A DNA stretch of 64,000 nucleotides from Kyrpidia spormannii (GTDB taxonomy: Bacteria; Bacillota; Bacilli; Kyrpidiales; Kyrpidiaceae). Shown one piece after another: positions 1 through 64,000 of the stretch. A program made the translations under genes and the position numbers. Below the pieces are notes generated by a model. That model was given only the letters and a program-made list of their open reading frames with translations, made no database searches and had not been told where the DNA came from. Location of the stretch: assembly GCF_002804065.1 (NCBI RefSeq), contig NZ_CP024955.1, forward strand, positions 1,240,001 to 1,304,000, read 5' to 3'. Within the stretch, counting starts at the first letter, position 1. Every line of letters starts with the position of its first letter.

Positions 1-419
1 GTGTCCTCCAGGTACTGATAGACCGGCTCGAGCAAGGGGTGGGACAACTCCAGCCTCTGGGCGTACGGGTGCAGCTTGAGACCGACAAAATGGCGGTTCT
101 CCAAGGCCTCCCGAACGATCGGTAGGGGATCGCCATCGTGAACGTGGACAGACACAAAGGGCAATGCTTCCGGGGTTCGCAGGGCGAACTCCGTCTGCCA
201 GTCCAGAATCTCGACACTTGTCTTGGGAAAGATGGGAAAAAAGAAGTTAAAAAAATACGTAATTCCGGTATCCCGGATGTGCCGCAGCAGGTCCTCCTCG
301 GTGGTCGTCTCCGGATCCAAACCCATGTTAAAACCGGCTTTGACCGCCCAGCGGATGCCGCTTTTCATCCGCTTTTCCGCCATGATGTGCATGTGAGCGT
401 CCAGTCGGTACGAACTCAT
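1..419 (-). CDS. amidohydrolase family protein (3' part cut by window edge)
   Basis: Reading leftwards from an ATG at 419, the frame stays open to base 1, so only the N-terminal ~139 residues are seen. The start carries a D-A-H-M-H metal-binding motif (residues 7-11) and further along a K-L-H-P-Y segment, the pattern of amidohydrolase-2 type TIM-barrel hydrolases and decarboxylases. The ATG overlaps the TGA of the upstream dehydratase gene as ATGA, so the two are almost certainly co-translated. Substrate cannot be told; the C-terminal catalytic Asp lies outside the window. Confidence 0.75.
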   Translation of the reverse strand, partial: MSSYRLDAHMHIMAEKRMKSGIRWAVKAGFNMGLDPETTTEEDLLRHIRDTGITYFFNFFFPIFPKTSVEILDWQTEFALRTPEALPFVSVHVHDGDPLPIVREALENRHFVGLKLHPYAQRLELSHPLLEPVYQYLED

Positions 420-1426
420 GTCCTGTCTCCCTCCTTTTGCGGTCCCGGTTTCTGGTCTTCCTCGATCCAGCGCCGCACCAGGTCGAGATCAACGTTTCCG
501 CCGCTGAGCACGCAGACGATGGGGCCGCCGCCCGCCGAGGTGCCGGCCTGGGTCGCGGCGGCCACAGATACACAACCCGAAGGTTCCACGAGCAATTTTT
601 CTTCCCCGAGCAGCTCGAGCAGTGTCCGGTGAATCTCCGCATCACCCACCAGCACCAACTCGTCTACATATTTTTGGACAATCGGGAAAGTAAAAGTTCC
701 CGGGTGGCTGGACCGCAGGCCGTCGGCGACGGTGGTGCTCACTCCAATATCCACGATGTGGCCCGCACGGCGGGAAAGATACGTATCATTGGCGAGCTCC
801 GGCTCCACTCCGTAGATCCGGGTGCGGGGCGACCGATTTTTGATCGCTGTGGCAATGCCGGAGATCAGCCCGCCACCGCCCACGGGCACGAATACCGCCT
901 GTACCTCGGGCAGCTGTTCGAGGATTTCCAGACCAATCGTCCCCTGGCCGGCGACGACGTGGGGGTCGTCATAAGGGGGAATAAAAATAAACCCGCGTTC
1001 TCTTGCCAAATTCTGTGCCAGGTCGATCCGTTCGTTTGATGTTTTCCCGTGTCGGATCACTTCGGCCCCGTGGCGAAGAATGGCCTGTTCTTTGACCGGC
1101 GCTACATTTTCCGGCACGATGACGGTACAGCCCAGTCCCAGGGACTTGGCAGCAAAGGCGACGGCCTGGCCGTGGTTTCCTGAAGAACCGGTGATCACTC
1201 CGAGGGGAGATGACCCGGATTCAAGTAGGGATTTGATCTTGTTGGTTGCCCCGCGAAGTTTGAACGAACCTGTGCGCTGCAGGTTTTCGCATTTCAGATA
1301 GACGGGCGCACCGGCCTTCTCCGAGATGCGGGGGGCGTACAGTAGGGGAGTGGTGGTTACCTGCTCCCCAATGCGCCGGCGCGCTTGTTCGATGTCTGAG
1401 AGCGTCACCGCGTCTTCGTGGTTCAT
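416..1426 (-). CDS. PLP-dependent threonine/serine dehydratase
   Basis: 336 residues of fold-type II PLP enzyme. The cofactor lysine sits in S-F-K-L-R-G (Lys56), the phosphate-binding glycine loop G-G-G-G-L near residues 175-180, and an S-G-G-N motif near the C-terminus. It lacks the C-terminal ACT-like regulatory domain of biosynthetic IlvA and so resembles catabolic TdcB, serine racemase or the hydroxyectoine-utilisation dehydratase EutB. Expected reaction is deamination of threonine/serine or a related beta-hydroxy amino acid to a 2-oxo acid and ammonia. It sits between a quinone oxidoreductase-like gene (upstream, 49 bp gap) and an amidohydrolase (ATGA overlap), which suggests a small catabolic operon. 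Confidence 0.85.
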   Translation of the reverse strand: MNHEDAVTLSDIEQARRRIGEQVTTTPLLYAPRISEKAGAPVYLKCENLQRTGSFKLRGATNKIKSLLESGSSPLGVITGSSGNHGQAVAFAAKSLGLGCTVIVPENVAPVKEQAILRHGAEVIRHGKTSNERIDLAQNLARERGFIFIPPYDDPHVVAGQGTIGLEILEQLPEVQAVFVPVGGGGLISGIATAIKNRSPRTRIYGVEPELANDTYLSRRAGHIVDIGVSTTVADGLRSSHPGTFTFPIVQKYVDELVLVGDAEIHRTLLELLGEEKLLVEPSGCVSVAAATQAGTSAGGGPIVCVLSGGNVDLDLVRRWIEEDQKPGPQKEGDRT

Positions 1427-1475
1427 CCTTCGAATCCTTCCTCTCTCCAGGGGGCCGGCCAGGCCTGGCCCGGTG

Positions 1476-2405
1476 TTAGCGAACTTTCAGGATGATTTTA
1501 CCCCGGGAGTGACCGGATTCGCTCAGTTCGTGGGCCTTGGCAACCTCCTCCAATGGCAACACAGCGCCGATGGCGGGTTTGATGTGTCCCTGTTCGATCC
1601 ACTTCCCGATCTCCTCCAGCTTTTTTCCGTCCGGTTGCAGGAAAAAGTAAGCCCGGCGGATGCCTTTTTGTTCGGCCAGGGCCAAGTCCGGCGGCATGAC
1701 GATAGACACCAACATGCCCCCTTTTTTTAGGACGTTCATGCTGAGAAGTTGCACCTCGCCGCCGAGGGTGTCGAACACCACATCCAGATCCCGAAGGGTC
1801 GCGGTAAAATCCTCCTGGGTGTAGTCAATGACCCGGTCTGCGCCCAATTGTTTTGCAAAATCGACGTTCCGTGTGCTGACCGTCGTAATGACCTGGGCAC
1901 CGAGGAGTTTTGCAATCTGAATCGCAAAGCTGCCGACTCCGCCCGCCCCGGCGTGGATGAGCACGGTGTCGCCAGGTTTCACGCCGGCATGATCGATCAG
2001 TGCTTCCCGGGCGGTCAAGGCCGCTAAGGGTACAGATGCTGCTTCTTCGAAAGACAGATTGGCCGGCTTTTTAGCCACCAGTGATTGGTCCACCGCCACG
2101 TACTCCGCGTACGTGCCATCCCGCTCGATGTCCGGCCGGGTGAAGACCTCGTCCCCCACCCGGAAACGGGTGACTTTCGGTCCCGTCTCCACCACGGTTC
2201 CGGCGGCGTCCCACCCGAGGATCAGGGGGAGGCGATGGTTCAGCCGACTTTGTAAATACCCCCGGCGGATTTTCCAGTCCACGGGGTTCACCGAAGCGGC
2301 ATGGACCTCGATGAGCACATCCGTTTCCCTGAGTTCTGGTTTGGGGACATCGGCGATTTTGAGCTGCTCCGGGCCCCCGTAGTTCTCGATCAGCACCGCT
2401 TTCAT
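1476..2405 (-). CDS. NADP-dependent zinc-type/quinone oxidoreductase (MDR superfamily)
   Basis: 309 residues with the MDR layout: N-terminal GroES-like domain (about 1-120) and a Rossmann domain with a G-A-G-G-V-G nucleotide motif near residue 155. No catalytic or structural zinc cysteines are evident, so it belongs to the zinc-free quinone oxidoreductase/enoyl reductase branch. The ATG at 2405 follows a strong AAAGGAGG site. Probably first gene of the leftward operon with the dehydratase and amidohydrolase. Substrate unknown. Confidence 0.85.
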   Translation of the reverse strand: MKAVLIENYGGPEQLKIADVPKPELRETDVLIEVHAASVNPVDWKIRRGYLQSRLNHRLPLILGWDAAGTVVETGPKVTRFRVGDEVFTRPDIERDGTYAEYVAVDQSLVAKKPANLSFEEAASVPLAALTAREALIDHAGVKPGDTVLIHAGAGGVGSFAIQIAKLLGAQVITTVSTRNVDFAKQLGADRVIDYTQEDFTATLRDLDVVFDTLGGEVQLLSMNVLKKGGMLVSIVMPPDLALAEQKGIRRAYFFLQPDGKKLEEIGKWIEQGHIKPAIGAVLPLEEVAKAHELSESGHSRGKIILKVR

Positions 2406-2626
2406 TCCTACCGCCTCCTTTGTGCGGACGTTGTTCTTCGTCTATCCCCAGTATAGCGAAAAAAATGACGACGGGGGAAATCGGTTGCACGGGCTGAAAC
2501 CCGCCAGGAACGTTTTCAATCCCGTTTCCATGGCACATCCTCCATGAGATAAAATAAAAACAGGTACTATTCTATCGAAATTCGCCCAGAGGACTCCCGC
2601 CTCTTTAGGTGCGTGGTGAATGGGCG

Positions 2627-2653
2627 GCCGGGCGAAAGCCCGGCATTTTTTTT
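2627..2653 (+). terminator. rho-independent terminator used as group II intron target
   Basis: A 7-bp perfect GC stem (2627-2633 with 2638-2644) closed by a GAAA tetraloop, then A and eight T (2646-2653). No intact plus-strand gene precedes it, so its original gene is lost or it serves read-through. Intron copy 1 begins at the very next base. Class C group II introns are known to insert just after such terminator hairpins. Confidence 0.9.
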
Positions 2654-4542
2654 GTGCGCCCGGCATGGGCGTTGACTGGGTGGTGAAAGTCCACTGCAGG
2701 CGAGGCAGCACGAGTCTGCTAGCCAAAGGCAAGGGTGTCCATCGTGAGGTGGGATCCGAAGGAAGCTGGAGGCAAACCCACGGCCCGATGAACAAGAACC
2801 TCATACGAGGCTACGCCGTTCGGATGAGCTGGCAAGACACAGCGAAATCCAAAGGCTGCCAAAGGGCGGCGGAGTATATGAGGCGGGCGCGGGGGGAAGG
2901 TCAACGCTCTTACCCGGGGAGGCCTGCCGGATACGCCAGGGGACTGGCAACCCGGATCGAGAGGTTCGGTTGAACCGGCAGGAGTCAGCAGAGGGCATAG
3001 TACCCAGGAGGTCATGAACTCCGGGGGAAGGCCCGAACATCAAGACAGAGGTGAAACCGGTGCGTTCGCGAGAAGGACGAAGACAGCCGAAAACCCTGAA
3101 CAGGGACTACCCACGGGAGGAAGTGGTGAAGCCACGGGGGACCGTGGGAGAGCCGAGCCCTTCTCCGGCACAAAGCGGAGCTTCACCTCGCGGAGAACAA
3201 GGTGACGGCCTGATGGAGAAGGTGGTGGCCAGGCAGAACATGCTGGCCGCCCTGAAGCGGGTGGAGCAGAACAAGGGGGCTCCCGGCGTGGACGGCATTC
3301 CCACGGGAAACCTCCGGGAACAGATCCGAGCCGAGTGGTCGCGCATCCGGGAAGAGCTGCTCACGGGGATCTACCGACCGCAGCCCGTGCGCCGGGTCGA
3401 AATCCCGAAACCCGGGGGAGGCAAGCGGATGCTGGGGATCCCCACCGTGATGGACCGCCTGATCCAGCAGGCACTTCTGCAGGTGCTGACGCCCATCTTT
3501 GACCCGCAATTTTCGGAGGCCAGCTACGGGTTCCGACCCGGAAGAAGGGCACACGAGGCGGTCAAGAAGGCGAGGCAGTATGTGGAAGAAGGATACGAAT
3601 GGGCCGTGGACATGGACCTGGAAAAGTTCTTTGACCGAGTGAATCATGACATCCTTATGGCCCGGGTAGCCCGGAAGGTCACGGACAAACGAGTGCTCAA
3701 GGTCATTCGTCGGTACCTCCAGGCAGGGATCATGGTGAATGGGGTGGTGATGGAAAGAGAGGAAGGGACACCACAGGGCGGGCCGCTGAGTCCCCTGTTG
3801 GCGAATATCCTTCTGGACGACCTGGACAAAGAACTGGAAAAGAGAGGTCACAAGTTCGTCCGGTATGCGGATGATGCTAACATCTACGTTCGAAGCAAAC
3901 GGGCGGGGGAGAGAGTCCTGGCCAGTGTCCGGACATTCCTGCAGGAGCGGCTAAGACTCAAACTCAACGAGCAGAAGAGCACGGTGGACCGACCGTGGAA
4001 ACTGAAGTTTCTGGGATTCAGCATGTACAAACGCAAAGCCGGGGAAATCCGCATTCGCTTGGCCAGACAGTCGATCGAGCGGGTCAAGGCCAAGATCCGA
4101 ACCCTCACGGCGAGGAACACACCGATCGCCATGGAGGAACGCATCCGGCGGCTGAACACGTATCTGGGCGGATGGATGGGATACTTTGCCCTGGCGGAGA
4201 CGCCGAGCACCTTCGAAGAAATCGAAGGATGGATCCGGCGGAGGCTGCGGATGTGCCTCTGGAAACAGTGGAAACGGGTACGGACGCGATACCGTGAACT
4301 GCGCGCGCTAGGGCTGCCGGAGTGGGTCGTTCATCAATTTGCCAATGCCCGCAAAGGACCGTGGCGGATGGCCCATGGGCCGATGAATCGAGCCTTGGGG
4401 AACGCCTATTGGCAGGCCCAAGGACTCATGAGCTTAACCGAACGTTACCGAAGGCTTCGTCAATCTTGGTGAACCGCTGGATGCGGACCCGCATGTCCGG
4501 TGGTGTGAGAGGACGGGGGCTAGCCGCCCCCTCCTACTCGAT
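2654..4542 (+). mobile_element. group II intron, copy 1 (class C-like)
   Basis: Starts with GTGCG, matching the GUGYG 5' consensus, directly after a terminator, and ends ...CTACTCGAT at 4542, matching the 3' AY rule. Length 1889 bp. The first ~400 bp hold the structured domains I-III and the ORF lies in domain IV. Bases around 4474-4506 fold as a domain V-like hairpin: a 9-bp stem with one G-U pair, a 2-nt bulge and a short upper stem. The GGGGGC/GCCCCC stem at about 4515-4531 with a following TCCTACTC fits domain VI and a branch-point A. The terminator target and a maturase without an endonuclease domain point to class C; this is an inference. Confidence 0.9.
3051..4472 (+). CDS. ltrA: group II intron reverse transcriptase/maturase, copy 1
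   Basis: 473 residues from the first in-frame GTG; a GTG at 3060 behind AGAGGTG is another possible start. RT core roughly 60-330 with Y-A-D-D at 272-275 and the intact RT-4 motif Q-G-G-P-L-S-P-L-L at 242-250. Maturase X domain follows at about 350-470, ending in R-K-G-P-W-R type sequence. There is no C-terminal HNH endonuclease, so insertion should use single-stranded or replication-fork DNA. It needs the ribozyme RNA for splicing and retrohoming. Of the three copies this is the only one with the canonical RT-4 motif. Confidence 0.93.
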
Positions 4543-4544
4543 GT

Positions 4545-6433
4545 GTGCGCCCGGCATGGGCGTTGACTGGGTGGTGAAAGTCCACTGCAGGCGAGGCAGC
4601 ACGAGTCTGCTAGCCAAAGGCAAGGGTGTCCGCTGCGAGGCGGAATCCGAAGGAAGCCGGAGGCAAACCCACGGCCCGATGAACAAGAACCTCATACGAG
4701 GCTGCACCGTTGGGATGAGCTGGCGCAACACAGCGAAATCCAAGGCTGCCAAGGGGCGGGGGAGTATATGAGGCGGGCGCGGGGGGAAGGTCAGCGTTCT
4801 TACCCGGGGAGGCCTGCCGGATACACCAGGAAAACTGGCAACCCGAACCGAGAGGTTCGGCTGAACCGGCAGGAGTCAGCAGAGGGCATAGTACCCAGGA
4901 GGTCATGAATTCAGGGGGAAGGCCCGAACATCAAGTCAGAGGTGAGACCGATGCGTTCGCGAGAAGGACGAAGACAGCCGAAAACCCTGAACAGGAACTG
5001 CCCACGGGAGGAAGTGGTGAAGCCACGGGGGATCGTGGGAGAGCCGAGCCCTTCTCCGGCACAAAGCGGAACCTCACCTCGCGGGGATCAAGGTGACAGC
5101 CTGATGGAGAAGGTGGTGGCCAGGGATAACATGCTGGCCGCCCTGAAGCGGGTGGAGCAGAACAAGGGTGCCCCCGGCGTGGACGGCATTCCCACGGAAA
5201 ACCTCCGGGAACAGATCCGAGCCGAGTGGCCGCGCATCCGGGAAGAACTGCTCGCGGGGACCTACCGACCGCAGCCCGTGCGCCGGGTCGAAATCCCGAA
5301 ACCCGGGGGAGGCAAGCGGATGCTGGGGATCCCCACCGTGATGGACCGCCTGATCCAACAGGCCCTCCTGCAAGTGCTGACGCCGATCTTTGACCCGGAA
5401 TTTTCGGAGGCCAGCTACGGGTTCCGCCCCGGAAGAAGGGCCCACGACGCGGTCAAGAAGGCGAGGCAGTATGTGGAAGAAGGATACGAATGGGGCGTGG
5501 ACATGGACCTGGAAAAGTTCTTTGACCGGGTGAATCATGACATCCTTATGGCCCGGGTAGCCCGGAAGGTCACGGACAAACGAGTGCTCAAGGTTATTCG
5601 CCGGTACCTCCAGGCAGGGATCATGGTGAACGGGGTGGTCATGGAAAGGGAGGAAGGGACGCCACAGGGCGGGCCGCCCCGTCCACTGTTGGCGAATATC
5701 CTTCTGGATGACCTGGATAAAGAACTGGAAAAGAGGGGCCACAAGTTCGTCCGGTATGCAGATGATGCCAACATCTACGTTCGAAGCAGACGGGCGGGGG
5801 AGAGAGTCCTGGCCAGTATCCGGAAATTCCTGCAGGAGAGGTTAAAACTCAAGCTCAACGAGCAGAAGAGCACGGTGGACCGACCGTGGAAACTCAAGTT
5901 TCTGGGGTTCAGCATGTATAAACCCAAAGCCGGGGAAATCCGAATCCGCCTAGCGAGGCAGTCGATCGACCGGGTCAAGACCAAGATCCGAGCCCTCACG
6001 GCGAGGAACACACCGATCGCCATGGAGGAACGAATCCGACGGCTGAACACGTATCTGGGTGGATGGATCGGGTATTTTGCCCTGGCGGAAACGCCGAGCA
6101 TCTTCGAAGAAATCGATGGATGGATACGGCGGAGGCTGCGGATGTGTCTCTGGAAACAGTGGAAACGGGTGCGGACGCGATACCGTGAACTGCGTGCACT
6201 GGGGTTGCCGGAGTGGGTGGTGCACCCATTTGCCAATGCCCGCAAAGGGCCGTGGCGAATGGCCCATGGGCCGATGAACAGAGCCCTGGGCAACGCCTAC
6301 TGGCAGGCTCAAGGTCTGATGAGTTTAACCGAACGTTACCGAAGGCTTCGTCAAGCTTGGTGAACCGCCGGATGCGGATCCGCATGTCCGGTGGTGTGAG
6401 AGGACGGGGGCTAGCCGCCCCCTCCTACTCGAT
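4545..6433 (+). mobile_element. group II intron, copy 2
   Basis: Begins GTGCG at 4545, two bases (GT) after copy 1 ends, and ends ...CTACTCGAT at 6433; 1889 bp. The ORF lies at the same offset (397 bp) and the tail has the same length (70 bp) as in the other copies, so the three are colinear. The bases just upstream are the domain VI hairpin of copy 1, not a terminator. Point differences from copy 1 are scattered along the element, so it is not a recent exact duplicate of copy 1. Confidence 0.9.
4942..6363 (+). CDS. ltrA: group II intron reverse transcriptase/maturase, copy 2
   Basis: 473 residues, colinear with copy 1, YADD present at 272-275. The highly conserved RT-4 motif reads Q-G-G-P-P-R-P-L-L instead of Q-G-G-P-L-S-P-L-L, a double change shared with copy 3 but not copy 1. 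Further differences from copy 3 include Gly185 for Ala (after E-W), Pro for Arg in Y-K-R-K-A-G and Asp for Glu in the X domain. The open frame is intact, but the RT-4 change could lower polymerase activity; this is not shown by sequence alone. Confidence 0.9.
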   Translation: MRPMRSREGRRQPKTLNRNCPREEVVKPRGIVGEPSPSPAQSGTSPRGDQGDSLMEKVVARDNMLAALKRVEQNKGAPGVDGIPTENLREQIRAEWPRIREELLAGTYRPQPVRRVEIPKPGGGKRMLGIPTVMDRLIQQALLQVLTPIFDPEFSEASYGFRPGRRAHDAVKKARQYVEEGYEWGVDMDLEKFFDRVNHDILMARVARKVTDKRVLKVIRRYLQAGIMVNGVVMEREEGTPQGGPPRPLLANILLDDLDKELEKRGHKFVRYADDANIYVRSRRAGERVLASIRKFLQERLKLKLNEQKSTVDRPWKLKFLGFSMYKPKAGEIRIRLARQSIDRVKTKIRALTARNTPIAMEERIRRLNTYLGGWIGYFALAETPSIFEEIDGWIRRRLRMCLWKQWKRVRTRYRELRALGLPEWVVHPFANARKGPWRMAHGPMNRALGNAYWQAQGLMSLTERYRRLRQAW

Positions 6434-8322
6434 GTGTGCCCGGCATGGGCGTTGACTTGGTGGTGAAAGTCCACTGCAGGCGAGGCAGCACGAGTCTGCT
6501 AGCCAAAGGCAAGGGTGTCCGCTGCGAGGCGGAATCCGAAGGAAGCCGGAGGCAAACCCACGGTCCGATGAACAAGAACCTCATACGAGGCTGCGCCGTT
6601 CGGATGAGCTGGCGCAACACAGCGAAATCCAAGGCTGCCAAGGAGCGGTGGAGTATATGAGGCGGGCGCGGGGGGAAGGTCAGCGTTCTTACCCGGGGAG
6701 GCCTGCCGGACACGCCAGAGAAACTGGCAACCCGAACCGAGAGGTTCGGCTGAACCGGCAGGAGTCAGCAGAGGGCATAGTACTCCGGGGATCATGAACC
6801 TGAGAGGAAGGCCCGAACATCAAGTCAGAGGTGAGACCGGTGCGTTCGCGAGAAGGACGAAGACAGCCGAAAACCCTGAACAGGAACTGCCCACGGGAGG
6901 AAGTGGTGAAGCCACGGGGGATCGTGGGAGAGCCGAGCCCTTCTCCGGCACAAAGCGGAACCTCACCTCGCGGGGATCAAGGTGACAGCCTGATGGAGAA
7001 GGTGGTGGCCAGGGATAACATGCTGGCCGCCCTGAAGCGGGTGGAGCAGAACAAGGGTGCCCCCGGCGTGGACGGCATTCCCACGGAAAACCTCCGGGAA
7101 CAGATCCGAGCCGAGTGGCCGCGCATCCGGGAAGAACTGCTCGCGGGGACCTACCGACCGCAGCCCGTGCGCCGGGTCGAAATCCCGAAACCCGGGGGAG
7201 GCAAGCGGATGCTGGGGATCCCCACCGTGATGGACCGCCTGATCCAACAGGCCCTCCTGCAAGTGCTGACGCCGATCTTTGATCCGCAATTTTCGGAGGC
7301 CAGCTATGGGTTCCGTCCCGGGAGAAAGGCCCACGACGCGGTCAAGAAGGCGAGGCAGTATGTGGAAGAAGGATACGAATGGGCCGTGGACATGGACCTG
7401 GAAAAGTTCTTTGACCGGGTGAATCATGACATCCTGATGGCCCGGGTCGCTCGGAAGATCACGGACAAACGAGTGCTCAAGGTTATTCGCCGGTACCTCC
7501 AGGCAGGGATCATGGTGAACGGGGTGGTCATGGAAAGGGAGGAAGGGACGCCACAGGGCGGGCCGCCCCGTCCACTGTTGGCGAATATCCTTCTGGATGA
7601 CCTGGATAAAGAACTGGAAAAGAGGGGCCACAGGTTCGTCCGGTATGCGGATGATGCCAACATCTACGTTCGAAGCAGACGGGCGGGGGAGAGAGTCCTG
7701 GCCAGTATCCGGAAATTCCTGCAGGAGCGGTTAAAACTCAAGCTTAACGAGCAGAAGAGCACGGTGGACCGACCGTGGAAACTCAAGTTTCTGGGGTTCA
7801 GCATGTACAAACGCAAAGCCGGGGAAATCCGGATTCGCCTGGCCAGGCAGTCGATCGACCGGGTCAAGACCAAGATCCGAGCCCTCACGGCGAGGAACAC
7901 ACCGATCGCCATGGAGGAACGAATCCGACGGCTGAACACGTATCTGGGCGGCTGGATCGGATACTTTGCTCTGGCCGAAACGCCGAGCACATTCGAAGAA
8001 ATCGAAGGATGGATCCGGCGGAGGCTGCGGATGTGTCTCTGGAAACAGTGGAAACGGGTGCGGACGCGATACCGTGAACTGCGCGCACTGGGGTTGCCGG
8101 AGTGGGTGGTACACCCATTCGCCAATGCCCGCAAAGGGCCGTGGCGAATGGCCCATGGGCCGATGAATCGAGCCCTGGACAACACCTACTGGCAGGCTCA
8201 AGGTCTGATGAGTTTAACCGAACGTTACCGAAGGCTCAGTCAAGCTTGGTGAACCGCCGGATGCGGACCCGCATGTCCGGTGGTGTGAGAGGACGGGGGC
8301 TAGCCGCCCCCTCCTACTCGAT
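6434..8322 (+). mobile_element. group II intron, copy 3
   Basis: Starts GTGTG at 6434 with no gap after copy 2 and ends ...CTACTCGAT at 8322; again 1889 bp with identical internal offsets. Compared with the others the fourth base of the 5' end is T instead of C (GTGTG against GTGCG); both fit GUGYG. Its 3' flank is the left end of an IS200/IS605 element. It shares most derived differences with copy 2, so these two are sisters. Confidence 0.9.
6831..8252 (+). CDS. ltrA: group II intron reverse transcriptase/maturase, copy 3
   Basis: 473 residues, RT plus X domain, YADD at 272-275, no endonuclease domain. Carries the same P-R replacement in RT-4 (residues 246-247) as copy 2. Small private changes include R-K-A-H for R-R-A-H near 166, K-I-T-D for K-V-T-D near 209 and S-Q-A-W at the C-terminus. 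The frame is intact over its full length. Confidence 0.9.
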   Translation: MRPVRSREGRRQPKTLNRNCPREEVVKPRGIVGEPSPSPAQSGTSPRGDQGDSLMEKVVARDNMLAALKRVEQNKGAPGVDGIPTENLREQIRAEWPRIREELLAGTYRPQPVRRVEIPKPGGGKRMLGIPTVMDRLIQQALLQVLTPIFDPQFSEASYGFRPGRKAHDAVKKARQYVEEGYEWAVDMDLEKFFDRVNHDILMARVARKITDKRVLKVIRRYLQAGIMVNGVVMEREEGTPQGGPPRPLLANILLDDLDKELEKRGHRFVRYADDANIYVRSRRAGERVLASIRKFLQERLKLKLNEQKSTVDRPWKLKFLGFSMYKRKAGEIRIRLARQSIDRVKTKIRALTARNTPIAMEERIRRLNTYLGGWIGYFALAETPSTFEEIEGWIRRRLRMCLWKQWKRVRTRYRELRALGLPEWVVHPFANARKGPWRMAHGPMNRALDNTYWQAQGLMSLTERYRRLSQAW

Positions 8323-8388
8323 TGCAGTTTACCAAAAGTTGCTGTAACATATAATCAGTTACTAATTAGCGAAGGTCTTGGTGTTGCT

Positions 8389-8823
8389 ATGAAATTGGAC
8401 AGCAATTATCATTCAGTGTTTAAGCTCACTTATCACCTCGTCTTGGTGGTCAAGTACCGCCGAAAAGTTATCAACGATCAAGTGGCCGCACGCATTAGGG
8501 AAATCGGAGAATATATAGCACCAAGGTACAACATTACGTTCTTGGAATTTAACCATGACCGCGATCACGTGCACATACTCTTCAGTGCCCACCCCAACAG
8601 CACTCTGTCGAAATATATCAACGCTTTTAAAAGCGCCTCGTCACGGTTGGTGAAAAAGGAGTTCCCGGAAATCAGGAAACACCTCTGGAAAGAATATTTC
8701 TGGTCCCGCAGTTTTTGCCTTTTGACTACCGGGGGAGCTCCGATGGAAGTGATCAAAAAATACATCGAGTCCCAGGGTGAGAAAAATGATCATCGTACAC
8801 CGGTTTCACATCGAGCCAACTAA
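8389..8823 (+). CDS. tnpA: IS200/IS605 Y1 transposase TnpA
   Basis: 144 residues, the usual size for this HUH single-strand transposase. The metal-binding H-V-H is at residues 60-62 and the candidate nucleophile Tyr125 lies in I-K-K-Y-I-E-S-Q-G. The ATG at 8389 lies ~65 bp inside the element. The last ~12 residues (after E-K at 131-132) run past the usual end of the family because the frame stays open over the tnpB start. The gene overlaps tnpB by 38 bp, suggesting coupled translation. Confidence 0.92.
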   Translation: MKLDSNYHSVFKLTYHLVLVVKYRRKVINDQVAARIREIGEYIAPRYNITFLEFNHDRDHVHILFSAHPNSTLSKYINAFKSASSRLVKKEFPEIRKHLWKEYFWSRSFCLLTTGGAPMEVIKKYIESQGEKNDHRTPVSHRAN

Positions 8824-9856
8824 AGAGCAAGAGCAAAAGCTGTTTCAGACCCTGGAGCTTTGCCGCCAGCTATACAACGCAGCCCTGGAGCAAAGAGAAA
8901 TTTGTTATCGGCAAAGAGGCAAGTCACCTTCTTGCACCGCACAAAAAAATGAACTACCGGCATTTAAGAAAGAATTTCCGGAATACAAACAGGTCAATGC
9001 TCAAGTCCTGCAGGATTGCCTGCAGAGGTTAGACCATGCGTTCCAGCGGTTTTTTGCTGGCCTGGCCGGGTATCCGCACTACAAAGATCAGAACCATTAC
9101 CGTTCTTTCACCTACCCGCAGGCGGACAAGCAGGACCATTTCAAAAAAATCGGCCATATTTATTTGCCTAAGATTGGGTACGTCAAAATGAAAGCTCACT
9201 TTGAATTTAACCCGGCCAAGGTCAGCCGAATCAATGTCAAGTACCACGGCGGCAAATGGTACGTCAATCTGACCTCGGAAATCCAAGAGTCCGAAGGAGT
9301 AGACATTGTTAACAAGGTGGGTATTGATGTTGGCCTTTTAACCTTCGCCGCACTCTCAGACGGCACGAAAATCGACAACCCGAAATACTTTCGTAAATCC
9401 GAAAAGAAATTGGCCAGGTTGCAAAGACGGCTTTCCCGCAAGAAAAAAGGTTCAAACAACCGAGGGAAGGCTAAAGCGAAAGTAACCAGGCTGCATGATA
9501 AGATTGCCAATCAGCGGAAAGACTTCTTGCACAAGATTTCCCACGGCATAGTCCAAAAATATGACTGGATCGCCGTCGAGGATTTGTCGGTTAAGAACAT
9601 GATGAAGAATCACCATTTCAGCAAGAGCATCGCCGACGCTGGCTGGAGCAAGTTCATCAGCTACATCGAATATAAAGCCAAAAAGTTCGGCAAGGTTCTA
9701 GTGAAAGTTCCTCCAGCCGGCACGTCCCAAACCTGTGTATGCGGGCATCCAGTTCCCAAAGACCTAAGCGTCCGGATACACCAATGCCCGCATTGCGGGC
9801 TGACCGCCGACCGGGACGTGGTCTCGGCGATGGTCATCCTGCAAAGGGCGAATTAG
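8786..9856 (+). CDS. tnpB: RNA-guided endonuclease TnpB
   Basis: About 356 residues from ATG 8786; a GTG at 8777 is an alternative start. RuvC residues are visible, numbered from the GTG start: Asp184 in G-I-D-V-G, Glu269 in V-E-D-L-S and Asp347 in A-D-R-D-V. The zinc-finger part has C-V-C (320, 322) and C-P-H-C (337, 340); the first pair is C-x-C and not the usual C-x2-C. Members of the family cut DNA guided by an omega-RNA made from the element's right end, and so help retain the element. The frame ends soon after the RD motif, without a long C-terminal tail. Confidence 0.92.
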   Translation: MIIVHRFHIEPTKEQEQKLFQTLELCRQLYNAALEQREICYRQRGKSPSCTAQKNELPAFKKEFPEYKQVNAQVLQDCLQRLDHAFQRFFAGLAGYPHYKDQNHYRSFTYPQADKQDHFKKIGHIYLPKIGYVKMKAHFEFNPAKVSRINVKYHGGKWYVNLTSEIQESEGVDIVNKVGIDVGLLTFAALSDGTKIDNPKYFRKSEKKLARLQRRLSRKKKGSNNRGKAKAKVTRLHDKIANQRKDFLHKISHGIVQKYDWIAVEDLSVKNMMKNHHFSKSIADAGWSKFISYIEYKAKKFGKVLVKVPPAGTSQTCVCGHPVPKDLSVRIHQCPHCGLTADRDVVSAMVILQRAN

Positions 9857-9990
9857 GCAAGATCTGAGTAGGGCTGGAAGCACCCGAACTTACGCCTGCG
9901 GAGATTGTGTAAGACCCATGTGGCTACGGTCGATGAACCAGGAAGCTCCCGCTTCTAAGCGAAAGCGAAGGCGGGAGAGGCTTCACTAAA
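9850..9990 (+). ncRNA. putative omega-RNA (reRNA) scaffold at the IS right end
   Basis: The 130 bp behind tnpB are non-coding and structured. A long stem pairs GAAGC-TCCCGC (9942-9952) with GCGGGA-GA-GGCTTC (9971-9984), with an inner hairpin around AAGCGAAAGC. In IS605-type elements the TnpB guide RNA comes from this region, its 3' guide being the flanking host DNA, here the bases after ~9986. The 5' limit is unknown because these RNAs often overlap the tnpB 3' end. Confidence 0.6.
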
Positions 9991-10064
9991 CTCCAAAGGG
10001 ATGTCAGCGACAACCCGTATCCCGGCCCGGGGTTTTGGGCTGTGATCTTGTGGAGGTGATCGCC

Positions 10065-11060
10065 GTGGCCGGCGAAATGAAAGCGATTGTGTTGACGTCT
10101 TCAGGAAATCTCATCGAAACTGAAGTGCCAAAACCGGCGCCCGGGGACCGCGATCTTTTGGTGGAGGTTCGCGCCGTGTCGGTGAATCCCGTGGATACCA
10201 AACAGCGGGCAGAAGAAGGGAAACTCCGGATCCTGGGTTGGGATGTGGCGGGTATCGTCCGGGAGGTGGGTCCGGCCTGTACGCTCTTTCGCCCGGGTGA
10301 CGAAGTCTATTACGCCGGGGACATCACCCGACCTGGCGGTTTCAGTGAGTATCACGTCGTCGATGAGCGGCTGGTGGGGCCTAAACCCCGAACCTCAGAT
10401 TTTGCCCAGGCGGCGGCGCTGCCCCTGACCACCCTGACCGCGTGGGAGGGGCTGTTTGAAAAATTAGGTGTGCAAGCGAACGGTGGAGCGGACAAGAGGA
10501 TTTTGATCGTCGGGGCGGCGGGTGGAGTGGGTTCCATGGCTGTACAGCTGGCGCGGTGGGCGGGACTTGAGGTGATCGGCACCGCATCCCGACCGGAGTC
10601 GACCAAATGGGTGAGGGAGTACGGCGCCCACCATGTGATCGACCATTATGAACCGTTTCGGCCGCAGCTTGAGGCGCTGGGGATATCCGGGGTCGACGCG
10701 GTCTTTTGTCTTAACGTGGTGGAGCCCAATTGGGATGCCATGTTAGATGTTTTGGTGCCGGGTGGGAAGTTGTGCACCATCCTCCCGCCCACCTCCCCGG
10801 TCAATCTGCGGCCGCTGTTTGACAAGAGTCTTACCTGGGCCATGGAAGGCATGTTCACGCGTGCCCGGTTTCGAACTCCGGATATGCAGGAACAACATCG
10901 CATCCTCGCGGAGGTATCGGGCTTGGTGGACTCGGGAGAGATCCGGACGACGATGAATCGCTATTTGTCCCCGATCAGCGCCGCCAACCTGGAAAGAGCC
11001 TTCGCCGAAATTCGCTCAGGCCGCAGCATTGGAAAAATCGTACTGGAGTCCTTTGCATGA
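10065..11060 (+). CDS. zinc-binding-type alcohol dehydrogenase / quinone oxidoreductase (MDR)
   Basis: 331 residues from a GTG at 10065, chosen because GGAGGTGA ends six bases before it; an ATG at 10077 is the alternative. GroES-like domain up to ~130, then a Rossmann fold with G-A-A-G-G-V-G near 165-175. It resembles the zinc-binding alcohol dehydrogenase family proteins that lack catalytic zinc ligands. It stands alone just behind the IS element, whose right end is only ~80 bp upstream, so its native promoter may have been displaced. Substrate unknown. Confidence 0.82.
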   Translation: MAGEMKAIVLTSSGNLIETEVPKPAPGDRDLLVEVRAVSVNPVDTKQRAEEGKLRILGWDVAGIVREVGPACTLFRPGDEVYYAGDITRPGGFSEYHVVDERLVGPKPRTSDFAQAAALPLTTLTAWEGLFEKLGVQANGGADKRILIVGAAGGVGSMAVQLARWAGLEVIGTASRPESTKWVREYGAHHVIDHYEPFRPQLEALGISGVDAVFCLNVVEPNWDAMLDVLVPGGKLCTILPPTSPVNLRPLFDKSLTWAMEGMFTRARFRTPDMQEQHRILAEVSGLVDSGEIRTTMNRYLSPISAANLERAFAEIRSGRSIGKIVLESFA

Positions 11061-11094
11061 AGGGGGCGGACCGAAGCCGGTCCGGCCCTGCGCG

Positions 11095-12075
11095 TCATCG
11101 CTCCAGAACCACTTTTCCCCAAGTCCGTCGGGAGGCCAGGCGGGCGAGGGCTGCGGGCAGCTGCTCAAAGGGGAATCGGTGGTGGACAAGGGGCCGGATG
11201 GAACCCTGCTGGTAGAGGGCGATTAGATCCCGGTGCGCCTCCCGGACCGCCTGGGGGAAGAGGCGCTGAAAGAGTCCCCAGTGCACCCCCCAGATGGCGT
11301 AGTTTTTCACCAGGGCGTGGTTGGTGGGAGCCTGGGCGATGCGCCCGCCGGCGAATCCCACCACCAGGATCCGCCCTTCAAAGGCAATGCAGCGGCGGGA
11401 CTGGTCGAACACATCCCCGCCCACCGGGTCGAAAATAACGTTTGCCCCCTTGCCTTGGGTGGCCATTTTGACGGCCTCGACAAAATCATGTTCTCTGTAG
11501 TCGATCGCCAAGTCGGCGCCGAGTTCTCGGCAAATGTTCACTTTCTCCCGGCCGCCCGCTGTGGCGATCACTCCGGCGCCTGCCGCCTTGCCGAGCTGGA
11601 TCGCCGCCGACCCGACTCCGCCGGCTCCGGCGTGTACCAGGAGCACCTCGCCCCGCTGAAGCCGGGCCAGCCGATGCAAGGCGTAATGAGCGGTGTGAAA
11701 GCTGATGAAAAAGGCGGCGGCTTCCGCCGGCGGCATCGATTCCGGCACGGGGTATACGCGGTCAGCCGGTACTTTGATCTGTTCGGCGTAGCCGCCCTCT
11801 GGCAAAGCGGGGAGGGCAATCACCCGGTTCCCGACGGGCAGGTCCACCCCCTCTCCCGAGGCTCGGATGCGACCGGTCACCTCGGCTCCGGGGGTAAAGG
11901 GAAGCGGGGGCTTTTCTTGGTAGGTACCGGCACACAGGAGGAGGTCAAGAAAATTAACTCCCGCGGCCTCGACGTCGATCAACACTTCTCCCGCTTGCGG
12001 GACCGGCGCCGGCCTCTCTTCCAGGCGGAGTACTTCTTCCGGATTTCCAAGCTGATGCACCACCCAGGCTCGCAC
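11095..12075 (-). CDS. NADPH:quinone oxidoreductase family protein
   Basis: 326 residues if translation starts at the GTG at 12075, which is preceded by GGAAGGTG at good spacing. From there the protein begins with an R-A-W-V-V-H strand typical of the family and has a G-A-G-G-V-G motif near residue 150. The frame stays open far upstream through an acyl-CoA dehydrogenase remnant (to 12429), giving a 444-codon ORF. The internal start and ribosome site indicate that the reductase is a separate product. Convergent with the preceding MDR gene across a 34-bp gap. Confidence 0.82.
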   Translation of the reverse strand: MRAWVVHQLGNPEEVLRLEERPAPVPQAGEVLIDVEAAGVNFLDLLLCAGTYQEKPPLPFTPGAEVTGRIRASGEGVDLPVGNRVIALPALPEGGYAEQIKVPADRVYPVPESMPPAEAAAFFISFHTAHYALHRLARLQRGEVLLVHAGAGGVGSAAIQLGKAAGAGVIATAGGREKVNICRELGADLAIDYREHDFVEAVKMATQGKGANVIFDPVGGDVFDQSRRCIAFEGRILVVGFAGGRIAQAPTNHALVKNYAIWGVHWGLFQRLFPQAVREAHRDLIALYQQGSIRPLVHHRFPFEQLPAALARLASRRTWGKVVLER

Positions 12076-12429
12076 AGGCGAACACCTTCCTTCCGTGACA
12101 TTGCCTAGCAAATCATCCACTTTGACGTGTCCCTTCAGGAGATTTCGGGAGATGATGAGGCGCTGGATCTCATCCGTGCCGTCGTAGATGCGCCACAACC
12201 GGGCCTCCCGGTACCATCGTTCGATGGGCAACTCCTTCGTGTACCCCATTCCCCCATGAATCTGCAACACCCGATCCACCACGCGGTTGCCCATGTTGGA
12301 ACCGTAGAGCTTCCCCATGGAGGCGTACCGGGACATCCCTGGCTTCCCTTCCCGTTCGTTTCGCAAGACCTGCTGTTCAAGGGGGATCAGTTCCCGTTCG
12401 ACAAACCGGCGTACCGTCTGTTGGACCAT
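12076..12429 (-). pseudogene. acyl-CoA dehydrogenase remnant with internal deletion
   Basis: About 118 codons. The first ~31 resemble the N-terminal helix region of acyl-CoA dehydrogenases. At the M-S-R-Y-A-S segment it jumps to the C-terminal domain, with Q-I-H-G-G-M-G-Y and R-D-G-T-type (Y-D-G-T-D-E-I-Q) motifs of the FAD-binding end. The middle ~250 residues, including most of the active site, are missing. No stop separates it from the downstream reductase frame. It cannot be a working dehydrogenase. A TetR-like palindrome lies 60 bp upstream. Confidence 0.8.
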
Positions 12430-12485
12430 TCGTCAATTGGAAATCCATCGCATTGCCCCCTTCCGAACTCCAACCTGGTTGCTTC

Positions 12486-12508
12486 GTTATAACGACCGGC
12501 CGGTTGTT
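12486..12508 (-). promoter_or_regulatory. TetR-type operator and -10-like box upstream of the dehydrogenase remnant
   Basis: Bases 12491-12508 form an 18-bp palindrome, AACGACCGG paired with CCGGTTGTT, with one mismatch per arm. Next to it, on the minus strand, lies TATAAC (12486-12491), a plausible -10 for the remnant gene. Palindromes of this size are typical TetR operators of fatty-acid genes. No tetR gene is nearby, so the regulator is elsewhere or lost. Confidence 0.5.
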
Positions 12509-12561
12509 TCATGGTAAACTTGGATTCGTTCCAACAGTTGGTATCCCCTACCCTATTTGTA

Positions 12562-12591
12562 TTGTACAAAAAATGCGCCAATCGGTATAGT
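12562..12591 (+). promoter_or_regulatory. candidate sigma-A promoter before the nitrilase remnant
   Basis: TTGTAC (12562-12567), an 18-bp spacer and TATAGT (12586-12591). It would transcribe the nitrilase remnant and then the amidase, which has no closer promoter that I can see. Confidence 0.45.
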
Positions 12592-12672
12592 GGATCTAGG
12601 CGGAGTGTCGTCCGATGCGGCATCGCCAAGTTTAACCGGGAGGGAGCGGGTTGCGAGAGAAAACACAGGTAC

Positions 12673-12966
12673 GGGTGTTTTGTGATTTCCACGAGCCAGT
12701 ACGTCACAAAAGAGATGTACCCTCAAGATCTGTATGGCCAGGACGATTTAGAGAATTTTCCTGAAGAGATTTCCCGGGGCGGGACGGCAATTGTTGACCC
12801 GTTCGGGCAATACATCGAGGGCCCGTTGTACTCCCGGGAAGGAATTTTGTACGCGGACTTAGATCTCGGTTTGTTGGATGAGGTCCATTAGGAGTTCGAT
12901 CCCATTGGGCACTACTCCCGTCCAGACGTATTCAGGCTTGTCGTGAACGAACCACCCCAGCGTTGA
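12673..12966 (+). pseudogene. nitrilase C-terminal remnant
   Basis: From G-C-F-V-I-S-T-S-Q-Y onward the frame matches the last third of nitrilases: S-R-G-G-T-A-I-V-D-P-F-G, E-G-P-L-Y-S-R-E-G-I, A-D-L-D-L. An in-frame TAG stop (12889-12891) interrupts it, after which the same frame continues with I-G-H-Y-S-R-P-D-V-F, the typical nitrilase end, to a TGA at 12964-12966. The N-terminal two thirds with the catalytic Glu-Lys-Cys are absent. It lies 46 bp before an amidase, the usual partner in nitrile breakdown. Confidence 0.78.
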
Positions 12967-13012
12967 TCTTAGTGAAAATTTTTCAAAACTGCCTGCATAA
13001 GGGGGATGCCTC

Positions 13013-14524
13013 GTGATTCAACGCCCTTCACTGGAACAATTGGACCGCATCGCGCGTGCGTATGGGCTGGGCTTGGGACCGGAGGATTTAATAGAGTTTC
13101 GCAATCTGGTGTCGGCGGCGCTGGCTTCCTATGACCGGGTTCACGACATGGTGGAACCGAAGCCGCCAGTCACCTATTCGCGGTCGGTGGGCTATCGCCC
13201 AGGCGAGGAGGAAAATCCGCTTGGAGCCTGGTACTGGAAAACGAAAGTTCCGGGAGCGTCGGAAGGGAAGCTCTCCGGTAAGCGGATTGTTCTGAAAGAT
13301 AACGTGAGTTTGGCCGGAGTGCCGATGATGAACGGGACTTCGGTGTTGGAGGGCTATGTGCCCGATGTCGATGCGACGATCGTGACCCGGATTCTCGACG
13401 CCGGGGGTGAGATCGTCGGGAAAGCGGTGTGTGAGCATCTGTGCTTTTCCGGCAGCAGTTTTACGTCTGACACTGGCCCGGTGAGAAATCCTCACGACCC
13501 GTCGCGGTCAGCGGGGGGGTCGTCCAGCGGAAGTGCCGTACTTGTGGCCACCGGGGACGTGGACATGGCCATTGGTGGCGACCAGGGGGGATCGATTCGG
13601 ATCCCCAGTTCCTGGTGCGGGGTGTATGGGCTAAAGCCCTCCTATGGTCTCGTGCCCTACACCGGGGTGTTTCCGATCGAGCAAACCATCGACCACGTGG
13701 GTCCCATTGCCGGCACCGTGGCGGACGTGGCCCTCCTGCTCGAGGTCATCGCCGGACCTGATGGCCTCGACCCACGCCAGAGGGATCTGGAAGCAAAACC
13801 GTACAGCCAACTGCTCGGCGGAGACCTGAGCGGGATGCGGATCGGCGTGGTGCGGGAAGGCTTTGGATGGGAAGCGTTGTCTGAGCCCGACGTGGATGAG
13901 GCGGTCCGGGAGGCGGCGCACGCCTTTGTCCAGTACGGGGCCTCGGTGGAGGAAATCTCGATTCCAATGCATCGGGACGGGCTTCACATCTGGAACGTGA
14001 TCGGAACCGAGGGCACCTTGGACATGATGATCCGCGGGCACAGTCAAGGAACGAACTGGAAGGGCTTTTATCAGACCAGCCTTCTCGATGTGTATGCCCG
14101 GGGTCTGAAGACCCGGGCGGTGGATCTCACCGATACTGTGAAGATGGTGATCCTGGCAGCCCAGTACATGCAGGAGATGTATCACGGAAGATATTATGCC
14201 AAAGCCCAGAATCTCGGGCGGCAGTTGAGGGCGGAATATGACGCCGTCTTGAAAACCTACGATGTACTGATTATGCCCACGACGCCGATGAAAGCGACGC
14301 CCATCCCCGGGCCGGAGAGCAGCCGGGAGGAGCGGGTGGCCCGGGCGCTGGAGATGATCGTCAACACCGCTCCCTTCGATGTGACCGGACACCCGGCGAT
14401 GAACGTGCCCTGCGGGCGGTCGGGCGGACTTCCCGTGGGGATGATGCTTATCGGGCGCCACGGGGAGGATGAGGTGGTCCTTCGGGCCGCCTATGCCTTT
14501 GAACAGGACCGCGGTCAGATTTAG
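13013..14524 (+). CDS. amidase (amidase signature family)
   Basis: 503 residues, start GTG 13013 behind AGGGGGATG. Amidase-signature core: catalytic Lys in V-L-K-D-N-V (about residue 92), the G-G-S-S-S-G-S-A glycine/serine loop (about 167-174) and the nucleophile serine in G-G-S-I-R-I. The N-terminal ~70-residue helical extension and the overall length match nitrile-pathway amidases such as Rhodococcus/Pseudomonas enantioselective amidases. Expected reaction: R-CO-NH2 to acid plus ammonia. The truncated nitrilase upstream and ammonium genes downstream suit a nitrogen-scavenging role. Confidence 0.87.
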   Translation: MIQRPSLEQLDRIARAYGLGLGPEDLIEFRNLVSAALASYDRVHDMVEPKPPVTYSRSVGYRPGEEENPLGAWYWKTKVPGASEGKLSGKRIVLKDNVSLAGVPMMNGTSVLEGYVPDVDATIVTRILDAGGEIVGKAVCEHLCFSGSSFTSDTGPVRNPHDPSRSAGGSSSGSAVLVATGDVDMAIGGDQGGSIRIPSSWCGVYGLKPSYGLVPYTGVFPIEQTIDHVGPIAGTVADVALLLEVIAGPDGLDPRQRDLEAKPYSQLLGGDLSGMRIGVVREGFGWEALSEPDVDEAVREAAHAFVQYGASVEEISIPMHRDGLHIWNVIGTEGTLDMMIRGHSQGTNWKGFYQTSLLDVYARGLKTRAVDLTDTVKMVILAAQYMQEMYHGRYYAKAQNLGRQLRAEYDAVLKTYDVLIMPTTPMKATPIPGPESSREERVARALEMIVNTAPFDVTGHPAMNVPCGRSGGLPVGMMLIGRHGEDEVVLRAAYAFEQDRGQI

Positions 14525-14590
14525 GATAGAAACCTTTCTGAATCAGGGATATTTGAGATATAAAAAATGACGTAGAATGAGAAAAATATC

Positions 14591-14619
14591 TTGCATAATG
14601 GAGATAGTCCGGTTAAAAT
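14591..14619 (+). promoter_or_regulatory. promoter of the riboswitch-glnK-amtB unit
   Basis: TTGCAT (14591-14596), a 17-bp spacer and TAAAAT (14614-14619). A start site about 7 bases later (~14626) falls exactly where the riboswitch aptamer begins. Confidence 0.7.
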
Positions 14620-14626
14620 GGCGATA

Positions 14627-14756
14627 GAGAACTCCTAGGGTTCCGCGTTTGGCATGAAAGATGACAAACGGACCGGTCCGAGAGGAGTTCGCGCCGAAGC
14701 CGGCGTCACACGGAGGGATAAAAGCCCGGGAGGTTTTTATCCCTCCGTATTTTTTT
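14627..14756 (+). promoter_or_regulatory. guanidine-I (ykkC-type) riboswitch with terminator
   Basis: The conserved blocks of the guanidine-I aptamer are present in order: CTAGGGTTCCG (14634-14644), ACCGGTCCGAGAG (14672-14684), and ACACGG-GGGATAAAAGCCCGGGAG near 14708-14732 (here with A after ACACGG). The AGGGTTCCG and GGTCCGAGAG forms fit the guanidine class better than the ppGpp or PRPP variants of the ykkC family. The last block also forms one arm of a 13-bp terminator stem (14711-14723 with 14735-14747) followed by seven T. Ligand binding should hold the arm in the aptamer and permit read-through, turning on glnK-amtB when guanidine is present. Confidence 0.88.
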
Positions 14757-14812
14757 CGAAAGGAGAGGGAAGCGGTGGAAAGCCGTGAATTCATGAATGG
14801 AGCACGAGCAAG

Positions 14813-14841
14813 GGGAGCGGGATTTGTCGAGTCCTGCTCCT
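14813..14841 (+). other. stem-loop in the glnK leader
   Basis: A 10-bp stem with two G-U pairs (14813-14822 with 14832-14841) and a 9-nt loop, between the riboswitch terminator and glnK. The following TTTCGTT is only a weak U tract. It may be a second attenuator or a processing site. Confidence 0.4.
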
Positions 14842-14889
14842 TTCGTTATCATGGGGGCGATCAAGGCGATTTTCAGGCGGGAAGGAAGA

Positions 14890-15252
14890 ATGGGATTGAA
14901 AAAGATTGAGGCGATTATTCGTCCGGAAAAGTTGCAGGCGGTGATTGCAAAGCTGCATGCGGCTGGAATCTTTGGATTCACGGTCAGCCAGGTTCAAGGC
15001 CGGGGTCAACAGCGCAGTTCGGCAGGGGTGTATCGGGGGCACGTGTATCAAATCAGCCTGCACCCGAAGGTGAAGGTGGAGATGGTCGTCTCCGATGCCT
15101 ATGCGCAGAGGGCGGTGGAGTCGATTGTCCAGGCGGCGCAGACCGGGGAGGCGGGAGACGGGAAAATTTTTGTCCTGCCGGTGTATGAAGCGTACAACAT
15201 TCGCACCGGTGCGCCCGACGAAACGATCGATGATATGCGGTCCACAAAATAA
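14890..15252 (+). CDS. glnK: PII nitrogen regulatory protein
   Basis: 120 residues from ATG 14890 behind GGAAGGA; the frame is open further up but the family starts at M-G-L-K-K-I-E-A-I-I. The T-loop region (about 37-55) reads G-R-G-Q-Q-R-S-S-A-G-V-Y-R-G, with a tyrosine in the usual uridylylation area. The nucleotide-binding G-x-G-x-G-K-I-F appears as G-E-A-G-D-G-K-I-F (about 84-92). It binds ATP/ADP and 2-oxoglutarate and blocks the AmtB channel when nitrogen is plentiful. It is followed by amtB after 99 bp and both lie behind the guanidine riboswitch. Confidence 0.93.
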   Translation: MGLKKIEAIIRPEKLQAVIAKLHAAGIFGFTVSQVQGRGQQRSSAGVYRGHVYQISLHPKVKVEMVVSDAYAQRAVESIVQAAQTGEAGDGKIFVLPVYEAYNIRTGAPDETIDDMRSTK

Positions 15253-15351
15253 TCGATAACATGTAATGAAAGATGACAAAACTGCTTGCGAATACCCCTT
15301 TCGGTCGCGTATACTGGCATCGTATTTTCTCTGACGTTGGAGGGGAGAGAT

Positions 15352-16668
15352 GTGACGGTACCGGAAGGGTTGAACACTGTGTGGGTCGTGCTGGCGGCGG
15401 CGATGATTGTGTTCATGGAGGGCGGGTTCAGCCTTTTGGAGGCGGGTTTGGTGCGGACCAAAAACGCCGTAAACGTGACGATGAAAATTTTTGTGGATCT
15501 CACCTTTGGGGCTTTGGCCTATTATGCGGTGGGACTCGGACTTATGTTTGGTGCGGATCACTTTGGTTGGTTCGGGTTGGCTTTACCCTCTGGGGTGATG
15601 GGGCCCGAGGGAGTTCCCACTGCCGCTTATGCATTATTTCAGATCGCTTTCGCCATGGCGGTGGCGTCGATCGTGTCCGGGGCCGTCGCCGAGCGGATGA
15701 AATTTTCGGCGTATATCGTGGTGACCATGTTGGTCTGCGGTCTAATCTATCCGTTGTCCGGCCACTGGATCTGGTCTTCGGGGGGCTGGTTATCTCGACT
15801 CGGGATGGAGGATTTTGCCGGATCGGCGGCGATTCACGCCATGGGGGGATTTTCCGCGCTGGCCCTGGCCGCGGTGCTCGGGCCCAGGCGCCAGCGATTT
15901 GGTTCGGATGGAGAGGTCAACGTCTTTGCTCCAAGTAACATTCCCCTGGCTTCGGCGGGGGCGTTTATTCTGTGGTTTGGGTGGTTCGGGTTCAACGCGG
16001 GCAGTACATTGAACGCCCTGGACGTGCGGCTTCCCATGATTGCTCTTCACACCTTTCTAGCGGCGTCGGCCGGCGGGGCGGCGGCGATCCTCGTGAGCAT
16101 GGCGCGCTTTAAGGTTTCCGATCCGAGCATGGCGATCAATGGTTCCCTGGCGGGACTAGTGGCGATCACGGCGGGTTGTGCCTTTGTGGGGACGGGTGCG
16201 TCGGTGATGATTGGCGCGGTGGCCGGGGCCTTGGTGGTTTGGGCGACGGGATGGGTGGATCGGATGAAGGTGGATGATCCGGTGGGGGCGGTGGCGGTTC
16301 ACGGATTCGGTGGCCTCTGGGGTACGGTGGCGGTGGGGTTGTTCGATGTACGCCAAGGGATGTTGACCACCGGCGATGCCCATCTGCTGCTCGTGCAAGG
16401 GTTAGGCGCTGCGGTGGCGGCGGTGTGGGGGTTTGCGGCCATGTTCGGAATTGGCACTCTTCTCGATAAAATTATGGGGCTTCGTGTGGCGCCGGACTTG
16501 GAGGAGCAGGGGTTGGACCTGGCCTTCCATGGCATTCCGGCGTACAATGAGCTGGAGCGGTTTACAAATTGGCCGGAGGGGCCGGGACATGGCGCGGCCG
16601 AAGATCCTGAGCCGGTGAAACCGGTGCTTGGCATGGGGGTGGAGCCGGCTCCGTCCGATCGGGCATGA
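15352..16668 (+). CDS. amtB: ammonium transporter
   Basis: 438 residues from GTG 15352, which has GGAGGGGAGA just upstream; an earlier in-frame start at 15286 would add 22 non-hydrophobic residues. Eleven membrane segments are expected. The twin-histidine pore is visible as A-I-H-A-M-G-G (about 160) and V-H-G-F-G-G-L-W-G (about 310), and the conserved Asp in D-F-A-G-S. The C-terminal cytoplasmic tail (E-E-Q-G-L-D and onward) is the PII contact region. Conducts NH4+/NH3 into the cell. Confidence 0.94.
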   Translation: MTVPEGLNTVWVVLAAAMIVFMEGGFSLLEAGLVRTKNAVNVTMKIFVDLTFGALAYYAVGLGLMFGADHFGWFGLALPSGVMGPEGVPTAAYALFQIAFAMAVASIVSGAVAERMKFSAYIVVTMLVCGLIYPLSGHWIWSSGGWLSRLGMEDFAGSAAIHAMGGFSALALAAVLGPRRQRFGSDGEVNVFAPSNIPLASAGAFILWFGWFGFNAGSTLNALDVRLPMIALHTFLAASAGGAAAILVSMARFKVSDPSMAINGSLAGLVAITAGCAFVGTGASVMIGAVAGALVVWATGWVDRMKVDDPVGAVAVHGFGGLWGTVAVGLFDVRQGMLTTGDAHLLLVQGLGAAVAAVWGFAAMFGIGTLLDKIMGLRVAPDLEEQGLDLAFHGIPAYNELERFTNWPEGPGHGAAEDPEPVKPVLGMGVEPAPSDRA

Positions 16669-16682
16669 GATTTGTACCCGTG

Positions 16683-18092
16683 TCAGCCATGCTGTCCCGC
16701 GACAAACCGGCCGAAGGGTTTGTCCGGGAAGCGCCCCGAGCCGAATTCCCTCATGAGCTTGTTCAGGGACGGGTCCCAGTAAACCGGTTTTCCGCGCAAG
16801 AGGGTGGCAAGAATCTTTCCTCGAAATGTCCGACCGATGAAGGGGCTGTGCGGGTGACGATAATAGAGATCCTCCCGGCGGAGGGCCCAGGGGGTGCCGA
16901 GTTCCACGAGAACCAGGTCGGCGTCCGAGCCGGGCGCGATGGTGCCTTTTCGGGGATAAAGGCCGAACCGCTTTGCTGGGTTGGTGGCGGTGAGGGCAGT
17001 CAGGGTCTCGAGGGGGACTCCGCGCCTGTGGTAGCCTTCCTCGAGAAGTACGTTGAGGGCGGTTTGGGCGCCGGAAATGCCGCCCCAGACGCGAAAAAGG
17101 TTGCCTTCGGGATCCTCTTTCATAGAAGGTGGGCAAGGGGAGTGATCCGATCCCACGGTGTCCACCAGCCCCGCCCGAACGGCCTGCCAGAGAGCTTCCA
17201 CTTCGTCCCGTCCTCGCAAGGGGGGAGCGCATTTGGCCACGCCGCCGAGTTCTTCCAGGTCGGCGACAGTCAGGGATAGGTAGTGGGGGCAGGTCTCCAC
17301 GCTCACGTCCACTCCGGCCTCTCGCGCCGCCCGGATCCGGCGGACCACATCCGCGCTGCTCGCGTGGACGACGTGCAGGCGGCACCCGGTCAGACGGGCG
17401 ATGGCCAGGGCGCGTTCGACAGCTTCCAGTTCGGAGACCACGGGGCGGGAGGCTTCGTAATCTCGGGCTGAAACCCGCCCCTGGGACAGAAAAGATTCGG
17501 TCAGGCGTCGGGTGATCCAGGAACTTTCCGCATGGACGGCGACCACGGCGCCCAGGCGGGCTGCAATGTCCATCCCCGCCCACAGGGAGTCGTTGTCCAC
17601 AGCGGGAAAATCGTCGGTTCCAGCGTCGGTCATGAAGGCTTTGAAGCCAATCGCCCCGCACTGGCTGAGTTCGGTTAACTCCTCTGTGTTTCCGGGAATG
17701 AGCCCTCCCCACAGTCCGTAATCGATGAAAGATTTCGCCTCGGCGACCTTTCGTTTTTCCTCAAAGTGACTCCTGTCTGTCACGGGCGGGGTGCTGTTCA
17801 GGGGCATGTCAAAAAACGTTGTCACCCCACCGGCTGCCAAGCTCATGGTTCCCGTCGTGAACCCTTCCCAGTCCGCCCTTCCAGGTTCGTTCAAGTGGAC
17901 ATGGGCGTCGATGAGTCCAGGGAAAATGTACAAGCCTGTGGCGTCGATTTCCCGGTCCAATGTGGACGCCTGAGTTAATTGACTCTCCATAGCGACCACA
18001 GTACCGTGTCGAATCCGGAGATCCGTTCGCCGAGTGCCCTCCGGTGAAACCACAGTGCCCCCGCGAATCACCAAATCACCTTCATCTCTCAT
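16683..18092 (-). CDS. allB: allantoinase
   Basis: 469 residues of the cyclic amidohydrolase family. Metal ligands: H-V-H-L-N-E-P-G (His64, His66), the bridging lysine in G-F-K-A-F-M (about 149), V-H-A-E (about 187), H-V-V-H-A-S (about 243) and G-S-D-H-S-P (about 318). The N-E-P-G and D-F-like patterns favour allantoinase over dihydropyrimidinase. Hydrolyses allantoin to allantoate. The ATG overlaps the stop of an M20-peptidase stub, and the allantoate hydrolase gene lies further upstream on the same strand, so an allantoin-degradation operon is likely. Confidence 0.88.
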   Translation of the reverse strand: MRDEGDLVIRGGTVVSPEGTRRTDLRIRHGTVVAMESQLTQASTLDREIDATGLYIFPGLIDAHVHLNEPGRADWEGFTTGTMSLAAGGVTTFFDMPLNSTPPVTDRSHFEEKRKVAEAKSFIDYGLWGGLIPGNTEELTELSQCGAIGFKAFMTDAGTDDFPAVDNDSLWAGMDIAARLGAVVAVHAESSWITRRLTESFLSQGRVSARDYEASRPVVSELEAVERALAIARLTGCRLHVVHASSADVVRRIRAAREAGVDVSVETCPHYLSLTVADLEELGGVAKCAPPLRGRDEVEALWQAVRAGLVDTVGSDHSPCPPSMKEDPEGNLFRVWGGISGAQTALNVLLEEGYHRRGVPLETLTALTATNPAKRFGLYPRKGTIAPGSDADLVLVELGTPWALRREDLYYRHPHSPFIGRTFRGKILATLLRGKPVYWDPSLNKLMREFGSGRFPDKPFGRFVAGQHG

Positions 18093-18371
18093 TCCCGCCG
18101 ACTCCTTTCCGAAGAAGATCGTACAACGTCATGGTGAGGATTTTGGCGGCTAGGACCATATCATCGATGCGCACGTGTTCATCCGCCCGGTGACCGCCCG
18201 CCTCGGCCAGGGTCCTCGGGCCCGCTCCAAAGAGTACCACCGGAATCCCCGCTTCGGCAAAATGCCGGGCGTCGGTATAAAGAGGCACCCCGTGGATATC
18301 CGGTTCCCGTCCCCCCATGCGCTTCCCGGAGCGTGACCGTCATTCGGGCCTTCTCGCGTCGACAGCTTCAT
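18082..18371 (-). pseudogene. M20 deacylase (ArgE/DapE-like) C-terminal stub
   Basis: A 78-codon frame (18318-18082) matches the C-terminal end of ArgE/DapE family deacylases: G-V-P-L-Y-T-D-A-R-H-F, F-G-A-G, and H-R-A-D-E-H-V. Upstream, in another frame to ~18371, further related sequence suggests a frameshift. The metal-binding N-terminal part is missing. The stub fills the gap between the M20 hydrolase gene and allB, and its TGA lies inside the first codons of allB, so translation of the stub could still feed allB. Confidence 0.72.
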
Positions 18372-19664
18372 TCAGGGCACCTCCGCCTCTTCGGTTTGTC
18401 CCGTTGAGCCTGCTTTAGGGTGGCTGTCCATGGCTCGCAATACCGCTTCCAGGAAGACTGAGACGCCGATCTCGATGTCCTCGGGTTCCACGTACTCCTC
18501 CGGGTGGTGACTGACGCCGCCGCGGCAGCGAACGAATATCATCCCGACTTCGGTGAGGTCGGCCATGGCCAGTGCGTCATGTCCGGCTCCGCTCGGGATA
18601 AAAAGCGGCGGGTAACCATGACGGGTTATGGCCTCTGCCGCAGCCGCCATCAGCCGCGGAGAACACTGGACCGCCGGGGTGTCCAGGACGACTTCACAGC
18701 AAAAAGAAAGGCTCCCGTTTTCAGCGATACCCTCCGCTCTTTGGCAAATTTGCCTGAACACCCGCCGCCGTTCTTCGTCGTCCAAGCTGCGGACATCGAG
18801 CGTTCCCTCGACACGGCCGGGAATCACGTTGCTCGATCCCGGAAAGACCTGGAGATTCCCCACGGTGGCCACCGTGGAGGGGGACTTTCGGGCGGCCTCC
18901 TCCACGGCCAGGATGATTTCTGCCGCCCCGACCAGAGCATCCCGCCGGGCATCCATGGGTACGGTGCCGGCGTGACCGGCCAGACCTTCAACCTGGAATC
19001 GGCCGCGTACGGCACCGGCGATGCCGCTGACGACTCCACACGGAAGATGTTCATTTTCCAAGATGGGCCCTTGTTCAATGTGCAGTTCCATGTAGCCGGC
19101 GATCTGTTCCGGATCCCGCTTGGCCGAGCGGAACGCCAAAGGGTCGAGGCCAAATTCGCGGAGGGCTTCAGCCAACGTGATGCCCCGGGCATCCCGGGCG
19201 TTCAGATCCTCTCCCAGCAACGTCCCCGCCATGGCCCGGCTTCCCAGCAGCGTGGTGTGGAAGCGAGCCCCTTCCTCGTCGCAAAATACCACCACCTCCA
19301 GGGGCAAAGCGGTCTGGAAGCCAGATTCGAACAGCGCCTGGACGACCTCCAGGGCCGCCACCACCCCCAGCGTCCCATCAAAGGCTCCGCCTTCCATCAC
19401 AGAATCCAGGTGGGATCCGATGAGGAAGGCGGGGCCACCGCGCCGGTGATGGGGATAGTGGCCGATGATATTCCCCAGGGCATCGACTCGGACCACCATC
19501 CCCGTCTCTTTCATCCACCTGCGAACCAAGAGGCCGGCTTGGCGGAATTCGGATGTGAACGACAACCGCGTAACCCCTCGTTTCCCTGCACTGCAATGAG
19601 CCAGTTCTTTGAGCCGGTGGAGCACCCGTTCCATCCGGATAGGAATCTCGAACATTGGCAACAC
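18372..19664 (-). CDS. allC: allantoate amidohydrolase / N-carbamoyl amino acid hydrolase (M20)
   Basis: 430 residues with the AllC/hydantoinase-carbamoylase signature: G-S-H-L-D-S (about 82), G-A-F-D-G-T-L-G (about 92), C-D-E-E-G (about 129), H-I-E-Q-G (about 194) and G-L-A-G-H-A-G-T in the dimerisation lid. The C-terminal S-G-A-G-H-D-A and S-H-H-P-E-E-Y motifs supply the last ligands. Two metal ions are expected. Next to allB, the best guess is release of ammonia from allantoate to give ureidoglycine/ureidoglycolate; an N-carbamoylase is the alternative. Divergent from the PucR stub. Confidence 0.82.
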   Translation of the reverse strand: MLPMFEIPIRMERVLHRLKELAHCSAGKRGVTRLSFTSEFRQAGLLVRRWMKETGMVVRVDALGNIIGHYPHHRRGGPAFLIGSHLDSVMEGGAFDGTLGVVAALEVVQALFESGFQTALPLEVVVFCDEEGARFHTTLLGSRAMAGTLLGEDLNARDARGITLAEALREFGLDPLAFRSAKRDPEQIAGYMELHIEQGPILENEHLPCGVVSGIAGAVRGRFQVEGLAGHAGTVPMDARRDALVGAAEIILAVEEAARKSPSTVATVGNLQVFPGSSNVIPGRVEGTLDVRSLDDEERRRVFRQICQRAEGIAENGSLSFCCEVVLDTPAVQCSPRLMAAAAEAITRHGYPPLFIPSGAGHDALAMADLTEVGMIFVRCRGGVSHHPEEYVEPEDIEIGVSVFLEAVLRAMDSHPKAGSTGQTEEAEVP

Positions 19665-19781
19665 CTCTGTTGGTGTATCCTACCCCTCGGGATGACCCCT
19701 GTCATTGGTCAGGTTCACCGGTTTCGCAGGCACGAATTATGTATGGTATCCAACTGTCTAACTTACTGACTTATTATGATA

Positions 19782-19813
19782 TATAATATTACGCATAGGA
19801 GGTGATGAGGCGA
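19782..19813 (+). promoter_or_regulatory. -10 box and strong ribosome site of the PucR stub
   Basis: TATAAT at 19782-19787 in an AT-rich stretch, then AGGAGGTGAT at about 19797-19806 before ATG 19813. The -35 is not clear. The translation signals are among the best in the window, although the gene behind them is truncated. Confidence 0.5.
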
Positions 19814-20131
19814 TGAATGTGAGGGATTTGTTGGCTATTCCGATTCTTGCCGATGCAAAGGTTGTAGCAGGGGCGTCAGGTCTTGCGCGAAATGTTCAAT
19901 CAGTGAACATGATGGATGCGCCGGATATTATCGATTTTCTCAAACCAAACGAACTTTTGGTCACCACCGGATACGGCCTAAAAGATCACCCCGGTGCCCT
20001 GGTGGATTTGGTCCGCCAAATGGCGCAAAAAGGCTGCGCCGGCTTGGGGATCAAGATCCGGCGGTTCCTTCCGGAGACCCCTCCGGAGATGGTCCGGGCC
20101 GCCGATGAGTGGGCGCTGCCGATCGACGGTG
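19813..20131 (+). pseudogene. PucR-family regulator, N-terminal stub
   Basis: The first ~105 codons are the PucR/purine catabolism regulator N-terminal domain (V-R-D-L-L-A-I-P, F-L-K-P-N-E-L-L-V-T-T-G-Y). After A-D-E-W-A-L-P-I the homology stops and the sequence in the other frame becomes an NCS1 permease. The frame then runs through permease DNA to 20409 as nonsense. The GGDEF-like and C-terminal HTH parts are gone. A deletion, not a point mutation, joins the two genes. Confidence 0.82.
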
Positions 20132-21475
20132 TGGATGGGTATGGTTCACAATATCGTGGCTTACGAAACGGCGGGCAGCCTGCTTGGACTCGGGATGAGT
20201 GTGTGGCAGGCTCTGGCCACCGTCGTCGTGGCGAATGTGATCTTGATCCTTGCGATGTGGGTGAACAGCGTGGCTGGGGCCAAATACGGGATTCCGTTTC
20301 CGGTGTTGGTGAGAGCGTCGTTTGGTCATCAAGCGGCACAGATCCCGGTGTTGATCCGGGCATTTGTGGCGATTTTCTGGTTTGCCGTACAGTCCTGGGC
20401 GGGCAGTAAGGCGGTTGGCGCCGTGCTCGGCCTTCTCATTCCCGGTTGGGCGGCTCTGGGTGACGTTCATGTGCTTGGAATGGGTCTGAACGACGCTCTA
20501 GCATATGCCGTGTTCTGGGTGCTGCATGCGTACGTGATTTCACATGGAATGGAACGTGTGAAATTTTTCGAACTGTGGGCGGGACCATTGGTGATTGTGC
20601 TCGGCCTCGGTTTGGTCACTTGGGCCTTGGTCGCGGCGCACGGGGTCGGCCCCCTTTTTGCTGAACCAAGCAAGTTGACGAACGGTCAGTTTTGGCACGT
20701 GTTCTTCCTCTCGGTCACCGGTTTGATTGGTGTGTGGGCGACGTTGGTTCTCAACATCCCTGACTTTACCCGGTTTGCCCGGAGCCAAAAGGATCAGGTG
20801 GTCGGGCAGGCGATCGGGCTGCCCGGCACGGCGATTGTTTTTGCCGTGATGAGCATTATCATTACATCCGGGACCATCGTGGTATTCGGTCGACCGATAT
20901 GGGATCCGGTGGAGCTGTTAAAGCAGTTCCACAATCCGGTCATCCTGATTCTCGGGTCGTTTTCCCTATTGGTTGCGACGCTGTCGGTGAACGTTGCGGC
21001 AAATGTCGTTTCCCCAGCATATGATTTGATCAATTTGTTCCCCAAGAAACTCAATTTTGTAAAAGCCGGGATGCTGTCCATTGTCATTGCGCTGTTCTTT
21101 GCCCCTTGGCTCTGGTTTGACAACGCAAATACGATTTTTGCGATCCTCGGTGCGATCGGGGGCACGTTGGGGCCGGTGGCGGGGATTATGATCGGTGATT
21201 TCTATTTTGTTCGTCGGAGAAACTACGATATGGCCGCTTTCTATAGTCGGAACGGTCCGTATTCCTACAGCAACGGATGGAACTTTCGAGCGTTGGTGGC
21301 GATGGGAATCGGTACGATCCTCTCTCTGATCGGGTTGTTCGTCCCGGCATTGAGCGGCCTTTACGCTTATTCATGGTTTTTGGGGGTGGGCGCCGGGTTG
21401 ATTGTTTATGTTTTTCTGATGCGGCCAAGGGAATCGGTGGTTGCACTGAGCCAGGCTTCATCGGAGGTGGATTAG
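20132..21475 (+). pseudogene. NCS1 family permease lacking its N-terminus
   Basis: From W-M-G-M-V-H-N-I-V onward (ATG codons at 20135 and 20141) about 445 residues match nucleobase:cation symporter-1 proteins such as allantoin/hydantoin permeases, ending normally at 21475. The missing part is roughly the N-terminal tail and the beginning of helix 1, which in this family contributes to substrate and sodium binding. No ribosome site precedes the internal ATGs. Next to allB/allC it was probably an allantoin permease. It may be dead or expressed weakly from an internal start. Confidence 0.75.
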
Positions 21476-21720
21476 GCTCCCGGTTTATGGCGGACCGTGG
21501 GCGCCGATCAGGAATTCGGGGGGGAGGCGGTGTGGGTGGATTCCGGTTATTGACGGGGTGACATCGGCCGTGAAGATCGCTGTGGCCATAGTTGATCTTG
21601 GGATATCCCAAAAAAGGAACAAATGACCACGCATCATCGATTGAGGCCATCTAGGAGGTTTCCTCCGGAGATTTGACGTGCTCGGGAGGAGAAAGTCTTC
21701 TCGATGGCTTTTTCTGATGT

Positions 21721-22314
21721 TCACGCCTGGCGGTACCTGCGTTTGAGGGCAACATACAAGGCAACCAGGACGGCCAGGGCGATGAGACCAGGCACCAGGT
21801 ACTGGTGCATCACCCGGTGGTAATGGGACCAGGCCACCCCGGCGAAGCGGCCGAGGGTCGTGAAGGCGGCCACCCACACCAAGGCCGACACTGCGTTGAA
21901 CAGGCTGAAGGTCAAAAAGGGCATGCGTTCAATGCCCGCGAGATAAGGCACCAGAACGCGAATTCCGGCGATGAACTTCCCAAACAGGACCACAAAGCCC
22001 CGATATTTGGCGAAGGTCCCCTCGGCCTTCGCCCATTTTTCCTCCCGGATTCCCAGGTATCGTCCGATTCGCATGACGATCGGACGCCCCAAAAAATATC
22101 CGATTCCGTAGGCGGCGGTGGAGCCGAAGATATTGCCCAAGGAGGCCGCCATGAAAAGGGGCAGGAATGCAAAGGCCCCCTTGGTCCACTCGATGCCCGA
22201 TACCACCAGCGTGGTTTCTGCGGGAAACGGCACTCCCAGATTTTCGATCAGCAAAATAAAAAAAACACCGATGTATCCATAGTGGGAGATCCAGTATTGG
22301 ACGCCCAGGTGCAA
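21721..22314 (-). CDS. DedA family membrane protein
   Basis: 197 residues from a TTG at 22314, chosen because AAAGGAG lies nine bases upstream and the family begins about here; the frame is open to 22773 only by chance. Features: E-N-L-G-V-P-F-P-A-E-T near the N-terminus, a G-x-x-x-G-Y-x-x-G-R segment and F-G-K-F-I-A-G-I-R with the conserved arginine. DedA proteins act in membrane lipid (undecaprenyl/phosphatidyl) translocation and proton-gradient maintenance. Divergent from the adenine deaminase-like gene. Confidence 0.88.
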   Translation of the reverse strand: MHLGVQYWISHYGYIGVFFILLIENLGVPFPAETTLVVSGIEWTKGAFAFLPLFMAASLGNIFGSTAAYGIGYFLGRPIVMRIGRYLGIREEKWAKAEGTFAKYRGFVVLFGKFIAGIRVLVPYLAGIERMPFLTFSLFNAVSALVWVAAFTTLGRFAGVAWSHYHRVMHQYLVPGLIALAVLVALYVALKRRYRQA

Positions 22315-22419
22315 GAGCCCTCGCTCCTTTCTTGAGTCCGGGGACACAACCAGTCTACTATAACAGTATGGCAAAGATGGTGGTTTTCCAACCATCGAGG
22401 AAGAAATGGAGGCGGTGGG

Positions 22420-24195
22420 GTGCGGATCCAAAAGTTTGAAGCCAATCGACGAGAATTGATTGAGGTGGCCCGGGGGGATCGGCCGGCCGATCTCTTCATT
22501 CGGGGTGGTACGGTGGTCAATGTCTATTCTGGGGAGTTGTTGCCCCACCACGTCGCGATCTACAAAGATCGCATCGCCTATGTCGGGCCCCGGGAGGTCG
22601 CCGTAGGGGACGAGACCCAGGTGGTGGATGCGGCGGGGATGTTCGTGGTTCCGGGGTATATCGAGACCCACTCGCATCCCTGGATTTTGTACAATCCGGT
22701 GAGCCTGGCGGAGCGCATCGTGCCTCTGGGGACAACCACGGTGGTTCACGACACCCTTTTTTTCTACCTTCATTTAGGCTACAAGGGGACTGTGCGGCTG
22801 ATCGAGGCGCTGCGGGATGTGCCCATCAATCAACTGTGGCTCGCCCGGATCGTTGCCCAGGCGGGGTATCCGGAAGAAGAGGAGTGGTTTGACCCGGTCT
22901 TCGTGCGGAAGCTGCTCGAACACGAAGATGTGATCGGAACGGCGGAGCTGACCCGCTGGCCCATGTTGTACCAGGGCGACCCCCTGATCGTGGACACGAT
23001 GGAATTCGCGAAACGGTTGGGGAAGGTATCCGATGGCCACACCGCGGGCTGTTCCTTTGAAAAATTAAACGCCTTGTCGGCCGGGGGGCTGAGTGCCTGC
23101 CACGAGGCGATCACCGCCCTGGAGGTGCTGGACCGGTTGCGCCTGGGGCTGTGGACGGTGCTGCGCAACAGTTCACTGCGCCCGGATCTGCAAGAGTTGA
23201 TCGAACCGGTGGTAGAAGGGCAGATCAGCACTCAGCGGCTCCTGATGACCACGGACGGGCCGAATCCGTCTTTTATTGCAGAGAACGGGTTTATGGACGG
23301 GCTTCTTCGCCAGGCAGTGCGGATGGGCGTGCCGGCCGTCACCGCCGTGCAGATGGTGACCCTCAACGCGGCCCAGTACCTGAAGCTCGATGACTACATC
23401 GGCGGGATTGCACCCGGGCGCCGGGCGGATGTACTGATCCTCCCGGATTTGGAGAGTTTTCGTCCGGATCGGGTTGTGAGGGGAGGACGGGAAGTCGCCC
23501 GGGATGGCCGGCTGATCGCGCCGCTACCTGAGATTGCATGGGACCGCTATCCTTCCATGAAACCATTGTCCGTCTCCGCAGAGGTACTGGCGGATCCCGA
23601 TCTGTACCGATTTGAGGCGAAAGACGGGGAAAAGGTGCCGGTGATCGAATTTATCAGTAATGTCATCACCCGGCGTACGGATACCGCGCTGTCGACAGAC
23701 GGCGAATACGTGGCGATCAGCGGCCGGCCGGATCTGGCCTATGCCGCTTTGGTAGCCCGGGATGGGACCTGGGTGGCCAAAGGGGTGATCCAGGGGTTCG
23801 GCGGTCGGATCGCGGGGCTCGCCTCCACCTACAACACCACCACCGAGCTTCTCGTCATCGGCAGGGATCCCGGGGCCATGGCCGTTGCGGCGGAGCGGGT
23901 GCGGCGGATGGGGGGCGGGATCGCCCTGGCCGAAGACGGGGAGGTCAAGCTGGATATTCCTTTGCCCCTGTACGGAATCATGTCCGACGTGCCCTTTGCC
24001 CAGGTGGTGCGGGACCACGACCGGCTTCTGGCGGCGGTCCACGATCGGGGATTTCCCTTTCACGACATTTTGTATTCCCTGCTCTTTTTGACCTGTGATT
24101 TTCTCCCGGGGCTTCGCCTGACGCCTTTGGGGCTGTACGATGTCAAAAGGGCGCAGGTGGTTCGAAAACGGCGTAATTTGCCGGTGAGGGCCTGA
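22420..24195 (+). CDS. adenine deaminase-like amidohydrolase (YerA type)
   Basis: 591 residues from GTG 22420 behind GGAGGCGG. Amidohydrolase barrel with H-S-H-P (about 85-88), H-D after the strand at about 110, D-G-H-T-A-G near 207, T-D-G-P near 286, and the C-terminal adenine deaminase domain (about 400-580). The pattern is nearer to YerA-type proteins than to the classic Ade enzyme, whose first motif is H-V-H-I-E. A role in purine or related amidine deamination is likely but the substrate is uncertain. Monocistronic, with its own terminator. Confidence 0.78.
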   Translation: MRIQKFEANRRELIEVARGDRPADLFIRGGTVVNVYSGELLPHHVAIYKDRIAYVGPREVAVGDETQVVDAAGMFVVPGYIETHSHPWILYNPVSLAERIVPLGTTTVVHDTLFFYLHLGYKGTVRLIEALRDVPINQLWLARIVAQAGYPEEEEWFDPVFVRKLLEHEDVIGTAELTRWPMLYQGDPLIVDTMEFAKRLGKVSDGHTAGCSFEKLNALSAGGLSACHEAITALEVLDRLRLGLWTVLRNSSLRPDLQELIEPVVEGQISTQRLLMTTDGPNPSFIAENGFMDGLLRQAVRMGVPAVTAVQMVTLNAAQYLKLDDYIGGIAPGRRADVLILPDLESFRPDRVVRGGREVARDGRLIAPLPEIAWDRYPSMKPLSVSAEVLADPDLYRFEAKDGEKVPVIEFISNVITRRTDTALSTDGEYVAISGRPDLAYAALVARDGTWVAKGVIQGFGGRIAGLASTYNTTTELLVIGRDPGAMAVAAERVRRMGGGIALAEDGEVKLDIPLPLYGIMSDVPFAQVVRDHDRLLAAVHDRGFPFHDILYSLLFLTCDFLPGLRLTPLGLYDVKRAQVVRKRRNLPVRA

Positions 24196-24209
24196 TCGTC
24201 AGCATCCAT

Positions 24210-24235
24210 AGAACCGGTTGCCGGTTCTGTATTTT
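24210..24235 (+). terminator. rho-independent terminator after the adenine deaminase-like gene
   Basis: Perfect 8-bp stem (24210-24217 with 24221-24228), three-base loop, then GTATTTT. Located 14 bp after the stop codon. Confidence 0.75.
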
Positions 24236-24302
24236 CACTTTAGACTGGGAGTAGGGCGGGGACCGGGCGTTTGGCAGGGGCCGCGCACCAATACGGGGAG
24301 GG

Positions 24303-25517
24303 ATGGCCGTGGATTTTGAATACTCCGAGAAGGTGAAACAACTGCAGCGCCGATTGACAGAGTTCATGGAGGAGGTCGTTTATCCGGGGGAAGAGGTGTA
24401 TGAGCAGCAGCTGCGGGAGGCGCCCAGCCGGTGGACGATCCCGCCGATTATGGAGGAGATGAAGGCGAAAGCCAAGGCGGCCGGTCTGTGGAACCTCTTT
24501 TTGCCGGACAGCGAGTACGGGGCAGGGCTGACAAACCTGGAGTATGCGCCCCTGGCCGAGATCATGGGCCGTTCGTTCATTGGGCCGGAGGTCTTCAATT
24601 GCTCTGCACCGGACACGGGCAACATGGAGGTATTGGTGCGCTACGGAAGCGAGGAGCAGAAGCGGCAGTGGCTGATCCCCCTGTTGAACGGGGAAATCCG
24701 CTCGTGCTTTAGTATGACCGAGCCGGATGTGGCCTCGTCGGACGCCACGAACATCCAGGCGAGCATTGTCAGGGACGGGGACGAATACGTCATCAATGGG
24801 CGCAAATGGTGGTCATCCGGGGCGGGGGATCCCCGGTGTAAAATCGCCATCGTCATGGGCAAGACGAACCCCAATGCGCCAAGACACGAGCAACAGTCGA
24901 TGATTCTGGTGCCCTTGGATGCCCCCGGGGTGAAGATCGAGCGTCAGTTGCCGGTTTTCGGGTATGACGACGCTCCCCACGGCCACGCCGAGATCACCTA
25001 TGAAAATGTGCGGGTGCCGGCGTCGAACATCCTGTGGGAAGAAGGGAAAGGGTTTGCCATTGCCCAGGGGAGACTGGGGCCCGGCCGGATTCACCACTGT
25101 ATGCGTTCCATCGGAGCGGCGGAACGGGCGCTGGAGTTGATGATCGACCGGGTGAAAAATCGCGTGGCTTTCGGGAAGCCCTTGGTGGAACAAGGGGTCA
25201 TTATGGAATGGATCGCGAACTCTCGAATCGAGATCGAACAAGCCCGGCTGCTGACGTTAAAGGCGGCCTACATGATGGATACCGTCGGGAATAAGGCGGC
25301 CCGAAAGGAGATCGCCATGATTAAAGTGGTGGCCCCGAACACGGCTCTCCGGGTGATTGACCGGGCGATTCAGGCCTTCGGAGGGGCGGGGGTGACCAGC
25401 GACACGCCCTTGGCGCGGATGTGGGCGAACATCCGCACGCTGCGCATCGCCGACGGTCCCGACGAGGTGCACCGCATGTCCATCGCGAAGCAGGAGATTA
25501 GGGGGCGGAAGGGCTAG
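24303..25517 (+). CDS. acyl-CoA dehydrogenase
   Basis: 404 residues in the three-domain acyl-CoA dehydrogenase fold: [10 protein letters not shown] (about 139) for the flavin, W-W-S-S-G in the middle beta domain, and Q-A-F-G-G-A-G-V (about 358) at the C-terminal flavin site. It is closest in style to the ACAD10/11-like branch. ATG 24303 touches the GGGGAGGG site; GTG 24309 has better spacing and may be the true start. FAD-linked oxidation of an acyl-CoA to the enoyl-CoA. No acyl-CoA ligase or electron-transfer flavoprotein gene is adjacent. Confidence 0.88.
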
Positions 25518-25768
25518 AGGCAGGAACAGAGTGGGGGGCCCTCCCTTCTAGGCGCCGGGGATGAGCAAGGGGATTCGGATTGCCAACCGACCGTTCGATA
25601 CGAAGGCCGGAAGGAGAAGTTGGGTGGCTCGGGGGTTCGGCGGGACGGAGGGACCGGCAAGGGAGCGCGAATACTCTTTGCGCTGCGTTGGCCGGCCCGG
25701 ATCCACCCCATCTCTTCCGGCTGTGGTAGACTGGTGTCGAGGGATGTGACGGAGCGGGGGGAACAGGA

Positions 25769-26407
25769 TTGAGTGAACAGTTGCTCTTTCTTGATTTTGA
25801 GTTCACCATGCCGGAAGATCGATCGATGCCCGAACAGTTTCGGCCGGAGATCATCGAGCTGGGTCTGGTCTCGGTGATCGACGGCGAGATCTTTGACCGA
25901 TTGTCCACTTTCGTGCGCCCGATGCGATTTCCCACCTTGACCGAGCGGTGCAAGAACTTTTTACAGATTCGCCAGGAAGATGTGGACGCGGGGATCTCCT
26001 TTCGTGAACTGGTGGAGACTTTGCAGACTTATGTCGAGTTGTGCCCGACCACGCCGGTCACTTGGGGAAACGCCGATTTGCAGGTGCTGCGGGAAAACTG
26101 TAGCCATGCCGGGCTGCCCTTTCCTTTCGATCGCCGGGAGCGGGATCTGTCCTTAGAATATAAACGGTTTTTCGGGAATCGCCAGCAGACCGGCCTCTGG
26201 AAGGCGATTGAGGAGTACGGGCGAACGGGGGTTGGCCGTCACCACCGAGCCCTGGACGACGCCTTGACGACGGTGGAGATTTTCCGGATGATCGAAAAGG
26301 ATAAGGAGTATCTGAATCGCCGGGAGCGGATGACCCTCGGGGATCGGGTGGATTTGGAGGATGTGTGGAAGAAACTGCATGACTGGCAGGTCAAAACGGC
26401 CAAATGA
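25769..26407 (+). CDS. kapD: 3'-5' exonuclease, KapD-like
   Basis: 212 residues, TTG start at 25769. DEDDh exonuclease pattern: D-F-E-F (Asp9, Glu11), W-G-N-A-D (about 94) and H-R-A-L-D-D-A (about 157-163). In Bacillus subtilis KapD is an inhibitor of the KinA pathway to sporulation and belongs to the ERI-1-like exonucleases. Single gene followed by a terminator. The 251 bp before it hold no other gene that I can support. Confidence 0.85.
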   Translation: MSEQLLFLDFEFTMPEDRSMPEQFRPEIIELGLVSVIDGEIFDRLSTFVRPMRFPTLTERCKNFLQIRQEDVDAGISFRELVETLQTYVELCPTTPVTWGNADLQVLRENCSHAGLPFPFDRRERDLSLEYKRFFGNRQQTGLWKAIEEYGRTGVGRHHRALDDALTTVEIFRMIEKDKEYLNRRERMTLGDRVDLEDVWKKLHDWQVKTAK

Positions 26408-26408
26408 A

Positions 26409-26444
26409 AGCGGGCGAACGGAGGCGTCGCCCGCTTGACTTTTT
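26409..26444 (+). terminator. terminator after kapD
   Basis: 9-bp perfect stem (26409-26417 with 26427-26435), loop of nine bases, then TGACTTTTT. Confidence 0.85.
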
Positions 26445-26486
26445 AGGCGCTGGTGTGCCGATCCTTTGATCGAGGGTCCGGACTCC

Positions 26487-26558
26487 TCAGCGACCGAGCC
26501 AGAGCCCGGCAGCGAAGAGAAGCCCGAAAGTCCAGTAATGTAAGGCCGCCCATTTCAT
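26487..26558 (-). CDS. possible 23-residue membrane peptide
   Basis: Begins at ATG 26558, nine bases after an AGAGGAG ribosome site, and stops at 26487. The peptide starts M-K-W-A-A-L-H-Y-W, has one hydrophobic helix of about 15 residues and ends W-L-G-R, the composition of a single-pass small membrane protein. It lies 143 bp downstream of the MFS gene on the same strand. Small accessory peptides of transporters are known, but no family is recognised here. An upstream ATG (26567) would overlap the ribosome site. Confidence 0.45.
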   Translation of the reverse strand: MKWAALHYWTFGLLFAAGLWLGR

Positions 26559-26700
26559 CCCGGCCATCTCCTCTGACCGCGGGGCTCCGGCGCGCAGAGA
26601 GTGGCGCAGCCGGACGGCGATCATCGTATCGCCAGTGGCAGCCGCGGCCTATGATCGCGGTCACAGTGGTTCGTTTGTGAAGGTATATGCCTTTTCTGCT

Positions 26701-27981
26701 TTATACCAACTCCTTGCCTTTGGTCTCAGGAAGAAAGACCAAAGTGGTGATGGCCGCCAAAGCGAAGGAGAGGGCGGTGGCGAAAAAGGCGCTGCCCAGT
26801 CCCATGGTCATGGCGAGGGTGCCGACGACAAAGGGCGCGGAGGCGCTGACTCCCCGGCCAAAATTGTAGGTGAATCCCTGTCCCGTGGCCCGGATTGCTG
26901 TGGGGAACAACTCCGCCAGCACCGCACCAAACCCGCTGAAGTACCCCGATCCAAAAAATGCTACGAAGGGTCCCAAGAGCAACAGGGTGGACGCAGTGTG
27001 TGTCAATCCGTAAAAGGGTACCAGAACGGCGGCCCCGGCGAAGAACAAGAAGAACGTCCAGCGCCGGCCGATTCGATCCGCGATAAATCCGAAGGTCACA
27101 TAGCCCAGCCAGCTACCCACCTGCATGATGATCACCCAGAGGGCGGTTTTCGTGACGGTGAGCCCGGCTCCTCCTTCAGCCGCCGAGGTGCCCAAATAGG
27201 TCGGAATCCAGGTGAACAAGCCCCAGTAACCGAACTGCGCGAACAAGCTCAGCGCCGAACCGAGGACCGTCCATTTCAGATGGGGCGCGTGGAAAATCTC
27301 CGCAAACGTCTGCCAGGATCCGCGACGCCCCCCGGTGGCCTGGCGCTGTGTCCAAATTTCCGGTTCTTTCACCGTCCGCCGTACCGCGTAAATGATCAGA
27401 GCCGGCAGGATTCCGACGAAGAACACTGCCCGCCATCCGAAGGTGGGGAGTACCAAAGCCGTAATCAATGAGGCTGCGGCATAGCCGATGGCCCAGCAGC
27501 CTTGCACAAACCCCATCGCTTTACCCCGGTGTTCCGCCGGCCAAGCCTCGGTGACCAAGGCGGCACCTGCCACCCACTCCCCGCCCATGCCTAGACCGAG
27601 AAAGACTCGAAACAAGGCCAGTTGACTCACGGTTTGGGAAAAACCAGAAAGGGAGGTAAATACTGAATAGATCAGGACGCTGTACAAAAGAGATCGGGTG
27701 CGCCCGATTCGATCGGCAAGCACTCCGAAGAGGATACCTCCTGCCGCCGAACTCAAAAGGGTCAAAGAGGCCAGCAGTCCGCCGATGGATTTGTTCATGT
27801 GAAGGTCTGCCATAATGTTGACCAGGATCATCGAATACAACATGACATCCATGGAATCGAGCATCCACCCAAGTCCCGAAGCGATGAGTGCCTTCCAGGC
27901 CTGGGGGCCGACCTGCCACCAATGGGCGGGGGCTTGCTCGACTGCGGTTTTCTCGATTGTTGCGGTTGTTGTGCGCTCCAT
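26701..27981 (-). CDS. MFS transporter (organic acid / metabolite:H+ symporter type)
   Basis: 426 residues, twelve expected helices. The MFS signature G-V-L-A-D-R-I-G-R-T between helices 2 and 3 (about 90) and its counterpart G-F-I-A-D-R-I-G-R in the second half (about 300) are clear. G-M-G-G-E-W in helix 4 is typical of the sialate/shikimate/aromatic-acid and Jen1-like carboxylate branch. It is 27 bp downstream of the DUF6282-like hydrolase gene. Being divergent from the lar operon, uptake of a 2-hydroxy or other carboxylic acid is a fair guess. Confidence 0.85.
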   Translation of the reverse strand: MERTTTATIEKTAVEQAPAHWWQVGPQAWKALIASGLGWMLDSMDVMLYSMILVNIMADLHMNKSIGGLLASLTLLSSAAGGILFGVLADRIGRTRSLLYSVLIYSVFTSLSGFSQTVSQLALFRVFLGLGMGGEWVAGAALVTEAWPAEHRGKAMGFVQGCWAIGYAAASLITALVLPTFGWRAVFFVGILPALIIYAVRRTVKEPEIWTQRQATGGRRGSWQTFAEIFHAPHLKWTVLGSALSLFAQFGYWGLFTWIPTYLGTSAAEGGAGLTVTKTALWVIIMQVGSWLGYVTFGFIADRIGRRWTFFLFFAGAAVLVPFYGLTHTASTLLLLGPFVAFFGSGYFSGFGAVLAELFPTAIRATGQGFTYNFGRGVSASAPFVVGTLAMTMGLGSAFFATALSFALAAITTLVFLPETKGKELV

Positions 27982-28008
27982 TCTTCCGCCTCCTCTGCAA
28001 TCTTAGGT

Positions 28009-28896
28009 TCAACTTTTATCGGGCAGATTGAGCAACTCAGCCGGGTTTTGAGCCCCCATTCGGCGGATGTCCCGGTCGGGTAGCCCCGATTTTAGCAATA
28101 GGGAGACAAAGGACCGGTATCCTTCCGGTGGTGACGGGTGATTGACCTGTCCAAAATCCGTTTGCAGCACGCATCGCTCCGGTCCGATCCGGCGAATACT
28201 GTCCACCATCTGTTCGATATCGATTGTCTTCCAGTCCGGCATCAAGGGCAGGTAGGATTTTTCCAAATAGGCCCCCTTTCGGGCCAGGTCGACCTGCAGG
28301 TCCAGGGGCATCTGGGTCACCCCAAGATCCGGGTGGGCGACCAGGATTTTTTCAACTCCCCGCTCCTGGGCTGCTTCGACAAAGGCTATGGTTTCCCGAG
28401 GAGACAGGTGCCCTGAGGCTGCCACTGCACCGGCTTCGGCGATCATGTCGAGAATCTCGTACAAGACGGGTATCACCCGGCCCTGTTTGTCCAAGATTTC
28501 GATACCCTGCAAGGGTCTGAGCGCCACCTCGGATTTCTGGGCCGAATAATCCGACCCGCCGTAAAAACCCAGATGATGTTTGGCCGACCCGGTAGGCATC
28601 CAGATGATCTTGGCGCCGCGCTTCAGGGCTAGATCCACTGCGTAGGGGTTTAACCCACCCACGAACACGTTTAACACCAAGGACCCGAAAATATCTAACT
28701 CGGGAAAGGATCTCTTCAGGATTTCCGCCCGGGAGACGGTGCACTCTTCATGAGCTTTCAGCACGAATCCCCGCATCCCCGCATCGCGAACTTGTTCCGC
28801 CAATTCTTGGTCAGTGACCGAACGGGGGAAAATGCTTGGGGCCGAGTGGACATGAATGTCAATAAACCCCTGCAAAAAAGACCGATCGATATTCAT
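28009..28896 (-). CDS. DUF6282-like metal-dependent hydrolase
   Basis: 295 residues with D-I-H-V-H (about 13-17), the opening metal site of amidohydrolases, an H-E-E-C near 49, A-S-G-H-L-S (about 170), A-H-P-D near 193 and an L-Q-T-D-F-G near 253 for the last acidic ligand. The fold is a TIM-barrel hydrolase; substrate unknown. The start codon overlaps the stop of a metallo-beta-lactamase stub (ATGA). Followed by the MFS transporter gene. Confidence 0.75.
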   Translation of the reverse strand: MNIDRSFLQGFIDIHVHSAPSIFPRSVTDQELAEQVRDAGMRGFVLKAHEECTVSRAEILKRSFPELDIFGSLVLNVFVGGLNPYAVDLALKRGAKIIWMPTGSAKHHLGFYGGSDYSAQKSEVALRPLQGIEILDKQGRVIPVLYEILDMIAEAGAVAASGHLSPRETIAFVEAAQERGVEKILVAHPDLGVTQMPLDLQVDLARKGAYLEKSYLPLMPDWKTIDIEQMVDSIRRIGPERCVLQTDFGQVNHPSPPEGYRSFVSLLLKSGLPDRDIRRMGAQNPAELLNLPDKS

Positions 28897-29190
28897 GATG
28901 GATCTCCTTTTATTTCAAAATAAACTGGGGACTTGATCTGCTGCCCATCCGAATTTGTGACGTGGATTTGTGAATCCACCTCTGTGAGGATGAGGTCGAT
29001 GATCCCGCGGGTCCGTTCCGTGGCGTGAACCTCCCGGCCGTTTGGAACATGGTTTACACGCAAAATCCCATCGTGCCCCGGGACCACCCAATCGGCCGTA
29101 TCGAGAATGCGGGCGATACTTTCACGACTGGCGGCGGGGTCCACAGACATCCACACATTTCCCGTTCTGGCTTCATCGCGGTTCTTGTTG
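28893..29190 (-). pseudogene. metallo-beta-lactamase fold protein, C-terminal stub
   Basis: From G-N-V-W-M-S-V-D through D-W-V-V-P-G-H-D-G, about 95 codons match the end of MBL-fold hydrolases, including the P-G-H-D-G that supplies the last zinc histidine. The H-x-H-x-D-H part is missing and upstream sequence to 29231 has no family resemblance. Its TGA overlaps the ATG of the hydrolase behind it, as in an intact operon, so the deletion removed the 5' part but kept the coupling end. Confidence 0.72.
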
Positions 29191-29234
29191 TCAATCGCGA
29201 TTAAACAGAAAGAGTAGGAATCCCGCGACACATC

Positions 29235-29263
29235 TTGACACCGGTTGAATTCTTGGATACGCT
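29235..29263 (+). promoter_or_regulatory. candidate promoter of the fadR-lar operon
   Basis: TTGACA (29235-29240), 17-bp spacer, TACGCT (29258-29263). The -35 is perfect and the -10 weak, which suits regulated expression. Confidence 0.5.
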
Positions 29264-29278
29264 AAAGTTGCGTGAAGA

Positions 29279-29295
29279 TGTCTGATCACTAGACA
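29279..29295 (+). promoter_or_regulatory. FadR/GntR-type operator
   Basis: A 17-bp inverted repeat, TGTCT-N7-AGACA, with the core GTCTGATCACTAGAC. It lies about 15 bases after the -10 and 14 bases before the regulator's ATG, a typical autorepression site for FadR-subfamily regulators such as LldR or LutR. Confidence 0.6.
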
Positions 29296-29309
29296 AATAG
29301 GTGATGCCC

Positions 29310-30128
29310 ATGATCCAGCCGGTGCGGCGCTCGAAGTTGTCTGAGGCGGTCGTGGAACAGTTAAAAGAATTGATCCAGTCCGGCGTGTATCCGCCGGGAA
29401 CCAAACTGCCCCCCGAGAAAGAGTTGGCGAAACAGTTTGGCGTCAGTCGGGCCTCGGTCCGGGAGGCGCTTTCGGTGCTCGCCTCGGCCGGCATCATCGA
29501 CGTCCGCCAGGGCGAGGGGAGCTTCGTGCTCGAAGCCGATCTTTCCCGGTATATTCCCCCGGTGGCGGTGTCGATGATCGCATTTCCCAAGCAAATCTTA
29601 CACCTTTTGGAGATGCGGAGCATCCTCGAAACGTCGGCGGCGGAGTTGGCCGCCCGGCGGGCAGGGGATCGGGAGAAAGCGGAGATCGAAAGGGCGATGC
29701 AGGGTTACCTGGACGAACTCCGGGCCGGGCGGGTTGGCGATGCCGGGGATCTTCAGTTTCATCAGGCGGTCGCTAAAGCCACCGGCAATCCCATCCTGGT
29801 TGAACTGATGGCCCGGGTATCCGATTTGGTCCGGGAAGGGATGCGTTACACCTTGGGACAGAACCAAGGCAACCTCAAGCGCATGCGGGAGGTTTATGAC
29901 GAGCACGATCGCATCTACCAGGCGATTCGGGAGCGTCGCCCGGAGGAGGCCCGGGCGGCCATGGCCTTTCACCTGGGAAAGGTTCGGGAGAAAGTGCAGC
30001 GGGAAATGAATTTAAAACCGCCGGAGGATGGGCAAACCCATGACGGGCTACAAGGACCCGGCACCGGGGCGGGCGAACCGGAAAGCGTGGCCTCGCCTTT
30101 TCCGTCCGGAGAGGAGTCCGGGCGATGA
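29310..30128 (+). CDS. FadR-family GntR transcriptional regulator
   Basis: 272 residues from ATG 29310 with AGGTGA upstream. Winged-helix GntR domain at about 5-72 (P-P-G-T-K-L-P-P-E-K-E-L-A, V-S-R-A-S-V-R-E-A-L) and an all-helical FCD ligand domain with metal-binding histidines (F-H-Q-A-V about 150, H-D-R-I, A-F-H-L-G). A polar tail of about 35 residues follows. FCD regulators sense carboxylic acids; as first gene of a hydroxyacid operon it likely senses the substrate. The stop overlaps the next start (ATGA). Confidence 0.9.
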   Translation: MIQPVRRSKLSEAVVEQLKELIQSGVYPPGTKLPPEKELAKQFGVSRASVREALSVLASAGIIDVRQGEGSFVLEADLSRYIPPVAVSMIAFPKQILHLLEMRSILETSAAELAARRAGDREKAEIERAMQGYLDELRAGRVGDAGDLQFHQAVAKATGNPILVELMARVSDLVREGMRYTLGQNQGNLKRMREVYDEHDRIYQAIRERRPEEARAAMAFHLGKVREKVQREMNLKPPEDGQTHDGLQGPGTGAGEPESVASPFPSGEESGR

Positions 30129-31387
30129 AGTGGGCTCGGGTGCGCCGGAATCTGGAAACCCCGGAGATCGCCGATCTCGAAGGGGTGGTGGAGCGGGAGA
30201 CTGCGGCAGTCCTGGGCCGAGCCTTTGACCGTCCACTCCGGGTGGCGATTCCCGCCGGCAGCCGGGGTATTTTCGGGATCGACCGGATTTTGCGGACAGT
30301 GGTTCAAACCATCCGGTCTTTTGGCGGCGACCCGTTCCTTTTTGCAGCAATGGGGAGCCACGGCGGAGGCACCGCCGAGGGGCAGAGGCAGATCCTCGCT
30401 TCTCTTGGGATCAGCGAAGAGGCGATGGGGGCGCCGGTGAGCTGCTCCTCCGAGGTCGTGCAGGTGGGGGAAACGCCCTCCGGGCTTCCGGTGTATGTGG
30501 CCCGGGAAGCTGCGGAGGCGGACGCGATCCTCGTGGTGAACCGGGTAAAGCCCCACACTTCGTTTCACGGCCCCCACGAGAGCGGCCTGGCGAAAATGCT
30601 CAGCGTAGGGATGGGTCGGGCGGCGGGGGCCGAGGCGGTTCATCGTCTCGGGGTCGGCCATCTCCCCGGGGTGGTGCCGGAGATCGCCGGGGAAGTTCTT
30701 CGCCGGCTGCCGGTGATCGGTGGGCTGGGTATCGTCGAGAACAGCCGGGAGCGCCCCGCTCACATACGGGGATTCCGGGCGGCGGATCTTTTGGCCGGCG
30801 ACCGGGCGTTGCTCCAGGAAGCCAGGCGGCTGATGCCTGGCCTACCGACCGATCGGCTTGACCTGTTAGTGGTTCGGGAGATGGGGAAGAATTTCAGCGG
30901 CACCGGGATGGACACGAATGTGATCGGCCGGTTGCGTATCACCGGGGTACCGGAGCCGCAAGATGTTCAAATCACCTACATTGCGGTGTGCGACCTGTCC
31001 GAAGCTTCCCATGGGAACGCCACGGGGGTTGGTCTGGCGGATTTTACCACAGAGAAATTGGCGGCGAAAATCGACCGCGCCGCCACGTATTTGAACTGTT
31101 TGACGAGCGGGTTCGTCGCCCGGGCCGCCGTTCCCATGACATTTTCCAGTGAAAAAGAAATGCTCGACTCGGCGTTCCGAGCGTTAAAACGGCCGCCGCA
31201 CCAGGTGCGCTGGATGGCGGTGGCCAATACCCTGGAGCTCGGCGAGGTCCGGGTGGGGGAGGCGCTGTGGGAAGAGGCGCTGACATGGCCGGACGTGGCC
31301 GGGGTAGGGGCCCTGCGGGACGTGACGTTTACTGCAGATGGCGACCTGGTTTGGGAAGAGGAAGAAGAAGGGAAGGACCGTGGATGA
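30125..31387 (+). CDS. LarA-family nickel-pincer-dependent racemase homologue
   Basis: 420 residues, close to the 424 of Lactobacillus LarA. G-S-H-G-G-G (His79), V-K-P-H-T (His144), G-L-A-K (Lys157) and A-V-H-R (His173) fall in the order of LarA's His108, His174, Lys184 and His200. The Lys-to-His gap is 16 residues in both. Lys184 holds the pyridinium-dithiocarboxylate (NPN) cofactor. LarA homologues isomerise lactate, malate, hydroxyglutarate and other 2-hydroxyacids, so the exact substrate is open. Coupled to regulator and oxidase genes by 4-bp overlaps, with larE, larB and larC downstream to make the cofactor. Confidence 0.82.
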   Translation: MKWARVRRNLETPEIADLEGVVERETAAVLGRAFDRPLRVAIPAGSRGIFGIDRILRTVVQTIRSFGGDPFLFAAMGSHGGGTAEGQRQILASLGISEEAMGAPVSCSSEVVQVGETPSGLPVYVAREAAEADAILVVNRVKPHTSFHGPHESGLAKMLSVGMGRAAGAEAVHRLGVGHLPGVVPEIAGEVLRRLPVIGGLGIVENSRERPAHIRGFRAADLLAGDRALLQEARRLMPGLPTDRLDLLVVREMGKNFSGTGMDTNVIGRLRITGVPEPQDVQITYIAVCDLSEASHGNATGVGLADFTTEKLAAKIDRAATYLNCLTSGFVARAAVPMTFSSEKEMLDSAFRALKRPPHQVRWMAVANTLELGEVRVGEALWEEALTWPDVAGVGALRDVTFTADGDLVWEEEEEGKDRG

Positions 31388-32829
31388 GTGCGGGAGAAGA
31401 GAGTCGGGTGGCCAGCGGCTCCCGGCGGGCGGTGCCCATTGAAGAGTTGCGGGGGATTCTCGGCCCCGGTCGGGTGCTGACCTCCGAGGCGGATCGGTTG
31501 AGTTATGCTTATGACGCGTCCTTCGGGGTCTATGTGCCGGATTGTGTGGTGCAACCGAAGAGTACCGAGGAAGTGCAGGCAGTGGTGCGGACGGCGGCGA
31601 GGGAGCGGATTCCTTTGTACCCCCGGGGATCGGGCAGTTGTCTGAGCGGCGGTCCGCTGCCGGTGTACGGGGGCATCGTGGTGGATCTGTCGAAGATGGA
31701 TGGGAAGCTGGAGATCTACCCGGACGATTTGGTGGCGGTGGTGTCGCCGGGTGTGCGGACCTTGGATCTGCAGAAGGCGGCGGAGCGCCATGGTTTGTTT
31801 TATCCGCCGGATCCGAGCAGTTCCCGGGTTTCCACCATCGGGGGCAATATCGCGGAGAACTCCGGCGGCCCCAGGGGGCTGAAATACGGGGTGACCCGGG
31901 ATTATGTGCTAGGCCTTGAAGTGGTGACCGCTGACGGGAGGGTGTTTCGCACCGGAGGCCACACGATCAAGAATGTGACGGGGTACGATTTGACGAGGCT
32001 GATCGTCGGCTCCGAAGGGACCTTGGGCATCGTCACGGAAGCCGTGTTGCGCCTGCTGCCAAAACCCGAGGCCAGGCGGACGGCCCTGGCGATTTTTGAC
32101 GATCTGGTGGTGGCGGGGAAGGCCATTTCCAAGATTTTGACCTCGGGGATCCTCCCGGGAGCCTTGGAAATCATCGACCAGGCCTGCCTTCGGGCCGTGG
32201 AGGCGTTCCGGCCCAGCGGTCTCCCTGTCGACGCCGAAGCAGTATTGCTCGTGGAGGTGGACGGTCACCCCGCCGCCGTGGACGACGAGATCCGTCAGGC
32301 CGCGGAGATTTGTCGGCAATTGGGGGCGCGGTCGGTGGAGGTGGCGGCGGATGAGGCGGCCCGGGATCGACTGTGGTTTGCCCGCCGGCAGATTTCTCCG
32401 GCCATCGCCCGGATCAAACCCACCAAAATCTCCGAGGACGCCACGGTGCCCCGCAGCCGGATTCCGGACATGTTCGCCAAACTCCGGGAGATTCGCAACA
32501 AGTACGGGGTGGAATTGGTGGTGTTCGGCCACGCCGGTGATGGGAATCTCCACCCGAACATCCTGTGCGATCTCCGGGACCGGGAAGAGATGAAGCGGGT
32601 GGAAGAGGCGGTGGCGGAGATTTTCCGCGCGGCTCTGGAGATGGGGGGGACCCTGTCCGGGGAACACGGCATCGGCACGATGAAGGCGCCATTTTTGACG
32701 TGGCAGTTGGGAGAGGTCGGGGTGGAGATGACGAAGCGGATCAAGCGGGCTTGGGATCCGGACAACATCATGAACCCCGGGAAAATTTTTCCGGAACCCG
32801 GCAAGGATAGGCTGGTGTTCACATCATGA
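31384..32829 (+). CDS. glcD: FAD-linked 2-hydroxyacid oxidase subunit (GlcD family)
   Basis: 481 residues from ATG 31384 (ATGA overlap with the racemase). VAO-type FAD domain at about 45-225: P-R-G-S-G-S-C-L-S-G-G, D-P-S-S-S, T-I-G-G-N-I-A-E-N-S-G-G, G-S-E-G-T-L-G-I-V. C-terminal cap with F-G-H-A-G-D-G-N-L-H-P, G-E-H-G-I-G and a final D-P-D-N-I-M-N-P-G-K. Oxidises D-lactate, glycolate or a similar acid to the 2-oxo acid and passes electrons to the iron-sulfur partner encoded next. Confidence 0.92.
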   Translation: MSAGEESRVASGSRRAVPIEELRGILGPGRVLTSEADRLSYAYDASFGVYVPDCVVQPKSTEEVQAVVRTAARERIPLYPRGSGSCLSGGPLPVYGGIVVDLSKMDGKLEIYPDDLVAVVSPGVRTLDLQKAAERHGLFYPPDPSSSRVSTIGGNIAENSGGPRGLKYGVTRDYVLGLEVVTADGRVFRTGGHTIKNVTGYDLTRLIVGSEGTLGIVTEAVLRLLPKPEARRTALAIFDDLVVAGKAISKILTSGILPGALEIIDQACLRAVEAFRPSGLPVDAEAVLLVEVDGHPAAVDDEIRQAAEICRQLGARSVEVAADEAARDRLWFARRQISPAIARIKPTKISEDATVPRSRIPDMFAKLREIRNKYGVELVVFGHAGDGNLHPNILCDLRDREEMKRVEEAVAEIFRAALEMGGTLSGEHGIGTMKAPFLTWQLGEVGVEMTKRIKRAWDPDNIMNPGKIFPEPGKDRLVFTS

Positions 32830-34190
32830 GCGAAGCGGCGAAATCTGTGGAGACGCCGGCGGTTCAGGTGTTGGAGGGTCTCCCTTACGACGAGGCTTTA
32901 CGCTGCGTGCAATGCGGGTATTGTCTGCCCGCTTGCCCGACGTACCGGACCATGGAAAAAGAAACCCATTCCCCCCGGGGACGGATCAATTTGGTTCGCA
33001 TGCTCGCCGAGGGGCGAACGGACTGGAAAGTGGTGGAGGAGCCCATCGACCTGTGCCTCGGTTGCCGGGCCTGTGAAGAGGCGTGCCCGGTGGGGGTGCC
33101 GTATGGCCAGATCTTGGAGGAGACCCGGCATTACCTGCGAGAACGCAGGATGAAAGAAAACCCGGGCAAGGGGGACCGGGCGTTGGCATGGCTTTTGCGA
33201 AATGTGTGGCCAGAGCCCGACCGGTTACAGGCTGCCGGAGACTTCGTTTGGATGTACCAGAGAATGGGCCCCGTTGGGCGTTGGGGGGCTTCGTGGCCGA
33301 TATGGCCTGAGGGGATGCGGGCTTTTGCCCCGGTGCTCCCCAAGGTCGATGGGCCCCGTACCCGGCGCCGGGCGCCGAGGGTCTACCGGCCGGTGGACAA
33401 AGATGCGAAGCCCGTCGGCACGGCCATGCTTTTTCGCGGATGTATCATGGATGTCCTGTTTCAGCACCTGAACCGATTGACCGGGGAAGTGGCGGCGAAG
33501 TTCGGCTGGAAAGTGGTGGTTCCCGACGACCAGCGCTGCTGCGGCGCCCTGCACGCCCACGCCGGGGATCTGGACGGAGCGAAAGAACTGGCCAAGCGCA
33601 ACATCGCGGCCTTTGAAGCTTCCGGAGCGGAAGTGATCCTGCACAACGCAGGCGGTTGTGGGGCCATGCTCACCGAGTATCCGCGCCTATTGGCGGACGA
33701 TCCTGAGTGGGCCGATCGGGCTGCCAAATTCGCCGCCAACGTCAAAGACATCAGCGAGTTGGCCGTTCAGGCGCCGGACAGCGCTTTCGTGCGGGAGGTG
33801 CCCCTGCGGGTGACCTACCAGCCCTCTTGTCACCTCCGCAACGTCGAAGGGGTAAAAAATGAGCCGGTGGAGGTGTTGCGGCGGATTCCGGGTGTTGAGT
33901 ACGTGGAGATGGAAGAGATGGACCGTTGCTGCGGGTCGGCGGGGATTTATAACGCAGTCCATTACGAGGAGTCCATGGCGGTGCTCGACGAGAAAATGGA
34001 AAAGGCGATACGGACGGGCACCGATTGGGTGGTGACATCGAACCCGGGTTGTCTCCTCCAAATGCGCCTCGGGGTGCGCCGGTCCGGGTCGGCGGCGGAG
34101 GGCGGGCCCAAAGAGGCGATCCACTTGGTTGAGCTTTTGGCCTGGGCCTGTGGGGTGGAAGAGGTAGGAGGAGCCGGGGGCAAGGTCTAG
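32826..34190 (+). CDS. glcF: iron-sulfur subunit of 2-hydroxyacid oxidase (GlcF family)
   Basis: 454 residues. Two 4Fe-4S motifs near the N-terminus, C-V-Q-C-G-Y-C-L-P-A-C-P and C-L-G-C-R-A-C-E-E-A-C-P, then two CCG domains (R-C-C-G-A-L at about 238 and R-C-C-G-S-A-G at about 370) typical of GlcF/LldE/HdrB proteins. It takes electrons from GlcD and should deliver them to the quinone pool at the membrane. Start overlaps glcD by ATGA; the gap to larE is 6 bp. Confidence 0.92.
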   Translation: MSEAAKSVETPAVQVLEGLPYDEALRCVQCGYCLPACPTYRTMEKETHSPRGRINLVRMLAEGRTDWKVVEEPIDLCLGCRACEEACPVGVPYGQILEETRHYLRERRMKENPGKGDRALAWLLRNVWPEPDRLQAAGDFVWMYQRMGPVGRWGASWPIWPEGMRAFAPVLPKVDGPRTRRRAPRVYRPVDKDAKPVGTAMLFRGCIMDVLFQHLNRLTGEVAAKFGWKVVVPDDQRCCGALHAHAGDLDGAKELAKRNIAAFEASGAEVILHNAGGCGAMLTEYPRLLADDPEWADRAAKFAANVKDISELAVQAPDSAFVREVPLRVTYQPSCHLRNVEGVKNEPVEVLRRIPGVEYVEMEEMDRCCGSAGIYNAVHYEESMAVLDEKMEKAIRTGTDWVVTSNPGCLLQMRLGVRRSGSAAEGGPKEAIHLVELLAWACGVEEVGGAGGKV

Positions 34191-34196
34191 TCCACG

Positions 34197-35069
34197 ATGA
34201 CGGGATCGGGGGTGAAGAGCGTGGAAGCCCATGACAAATGCCGGGTGCTGATGGACCGCCTGCGTGAATTGGGCCGGGTGGTGATCGCCTTCTCCGGAGG
34301 GGTGGACAGCACCTTTTTGTTGAAGGCGGCCCTGGAAGCTTTGGGACCGGACCGGGTGTTGGCGGTGACGGCGGATTCGGAAACCTACCCCGAGCGGGAA
34401 CGGCGGGAAGCGGTGGAATTGGCCCGGGAGCTGGGCAGCCCGCACCTGCTGATCCACACCCGGGAACTGGAGATTCCGGGGTATGCCGAAAACCCGACCG
34501 ACCGATGTTATTTTTGTAAACAAGAGCTGTTCAGCCACTTGATTCCCCTCGCCAAACAAAAGGGATATGACCACGTGATCTTCGGGGCCATTGCCGATGA
34601 TCTCGGGGACCATCGCCCGGGACTCAGGGCGGCGGTGGAGAGGGGGGTGCGGGCGCCCCTTCAGGAGGCGGGGCTCACCAAGGCGGAGATTCGCCAGCTA
34701 TCCCGGGAGATGGGACTACGCACATGGAACAAGCCCTCTTTTGCCTGTCTTTCTTCCCGAATTCCCTACGGGGAGCGGATTACCTTGGAAAAATTGACGA
34801 TGGTGGACCGGGCGGAGTCGTTTTTGATGGCCCTCGGTTTTCGGCAGGTTCGGGTGCGTCAACACGGGACCCTCGCCCGGATCGAGGTGGAGCCCGGGGA
34901 GAGGGAGCGGCTGGTGGCTGCGGCGGACGAGGTGACGGCCCAGTTGAAAGCTATCGGGTATACCTACGTCTGTATGGATTTACAGGGGTATCGAACGGGG
35001 AGCCTCAACGAGATGCTGGCGCCGGTCGGATCGCGGCGGTCCGTGTTCGGGGGAGCGGAAGAAGGATGA
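34197..35069 (+). CDS. larE: ATP-dependent sulfur transferase LarE (NPN cofactor synthesis)
   Basis: 290 residues. PP-loop S-G-G-V-D-S-T at residues 33-39, and Cys184 in F-A-C-L-S-S-R-I-P-Y, equivalent to the sacrificial cysteine 176 of Lactobacillus LarE. That enzyme adenylates the dicarboxylated nicotinate and gives up its own cysteine sulfur, leaving dehydroalanine. The presence of this cysteine suggests the same single-use chemistry and not the iron-sulfur-recycling type. C-Y-F-C-K at 104-108 is also conserved in the family. Its stop overlaps larB by ATGA. Confidence 0.92.
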   Translation: MTGSGVKSVEAHDKCRVLMDRLRELGRVVIAFSGGVDSTFLLKAALEALGPDRVLAVTADSETYPERERREAVELARELGSPHLLIHTRELEIPGYAENPTDRCYFCKQELFSHLIPLAKQKGYDHVIFGAIADDLGDHRPGLRAAVERGVRAPLQEAGLTKAEIRQLSREMGLRTWNKPSFACLSSRIPYGERITLEKLTMVDRAESFLMALGFRQVRVRQHGTLARIEVEPGERERLVAAADEVTAQLKAIGYTYVCMDLQGYRTGSLNEMLAPVGSRRSVFGGAEEG

Positions 35070-35824
35070 GGGAGCCCAGGGGGTTTCGGGAGGTTCTGGA
35101 AGCCGTCCAGCGGGGGGAGTGGACGGTGGAGGAGGGTTTTCGGGCCCTGGGTCGCCTGTCGGCGGAAGATCTCGGGTATGCCCGGCTGGATCACCACCGG
35201 GCCCTGCGCAAGGGCTTCCCGGAAGTGGTGTACTGTGAGGGAAAAACGCCGGAGCAGGCGGCGGAAATCCTGGAGCGCCTGGCCCGTCAGGGAGGAAACG
35301 TCCTTGGCACCCGGGCCGAGCCCCGGGTGGCGGAGCTGCTCCGGATGAGGGTGCCGGAGTGTGAATATGACCCTTTGGCCCGCACGGTGGTGATTCGTCA
35401 AGAGCCCAGGCGCAAGATTGGGGATGTGTTGGTGGTCTGCGCCGGAACCTCGGATCTCCCCGTGGCCCGGGAGGCGATGGTGACAGCGGAGTTGATGGGG
35501 GCCCGCGTCGAACTGCTGGCGGATGTGGGGGTGGCCGGGCTTCACCGGCTTTTGACCCACCTGGATCGCTTGTACCGGGCCCGGGTGATCGTGGTGGTGG
35601 CCGGGATGGAGGGGGCCTTGGTGAGTGTGGTGGCGGGCCTTGTGGACAAACCGGTCATCGGGGTGCCCACCAGTGTGGGCTACGGCGCCCAGTGGCAGGG
35701 ACTGACGCCCTTGATGGGGATGTTGGCGAGTTGCGCCCCGGGAGTGGCGGTGGTGAACATCGACAACGGATTTGGCGCCGGATACATGGCCGCTCTGATC
35801 AACGGGTTGGGGGAATCGGCGTGA
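35066..35824 (+). CDS. larB: nicotinate-adenine-dinucleotide carboxylase/hydrolase LarB
   Basis: 252 residues from ATG 35066. The C-terminal half resembles PurE (AIR carboxylase): C-A-G-T-S-D-L-P-V-A, G-M-E-G-A-L, G-V-P-T-S-V-G-Y-G. LarB carboxylates the nicotinate ring of NaAD at C5 and cleaves the phosphoanhydride, the first step of the NPN cofactor. ATGA overlap with larE and GTGA overlap with larC make a translationally coupled trio. Confidence 0.93.
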   Translation: MREPRGFREVLEAVQRGEWTVEEGFRALGRLSAEDLGYARLDHHRALRKGFPEVVYCEGKTPEQAAEILERLARQGGNVLGTRAEPRVAELLRMRVPECEYDPLARTVVIRQEPRRKIGDVLVVCAGTSDLPVAREAMVTAELMGARVELLADVGVAGLHRLLTHLDRLYRARVIVVVAGMEGALVSVVAGLVDKPVIGVPTSVGYGAQWQGLTPLMGMLASCAPGVAVVNIDNGFGAGYMAALINGLGESA

Positions 35825-37071
35825 AGGTCGCGTATATCGAGGGGTTTGCCGGAGCCAGCGGAGATATGTTTTTAGGGGCTTGGCTGGACGTCGGCGCTCC
35901 GGAAGACCGCTGGCGGGAGATCCTGGGTGGACTGCAGCTCGGGGGTTATGTCCTGAGTATTCGGCGGGTGACCAAGCGGGGCATCAGCGCGTTGAAAGTC
36001 GATGTGGAGTCCGGCGGAGAACAACCGCATCGGCGGCTGGCGGATATTTTGCAGATTCTTGATAGGAGTACCCTTCCCCAGGCGGTGAGGGAGCGGGCCA
36101 TCCAGGCTTTTCGCTTGTTGGCCGAGGCGGAAGGCAAAGTGCACGGCACGTCTCCGGAGGACGTGCATTTTCATGAGGTTGGGGCGGTGGATGCCATCGT
36201 CGACATCGTCGGGGCCATGGCGGGCTGGTATCTTCTCGGGATGCCGGAATGTTTTGTCTCACCCCTTGAGGTGGGCGGAGGCTGGACGGTGTCCGCCCAC
36301 GGGCCTATTCCCGTGCCTGCCCCGGTGACGGTGGAGTTGTTAAAGGGGTTTCCGGTGTACTCCAGCGGCCTCTGGGGGGAGACGGTGACTCCCACCGGGG
36401 CGGCGATCTTGCGGACCCTGTCCCGGCCGGCCGGGGGGCTGCGCTATGTAGCAGAGGCTGTGGGGTACGGGGCCGGGTCGAGGGAACTTCGGGTTCCGAA
36501 TGTGCTGCGGATTCAAGTGGGGGAGCGGGTGTCCGAGTCAGGGAAAGCGGTCCAACCGGGCGGCTCCGGAATCGAGGCCGGCTTGGAGATGGAGGGGAGT
36601 GGAGCGGCGGCGGTGGAGGCGGGAGGGGGGGATCGCTATTTTGTGGTTGAAACGAATGTGGACGATATGAGCCCCGAATGGGCGGGGTACCTGGTGCCCC
36701 GGCTGCTGGAGGTGGGGGCGTTGGACGCCTGGATCGTGCCGATAATCATGAAAAAGGGCCGGCCGGGCATGGAGATCCGAGCACTGTGCACGGCGGATCG
36801 ACTGGAGGCCGTTAAAGAAGAAATTTTCGCCCAGAGTTCATCCATCGGGGTGCGGGAGTACGGGGTGCGCCGGGAGGCCCTGGACCGCCGGACAGAAACA
36901 GTGGTGACCCCGTATGGACCGGTGCGGGTGAAAATTGCTTATCGACATGGCCGTGTAATGAACGTTGCCCCGGAATATGAGGACTGCCGCCTCCGGGCGG
37001 AGGAGTACGGGGTGCCGCTCAAATGGGTGTATCAGGAGGTCGTACGGCAGGTGGGATCGAAGGGCTTGTAG
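35821..37071 (+). CDS. larC: nickel insertase LarC, single uninterrupted frame
   Basis: 416 residues from GTG 35821. N-terminal LarC1 part with G-F-A-G-A-S-G-D-M-F and H-F-H-E-V-G-A-V-D, a variable Gly/Glu-rich linker at about 240-275, then the LarC2 part (V-E-T-N-V-D-D-M-S-P-E, K-K-G-R-P-G, S-S-S-I-G-V-R). It inserts nickel into the dithiolated pyridinium using CTP. In Lactobacillus plantarum full LarC needs a programmed frameshift between larC1 and larC2; here both halves are in one frame. Confidence 0.93.
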   Translation: MKVAYIEGFAGASGDMFLGAWLDVGAPEDRWREILGGLQLGGYVLSIRRVTKRGISALKVDVESGGEQPHRRLADILQILDRSTLPQAVRERAIQAFRLLAEAEGKVHGTSPEDVHFHEVGAVDAIVDIVGAMAGWYLLGMPECFVSPLEVGGGWTVSAHGPIPVPAPVTVELLKGFPVYSSGLWGETVTPTGAAILRTLSRPAGGLRYVAEAVGYGAGSRELRVPNVLRIQVGERVSESGKAVQPGGSGIEAGLEMEGSGAAAVEAGGGDRYFVVETNVDDMSPEWAGYLVPRLLEVGALDAWIVPIIMKKGRPGMEIRALCTADRLEAVKEEIFAQSSSIGVREYGVRREALDRRTETVVTPYGPVRVKIAYRHGRVMNVAPEYEDCRLRAEEYGVPLKWVYQEVVRQVGSKGL

Positions 37072-37146
37072 ATCATTGGGGTCCCGTTGCGTTCCGATGC
37101 GATGGTCCCTCTCTCCACCCCTTCGTTTTAATCTCAAATGAAAATC

Positions 37147-37162
37147 TGACAAGATAGTCAGT
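37147..37162 (+). other. short inverted repeat after larC
   Basis: CTGAC-N6-GTCAG in the 425-bp stretch between larC and the DeoR gene. It could be an operator for a gene now lost. Weak evidence. Confidence 0.25.
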
Positions 37163-37212
37163 GTAGCCCCAGAGCGGACAGCCGGGGCCTGGGACGGCTA
37201 GAGTTATCGACG

Positions 37213-37372
37213 ATGTCCGAACATATCGATGTGGACGTGAGTGGTCTGCTGCGCCGAGAAATCACCCTGGCCCAAGCTGCAGATCGTTTGATGGATATGG
37301 TGGTACGTAACCAGCAGGTTTACGCCGGGAAAGAGAAGGGGTTCCGCCAGAAAACTGAGTTGACCATACGTG
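37213..37372 (+). pseudogene. short remnant, possibly altronate-dehydratase-like (UxaA) end
   Basis: An 84-codon frame from 37213 begins with D-V-D-V-S-G-L-L-R-R-E and A-A-D-R-L-M-D-M-V, which vaguely recalls the C-terminal end of UxaA-type sugar-acid dehydratases. After ~35 codons the resemblance ends, and the frame then runs through a terminator hairpin, so the second half is not coding. Apart from this, an inverted repeat and the terminator, I see nothing else between larC and deoR. Confidence 0.25.
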
Positions 37373-37376
37373 GGGT

Positions 37377-37403
37377 AGGCCCGCCGGGCCTGCCTTTTCT
37401 TTT
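37377..37403 (+). terminator. rho-independent terminator downstream of the lar operon
   Basis: 6-bp GC stem (37377-37382 with 37386-37391), three-base loop, then GCC-TTTT-C-TTTT. It is 306 bp behind larC and 94 bp before deoR, so it separates the two units. Confidence 0.75.
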
Positions 37404-37496
37404 GCGACTACCGGACATTAATCTGTGCATTTTCGTGTCAACGTATGCTAAATTAGTGGATGGCTGACCATCCTGTCGGGAAGGGGGTTCGGGGGT

Positions 37497-38264
37497 ATGC
37501 TGCAAGAACAGCGTTTTGAACTCATCCGCCGGCATCTGGAGGAACACGGTTCTTTGGCGGTGCAAGACTTGATCCAGCTACTGGGGGTGTCCCGGGAGAC
37601 GGTTCGCCGGGATCTGCGGCAGATGGAGCAGAAGGGGCTGCTGACGAAGGTACACGGCGGGGCGGTGCTCAAGCAGGTGGGGGAAGAGCCTTCCTATGAA
37701 GTGCGCACCGTTTCTCACCGGGCGGAAAAGCAGGCCATCGGCCGGGCCGCCCTGTCCCTCATTGCCCCGGGGGACACGATTTATCTCGATGCCGGGACCA
37801 CCATGCTGGAGTTTGCAAAGGTGTTGCGTCCGGCGGGATCGCTCACGGTTTTTACGAATAGCATCACCGTGGCAGCGACCCTGGCGGCGACCTCTGCCAA
37901 AGTGTATGTGACCGGGGGGCTTTTGCGGGACGGGGAGATGTCATTGTCCGGGGCCATCGCCAACCATGTGACGGAGAATTTTTTTGTCGATACGGCTTTC
38001 ATCAGCGCCGGGGGGATCACCATTGAGCACGGGGTGACCGATTATCACGTGGAAGAGGCGGAGCTCCGGCGCATCATCGTCGAACGGGCGGCAAGAGCGG
38101 TGGTGCTGGCGGACCACAGCAAGTTCGGCGTCACCGCTTTTACTCGGGTCGTTCCGCTCACTGCGGTGGATGTGATCGTGACGGACGCGGGTTTACCTGA
38201 GGAGGAGACCGAGGCGATCTGCGCCTTGGGGGTAGAGGTCATCCGGGGCGAGGTGAGCGGATGA
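37497..38264 (+). CDS. DeoR/GlpR family transcriptional regulator
   Basis: 255 residues. N-terminal DeoR helix-turn-helix (about 6-57, S-R-E-T-V-R-R-D-L) and a sugar-phosphate-isomerase-like sensor domain (D-A-G-T-T at about 98, T-G-G-L-L-R at about 138, D-H-S-K-F-G at about 202). Such repressors sense phosphorylated sugars or related metabolites. It stands between the lar and phosphonate operons; which one it controls is not clear, though the phosphonate genes follow on the same strand 238 bp later. Confidence 0.9.
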
Positions 38265-38303
38265 GGTGGGATAGCACTCCCGCAAGCCTGTTGGCCGTCT
38301 GCC

Positions 38304-38321
38304 GGGGGGCGTCCGCCCCCC
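38304..38321 (+). other. GC hairpin after deoR
   Basis: 8-bp perfect stem of GGGGGGCG with CGCCCCCC and a two-base gap (tighter than a normal loop, so probably 7 bp with four). No U tract follows. It may be a weak terminator of deoR or a processing signal. A looser inverted repeat (TCACAC...GTGTGA) lies at about 38398-38437 around a TATGCT -10-like box. Confidence 0.35.
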
Positions 38322-38502
38322 GTAACCCGAGGCTCCTTCAGCTCGGTGGTCCAATCCGCCCCTTTACCAACTTCCTGTCCAATCTTTACACAGGCATCAC
38401 ACACCCCTGGGCTGAACCTGCTATGCTGGGGGTGTGAAGTTGTGGTAATACGTGTTGTTATGTGTAAAGATGTGCAAACCATCGCAGGGAGGCGTGGTAA
38501 AC

Positions 38503-39615
38503 GTGGGGAAACGGGCATGGAAAACGGGTTTGATCAGCTTGGCCTGTGCGTCGGTGCTCACCGCCTGTGGGGCGGGGGCTGGACCGGCAGGTCAGCCGGG
38601 AAGCGGGGGCGCGGGCAGTTCCTCCTCGTCCCTGGGGACTGTTACTTTGTACACGTCGGATGGCCTTGAAGACTATTACAAGGCGGTGATCCCGGAGTTT
38701 GAGAAAAAATACGGGGCAAAAGTGCAAATGGTCGCGGACGGCAGTGGCGCGGTGGTGAACCGCCTCAAGGTGGAAAAAGACAATCCCAAAGCGGACGTGG
38801 TGGTCACCATGCCGCCCTTCATCCAGGCCGCGCAAAAGGACGGCCTTCTCGAAGCTTATGCGTCTCCGGAGAGCGCCGCCATCCCGGTCGATCAAAAAGA
38901 CAGTGCCGGACATTGGTATACCTTCATTAACAACTACGTCAATTTTGTCTACAATCCCCGGCTGACGTCCTCGCCTCCGTCGACGTTCCAAGATCTGCTG
39001 CAGCCGACATACAAGGATAAAATCGCCTATTCCAATCCGATTTCCGCCGGCGACGGCATGGCGGTGATCATTCTCCTCGAGAAGTTGTGGGGAGAAGACC
39101 AGGCCTTTTCCTACCTCAAACAACTGGAGCAAAACGTCAAATTTCACACCAAAGGCACCGGATACCTCGATGTGCTGATTAACCGTGGCGAGATTGCCGT
39201 AGCCAACGGCGACTTGCAAATGGACATGGCGGACAAGACCGTAGGCGGGCTGTCCCTATCACCGCTGTTTCTGAAACCTTCCCAGGATGCAAAACCCGTC
39301 ACCTTCGCGGACCCCTATGTGATCGGCCTGGTGAAAAATGCTCCGAACAGCCGAGGCGGAAAGGCACTTATCGATTTTCTGCTCTCCAAAGAAGCTCAGG
39401 CCCATACCTATGATATTTACGGCATTCCCGCCCGTTCTGATGTGAGCCCGTCGGGAGACAAAGCCACGGCAGTGAAACAAGCGCTAAACGGGGTTCAGAT
39501 TGTAACTATCGACTGGAATCATGTGCTCGATAACCAGAAAAAATGGCAGGACCGCTGGCAATCGGAGGTGCTCGGTGCCTATGGCAAGCAGGGCAGTGTC
39601 ACGGCTCCCCAGTGA
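38503..39615 (+). CDS. phnS: ABC transporter substrate-binding lipoprotein (2-aminoethylphosphonate type)
   Basis: 370 residues from GTG 38503, chosen because GGGAGG lies upstream and the signal peptide starts here. Lipobox L-T-A-C at about residue 22 gives a membrane-anchored lipoprotein. The mature part is an iron/thiamine/phosphonate-type periplasmic binding fold with T-L-Y-T-S-D-G-L-E-D-Y and G-D-G-M-A-V-I. The operon with PhnX and PhnW identifies the likely ligand as 2-aminoethylphosphonate or its hydroxy form. It overlaps the ATPase gene by 35 bp. Confidence 0.85.
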   Translation: MGKRAWKTGLISLACASVLTACGAGAGPAGQPGSGGAGSSSSSLGTVTLYTSDGLEDYYKAVIPEFEKKYGAKVQMVADGSGAVVNRLKVEKDNPKADVVVTMPPFIQAAQKDGLLEAYASPESAAIPVDQKDSAGHWYTFINNYVNFVYNPRLTSSPPSTFQDLLQPTYKDKIAYSNPISAGDGMAVIILLEKLWGEDQAFSYLKQLEQNVKFHTKGTGYLDVLINRGEIAVANGDLQMDMADKTVGGLSLSPLFLKPSQDAKPVTFADPYVIGLVKNAPNSRGGKALIDFLLSKEAQAHTYDIYGIPARSDVSPSGDKATAVKQALNGVQIVTIDWNHVLDNQKKWQDRWQSEVLGAYGKQGSVTAPQ

Positions 39616-40801
39616 TCCCCAGGTGTCATCCCGGAGCGATCCAGCCTTTGCGAGCGGTTTGGGTGAGCTCTCGACACAATCCGGGTGCGCCGGGATCGCC
39701 ACCTGCGATCCAGCGTTTCACACGGATCGGCGACAGGAGCCCCTGGGTGAGAAACACACCACCCAGGTGGCGTCGGCGGTTCCGGGATTGGCCCTCAAAA
39801 ACGTCACCGTGGCGCACGGCCATCGGACGATCCTGCAAGAGATCGACTTGAGTCTCAACCAGGGTGAACTGCTCACGCTTCTCGGGAGCAGCGGATGCGG
39901 AAAGACGACGTTGCTTCGGGCTGTGGCCGGTTTGATCGATCTGACCACGGGAACGGTGGAGGTCGGGGGTCGTGATATTACCCGCCTTCCTCCCCACCGG
40001 CGAAATATCGCCATGGTGCATCAGCATTACGCCCTCTTTCCGCATATGACGGTGGCGGAAAATGTGGCCTTCGGCCTGCGGGAGCGCCGGATGCCAAGCC
40101 GTATCGTCAAGGAACGCGTCCAGTGGTACCTTCACTTGGTGAAGATGGAGGCTCATGCGGATTTCTATCCTTCGCAACTGAGCGGCGGGATGCAGCAGCG
40201 GGTGGCCTTGGCCAGGGCTCTGGTGCTCGAACCGGACGTTCTGTTGCTCGACGAGCCCTTGAGTGCCCTGGACACCAATCTGCGGCAGGAACTTCGGTCG
40301 GAACTGCTCTTGCTCCACCGGCGATTTCCTGGGTTGACCATGATTTACGTGACTCATGATCGGGAAGAGGCGATGATCCTCTCCGACCGCATCGCGCTGC
40401 TCCGGGAGGGTCGAGTGGAGCAGGTGGGCACCCCTTCTGAGCTCTACGATCGTCCGGTCAGCCTGTATGCCGCCGCCTATTTGGGTGCGGTCAATGTGCT
40501 TCCGCCAGACTTCGTCCGCCGCTTTGCTCCGGGGCTTTTCGCTAAGATGGGGGATGGGTCCCGCTCCTTCGGAGTTCGTCCGGAATGTGTCCGTCTCGAT
40601 CACAGCGCTAAACTCGCATTCACGGGCCGGGTCTCGGAGGTGGAGTGGGTGGGGGCGATTTGCCGGGTCAAGCTTGTCATTCTAGAGTTTCCGGAGTTGA
40701 CCCTCAGCGCTGAGTTCCTGCGCCGGGGGGGCCTTCCCCGGCCAGGGGACGTGGTTCCCGTATCTTTCTCCCCGGAGGAGTGGATGGATGTTGGCCAGTA
40801 A
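39581..40801 (+). CDS. phnT: ABC transporter ATP-binding protein (phosphonate import)
   Basis: Walker A G-S-S-G-C-G-K-T-T, signature L-S-G-G-M-Q-Q-R, Walker B L-L-L-D-E-P, D-loop S-A-L-D and switch T-H-D are all present, followed by a TOBE-like C-terminal domain. ATG 39581 has GGAGGTG ten bases upstream and would give 406 residues with an unusual ~60-residue polar N-terminal extension overlapping phnS. A GTG at 39767 would give the normal family length. The last codons overlap the permease start by 14 bp. Confidence 0.87.
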   Translation: MASRAVSRLPSDPQVSSRSDPAFASGLGELSTQSGCAGIATCDPAFHTDRRQEPLGEKHTTQVASAVPGLALKNVTVAHGHRTILQEIDLSLNQGELLTLLGSSGCGKTTLLRAVAGLIDLTTGTVEVGGRDITRLPPHRRNIAMVHQHYALFPHMTVAENVAFGLRERRMPSRIVKERVQWYLHLVKMEAHADFYPSQLSGGMQQRVALARALVLEPDVLLLDEPLSALDTNLRQELRSELLLLHRRFPGLTMIYVTHDREEAMILSDRIALLREGRVEQVGTPSELYDRPVSLYAAAYLGAVNVLPPDFVRRFAPGLFAKMGDGSRSFGVRPECVRLDHSAKLAFTGRVSEVEWVGAICRVKLVILEFPELTLSAEFLRRGGLPRPGDVVPVSFSPEEWMDVGQ

Positions 40802-42521
40802 GAGCCGGTTCGGTTGGCCACTGGCAGTGGCGGGACTCGTGTTTATCCCCATGGTGGTCTATCCGGGGTGGATGTTGATTTCCCTTCAGGGGGGCGGGGT
40901 GTGGACCGAGTGGAGCACTGTACTGCACAGCGCGGCCCTATGGCGGACAGTGTGGTTTTCTCTGGGGTTATCCTTGGAGAGTACTGTCTTCGCCGTGCTC
41001 ATCGGGGTCGGGGTGGCTGTGGCGATTCACCGCTCGCCCCCCGGCTTTGCCCGGTGGTTGGTGCGGAGTGTCGAGCTCATGGTGGCGTTTCCTTCGTTTC
41101 TGATTGCCTTTTCCCTGATCTTTCTGTACGGGTCCCAAGGGTCGATCACCGCGGGGGTTCAGCATCTGTTACACCTGTCGGGCCCGCCCTGGGATTTCTT
41201 GTACGGGAGGGCCGGGGTGGTGTTCGCCGAAGTGTGTTACTACATTCCGTTTATGATTCGGCCGACCTTGGCGGTACTTGAGAGAATGGACCCAGCGCTG
41301 CCCGAAGCGGCCGCCGGACTTGGGGCTCGGCCTGGACGGGTGTGGAGGCGGGTAATCCTCCCTATGGCGTACCCGGGTATTTCTGCCGGGGCGATCCTCT
41401 GCTTTTTACTCATTCAAAATGAATTCGGCATTCTGCTTGTCCTCGGCTCCCAACAGGTCCAAACGCTCCCCATGTTGATCTATAGCACGGCGATGATGAA
41501 TTTGGATCTCCCAGCTGCCTCGGTGACCGCGACGGTCATGTTGGGGATGTCCCTGGCGATTTATGCCCTCTATCGCCAGGTGGAGCGCTGGAGCCTCGGG
41601 GGGCGGGGGGGTGTGTTCGTTGGAGGTGCAAAGGGGACGGGCGGGTCGGTCGGCAAATCCTCCGGCTGGGCGGCGTGGATTGCGACCCTCGCAGTCGTCA
41701 TTGTATTTGTGCTCCCCATAATGGTGGTGGTTGTCTCCGCCTTGGCCAGGACTTGGGTGGGGACGGTACTCCCGGAGGGGTGGACTTGGCGATGGTTTGC
41801 TGTGCTGGATGCCAGTGACTGGGCATCCCTCGGAGTGAGCATCGCGGTGGCAGGGGCGGTGGCCCTGCTGGCTACTGTCATCGGTACGGGGGCCGCTCTG
41901 CTGCTGCGGAGGCGCAGGGGAGGGATCGCTGGTTTGATCGACGCCCTGATCATGATTCCCGGCGCGGTTCCTAGTGTCGTGGTGGGTTTGGCCGTCCTGG
42001 CAGCGTATCATCAGAAGCCCCTGGATCTCTCGGGGTCCCCGGCGATCGTCATCCTGGTTCAGCTTTTTCTGGCTTTGCCCTTTAGTTACAGGATGTTGCT
42101 TGCCATTGCGGAAACGATGCCACCGGCCTTGGAGGAGGCGGCGGCAGGGCTCGGCGCCGGGCCCTGGCGGAGGATTCGGCGGGTGCAGATTCCGCTGCTG
42201 CTCCCGGGGATGCGGGCCTCGGCCGCCCTTGCCTTCGCCCTGTCCCTGGGAGAGCTCGGCGCCACGATGATGGTCTGTCCTCCGGGGTTTGCCACGGCAC
42301 CGATGCAGATTCTGCAGTATATCCAGCGCGGGTATTATTACCAAGGTTCCGCTCTGGCCGTGTTGTTGTTGCTCGCCGGTTTTTTAGGACTGGCGGCGGT
42401 GGCGGCTCTGGGTGTGAATCGGCGATCCGGATGGGCGCTAGCCCGAAAGGGTCTGAGGCGGGATCGGAGAGCGGTGGACCGAGGTGCAGGGGACGGGGCC
42501 GATATCGGTGCGGTTTCGTGA
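40788..42521 (+). CDS. double-length ABC permease (phosphonate import)
   Basis: 577 residues holding two permease domains of about six helices each. The cytoplasmic EAA loops are visible twice, near E-A-A-A-G-L-G-A-R-P (about 172) and E-E-A-A-A-G-L-G-A-G-P (about 446). A fused permease of this FbpB-like kind replaces the separate PhnU and PhnV proteins of Salmonella. Between the domains a Gly-rich stretch (about 270-290) links the halves. The next gene starts 56 bp after its stop. Confidence 0.88.
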   Translation: MLASKSRFGWPLAVAGLVFIPMVVYPGWMLISLQGGGVWTEWSTVLHSAALWRTVWFSLGLSLESTVFAVLIGVGVAVAIHRSPPGFARWLVRSVELMVAFPSFLIAFSLIFLYGSQGSITAGVQHLLHLSGPPWDFLYGRAGVVFAEVCYYIPFMIRPTLAVLERMDPALPEAAAGLGARPGRVWRRVILPMAYPGISAGAILCFLLIQNEFGILLVLGSQQVQTLPMLIYSTAMMNLDLPAASVTATVMLGMSLAIYALYRQVERWSLGGRGGVFVGGAKGTGGSVGKSSGWAAWIATLAVVIVFVLPIMVVVVSALARTWVGTVLPEGWTWRWFAVLDASDWASLGVSIAVAGAVALLATVIGTGAALLLRRRRGGIAGLIDALIMIPGAVPSVVVGLAVLAAYHQKPLDLSGSPAIVILVQLFLALPFSYRMLLAIAETMPPALEEAAAGLGAGPWRRIRRVQIPLLLPGMRASAALAFALSLGELGATMMVCPPGFATAPMQILQYIQRGYYYQGSALAVLLLLAGFLGLAAVAALGVNRRSGWALARKGLRRDRRAVDRGAGDGADIGAVS

Positions 42522-42576
42522 GAGCGCTCGGGCGGGGATCTTGGCACATTATTTTGAAGAGAGAAGGGCGGAATGG

Positions 42577-43395
42577 ATGAACCAAAGGTTAGAGGTCCAG
42601 GCCGTGGTCTTTGACTGGGCCGGGACGGTGGTGGACGATGGGTGCGTGGCCCCAGTGGCGGCGTTTCGAGATGTGTTTGGTCGCCGCGGGATCGAAGTCG
42701 CGGAAGAGGAGATCCGCCGGTTCATGGGATTAGCGAAAAAGGACCACCTTCGAGCGCTTCTCCGGTTGGAAGCTGTTCGCCTGCGATGGAGGGCTGCCTT
42801 GGGCCGGGAGCCCGGCGAAGAGGACGTGGACGATTTGTACAACGAGTTTGTGCCGATTCAGCGGGCGGTCCTCGCGGAACACGCCGATTTGATTCCTGGT
42901 GTCGAGTACACGGTTTTGCGGCTGCGGGAGCGGGGGATCCGAATCGGGTCCACCACGGGATACACGTCGGAGATGATGGAGGTCCTAGTTCCCGAGGCGG
43001 CCCGGCGGGGGTTTTGCCCGGACGCCGTCGTCTCGTCCTCGGATGTCCCCGAAGGTCGGCCGGCCCCTTGGATGTGTTATGAGAACGCCCTGCGACTAAG
43101 GGTATTTCCGATGGCGACCATGGTCAAAGTCGGCGATACCCCTGGCGACATGGAAGAAGGGCGAAATGCCGGCATGTGGAGCATCGGCATATTGGAGGGT
43201 GGGAGTGTACTCGGTCTCACCCGGGTCCAGCGAGAAAAGTTGCCGGAACTGGAATTGGAACGGCGCATGGGGGAGGCGGAGGCGGAGCTTCGCCGTGCTG
43301 GGGCCCATTACGTTTTACGTCGGATCGATGAACTGCAGCGGGCGGTTGACGAAATTAACCAGCGACTGAGTCAAGGGGAGTGCCCATGCCAGTGA
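42577..43395 (+). CDS. phnX: phosphonoacetaldehyde hydrolase (phosphonatase)
   Basis: 272 residues from ATG 42577. HAD-fold with nucleophile Asp13 in F-D-W-A-G-T, and the Schiff-base lysine Lys54 in M-G-L-A-K-K-D-H, the diagnostic motif of PhnX. S-T-T-G-Y and K-V-G-D-T-P-G-D-M complete the HAD motifs. Cleaves the C-P bond of phosphonoacetaldehyde into acetaldehyde and phosphate. The end overlaps the next gene by 10 bp. Confidence 0.95.
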   Translation: MNQRLEVQAVVFDWAGTVVDDGCVAPVAAFRDVFGRRGIEVAEEEIRRFMGLAKKDHLRALLRLEAVRLRWRAALGREPGEEDVDDLYNEFVPIQRAVLAEHADLIPGVEYTVLRLRERGIRIGSTTGYTSEMMEVLVPEAARRGFCPDAVVSSSDVPEGRPAPWMCYENALRLRVFPMATMVKVGDTPGDMEEGRNAGMWSIGILEGGSVLGLTRVQREKLPELELERRMGEAEAELRRAGAHYVLRRIDELQRAVDEINQRLSQGECPCQ

Positions 43396-44759
43396 TCGGC
43401 GATCGGAGCGAAGGAGATCTGAACCTGACACCTTTTGCCCGGGCGTGGAGAGCGCGCACCAAGACCGGGGCGGCGGGACCGATTCTTCGGGAGGATGAGC
43501 GGTATTTTGTCCATCAAGCCCTATCGACGCCGTGCCTGAATGCGATTCAGGCGTGCAGCGGGATTTATTTGGAAACGGCAGATGGCCGCAAAATCATAGA
43601 TTTTCACGGCAACAACGTGCACCAAGTGGGATTTGGCCACCCCCGGGTGGTTGAGGCGGTAAAGGCCCAGTTGGAGATCCTGCCCTTTTGCACCCGGCGC
43701 TTCACCAACGTCAAGGTGGTTGAGTTGGCGAAAAAACTCGCCGACCTCGCCCCTGGGGATCTCAATAAAGTGCTTCTGGCGCCGGCGGCGACCTTGGCCG
43801 TGAGTACGGCGCTCAAATTGGCCCGGGCGGCGACGGGCCGCTACAAGACGTTGTCTGTGTGGGATTCGTTTCACGGGGCCTCCTTGGACGCGATTACCGT
43901 GGGAGGCCAGGCTCTTTTTCGGAGGGGGATGGGCCCCCTTTTGCCCGGGGCGGAGCACGTGCCCCCGGTGGACCCGTACCATTGTCCGCTGAAGGAATGC
44001 TCAGGGGAAGGATCCTGCGCATGCGCTGGGTACCTGGAGTACGTGTTGGCGAAAGACGGGGAGATCGGGGCGGTGATTCTGGAGACGGTGCGAAACACCG
44101 ATGTTGTCATCCCACCTCCCTGGTACTATCAAAGGGTTCGGGAGGCTTGCGATCAGCATGGGGCGCTGTTGATCCTCGATGAAACGGCGGTGGGGTTGGG
44201 TCGGACCGGGCGGATGTTTGCCTTTGAACATTGGGGGATCGTCCCGGATATGGTGATCCTCGGCAAGGGGCTCGGGGGCGGCGTGTTTCCCTTGGCGGCC
44301 CTGGTGGTTCGGGAGGGGCTGGATGTGGCCGGGGAAGGGGCCGTCGGGCATTACACCCACGAAAAAACGCCGCTGGGGGCGGCGGCTGCGTTGGCGGTGA
44401 TGGAGGTCATCAAGGAAGAGGGGCTTCTTGAGCGGGCCGTGGCGTTGGGGCGGCGCATGGGGCGGCGTCTGAAAAATTGGCCTCGGCAATACTCCCTGGT
44501 GGGGGACGTGCGGGGGATCGGCTTTCTTTATGGCGTGGAGCTGGTAAAGGATCGGCGCACCAAGGAGCCTGCCACGTCGGAGGCTGAAGCGGTGATGTAT
44601 CGCTGCTTGGAGAAAGGGCTCAATTTCAAAGTTTCCCGGGGCAATGTGCTGACCCTCTCCCCGCCGCTGATTATCGGCGAAGAGGAGCTGGACCGGGCGC
44701 TCGACATTCTGGAGGAATCTCTACAGGAAGTGATGGTGGAATATGGATATCTCAGATGA
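43386..44759 (+). CDS. pbfA: PbfA-like (R)-1-hydroxy-2-aminoethylphosphonate ammonia-lyase
   Basis: 457 residues of class III aminotransferase fold; ATG 43386 is preferred over GTG 43380 because AGGGGAG is five bases before it. D-E-T-A-V-G-L-G-R-T-G and the cofactor lysine in G-K-G-L-G-G-G are present. In phnW-phnX clusters a protein of this family, PbfA, is a PLP lyase that turns (R)-1-hydroxy-2-aminoethylphosphonate into phosphonoacetaldehyde and ammonia, feeding PhnX. Its position exactly between phnX and phnW supports that call; a transaminase for another amine is the alternative. It overlaps phnW by 17 bp. Confidence 0.8.
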   Translation: MPVIGDRSEGDLNLTPFARAWRARTKTGAAGPILREDERYFVHQALSTPCLNAIQACSGIYLETADGRKIIDFHGNNVHQVGFGHPRVVEAVKAQLEILPFCTRRFTNVKVVELAKKLADLAPGDLNKVLLAPAATLAVSTALKLARAATGRYKTLSVWDSFHGASLDAITVGGQALFRRGMGPLLPGAEHVPPVDPYHCPLKECSGEGSCACAGYLEYVLAKDGEIGAVILETVRNTDVVIPPPWYYQRVREACDQHGALLILDETAVGLGRTGRMFAFEHWGIVPDMVILGKGLGGGVFPLAALVVREGLDVAGEGAVGHYTHEKTPLGAAAALAVMEVIKEEGLLERAVALGRRMGRRLKNWPRQYSLVGDVRGIGFLYGVELVKDRRTKEPATSEAEAVMYRCLEKGLNFKVSRGNVLTLSPPLIIGEEELDRALDILEESLQEVMVEYGYLR

Positions 44760-45876
44760 CAATCCCTACCTGCTCTTGACCCCGGGGCCCGTCTCCACGA
44801 GCCCTGGGGTCAGGCGGGCCATGCTCCGGGACTGGTGTACATGGGATGACGACTACAAGGAGCTGGTGCAAGACGTCCGGCGGCGTCTGACTTGGCTAGC
44901 GGGAGATGAGGATGGCGCTTACACCACGGTGCTCCTTCAGGGGAGCGGCACCTTTGCCGTAGAGGCGACCATTGGCACGGCCATTCCACCCGGCGGGAAA
45001 CTCTTGATTCTGGAGAACGGCGCCTACGGCCGGCGAATGGCCCGGATTTGTCGGGTGCTCAGGATTCCAGCGGCGATCGTTTCCGGGTCCGAGGTCCTGC
45101 CCTGCGACCTCGAGCAGGCGGAGCGAGTCCTCCGAAGGGACCCAGCCATTACCCACCTGGCCATGGTCCACGTTGAAACCACCACCGGGGTAATCAATCC
45201 ATTGAAGGAGTTTGCGGATCTCGTCCGGACCTATGGGAAAATTTCCATTGTCGACGGGATGAGCAGCTTCGGTGGGATTGAGATAGACATTTCTGGGATG
45301 GGGATCGACTTTTTCATCAGCAGTGCGAATAAATGTCTGCAGGGAGTGCCGGGGCTGGGATTTGTGATCGCTCGCCGGGACGAATTGGCGGAGTGCCGGG
45401 GCCGCGCCCGGTCCCTGTCCCTCGATCTCTACGATCAGTGGCGGGAAATGGAAGAGGGGCGAGGCAAATGGCGATTTACTTCCCCGACCCACGCGGTTCG
45501 GGCACTCCACCAAGCCCTGCAGGAACTGGCGGAAGAAGGAGGGGTTCCGGCCCGGAATCGCAGGTACAGGGAAAATCAACGGGTGCTGGTCGAGGGAATG
45601 GAGAGGTTGGGATTTCGCATCCTGGTCCCTCGAGCCTTTCAATCGCCGGTGATCACCACGTTCTTGTATCCGGATGACAGGGATTTTTCTTTTCCGGACA
45701 TGTATATGTTTCTGAAACGCGCGGGTTTTGTGATCTACCCTGGTAAACTGACGGATGTCGACACGTTCCGGATCGGGACGATCGGTACCGTGACGCCGGA
45801 GGACATTCAAGCCCTACTGGAGGCGCTGCGCCACTTCCAATCCGTGAGGTTGCGGAACTCCGCGTACCGGCCATAA
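44743..45876 (+). CDS. phnW: 2-aminoethylphosphonate:pyruvate transaminase
   Basis: 377 residues, class V aminotransferase fold. Opens with L-L-L-T-P-G-P-V-S-T-S, has the PhnW-typical C-T-W-D-D-D-Y, V-H-V-E-T-T-T-G, V-D-G-M-S-S-F-G-G and the PLP lysine in S-S-A-N-K-C-L-Q-G (about 196). Converts 2-aminoethylphosphonate and pyruvate into phosphonoacetaldehyde and alanine. Last gene of the operon; a GC hairpin without U tract follows at about 45908-45923. Confidence 0.95.
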   Translation: MDISDDNPYLLLTPGPVSTSPGVRRAMLRDWCTWDDDYKELVQDVRRRLTWLAGDEDGAYTTVLLQGSGTFAVEATIGTAIPPGGKLLILENGAYGRRMARICRVLRIPAAIVSGSEVLPCDLEQAERVLRRDPAITHLAMVHVETTTGVINPLKEFADLVRTYGKISIVDGMSSFGGIEIDISGMGIDFFISSANKCLQGVPGLGFVIARRDELAECRGRARSLSLDLYDQWREMEEGRGKWRFTSPTHAVRALHQALQELAEEGGVPARNRRYRENQRVLVEGMERLGFRILVPRAFQSPVITTFLYPDDRDFSFPDMYMFLKRAGFVIYPGKLTDVDTFRIGTIGTVTPEDIQALLEALRHFQSVRLRNSAYRP

Positions 45877-45927
45877 GGGCTTGTCTCTAAGTGGAGGGGG
45901 CCCGGCCCTTCGGGCCGCAAGGGTGTG

Positions 45928-46824
45928 TCACACTACCGGGGCCTGGGCCTTGATCCGCTGCGCCAAGGTGACGAATCGGTGTACCAAGGGCGAATCGTCG
46001 TCCGCTCTCCAGGCCAAGGCCATGGCAAAGCGGGGGGCCGGGCCCGTAACGGGGCGGAACACCACACTTCTGCGCGGCACCGCGGCTGCACCGCCGGGAA
46101 CCACGGCGACCCCGAGCCCCGCCGCCACCAGACCGATCACTGTTTGGAATTCCGTGGCATCTTGAACGATGTTCGGCTTAAACCCGCTTTGCAAACAAAG
46201 GTCCACCACGGAATCAAAAAGTCCCGCCCAAGTCTTCCGGGCCAGCATGACCAATGGCTCACCCCGAAGATCGTCAATATGTACGGAACTCCGGTTTGCC
46301 AAGGCGTGTTCTTCGGGAATGGCGAGCATGGCCGAGTCTTCTTCGATCTGAGCGGTGTACAGGGAGGGGTCTCCGAGGGGCGGGCGGACGACCCCCACAT
46401 CCAACTCTTCCCGATCCAATGCTTTCTCTTGTTGCGGGGTTGACATCTCCTGTAAGTACAGTTTGACACCGGGATACTGTTCCCGAAATGTTCGCACCAG
46501 AAGCGGCAGCATCCCGTAGGTGGCCGACCCCACAAACCCCACCCGGAGCCGCCCCGTTTCCCCGCGCTCAGCCCGGCGGGCTTCGAGGATCGCTTCGTCC
46601 AGTTCCCCGAGCACTTTTCTGGCCGCATCGAGAAAGGCCTGGCCGGCAGGGGTCAGCCGGACCCGCCGGCTGGTGCGGCTGAGCAGGCGAACGCCGATCT
46701 CGTTTTCGAGGCGCTGGATCTGTTGGCTCAACGGAGGTTGGGTCATGTGAAGCCGTTCGGCAGCCCGGCCAAAATGAAGCTCTTCCGCCACGGCGACGAA
46801 GTACTCCAGTTGCCGAATTTCCAT
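45928..46824 (-). CDS. LysR-type regulator (CidR-like by context)
   Basis: 298 residues from ATG 46824 (AGGTGG upstream). N-terminal winged HTH (M-E-I-R-Q-L-E-Y-F, T-Q-P-P-L-S-Q-Q-I) and periplasmic-binding-like effector domain. Divergent from cidA-lrgB with an inverted repeat between them, the arrangement of Bacillus ywbI/cidR with ywbHG. There the regulator activates the holin-like pair in response to acetate or overflow metabolism. Sequence alone gives only the LysR family. Confidence 0.85.
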   Translation of the reverse strand: MEIRQLEYFVAVAEELHFGRAAERLHMTQPPLSQQIQRLENEIGVRLLSRTSRRVRLTPAGQAFLDAARKVLGELDEAILEARRAERGETGRLRVGFVGSATYGMLPLLVRTFREQYPGVKLYLQEMSTPQQEKALDREELDVGVVRPPLGDPSLYTAQIEEDSAMLAIPEEHALANRSSVHIDDLRGEPLVMLARKTWAGLFDSVVDLCLQSGFKPNIVQDATEFQTVIGLVAAGLGVAVVPGGAAAVPRRSVVFRPVTGPAPRFAMALAWRADDDSPLVHRFVTLAQRIKAQAPVV

Positions 46825-46876
46825 GGGTCCACCTATCTTTGTCAGGATATCTTTCATCGATTCGGATTACGAATTG

Positions 46877-46892
46877 ATCATAGCAAAATGAT
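46877..46892. promoter_or_regulatory. LysR-type operator between lysR and cidA
   Basis: ATCAT-N6-ATGAT, an interrupted dyad containing a T-N11-A element, 53 bp from the lysR start and 74 bp from cidA. A second dyad, ATATCC...GGATAT (46905-46933), lies nearer to cidA and could be the activation site. Confidence 0.5.
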
Positions 46893-46965
46893 ATATTTGA
46901 CGCAATATCCCGGACTCTTTAAGGTAAGGATATCCACTTTAAAGGGGGCGAAGGAGGTGGCCCGC

Positions 46966-47370
46966 ATGTGGGCCCGAAGAATTGGGCAGGTGGGGCTTCT
47001 GGTGGCCATCTCGGCCCTGGGGAGTGCGTTGGCCTCGTGGTTGCACTGGTCGGCGATCCCTGGCTCGCTGTTGGGATTGGGGCTGTTGTACGCGGCGTTG
47101 CAGCTGGGGTGGTTGCCGTTGTCCTGGGTGGAGGAAGGGGCGAATTGGCTACTTCGGCATTTGCTTCTCTTCTTTGTGCCCTCCGCAGTGGGAATCCTGC
47201 AGTATACCGGGCTGTTGCGGTTCGAAGGGTGGAGGATCGCGACGACGATCGTCGCGAGCACCGCCTTGGTGATGGCGGTCACAGGGATCACCATCGACGG
47301 GGCACACCGGATCAGACAACTGTTACGGGCGTGGCGTATCGCCCGAAGAAGGGTGGGGAAAGCGTGCTGA
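46966..47370 (+). CDS. cidA: CidA/LrgA family holin-like membrane protein
   Basis: 134 residues from ATG 46966 with GGAGG nine bases upstream. Four hydrophobic segments, with I-P-G-S-L-L-G-L-G-L-L typical of the CidA/LrgA family and F-F-V-P-S-A-V-G in the third. These proteins are holin/antiholin-like and have been linked to murein hydrolase release and to pyruvate/overflow metabolite transport. The TGA overlaps the ATG of lrgB (TGATG). Confidence 0.88.
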   Translation: MWARRIGQVGLLVAISALGSALASWLHWSAIPGSLLGLGLLYAALQLGWLPLSWVEEGANWLLRHLLLFFVPSAVGILQYTGLLRFEGWRIATTIVASTALVMAVTGITIDGAHRIRQLLRAWRIARRRVGKAC

Positions 47371-48041
47371 TGATCCTGTTCGGTCTCGCGTTGACGCTTT
47401 TTGCCTATTTTGTGGCCACCCTTCTTTATCGCAGGGTACCTAGGCCCTGGATGAACCCGATTCTGACCACGGCGCTGGCGATCATGGCCGTGTTAGTGGT
47501 GAGCCGCGTTTCTTATGCCGACTACGTCCGGGGAGCTCAGGTATACACCTGGTTGCTTCAGCCCGCCACCGTGGCTTTTGCGGTGCCGCTGTATCGGTAT
47601 CGGCAGTTGTTGCGCCGATACGGTCTCGCCATGTTGGCCGGAGTTGCCGCCGGCTCCATGAGCGCCGTCGTGTCTTCTGTTTATTTTGCCCGCTGGCTGC
47701 ACCTCGCCCCGGCGGTGGTGACCAGTCTGGTGCCGCGTTCGGTGACTACACCCATTGCCATGGACATTTCCCGCGTGATCGGCGGGGTCCCGGTGATGAC
47801 TGCCGTATTCGTCATTGTCACCGGGGTGCTGGGCAGCGTGATGGGGCCCTTTGTCTTGCGCGTCTTACGCTTGCGAAGTCGGGTGGCCAGGGGGGCTTTG
47901 TTCGGGGTGGCGGCCCATGGCGTGGGAACCGCCCGGGCGTTGGAACTAGGGCCCCGGGAAGGGACGGTTTCCAGCCTGACCATGATTCTGACCGGGCTTT
48001 TGACAGTGGTGCTGGCCCCGTTCCTGGTCCGGATGTTGTAG
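47370..48041 (+). CDS. lrgB: LrgB/CidB family membrane protein
   Basis: 223 residues from ATG 47370; a GTG at 47364 is possible. Six or seven helices with the family signature S-L-V-P-R-S-V-T-T-P-I-A-M and the H-G-V-G-T-A-R-A motif near 196. Forms the partner of the CidA/LrgA protein encoded just upstream. A terminator follows. Confidence 0.9.
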   Translation: MILFGLALTLFAYFVATLLYRRVPRPWMNPILTTALAIMAVLVVSRVSYADYVRGAQVYTWLLQPATVAFAVPLYRYRQLLRRYGLAMLAGVAAGSMSAVVSSVYFARWLHLAPAVVTSLVPRSVTTPIAMDISRVIGGVPVMTAVFVIVTGVLGSVMGPFVLRVLRLRSRVARGALFGVAAHGVGTARALELGPREGTVSSLTMILTGLLTVVLAPFLVRML

Positions 48042-48080
48042 GGGCCGTACTGTTTGGTGCCAAGATTAGGGATAACAAAT

Positions 48081-48118
48081 GGCTGCCGAGTGTGGAAGTC
48101 CCAGACTCGACAGCCTTT
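48081..48118 (+). terminator. terminator after lrgB
   Basis: Stem GGCTG-C-CGAGT with ACTCG-A-CAGCC around a 12-base loop (interior C/A mismatch), then TTTA. It lies between convergent genes and may act on both strands, though U tracts are short. Confidence 0.6.
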
Positions 48119-48191
48119 ACAACTCGTAAGTACCCATTTACCCCGCGACCTACTTCTAACAGCATTTTTTCTAAGACCTGGGTCTCTTGAC

Positions 48192-49058
48192 TCACTGGAC
48201 TGTAATGTATCCCATCATGTAATTGTCGTGAGACATGGCCCATTGGTTATTTTCCCCGTCACACGGGAGACCGCATATCCACGTATATTTTCCGGGTTTT
48301 TGTGGAGTGAAGGTGGTCTTAAATACGGCTGGTTCGCCGGTACCCTGACTACCTTGTACGGGCACATTGACCCCTAGGGCGGAACTGATAAAGGGATGGC
48401 CCTTTTTACCGAGATTATAAATGGTTAACTCAACGGGCTGACCGGCCTTGACGGTAATGTCCCCGGGAGTGTAGGCATCGTGCAATTTTCCGTCCGGGCC
48501 GAGTTTATAATTTGGATTGATGACCAGGGAGATATGTTGAGTGTTATCGCTGGGCGGTGTCACTGTGACGGTCCCCTGCAGGAACCCCTTCTGTTTAGCG
48601 GCCCACTGGTCACGATCTCCCGATGCCACCCAGGTGTAAGTTCCCGGGCTCTGGGGGATGAATGAGTAGTTTGTGACTGCTGGATCTCCCTTTGTCGTAC
48701 TTGCTTTGATGTTCACATTTAGCCCCAGGTCCGCAGCTTTCATGGTCAAGGGAGTTTGCTCGTAATTGTATACTGTCAAGTCGACCGGTTTACCGGCCAC
48801 CACTGTAAAATCGCCGTTGATAAAGGCGTCATGTTTTACATGATCCGAACCGAGCTTTGCACCGGGCTCCACCACGAGGTATACGTGTTGTGCACTGGTG
48901 TTGGTTCCCTGGGTGCTTTGATCACGTGTGGCCGTGGTGTTCGGTTGAGAAGCTGGATTCTGTACGGCCGGGGCCGACGATTGGGCCCCACAGGCTGCGA
49001 GAGCTAGGGAGGAGGTAACAGTAAGAGCCAGCAATCCTTTTTTCCACACACGCTTCAT
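48192..49058 (-). CDS. lipoprotein with two cupredoxin-like domains
   Basis: 288 residues. Signal peptide with lipobox L-A-A-C (Cys23), a Ser/Thr/Gln-rich linker (24-56), then two similar beta domains at about 57-167 and 174-288, each with a V-A-G-K-P-V-D-L-T-V-Y-N-type strand and a P-G-T/K-Y-T-W end. The second has candidate copper ligands: His221, C-G-L-P-C (Cys262, Cys266), His277 and Met281/282, partly like a Cu(A) site. The first lacks these (A-S-G-D-R at the same place). A role as extracytoplasmic copper or electron-transfer protein is inferred; no family is recognised with certainty. Confidence 0.72.
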   Translation of the reverse strand: MKRVWKKGLLALTVTSSLALAACGAQSSAPAVQNPASQPNTTATRDQSTQGTNTSAQHVYLVVEPGAKLGSDHVKHDAFINGDFTVVAGKPVDLTVYNYEQTPLTMKAADLGLNVNIKASTTKGDPAVTNYSFIPQSPGTYTWVASGDRDQWAAKQKGFLQGTVTVTPPSDNTQHISLVINPNYKLGPDGKLHDAYTPGDITVKAGQPVELTIYNLGKKGHPFISSALGVNVPVQGSQGTGEPAVFKTTFTPQKPGKYTWICGLPCDGENNQWAMSHDNYMMGYITVQ

Positions 49059-49275
49059 GAAAGCTCGCCTTCCTTCCCAACAAGGGTGAAAGATGAAATC
49101 TTTTCCTCCCTTAGACTACAGTACGTATGGGAATAAAGGCAGGGTAAAACATCTCATTCTTTCGGGATACGAATGAACCCATCGGTATGGTATAAATGAC
49201 CCAAAAACACGGCAGTGTTCATCGAAAGTCCGCTCAACGGCGGGTTTCATATGTTGGCCCACCGGCCGGTATGCC

Positions 49276-49500
49276 ATGCCCTTCGCCACCGGAGTCCCCC
49301 GGGTTGGAAAGATTTGCGTGCGGAGGTTGACCGAGCGCACCCATGGGAGCGCCAACGGCATCGGAATGACGGACATTACCACCCGCGAGGCCTTGGACGC
49401 CATCGATTTTCTTCAGACCTACCCGAATGCGCTGACATCAACTGTTATCGAATCCGAGCCGGTGGTTGTCAGAAGCGGAAAAAGCATGTATCCGATCGGA
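49276..49500 (+). pseudogene. LarA-family racemase remnant
   Basis: An open stretch of 81 codons includes R-L-T-E-R-T-H-G-S-A-N-G-I-G-M-T-D-I-T-T-R and A-I-D-F-L-Q-T-Y-P-N-A-L-T-S-T. These line up with S-E-A-S-H-G-N-A-T-G-V-G-L-A-D-F-T-T and A-A-T-Y-L-N-C-L-T-S in the LarA homologue at 30-31 kb. Only ~60 residues of an internal segment remain and no start signal is seen. The rest of the 608 bp between the lipoprotein gene and the flavoprotein gene (49059-49666) holds nothing else I can support. Confidence 0.6.
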
Positions 49501-49666
49501 CGGCGCCGGGGAGGAGCATGATATTCGAACGCAGATTCCCTGGGAATGCCTTTTGGCGAACCGGACAATGGTACGACGCAGTTGGGTCGGTCGGGTCGGG
49601 GGCAACTGTCGGCCCCGGCCCGATCCCTCGGCGACCCTCCGGTTCACCTTATCTCCGTCCCCCGCT

Positions 49667-50236
49667 TTACTCCTTTGGCGTCAAAATATCGTGATCCACA
49701 TAGCGCTCGCCATTTAGTTCACTGATCAGGTTAATGGCCACTTTGGCGCCATCTCCGGCAGTGATGATCGTATGTACGCTCACCCCCGCTACGGTGCCTG
49801 CAGCCCACAGACCCGGAATGTTGGTGCGGCCCTGTCCGTCCGTTTCGATGATCGTCTTGATCCGCGGCTCGGTGGCCGGTTTCGTTTTCAGACCAATTTT
49901 TTCCGCCAAATCCGTCCACAACCCGGTGGCGAGAATGACGTGTTTCGCGCTGTATGTTTCTTTTTCTGTTTGAATGTCGAATCCGTCGTCCGTTTTGCGA
50001 ATATCCGTCACCTTGTCTTGGACCAACTCTGCACCAAAGTGAGCGGCCTGTTGCTTGCCGATCTCGATGAGATCCGGCCCGGTGATTTCCTTGACTCCGT
50101 AGTGGTTTTCAATCCAAGCACGCTTGGTGATGCTTTGGTCGCTGTCGATTACGATGGTTTTTTTTCCCGCCTTCGCTATGAACAAAGCCGCGCTGGCCCC
50201 CGCCGGGCCCGCTCCAATAACCGCGACGTCATACAT
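49667..50236 (-). CDS. short FAD-dependent oxidoreductase (thioredoxin reductase-like)
   Basis: 189 residues from ATG 50236. FAD dinucleotide motif G-A-G-P-A-G-A-S at the N-terminus, A-T-G-L-W in the middle, and the closing G-L-W-A-A-G-T-V-A-G... I-T-A-G-D-G motif of thioredoxin-reductase-like flavoproteins. The NADPH-binding domain and the redox C-x-x-C are absent, so it is a single-domain member. Such short proteins occur in Bacillales, function unknown. Downstream of arsC on the same strand but 100 bp away. Confidence 0.8.
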   Translation of the reverse strand: MYDVAVIGAGPAGASAALFIAKAGKKTIVIDSDQSITKRAWIENHYGVKEITGPDLIEIGKQQAAHFGAELVQDKVTDIRKTDDGFDIQTEKETYSAKHVILATGLWTDLAEKIGLKTKPATEPRIKTIIETDGQGRTNIPGLWAAGTVAGVSVHTIITAGDGAKVAINLISELNGERYVDHDILTPKE

Positions 50237-50348
50237 GGTTGCACCCATCCTTTCGTAGGAACCGTTGTATCTTTCTGTGGGATCTCCCAATGGAAATTAT
50301 ACAGGATTAGAACGGATGGGGGCAAAGCGACCGGAGGCGCGACGGGTC

Positions 50349-50831
50349 TCAGCGGGCTGCTGCCGCCACGTCCTTCAGCAACTCCTGTACTCTTCTCCCG
50401 ATTTCGTCACGAACCCGCCGGAATGCGTCCTTGATTTCGTCGGGGCTGCCAGTGACTTTGGCGGGATCCGGCAAGCCCCAGTGCAAACGCTCCACCGTCG
50501 GGGGAGTCACCGGGCACCGCTCCTCGGCATCACCGCACAAGGTGATCGCCCAATCTGCCTGGGTTAGCAGCGTCGGATCGATGGGATCACTGGTTTGACC
50601 GGATATATCGATGCCGACCTCCCGCATCACTTCCACGGTCATGAGATGGACGCCCCGGGGTTCGAGGCCCCCGCTGTACACCCGGAACCGATCCCCACCC
50701 AAATACTTCGCCCACCCTTCGGCCATTTGGCTGCGGCAGGAATTACCGGTGCAGATAAAATATAAAATTGCCCGCTGTTCTTCGTTTTCTCGCTGACGTT
50801 CGCTTTCGCCCTTTTCCGCCCAAGAATTCAT
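50349..50831 (-). CDS. arsC: arsenate reductase (thioredoxin-coupled ArsC)
   Basis: 160 residues, LMW-phosphatase fold. P-loop C-T-G-N-S-C-R-S (Cys27, Arg33) and the resolving cysteines Cys99 and Cys106 in [10 protein letters not shown], the three-cysteine relay of Staphylococcus/Bacillus ArsC. Reduces arsenate to arsenite using thioredoxin. The N-terminal ~19 residues are a polar extension that may be an over-long start. Third gene of arsR-acr3-arsC. Confidence 0.93.
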
Positions 50832-50941
50832 GAGTGCACCTCCGTATTCGCTGTGGGGGCCCGGGTTTCCCTATCGGTCATGCCTAGGCGATGCCCATCG
50901 CCATCCCCGGGTCCTTCGCGTCTCATTTTTTCCTGTTCCTT

Positions 50942-52000
50942 TTAAGACCGGTCGCGTACAGGCCGTTCCCGTCTTCGCAATCGGTTTGCCACGTGAACCA
51001 GCATCAACATCACCGGAACTTCCACGAGGGGCCCGATGACTGCTGCAAAGGCCTCACCAGAGCCAATGCCGAACACCCCGGTTGCCACGGCGATGGCCAA
51101 TTCAAAATTGTTGCTGGCGGCGGTAAAGGCGAGGGTGGTGGTAACTGGAGCGTCTGCCCCGGCCTTTTGCCCGAGCCAGTATGAGATAAAAAACATAAGG
51201 ACGAAATACAGCACTAGGGGTATCGCAACGCGCACCACATCCATCGGAATCTGAACAATGGTTTCACCCTTCAGGGAGAACATCACAATAATCGTGAACA
51301 GGAGGGCAACCAGGGTCAGCGGACTGATCCGGGGTACAAAGGCTCGATCATACCAATCATGCCCTTTCCGCCGAAGGAGGGTGAATCGCGTTACAAGCCC
51401 CGCGGTAAAAGGGACGCCGAGGTATAAAAGAACGCTTTGGGCCACTTCGCCCATTGAAACTTGTACCGCCACACCCTGCAAACCCAGTACGCTTGGGAGG
51501 AAGGTTGCAAAAAGATAGGTATAGAACGAATAGAACACTACCTGGAAAATGGAGTTCAGGGCGACCAGCCCGGCGGCGTATTCGCGGTTACCGCAGGCCA
51601 AATCATTCCACACGATGACCATGGCGATGCACCGGGCCAGACCGATCAGGATCAACCCGGTCATATAGGCCGGGTGGTCCCGGAGAAAAAGAATCGCCAA
51701 CCCGAACATGAGCAGAGGCCCGATGACCCAGTTTTGAAACAGGGAGAGTGCCAATACTCTCTTGTCCCGAAAGACCTTCGGGAGCTCCTCATAACGCACC
51801 TTGGCCAAAGGGGGATACATCATGAGGATCAGCCCGGCGGCGATGGGAATGGAGGTGGTGCCGATTTGAAACTGTTGGAGCGCGCCAGTGAATTCCGGCA
51901 CCCATGCGCCCAGGGCCACGCCTGCAGCCATGGCCAGAAGAATCCACACGGTCAGATACCGATCCAAGGGCGATAATCGTTTCTGGATTTGGTCAGCCAT
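50942..52000 (-). CDS. acr3: arsenite efflux permease (Acr3 family)
   Basis: 352 residues from ATG 52000, whose ATGA overlaps the arsR stop. About ten helices. The Acr3 signature region [11 protein letters not shown] with the essential cysteine (about 130) and [11 protein letters not shown] (about 300) are clear. Exports As(III) with the proton motive force. Confidence 0.94.
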
Positions 52001-52389
52001 CACCGCACCTCTCTTTTGATTACGGCCGTCGGAGTAACGGCTGCCGGCGTGCCAGTTGCCGGCTCCGCGCTGCACATAGGGGCTGGCCCTCGGTCTGCCA
52101 ACTCCTTCAAGGGGCCGTCCAGATCCGGCAACGGATCTATAGCTGCCAGTATCTCTTTGAGGCGTTCTCGGTTGAGGGCATAAAAGACCCACTGGCCTCG
52201 ACGGTTCTCCCGCACCAAGCGCGCCGCCCGGAGTCGCGCCAAATGTTTGGACACCGCCGGTTGGGAGATCCCAAAGAGCGGTACCAACTCACATACGCAG
52301 CAATCCCGGACGTTGAGAAGAGCCAAGATCTGCAGCCGGGTCGGGTCTCCCAGCGCCTTAAACACATCGGCCAATTCTCGAATGTCCAC
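52000..52389 (-). CDS. arsR: ArsR family arsenic-responsive repressor
   Basis: 129 residues from GTG 52389, seven bases after CGGAGGG. The ATG at 52410 overlaps the -10 box and cannot be the start. Winged HTH with the arsenite site in D-C-C-V-C-E-L (Cys30, 31, 33) and the recognition helix [10 protein letters not shown] 30-residue Ala/Pro/Thr-rich tail follows. Releases DNA on binding As(III). Confidence 0.93.
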
Positions 52390-52408
52390 GTCGATCCCTC
52401 CGGGATCC

Positions 52409-52437
52409 ATTATAACATAACTATATGGTTATTGAAA
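52409..52437 (-). promoter_or_regulatory. ars promoter with operator in the spacer
   Basis: On the minus strand: -35 TTTCAA (52437-52432), 17-bp spacer, perfect -10 TATAAT (52414-52409). The spacer contains the dyad ATAAC-N6-GTTAT (52417-52432), a typical ArsR operator, so repressor and polymerase exclude each other. The start site would be near 52402, leaving a leader of only ~13 bases before GTG 52389. Confidence 0.8.
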
Positions 52438-52506
52438 TTCTCGCTTCTTCGGGTAGATCTGGTGACTGATGGCCGTCAAGGTCGATACGTTTTCCCCGCT
52501 TCATGT

Positions 52507-54054
52507 TTATCCAGCCGTGGTTTCAGACATAATCACCCGCTGGCGCTTCCTCAACCGGATGGCCGACTCGATCTTGGCGATCGCCCACGAGCCCGAGATG
52601 AGCAAGGTCGTGTCCCACAGGAGATCGTACGTAAACAGGTGTTTGACAAGTTCGTTACGACCTTCGGCAAGATAGGGAATTGGAAACTGGATCACCGCCA
52701 GGGTGCCAACCCATAAAGCGAATTCTGCAAGCCGAGGACCACTAGCCAGCCCATCGACTGATCTGAAACCGCGAACACGCAGGCCTCGGATGGCCACCAC
52801 CACGTAAACCAACCAGTATCCCGCAAGCACCCATACCGAAGACGGGAACCAGTCTCTTTTCGTGTCACTCCAGACAGAAAAGCGGTGGGTCAGGGTCTTG
52901 GCGGGCATCCCGGATGACCGCTCGTAATTGCCGAGGTATGGCGGCCGCATCGCCAGGGCGGCCCGGTGACTCTGTTGTATCGCCTCGATGAACCGGTCGG
53001 GATGGGTGAGATAAAATCCAGCGATTTGGGTCCAACCGATCTTCCTGTAAAACCGCTCCCTGAACTCTCGCCCGCGAACATCGATGGGATGGCGGTCAAA
53101 ATACGATGTTCCAGCCAACACGGCCAACCTGGCGTCGAGATGGAGCGACTGGAGATCCTGGACACGGGTCGCCGGATTCACCAGAATACCGTCGAACACG
53201 CTGTGGTACAGGTTCGTGTAAGCGAAGGCCCGGGGCGTGAGGGCATAGGAAGCAGTCGAGGCCCCAACCACGACCGCCGCGCAAAGGACGGATGCGACCC
53301 GCCACAACCGGTCCTGCCTCAGATGTGCCAAGCGCACCGCGAACACCCCGAGAACCAGGGCCAAGGGCGCCATTTGTAGCTTGGCGGTGCCAAAAGCGAC
53401 AGCAGCGGCGCCAAAGGCCACAAGTCCCCAGATTCTCGGCACCGGCCGGGTCAGTAAATCTAAGGTAAAAGCCAGGAGAAACATAAAAGAAACAAAAGAA
53501 ACGGCTTCGCTGTACAAAGAGCGGCAGTAGGCCAGATAAGCGACATCGCAGTACACAACGATCCCTGCCAGGGCGGCGAACACTGTCGCCCACGGGGGCA
53601 GGACGCGGCGCAGGGCGCCTAAGGTGAAAAATGCGGCCACGGCCAGCAAGGCCGCGTAAAAAACGGCGAGGACCGACAGGTCGAACAGCGGACGGCCGTA
53701 TAACCATTGGCTGACGGCGATGGCCGGCTGTAGCAACAGAGCGAGGGAGGATGGGTAACGGGCGTCCCCGCCTCCCACCACGTCAAAATACCGGTTGACC
53801 CAATTAAAATAACGAAGGTGCGGGTCAGTGGTGGTGAACGCCAACCCGACCTCGGGTTGGTACATGATGCGCTCAAAATCCCCGTTGTTCGCCATCCCGA
53901 TTGCCGGCGGGGCGAGGAGAATCCCTGTCGCCAGGACGAAAACGAGGATGGCATATCCCCCGTCCACCCCCCGGGAAAACAGCCGCACTAACTGCGACGC
54001 ATGGCGGGCAAACTTCAGGGAAACGGCAGAAAACAATGCGGCTGGTCGACCCAT
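52507..54054 (-). CDS. polytopic membrane protein, probable GT-C glycosyltransferase (WsfD-like)
   Basis: 515 residues with about eleven hydrophobic helices. After the first helix comes N-N-G-D-F-E-R-I-M-Y, a loop with acidic residues like the catalytic loop of lipid-dependent GT-C enzymes; Y-S-E-A-V-S-F follows the fourth helix. The pattern recalls S-layer/glycan hexose transferases of the WsfD type. Acts presumably on lipid-linked sugars at the outer membrane face. No other glycan gene is adjacent. Function is a family-level inference. Confidence 0.6.
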   Translation of the reverse strand: MGRPAALFSAVSLKFARHASQLVRLFSRGVDGGYAILVFVLATGILLAPPAIGMANNGDFERIMYQPEVGLAFTTTDPHLRYFNWVNRYFDVVGGGDARYPSSLALLLQPAIAVSQWLYGRPLFDLSVLAVFYAALLAVAAFFTLGALRRVLPPWATVFAALAGIVVYCDVAYLAYCRSLYSEAVSFVSFMFLLAFTLDLLTRPVPRIWGLVAFGAAAVAFGTAKLQMAPLALVLGVFAVRLAHLRQDRLWRVASVLCAAVVVGASTASYALTPRAFAYTNLYHSVFDGILVNPATRVQDLQSLHLDARLAVLAGTSYFDRHPIDVRGREFRERFYRKIGWTQIAGFYLTHPDRFIEAIQQSHRAALAMRPPYLGNYERSSGMPAKTLTHRFSVWSDTKRDWFPSSVWVLAGYWLVYVVVAIRGLRVRGFRSVDGLASGPRLAEFALWVGTLAVIQFPIPYLAEGRNELVKHLFTYDLLWDTTLLISGSWAIAKIESAIRLRKRQRVIMSETTAG

Positions 54055-54142
54055 GGTCCTCGTCGTTCAACGTTCCTTTCTCGATCTGACGTACGGCACA
54101 CTCTGAAAGTGTACCATAACAATGCGAGAAAGGGCGAGACAG

Positions 54143-54165
54143 AAAAATGCCGCCCGAAGGCGGCA
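54143..54165 (-). terminator. terminator of the glutamate dehydrogenase gene
   Basis: On the minus strand a 7-bp stem TGCCGCC/GGCGGCA with a TTCG tetraloop, then TTTTT; 36 bp after the gdh stop. Confidence 0.9.
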
Positions 54166-54200
54166 CCTGCCCGATCTTGAGACCCTGTCCCGATCTCAGG

Positions 54201-55472
54201 TCAGACCCAGCCCCGGGCTTTCATCGCCTCGTACACCCGCTGCATGGCGATCATGAACGCCGCCGTGCGGAGGTCCACCTGATGCTGATCGGCCGTTTGC
54301 CGAACGTGACGATAGGCTTTCACCATGGCCCGCTGGAGGCGCTGGTTGACTTCGTCTTCACTCCAGTAGTCGTTGGTCAGGTTCTGGACCCATTCAAAAT
54401 ACGACACGGTGACGCCTCCCGAATTTGCGAGAATGTCCGGGATCACCATGATGCCTTGGTCGTGTAGAATCCGGTCCGCTTCAGGGGTGGTGGGGCCGTT
54501 CGCCGCCTCGGCGACGATCCGGGCCTTGATCCGTGGGGCGTTGGCACCGGTGATCACGCCCTCCAAGGCGGCGGGAATGAGGATGTCCACGTCGAGTTCC
54601 AAAAGCTCGGAGGAATCAATGCGCTGGGGACCGTAATCCAACAGGTTGCCGGCTTCCTTGGCCCGGATCACCCGAGGCAAGTCCAGGCCCGACGGATCGT
54701 ACAGGGCCCCCTTGGAATCGCTCACCGCCACCACCTTGCATCCGAGATTCGCCAAAAGTTTCGCCGCCGTGCGCCCGGCGTTTCCAAATCCCTGGACAGC
54801 TACTGATGCCCCTTGCAGTTGGAGCCCGATATCTTTGGCCGCCTCCGCAATGGCGGTGACGCAGCCCCGGCCGGTGGCGTCGCTTCGCCCCAGAGATCCG
54901 CCGATGACCACGGGTTTTCCGGTGATGACCCCCGGGGTGAAGGTGCCGTGTAACCGGCTGAAGGTGTCCATCATCCAGCCCATCACTTGGGGATTGGTGT
55001 ACACATCCGGGGCGGGTATGTCTTTGTCGGGGCCCACCACCTGGGCCACTGCTTCCATATATCCACGGCTCAACCTCTCCAGTTCTCCTTCGGAAAGGCT
55101 GTGGGGATCCACCGCAACCCCGCCCTTGGCTCCGCCGTAAGGCAGTCCCGCGACACCGCATTTGAAAGTCATCCACATGGACAAAGCCTTGACCTCGTCG
55201 AGAGTTACTCCGGGATGAAAACGGATGCCCCCTTTGGTGGGGCCGATGGCGTCATTGTGCTGAACGCGGTACCCCTCAAACACCCGGATCGTCCCGTCGT
55301 CCATCCTCACGGGAAAATGAACGATGAGCGCTTGTTTGGGCCTCTTCATGATCTCCACGGCGTTCCGGGGAATCCCGAGATGCTCGGCGGCTCGTTCGAT
55401 CTGTTCCTGCACCATTTCGTACGGGCCTTGAGCATGGGTTGACGAGCGGGGCAGGGATAGCGACACGTCCAC
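54201..55472 (-). CDS. gdhA: glutamate dehydrogenase (NAD-dependent, hexameric)
   Basis: 423 residues, Glu/Leu/Phe/Val dehydrogenase family. Substrate-site lysines in G-P-T-K-G-G-I-R and F-K-C-G-V-A-G-L-P-Y-G-G-A-K-G-G, catalytic Asp in P-A-P-D-V, and Rossmann motif Q-G-F-G-N-A-G (about 218). Closest to RocG/GudB of Bacillus. Interconverts glutamate with 2-oxoglutarate and ammonium. Transcribed alone from its own promoter to its own terminator. Confidence 0.94.
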   Translation of the reverse strand: MDVSLSLPRSSTHAQGPYEMVQEQIERAAEHLGIPRNAVEIMKRPKQALIVHFPVRMDDGTIRVFEGYRVQHNDAIGPTKGGIRFHPGVTLDEVKALSMWMTFKCGVAGLPYGGAKGGVAVDPHSLSEGELERLSRGYMEAVAQVVGPDKDIPAPDVYTNPQVMGWMMDTFSRLHGTFTPGVITGKPVVIGGSLGRSDATGRGCVTAIAEAAKDIGLQLQGASVAVQGFGNAGRTAAKLLANLGCKVVAVSDSKGALYDPSGLDLPRVIRAKEAGNLLDYGPQRIDSSELLELDVDILIPAALEGVITGANAPRIKARIVAEAANGPTTPEADRILHDQGIMVIPDILANSGGVTVSYFEWVQNLTNDYWSEDEVNQRLQRAMVKAYRHVRQTADQHQVDLRTAAFMIAMQRVYEAMKARGWV

Positions 55473-55512
55473 TCCACCTTCTTTTCCTGAAATTTGTGTT
55501 TGCGATTCTTAC

Positions 55513-55541
55513 AGTATAACGTGACCCAACAGCACACTCAA
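55513..55541 (-). promoter_or_regulatory. gdh promoter
   Basis: On the minus strand -35 TTGAGT (55541-55536), 17-bp spacer and -10 TATACT (55518-55513), about 40 bp before the start codon. Confidence 0.65.
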
Positions 55542-55685
55542 GATGGCCATCAGAATTGTCATTGGACGTTCGCGGATCTGCCTCAGAGATGGACCGCGAG
55601 GATTTGTTTTTCTGTCAATGGTTTTCTGATACTGTATACATGGAGAGATGGTGGGAAAAACGGGAGATGCGGAGGCGGGAATGCG

Positions 55686-58085
55686 ATGACAAGGGTCATT
55701 CTGCGAGACGGGCGAGCGGCGGAATTTCGACCCGCTCGGCCCTCAGACCGGGACACGGTGCGGCGTTTGTTTCAAACTGCCTCTCCGGAGAGCCTCTATT
55801 TTCGTTTTTTTCACGTGATCCGGGAGGTTCCCGATGAAGTGATCGAGGCCATGGTTTCCGCCGATGGCGTGAACGATGCGACCCTTCTCTGCATGGCCGG
55901 GGATCAACCCCTCGGAATCGGCACGTACAACCGCGTGGATGACGAGACCGCCGAGGTGGCGTTCTTGGTGGACGACCATCTGCACGGAAAAGGCATCGGG
56001 ACGCTCTTATTGGAACACTTGGCGGAAATCGCTTGGCAAAACGGTTTCCGATTTTTTGAGGCCTATGTGCTGTACGATAACGAAAAAATGATGGGCGTTT
56101 TTCTGTCCAGCGGCTACGAGATCCGGAGCGAACATCAGTCGGGGGTCGCCCATCTCGTTCTCAAGCTCGCGCATACTGAACGGATCCGAGCCTTGCAGGA
56201 AACTCGGGAAAAATTGGCCACCGCTGCTTCCCTCGCCCCCTTTTTTCACCCCACCACTTTAGCGGTGGTGGGAGCATCCAGAGACCCGAAGGGCCTCGGC
56301 CATGTTTTGTTCCGGCACATCCTGGAGGGCGGATTCCAGGGAATCGCCTACCCCGTGAACCCCGTGGCTCGCTCTGTAGCCGGGGTGCGGGCGTTTCCCA
56401 GTCTGCAGGAGTTGCCTGAACCGGTGGAATTGGCGGTGGTGGCGGTTCCCCCCGACCAGGTTTCTCCGGTGGTGGACGACTGCGTGAAAACTGGAGTTCG
56501 GTCGGTGATCATCATCACTTCGGGCCTGCCCGAGGAGGAAGAAAAAGGGGTCCCCACCCCGGCGGAGTTGGCGGCCCGCTTGCGCCGGGCCGGGGCACGA
56601 CTGCTCGGTCCGAACTCCTTGGGACTGGTGAGCACGGACCCGAACGTGCGGCTCAACGCCAGCTTTGCTCCCCGATTCCCCCGGCGGGGGGCCCTCGCCA
56701 TCGCCAGCCACTCCGGGGCGCTGGGAATTACCATTTTGGAATATGCCGGCCGTATGGGGATCGGTGTCTCGAGCTTTGCCAGCATGGGGGTCAAGGCGGA
56801 CGTGTCCGGCAACGATCTACTACAGTACTGGGAAGATGACCCGGAAACCGACATGATCGCCTTGTACCTCGAGTCCTTTGGAAATCCGCGGAAGTTCTCC
56901 CGGATCACCCGGCGGATTACCCGCAAGAAACCGATCGTTGCGGTAAAAGGGGCGAGCACCGAGGGCGGGACCGCCGTGTCTTTAACGGGCTCGGTGCTGC
57001 CCCGGGCCAGGGACGTGCTCGTGGATGCGCTTTTTCGCCAGGCGGGTATCATCCGGGTCAATACGCTCCAAGAGATGTTCGATGTGACGGCGCTTCTGGC
57101 CTCGGCGCCGCTCCCCCGGGGAGACCGGGTGGCCATTGTAACGAACACCGCGGGCGGGGCGGTGATGGCCGTGGATGCCTTGCACAACGAGGGATTGCGG
57201 ATGGCGGGAACCCCGGTGGATCTGGGGACTGTGGCCTTGGCCGACGGGTATCGCAAAGCCCTGCCGAAGCTGCTGCACGACCCCGCCGTGGACGCCGTTC
57301 TGGTACTGTTTACCCCTGTCGGGGTTTCGGATGACCGGGAAGTCGCCCGGGCCTTGGCGGAGGCCCTACGGGAGGCGGCGTCGGACCCGGCGGTAGGCGA
57401 CTTCACCACCAAGCCCGTCGTGGCCAATTTTCTCATGACCGAAGACAATTTTGTCCACGCCATCGACGCCGGTGTCCAGCGGATTCCGGTGTACCCTTTT
57501 CCGGAACAGGCGGTACGGGCTTTGGCCAAGGTGGCCGCGTATGGGGCCTATCGGCAAAAACCGGTGGGGCGGATCCCGGATTTGGAAGGGGCGGACACGG
57601 GCCGGGCCCGGCAGATCATCCGCGGGCATCGACCGGATGCGGCGGAGAGGGCCCGGGTGGTGGAATGGATGCCCCGGGAGCTTTGCAATGAGGTGCTTGA
57701 TGCCATGGGGATCCGGCGGAGTGTGGGGGTGGCCGGGGCGGCGATGTGGTTTTCTGTGACGGCGGAGTTGGACCCGCTCTTTGGCATGATCTTATTTGTC
57801 GGTTCGCCCTCCGCCCGCACGGTGCGGATCACGCCTCTCACAGATCTCGATGTCCAGGACCTGTTGACGACGGTGGCCGGCCCCGACGGGCCCCCGGCGG
57901 ACTCCCCGGCCCGTCACGCGGCGGCGGACATTATCCTTCGGGTCTCCCGCTTGGTGGAAGAAGTCTACGAGATCACCAAAGTGGCATTGACAGATGTCGG
58001 CGTGTCCGAAGATGGATGCTGGATTGGCGACTGCCAAATCGCGGTGGGAAGACGTCAAGACGCGGTGGGTGGCCAGGCCGGTTGA
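55686..58085 (+). CDS. GNAT acetyltransferase fused to acyl-CoA synthetase-like (NDP-forming) domains
   Basis: 799 residues from ATG 55686. N-terminal GNAT domain (about 5-165; G-K-G-I-G-T-L-L-L for CoA), CoA-binding Rossmann domain (about 180-310; V-V-G-A-S-R-D-P-K-G), then succinyl-CoA-ligase-like domains (about 315-620; S-H-S-G-A-L-G). The C-terminal ATP-grasp part is only ~160 residues and looks like its second half only; the ATP-binding first half is not recognisable. The combination resembles protein lysine acetyltransferases of the Pat type, with GNAT placed first as in some actinobacteria. Protein acetylation control of acyl-CoA synthetases is the likely role. Confidence 0.82.
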   Translation: MTRVILRDGRAAEFRPARPSDRDTVRRLFQTASPESLYFRFFHVIREVPDEVIEAMVSADGVNDATLLCMAGDQPLGIGTYNRVDDETAEVAFLVDDHLHGKGIGTLLLEHLAEIAWQNGFRFFEAYVLYDNEKMMGVFLSSGYEIRSEHQSGVAHLVLKLAHTERIRALQETREKLATAASLAPFFHPTTLAVVGASRDPKGLGHVLFRHILEGGFQGIAYPVNPVARSVAGVRAFPSLQELPEPVELAVVAVPPDQVSPVVDDCVKTGVRSVIIITSGLPEEEEKGVPTPAELAARLRRAGARLLGPNSLGLVSTDPNVRLNASFAPRFPRRGALAIASHSGALGITILEYAGRMGIGVSSFASMGVKADVSGNDLLQYWEDDPETDMIALYLESFGNPRKFSRITRRITRKKPIVAVKGASTEGGTAVSLTGSVLPRARDVLVDALFRQAGIIRVNTLQEMFDVTALLASAPLPRGDRVAIVTNTAGGAVMAVDALHNEGLRMAGTPVDLGTVALADGYRKALPKLLHDPAVDAVLVLFTPVGVSDDREVARALAEALREAASDPAVGDFTTKPVVANFLMTEDNFVHAIDAGVQRIPVYPFPEQAVRALAKVAAYGAYRQKPVGRIPDLEGADTGRARQIIRGHRPDAAERARVVEWMPRELCNEVLDAMGIRRSVGVAGAAMWFSVTAELDPLFGMILFVGSPSARTVRITPLTDLDVQDLLTTVAGPDGPPADSPARHAAADIILRVSRLVEEVYEITKVALTDVGVSEDGCWIGDCQIAVGRRQDAVGGQAG

Positions 58086-58159
58086 CCCTCCAGTTCGATG
58101 CCGTACCGACGGGAGATTCCCCACAGGGTGTCCCCCCGCCTGACGATGTCTATCTCCAC
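58055..58159 (-). other. LysM-like micro-ORF or remnant
   Basis: Reading leftwards from GTG 58159 (AAAGAGGG upstream), 34 codons give V-R-R-G-D-T-L-W-G-I-S-R-R-Y-G-I, the first half of a LysM domain, ending at TGA 58055. It overlaps the 3' end of the GNAT fusion on the other strand by 31 bp. A complete LysM needs ~44 residues, so this looks like a remnant. Confidence 0.45.
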
Positions 58160-58319
58160 CCAGATCCCTCTTTCCCTTAAGTTCCGGCCATTTCGACCTG
58201 GTTCCAACACAGCCTATTCCAGGGAAAAAGGCTGGGTGCCTGCCTCCGAACGGTGAATGATCCCCTTGGTCAAGGCGAAGACTACCATCGGAGTAAAAAA
58301 CCTACAAGGGGGACCGCCC

Positions 58320-58631
58320 ATGACCCGTTTTAATGAAAAAGATGTAGAGCAATTCCTGGCCTACGTCAAAACTGAACTGCGGCGCGTCGAAACGGCTGCC
58401 GGCACTCTTGCCATGATTGAGCGGAGCCACCACCAGCGCTTAAGTGATTATGACGATGCCGTACTCAGGGACATCGCCGTGGAAGAAGATAATGCCGCTA
58501 AACGCCTCGGGGCCATCAAAGAGATGTGTCTCGCCGCCTGTCAGCGAATCGACGACCTCCTCCAAGGCCACGTTCGCCCAGAGGCTGTCGCTGCCGGGGA
58601 GGGGAGGGAGGAACGTGCTCCGGTTCATTGA
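58320..58631 (+). CDS. small helical protein of unknown function
   Basis: 103 residues from ATG 58320, preceded by AAGGGGG. Predicted to be largely alpha-helical and charged (E-K-D-V-E-Q-F-L, K-T-E-L-R-R-V-E, N-A-A-K-R-L-G-A-I-K), with two cysteines-containing turns and no membrane segment or signal. Family not recognised. It overlaps the following glutamate synthase-like gene by 17 bp, implying a joint role with that enzyme. Confidence 0.7.
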   Translation: MTRFNEKDVEQFLAYVKTELRRVETAAGTLAMIERSHHQRLSDYDDAVLRDIAVEEDNAAKRLGAIKEMCLAACQRIDDLLQGHVRPEAVAAGEGREERAPVH

Positions 58632-60066
58632 GAATTGGATGCGTTCCATCGTCAATGAAATGGTCGACAAAGCCCTGACCCGAATTGTGCGGGATCAGTA
58701 CACAGAGAACCTTTTTGAAATGGTTCCCGTCACAGGCAAGGTGGGCCCAGTATCCATGGCGGAAACGGCCATGCGGGCCACCCAGGGTGCGGCCCCTTCC
58801 CGCCCCCTCGGCAGTCCGGTGCATTTTTCGCCTTGGGAAAAATTAATTTTTAACCCGGTTCATTTGACACGCCTCCCGACCCCGGAAGAGGTGGGAATCG
58901 AGACGGCGACGGTGATTGGTCCGGCGGCCAGGCATCCCCTCACCCTGTCCATTCCCATTGTGATCGCGGCGATGTCCTTTGGAGGCGCCTTGAGTAAACG
59001 GGCAAAAATCGCTCTGGCCAAAGCGGCTTCCCAGATCGGCACCGCGACCAACACCGGCGAGGCGGGGCTCCTTGAAGAGGAGCGGGAAGCGGCGGACCTG
59101 CTGATCGGCCAATTCAACCGGGGCGGATGGATGAACCGACCCGAACAGTACAGACGCCTGGATGCCGTTGAGATTCAACTGGGACAGGGAGCCCAGGGGT
59201 CGACCTCCCAAAGGACGGCAGCCCACAATATTGGGGAGGATTACCGGCGGGTTTTTGGCCTGGCCGAGGGGCAATCCGCCGTCATCCACTCCCGACTGCC
59301 CGGAGTTGACCGGCCTGAAGATTTTGTGGCCCTCGTGCAGCGCCTCCGGGCTGAGACCGGGGTTCCGGTGGGGCTCAAAATCGCCGCCACCCATCATCTC
59401 GAAGAAGAGATGCAGATCGCCCTGGAAGCCGGGGTGGATTTTATCACCATCGACGGGGCCGAAGGAGGCACTCACGGAGGGTCGCCGACCCTGCAGGACG
59501 ATGTGGGTTTGCCGACTTTGTTTGCCGTTTCCCGGGCTGCGGATGTCCTGGTGCAAAAAAAGGTCCGGGGTCGAGTGAGTTTGCTGGCGGCTGGAGGTCT
59601 CATCACCCCCGGGCAGATGCTCAAAGCGCTGGCCCTGGGAGCGGATGCGGTCTACGTGGGAACGGCGCCCCTTTTTGCCATGGTGTCAGACCAGATGGTG
59701 GAAACCCTGCCTTTTGAGCCGCCCACCAGTCTGGTGATTTATACAGGCAAGCTGACCGATCAACTGGATGTGGACAAAGGGGCTCACAATGTCGTCCGGT
59801 TTTTGCACGCCTGTATGCACGAGATGGAGAGTGTGGTGCAATCCCTGGGGAAGACGGCGGTGGCCGATGTGGGCAAATCGGACCTCACGGCCCTCGACCC
59901 CTTTGTGGCTTGGGCGGCGGGCGTATCCTGGGGCTGGGTGTCCCCCCAGCGCCAGGCTGGATTGTTTGGGGCCCGAACGGTGGAGGAGGCGCCTTGTTTC
60001 CCCGAACGGCCTCCACTACAATGGGAAGGAGCGCAAACCGGTCCGGCACCGGGAGGGTTGCAGTAA
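58615..60066 (+). CDS. FMN-binding glutamate synthase domain protein
   Basis: 483 residues from GTG 58615, with GGGAGGGAGG four bases upstream. The central FMN barrel of GOGAT is recognisable: A-A-M-S-F-G-G-A-L-S, N-T-G-E-A-G, Q-G-A-Q-G-S, G-V-P-V-G-L-K-I-A, D-G-A-E-G-G-T-H, A-G-G-L and G-A-D-A-V-Y-V-G-T. The glutaminase and FAD/NADPH parts of full glutamate synthase are absent, nor is the full cysteine cluster of the archaeal type seen. Stand-alone members of this kind occur in many Bacillota; electron donor and true product are unknown. Confidence 0.82.
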   Translation: MLRFIENWMRSIVNEMVDKALTRIVRDQYTENLFEMVPVTGKVGPVSMAETAMRATQGAAPSRPLGSPVHFSPWEKLIFNPVHLTRLPTPEEVGIETATVIGPAARHPLTLSIPIVIAAMSFGGALSKRAKIALAKAASQIGTATNTGEAGLLEEEREAADLLIGQFNRGGWMNRPEQYRRLDAVEIQLGQGAQGSTSQRTAAHNIGEDYRRVFGLAEGQSAVIHSRLPGVDRPEDFVALVQRLRAETGVPVGLKIAATHHLEEEMQIALEAGVDFITIDGAEGGTHGGSPTLQDDVGLPTLFAVSRAADVLVQKKVRGRVSLLAAGGLITPGQMLKALALGADAVYVGTAPLFAMVSDQMVETLPFEPPTSLVIYTGKLTDQLDVDKGAHNVVRFLHACMHEMESVVQSLGKTAVADVGKSDLTALDPFVAWAAGVSWGWVSPQRQAGLFGARTVEEAPCFPERPPLQWEGAQTGPAPGGLQ

Positions 60067-60087
60067 CGGGAGTGGGGGGAGAGGAGT

Positions 60088-60462
60088 ATGCTGCGGGTTT
60101 TTGTCATCCTCGGGAGTATTGGAGCTTTCCTCTCGGTGGCGCTGGGAGCGTTCGGCGCCCACGGGCTTCGCGGGAAAATTTCTGACGCCATGTTATCGAT
60201 TTACCAGACGGGGGTCCATTATCAGTTTCTTCACTCACTGGCCCTGATCCTGGTGGCGATTCTGTCCGAACGGCTGTATGCGACAGGTCTTGTCGCGGGA
60301 GCGGGAATCTTGTTTGTGGTGGGGATCGTGTTGTTTTCCGGAAGCCTGTACGCCCTGACCTTGAGTGGTGTTTCCTCCTTGGGTTTCATCACTCCCTTTG
60401 GGGGACTCGCTTTTTTGGCGGGCTGGATTCTGCTGATTCTGGCGGCGATTCGGGGAGCCTGA
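60088..60462 (+). CDS. DUF423 family membrane protein
   Basis: 124 residues, four hydrophobic segments. G-A-F-G-A-H-G-L near the N-terminus, Y-Q-T-G-V-H-Y-Q-F-L-H-S-L-A and F-I-T-P-F-G-G are hallmarks of DUF423 (YgdD/YwdK). Inner-membrane protein of unknown role. ATG 60088 follows GGGGAGAGGAG; 21 bp after the glutamate synthase-like gene, so probably co-transcribed. Confidence 0.9.
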   Translation: MLRVFVILGSIGAFLSVALGAFGAHGLRGKISDAMLSIYQTGVHYQFLHSLALILVAILSERLYATGLVAGAGILFVVGIVLFSGSLYALTLSGVSSLGFITPFGGLAFLAGWILLILAAIRGA

Positions 60463-60477
60463 ATGGCGCCTGGCACC

Positions 60478-60517
60478 ACAAAAAATCCCCGGGACGGGCG
60501 ACTCGCCCGTCCCGGGG
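60478..60517 (-). terminator. strong terminator of the disulfide oxidoreductase gene
   Basis: 14-bp perfect GC stem (60487-60500 with 60504-60517) with a three-base loop. On the minus strand it is followed by ATTTTTTG, so it stops leftward transcription; the plus strand lacks a U tract. Confidence 0.85.
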
Positions 60518-60553
60518 ACCCAACAACATTGCAGGGCCGGCCCCCGGCTGATT

Positions 60554-61201
60554 TTAGGCTTTGGTCGCCACGGCCAGGACTTGATCCAGGAGGACGGCTT
60601 CCGGGACAGCGCCTTCGATGGAGTCCAGGTCGTTGATGACCGTCTTTGGCACGCCGTATACGTCGAAGCGGTTTGCCCAGTCGGGGAACTCCGTAGCCTC
60701 GATCATGTGACCGCGGATATGGGCGTTCTCGAAGGCAAACTGATGGGCCAGGTGTACGGCGCTCGGGCAGTACGGACAGGTCGGGGTGACGAAGACGTTC
60801 AAGGTCACGTCTTGGTCGATGGTGGCCAGTTTGGTTTTGGTCTCTGCTTTCAGGCCCGAGTCGCCCCGGGAGATCATGAGGATCGCTTCGAGGAAGGCGG
60901 CGAACTCGTAGCCTGCCGGAGCGCCGTAGAAGCGAATCCCGTAATCCTGTCCGGATCCGCCGAGGATGGCGAGAGTGGGCGCTTTGTCGACCCCGATCTC
61001 CTTCGCCTTGTCTTCGTCGGTGTACAGGTTGAACACTTCCAGGGTGAGCTTGTCGGACAGGTCGGCGACTTCCTGCAACAGATCTTTGATCTGCGGGCAG
61101 GTCGGGCAGTCAATGGACGACTCAAAGAAGCGCAGAACGACAGGTTCGGTCATCGCGGAGAACCGCTCCCGAATCTTTTGCCGATCTTTTTCCGGGATCA
61201 T
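60554..61201 (-). CDS. protein disulfide oxidoreductase (tandem thioredoxin folds)
   Basis: 215 residues from ATG 61201 (GTG 61204 is also possible; GGAGGTG lies upstream). Two thioredoxin-like units, each with a redox motif: C-P-T-C at about 33-36 and C-P-Y-C at about 143-146. V-D-K-A-P-T and Y-G-V-P-K-T supply the cis-proline loops of units one and two. This PDO/glutaredoxin-like family is widespread in hyperthermophiles and thermophilic bacteria, where it forms or shuffles protein disulfides or reduces peroxiredoxin. Monocistronic with its own operator and terminator. Confidence 0.9.
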   Translation of the reverse strand: MIPEKDRQKIRERFSAMTEPVVLRFFESSIDCPTCPQIKDLLQEVADLSDKLTLEVFNLYTDEDKAKEIGVDKAPTLAILGGSGQDYGIRFYGAPAGYEFAAFLEAILMISRGDSGLKAETKTKLATIDQDVTLNVFVTPTCPYCPSAVHLAHQFAFENAHIRGHMIEATEFPDWANRFDVYGVPKTVINDLDSIEGAVPEAVLLDQVLAVATKA

Positions 61202-61243
61202 CACAGTTACGCACCTCCGTATGCACTCCGCATTGATGCGGTG

Positions 61244-61260
61244 TACCCGTAAGGGTATTA
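61244..61260 (-). promoter_or_regulatory. CsoR/CstR-like operator overlapping a -10 box
   Basis: TACCC-GTAA-GGGTA (61244-61257) is a perfect 14-bp dyad of the A/T-C3-4-N-G3-4 type bound by CsoR-family repressors, in particular the persulfide sensor CstR. It overlaps TAATAC (61260-61255), a likely -10 for the disulfide oxidoreductase gene about 54 bp away. The regulator is not in this window. Confidence 0.55.
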
Positions 61261-61402
61261 TCCGCTTTTAGTGGCCGGGTGTCAAGGCGACGGGTACCAT
61301 CTATCTTTCAGTATGCACGTTCCGCACCAAAATCACCAGAGGGTGAGACCACATAATTTCGCCGAACCAAGGTGGCCGGACTCCGACCAAGGAGGGATTG
61401 TA

Positions 61403-62905
61403 TTGACAAAGATCCAGTCGCAGTTTGAAGACTATGTCCGTCGCATCCAACATTTTCAGGAGGCGCTGTCCCTCATGGCTTGGGATCTGCGGACCGGGGC
61501 GCCGAAAAAGGGGGTGGAAGCCCGGGCGGAGGCCATCGGGACCTTGTCGGACGAGGTGTTCGGCCTGATGACCTCGTCGCGAATGGGAGAGTTTCTCGAA
61601 GCGTTGGAGGCGAGGGCCCATGGGCTAGACGGGAGAACCGCCGCCCTCGTTCGGGAGTGTCGCCGGGAATACGACCGCAACCGGCGCATTCCCCGGGAGC
61701 GATACCGAGCTTTTGTCGTGCTGACGGCGAAGGCGGAGTCCGCTTGGGAAGATGCCAGGAATCGGAATGATTTTGCCCTCCTTCAACCATATCTCGAGGA
61801 AATCGTTGCGATGACCCGGGAGTTCGCCGGATACTGGGGCTACGAGAAGGACCCCTACGATCCCCTCCTCGACCTCTACGAACCGGGCGTGCGCACAGCC
61901 GAGATCGACCCGCTGTTCGCGACGCTGAGAGAAGCCACCGTCGCCCTGGTGGGGGAGATCGCCGAGTCTGGGCGCAGGCCCGATCCCGGGGTTTTCGCTC
62001 GTCCGGTACCGGTCGAGACCCAGCAGAGAATCTGTCGATGGGCGCTCAAGACCATCGGGTATGATTTTGACCGGGGGCGCCTCGATGAAACGGCCCACCC
62101 CTTTCAGATCACGTTGAATGCCGGAGATGTGCGGGTAACCACGAAGTATGTCGTCGAGGATTTTCGCAGTGCGTTGTTCAGTGCGTTTCACGAGGGTGGT
62201 CACGCGCTTTACGAGCAGGGGATCGATCCGGACCTAGCGGGAACCCCCCTTTACGCCGGAGCATCCCTCGGGGTCCATGAGTCCCAGTCGAGGTTTTGGG
62301 AGAATGTCGTGGGCCGCAGCCGGGCCTTCTGGGAGCACTATTATGGCGAACTGACAAAGAGGCTGGGTCCGGCGTGGAACGATTTGGATATTGAGACGTT
62401 CTATGCGGGAATCAACGATGTCCGTCCCTCTCCCATTCGTACCGAGGCGGATGAGGTCACCTACAACCTTCATATTCTCTTACGCTATGAATTGGAACGG
62501 GCTCTGATCTCCGGGGATTTGAAGGTGGCCGATCTGCCGCAGGCCTGGAGGGAAAAGACTAGGGCGCTTTTGGGGTTCGAACCGAACCGGGACGCCGACG
62601 GTGTTTTGCAGGACGTGCACTGGGCGTCAGGGAGCTTTGGTTATTTTCCGACTTACACATTGGGAAACGTGTATGCGGCGCAATTCTGGGAGGCCATGGA
62701 TCGGGACCTGGGCGGCTTCGACCGGCGGCTGGCCGAAGGGGATGTGGCGGCCGTGCGGGAGTGGTTGAGGGAAAAAGTTCACCGGCCCGGGAGGGAGCTG
62801 CAACCTCACGAGGTGTTAAAGAGGGCGACGGGTACCGACCGGCCGGTCGCCGAGCCCCTCCTCCGGTACTGGCGTGAGAAATTTGGCCCTCTGTACGGGC
62901 TATGA
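61403..62905 (+). CDS. carboxypeptidase M32 (thermostable carboxypeptidase 1 type)
   Basis: 500 residues from TTG 61403, seven bases after GGAGG; family length ~500. Zinc motif H-E-G-G-H at residues 263-267 and further M32 blocks: D-P-Y-D-P-L-L-D-L-Y-E-P-G, H-E-S-Q-S-R-F-W-E-N (about 292), I-R-T-E-A-D-E-V-T-Y-N, G-Y-F-P-T-Y-T-L-G-N. Removes C-terminal residues from peptides in the cytoplasm; M32 enzymes are common in thermophiles. Confidence 0.93.
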   Translation: MTKIQSQFEDYVRRIQHFQEALSLMAWDLRTGAPKKGVEARAEAIGTLSDEVFGLMTSSRMGEFLEALEARAHGLDGRTAALVRECRREYDRNRRIPRERYRAFVVLTAKAESAWEDARNRNDFALLQPYLEEIVAMTREFAGYWGYEKDPYDPLLDLYEPGVRTAEIDPLFATLREATVALVGEIAESGRRPDPGVFARPVPVETQQRICRWALKTIGYDFDRGRLDETAHPFQITLNAGDVRVTTKYVVEDFRSALFSAFHEGGHALYEQGIDPDLAGTPLYAGASLGVHESQSRFWENVVGRSRAFWEHYYGELTKRLGPAWNDLDIETFYAGINDVRPSPIRTEADEVTYNLHILLRYELERALISGDLKVADLPQAWREKTRALLGFEPNRDADGVLQDVHWASGSFGYFPTYTLGNVYAAQFWEAMDRDLGGFDRRLAEGDVAAVREWLREKVHRPGRELQPHEVLKRATGTDRPVAEPLLRYWREKFGPLYGL

Positions 62906-63045
62906 CAGGGGAGCTTTGGGGATCATGCAGGTCAAAACGCTCATGGACGCCCTTCCCCGGGATACAGTACAATGAGGGCGCGGAGGGGTCGGGGCAGGTT
63001 GGAATCCGCCCCCTGCGCTGTGAGTATGCCTGGGGGGGCCTGAGG

Positions 63046-63615
63046 GTGCGACGAAATCCCGTACGAACGGAGCTGCGGATCCGGCGGGTACCGCCGAATC
63101 CGACCCGACGTTGGCTGAAATATGCCGCGAACACGATCACGGCCGCCAATCTGTCCCTCGGGCTGTTGTCGGTACTGTTGTCGTCCATGCATTTGTTTCA
63201 CTGGGCTGCCGTGGCGTTGATGGTGGCGGTGCTGTTTGACCGCCTGGACGGCTCCACGGCCCGGCGGTTGGGGATTGCAAGCGATTTTGGCCGGGAGCTG
63301 GATAGTCTGAGCGACCTGGTGTCTTTCGGGGTGGCCCCGGCGCTCTTGGTGTATACCCAGGTGTACATGGAACATCTGCCGCTAGTGGGTGGGGCGTTGT
63401 CCATGGTTTATGTGCTCTGCGGCGCACTGCGGTTGGCTCGCTACAATGTGCAACGGTTCAGCGGGGGCTTTCTCGGGGTGCCCATTACGTTTGCCGGCGG
63501 TGTGCTCGGGTTGCTCAGTTTCGTCTCGAGGGATGTACACCTTCTCGGGTTTGCGGCGGCTGAGATCCTCTTATCTGCGCTCATGGTGAGCAAGATTCCA
63601 ATTAAGAAATTCTAA
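63046..63615 (+). CDS. pssA: CDP-diacylglycerol-serine O-phosphatidyltransferase
   Basis: 189 residues if started at GTG 63046; upstream in-frame codons reach 62902 but lack family features and the start is uncertain. The CDP-alcohol phosphatidyltransferase motif D-G-x2-A-R-x8-G-x3-D-x3-D is exact (Asp68, Gly69, Ala72, Arg73, Gly82, Asp86, Asp90). About six helices. Makes phosphatidylserine from CDP-diacylglycerol and serine. Confidence 0.88.
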   Translation: MRRNPVRTELRIRRVPPNPTRRWLKYAANTITAANLSLGLLSVLLSSMHLFHWAAVALMVAVLFDRLDGSTARRLGIASDFGRELDSLSDLVSFGVAPALLVYTQVYMEHLPLVGGALSMVYVLCGALRLARYNVQRFSGGFLGVPITFAGGVLGLLSFVSRDVHLLGFAAAEILLSALMVSKIPIKKF

Positions 63616-63644
63616 GGGATGAGACGCGATCGGAGGGAGCGGGT

Positions 63645-64000
63645 TTGAAAGTCTTGGTGACCGGGGGGATCGCCGGCCTGGGTCGAGCCGTGGCTGAGCG
63701 ATTGGCCCGGCGCGGCCATGACGTGGTGGTGACCTACCGACGGGATCGCGCCGAGGTGGGAGAGCAGTCCGACGGAGGTCTCAAAAAGACGTGGAGTCTT
63801 GGTGGTGTGCGGGCGGTTCAATGTGACGCAGGGTCCAGGCAACAAGTGGATCGGTGGTTGAGCCGGGAACACGATTTTGACTGCTGGATTCACGCGGTTG
63901 GACCGTTTCGGGTCAAACGGACGCCTCTGGCAGACACCGCAGCCGGGGAGTGGGAGGAGCTCGTCGCCGGCAACTTACATAGCGCGTACTGGCACGCCCG
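63645..64000 (+). CDS. SDR family oxidoreductase (cut by window edge)
   Basis: TTG 63645 after CGGAGGGAG starts a frame open to the window end (118 codons). V-T-G-G-I-A-G-L-G-R-A is the Rossmann T-G-x3-G-x-G motif, with N-L-H-S-A near the end matching the N-x-x-S/G helix of FabG-like short-chain dehydrogenases. H-A-V-G replaces the usual N-N-A-G. It follows pssA by 29 bp; a 3-oxoacyl-ACP reductase-like role is possible. Confidence 0.75.
   Translation, partial: MKVLVTGGIAGLGRAVAERLARRGHDVVVTYRRDRAEVGEQSDGGLKKTWSLGGVRAVQCDAGSRQQVDRWLSREHDFDCWIHAVGPFRVKRTPLADTAAGEWEELVAGNLHSAYWHA

Follow-up and report, generated by a model that had tools for sequence, protein, structure and literature searches.

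A guanidine-I riboswitch ahead of glnK-amtB in Kyrpidia spormannii EA-1, very probably orphaned by deletion of a guanidinase cassette

Introduction

Why does a hot-spring bacterium carry a guanidine riboswitch ahead of its ammonium-uptake genes? The strain in question was described as Kyrpidia sp. EA-1 (PMC5773743) and later named K. spormannii EA-1 (PMC7248562). The window analysed here is a stretch of 64,000 nt of its chromosome (C1:1240001-1304000; G000 denotes the EA-1 genome). An initial annotation of this DNA had read the locus as a circuit linking guanidine sensing to ammonium uptake. Our searches, confined for the most part to literature outside subscription journals, found no work treating guanidine and Kyrpidia together and none treating 'guanidine riboswitch' and 'ammonium transporter' together.

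Results

A guanidine-I leader with a predicted ON architecture

The leader contains three elements:

14591..14619, + strand: putative leader promoter, TTGCAT (14591-14596), 17 nt, TAAAAT (14614-14619)
14624..14734, + strand: guanidine-I riboswitch aptamer, RF00442, 83.8 bits over the entire model
14710..14756, + strand: predicted intrinsic terminator, a 17-pair stem (14710-14748) followed by a T run, predicted -28.5 kcal/mol

When a 1-kb region was searched with cmscan against Rfam, RF00442 reached 83.8 bits (gathering score 63, E=2.8e-15). The match spans model positions 1-107 with all guanidine-I blocks present, as the initial annotation had claimed, and no other riboswitch family came near its cut-off in the kilobase around the leader. 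Two other Kyrpidia genomes were compared, the K. tusciae-like G001 and the more distantly related G002; the EA-1 aptamer is identical to the G001 copy at 111/111 positions and to the G002 copy at 103/111, and both of those copies precede gdmH. The identical aptamer ahead of gdmH in G001 supports the view that the EA-1 leader would bind guanidine. The proposal that the terminator shares an aptamer arm was also borne out, as the 5' arm of the terminator stem is the 3' arm of the aptamer, ACGGAGGGATAAAAGCCCGGGAGGT. The leader thus appears to have a transcriptional ON architecture in which the terminator competes with the aptamer.

The promoter had been described as a clean sigma-A promoter, which is generous: its -35 hexamer matches the consensus at 3/6 positions and its -10 hexamer at 5/6, and it is missing from the output of a strict promoter scan. 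The promoter is nonetheless probably real because the hexamer arrangement is kept in G001 (TTGCAG-17-TAAAAT) and G002 (TTGCGT-17-TACAAT), giving the shared pattern TTGC..-17-TA.AAT.

A second ykkC-type RNA in EA-1, scoring 40.4 bits and probably of the ppGpp subtype, lies upstream of gltB (C1:1459648-1459742; L033 4649-4743). Similarly weak ykkC-type matches also occur in G001 and G002, and there is a weak SMR-like match in EA-1 at G000 3182556.

glnK and amtB follow the leader directly

The first complete gene 3' of the leader is glnK and the next is amtB, which agrees with the order and the coordinates (14591-15252) first assigned to leader and glnK. The following features lie in and around the two genes:

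14775..14909, + strand: leader ORF of 44 codons, running from the gdmH GTG and ending within the glnK start; made by the deletion described below
14811..14843, + strand: predicted hairpin upstream of glnK (RNA fold of 14803-14845, -21.2 kcal/mol), also in G001
14824..14852, + strand: promoter-like TTGTCG-17-TATCAT, candidate glnK promoter, 9/12 to consensus, also in G001
14890..15252, + strand: glnK, PII signal protein, ATG start at 14890 and stop at 15252, PF00543, 96 bits
15262..15278, + strand: putative GlnR/TnrA box TGTAATGAAAGATGACA, exact TGTNAN7TNACA, in the 99-bp glnK-amtB gap
15286..15315, + strand: putative amtB promoter TTGCGA-18-TATACT, kept in G001 and present in G002 with TTGCAG
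15352..16668, + strand: amtB, ammonium transporter, GTG start, PF00909 368 bits and TIGR00836 378 bits, over cut-off

A search of the EA-1 genome returned a single PII match, making glnK its sole PII gene. The overlap of the leader ORF with the glnK start may permit translational coupling. The hairpin before glnK is possibly a weak terminator of the ancestral operon and, if it folds as predicted, could limit riboswitch read-through. The promoter scan gave two matches there against 0.6 expected per region, which is only suggestive of a promoter belonging to glnK itself; the fit to consensus is weak. The nearby amidase and allantoin genes do not belong to the unit: the amidase lies upstream of the switch, and allantoinase and allantoate hydrolase are encoded on the other strand, placing them all beyond its control.

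amtB appears to have its own nitrogen-controlled promoter

In Paenibacillus amtB-glnK is controlled by GlnR and in B. subtilis by TnrA (PMC9948412). A single match, the box in the glnK-amtB gap, was obtained across the whole window (0.18 expected), and orthologous exact boxes with different inner bases are found in G001 and G002. EA-1 encodes GlnR immediately upstream of glnA, with 55% identity to the B. subtilis protein. Genome-wide, the GlnR/TnrA consensus occurs at 15 sites against 16 for a control pattern and is neither rarer nor commoner, so the case for the box rests on position and conservation. With a box at its promoter and GlnR in the genome, amtB looks like a gene with a nitrogen-controlled promoter of its own, and nitrogen status would probably be the main control. 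The locus resembles the Bacillus and Paenibacillus systems in having an exact box upstream of the amtB promoter and GlnR beside glnA, but the gene order is glnK-amtB and the box sits between the genes rather than before the pair.

A deletion separates EA-1 from its relatives

The initial annotation had suggested looking for the same riboswitch-glnK order in related genomes. We did not find it in either relative. In both G001 and G002 the guanidine-I leader is followed by gdmH, a metallophosphoesterase gene, an APC permease gene and a nucleotidyltransferase-like gene, and then by glnK-amtB, with cassette and glnK-amtB on one strand. In EA-1 about 5.27 kb is missing at precisely this place, between the leader and glnK: by blastn, window positions 14518-14777 and 14781-17894 align to G001 stretches 5275 bp apart. 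The junction consists of:

14762..14777, + strand: scar of the lost gdmH, ribosome site GGAGAGGGAAGCG plus GTG start (14775-14777), identical to the gdmH start in G001
14778..14780, no strand: deletion junction, 3 unaligned bases, where about 5275 bp of G001 (L034 reverse complement 2116-7390) are absent

After the scar come three bases and then sequence equal to the end of the transferase gene in G001. Identity in the locus is about 96% between EA-1 and G001; over glnK-amtB, G002 matches the window at about 78%. Searches of the EA-1 genome found no gdmH ortholog (the best match, at 36% identity, is to other ureohydrolases), no match to the APC permease and no urea/guanidine carboxylase over cut-off. 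This rules out that gdmH or the permease has simply moved elsewhere. An assembly error is ruled out as the source of the deletion by the single circular chromosome, assembled from PacBio and Illumina data at QV60 (PMC5773743). Since G002, the outgroup, carries the cassette, loss in EA-1 is the simplest history.

A guanidine transport or degradation gene, the usual downstream partner, thus follows the leader in G001, G002 and G003 but not in EA-1. In Sulfoacidibacillus thermotolerans the same four genes, without glnK, follow 60 bp behind a guanidine-I RNA, an arrangement that ties the riboswitch to the cassette rather than to glnK. Neither the aptamer nor the terminator hairpin differs between EA-1 and G001, while the surrounding DNA differs by about 4%, which points to purifying selection for most of the time since the two diverged. 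Selection could have persisted after the deletion, in which case 'relic' would be too strong a word, or, equally, the deletion could be recent.

The guanidinase cassette

The G001 gdmH product is an arginase-family protein of 382 aa that scores 530 bits to PDB 9fek and 518 bits to 7esr/7oi1, with the next protein at 168 bits. The first of these structures is the Nitrospira inopinata guanidinase (PMC11410670) and 7esr/7oi1 are Synechocystis GdmH. The residues Thr105, His222, Trp313 and Glu344 are listed for guanidinase, with the threonine and tryptophan setting guanidine specificity (PMC11410670); in our reading of the alignment they correspond to T111, H226, W317 and E347 of the G001 protein. 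The APC permease of the cassette is likely a guanidine importer. Riboswitch-controlled guanidinase operons are known from Synechocystis, with gdmH, and from N. inopinata, where guanidine-I, an APC permease and a guanidinase are combined (PMC11410670, PMC12186494). The ancestral Kyrpidia locus, as preserved in G001 and G002, shares guanidine-I, gdmH and the APC permease with these operons; it differs in gene order and adds the phosphoesterase and transferase-like genes. EA-1 differs further in that both enzyme and permease are deleted.

The cassette varies among the genomes that carry it. The phosphoesterase and permease are intact in G002. In G001 a TnpB-type element (L034 5267-7234, - strand) has disrupted the phosphoesterase as well as the beginning of the APC permease, which is without its first ~115 residues, so the G001 cassette also appears to be decaying. 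The gap between cassette and glnK in G002 is about 450 bp and includes a fragment resembling the start of a nickel transporter just before glnK (L036 ~3400-3620, - strand). In G003, gdmH lies behind guanidine-I and is flanked by genes for an ABC transporter and a nickel transporter (NicO) (L085 16077-18844, - strand). The same gdmH-phosphoesterase-permease-transferase cassette occurs in Thermogemmatispora (L099, L100), where no guanidine-I RNA was detected with it; its gdmH shares 86-87% protein identity, suggesting transfer between phyla.

Guanidine breakdown releases ammonium (PMC12186494), and urease is present in all four genomes. Urea is reported not to support growth of EA-1 but to support that of K. 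tusciae and K. spormannii FAVT5 (PMC7248562), which fits the loss of a pathway with urea as product; EA-1 still encodes a urease cluster. The ANI of FAVT5 and the second isolate from Pantelleria to EA-1 is about 97.5% (PMC7248562). The cluster comprises the gamma subunit, a fused beta-alpha subunit, a CobW/HypB/UreG-type protein and UreD (L182 3461-8290; C1 ~455460-460290), in contrast to the published statement that the EA-1 genome has no urease gene (PMC7248562).

The riboswitch-glnK joint among other loci

We surveyed 57 first genes behind over-cut-off guanidine-I matches in the class, including the three of G001-G003, with ORFs picked by script. The small multidrug resistance family accounts for 39, amino-acid-type permeases for 7, NMT1-type binding proteins for 3 and the arginase family for 2. 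Neither PII nor Amt was the first gene behind any of these 57 other leaders. Among 80 gdmH loci of named genomes, none has glnK nearby; at one of them an Amt of distant similarity (32% identity) is encoded over 6 kb upstream. Across the leaders and gdmH loci surveyed, glnK-amtB is rejected as a recurrent guanidine-I target. The riboswitch-glnK joint is unique to EA-1 among everything examined, which fits a chance event in one lineage better than a recurring circuit.

Other elements of the window

Three nearly identical group II introns lie head to tail at 2620-8323, each with a 473-aa ORF; the domain matches lie at 2738, 4629 and 6518, a spacing of about 1.89 kb, and such a tandem triple looks unusual. 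An IS200/IS605-type TnpB RNA-guided nuclease gene occupies 8777-9856. In the ORF at 11095-12429 (- strand) a zinc alcohol dehydrogenase is joined to the C-terminal portion of an acyl-CoA dehydrogenase, apparently through gene fusion or as the scar of a deletion.

Discussion

The locus is very probably an intact guanidine-I ON riboswitch orphaned by deletion of its cassette. The putative promoters would be active, and the switch would bind guanidine and permit read-through, with a weak present role or none. At the level of sequence, the riboswitch class, the deletion, the loss of gdmH and the permease, and the GlnR box are all established. We propose that the ancestral switch controlled gdmH (encoding a Ni guanidinase), the metallophosphoesterase, the APC permease and the nucleotidyltransferase-like gene, with glnK-amtB next downstream. 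In the EA-1 lineage a loss of about 5.3 kb, starting immediately behind the gdmH start codon and reaching the end of the transferase gene, would then have brought the switch up against glnK. The switch would thus stand before glnK-amtB because the guanidinase and its neighbours were deleted. With guanidine bound, the terminator would not form and RNA polymerase would read into glnK, perhaps with translation of a 44-codon leader peptide that is coupled to the start of glnK. amtB would retain a promoter of its own, the one with the GlnR/TnrA box, and glnK may retain one too. The EA-1 switch resembles other guanidine-I riboswitches (ykkC subtype 1, RF00442) in its full aptamer consensus and terminator-based ON architecture and differs from them in having glnK-amtB in place of a guanidine exporter, carboxylase, guanidinase or importer gene.

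Compatible with this deletion is the tentative possibility of an ancestral Kyrpidia operon in which the switch co-induced guanidinase, permease and ammonium recapture genes, EA-1 keeping the last two. The ammonium freed by guanidine breakdown and the urease of all four genomes would suit such an operon, as would the co-oriented glnK-amtB behind the cassette in G001 and in G002, two genomes that diverge strongly over this region. However, the cassettes of Sulfoacidibacillus and Thermogemmatispora have no glnK there, amtB is preceded by its own promoter and GlnR box, and in G002 some 450 bp with the nickel-transporter-like fragment separate cassette and glnK.

We consider it unlikely that the switch was co-opted after the deletion as a useful control of glnK, or of glnK-amtB, with guanidine or an accompanying compound inducing PII and ammonium transport. 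The aptamer and terminator hairpin are unaltered, the leader continues straight into the only PII gene, and the leader ORF overlap permits coupling; since glnK is that sole PII gene, even modest read-through could matter. Yet no recognised guanidine-degrading route remains in EA-1, amtB has its GlnR-box promoter, the hairpin before glnK may stop read-through, and the arrangement occurs in one genome only. It is improbable that, once the deletion had put the switch on the PII gene, selection kept the link so that guanidine sets PII level, nitrogen signalling and ammonium transport.

That EA-1 is ancestral and that G001 and G002 gained the cassette by insertion between riboswitch and glnK is very hard to credit even in a region abounding in mobile elements, given the gdmH ribosome site and start codon that persist in EA-1 as a scar, the riboswitch and same cassette without glnK in Sulfoacidibacillus, and the cassette in G002, outgroup to EA-1 and G001. 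Similarly far-fetched is a ppGpp- or PRPP-type ykkC variant: such subtypes share most conserved bases and may exceed the RF00442 cut-off, and a 70.2-bit match in G073 lies ahead of an ORF for a glutamine amidotransferase, apparently a purine-synthesis gene, but the window RNA has every guanidine-I block at 83.8 bits, its aptamer is identical to the one directly before the G001 guanidinase, and the gltB-linked ppGpp-like copy of EA-1 reaches only 40.4 bits. On this score comparison we rejected the ppGpp/PRPP subclass for the window RNA, and the subclass check by covariance model came out for guanidine-I (Rfam release 15 gave no separate ppGpp/PRPP model); no branched-chain amino acid, glutamate synthase or purine genes, the associations of those subclasses, accompany the window copy.

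The guanidine-to-ammonium circuit first proposed is thus most likely a by-product of the deletion and not a design: the adjacency is a scar particular to EA-1, and a promoter with a conserved GlnR/TnrA box stands before amtB itself. That a riboswitch lies next to a gene in a single genome does not necessarily reflect regulatory design. The locus is an example of a riboswitch that has survived its operon, and the comparison puts on record a guanidinase cassette in Kyrpidia. Should the orphan switch still influence glnK, EA-1 would represent a natural regulatory rewiring by deletion that can be compared with K. tusciae.
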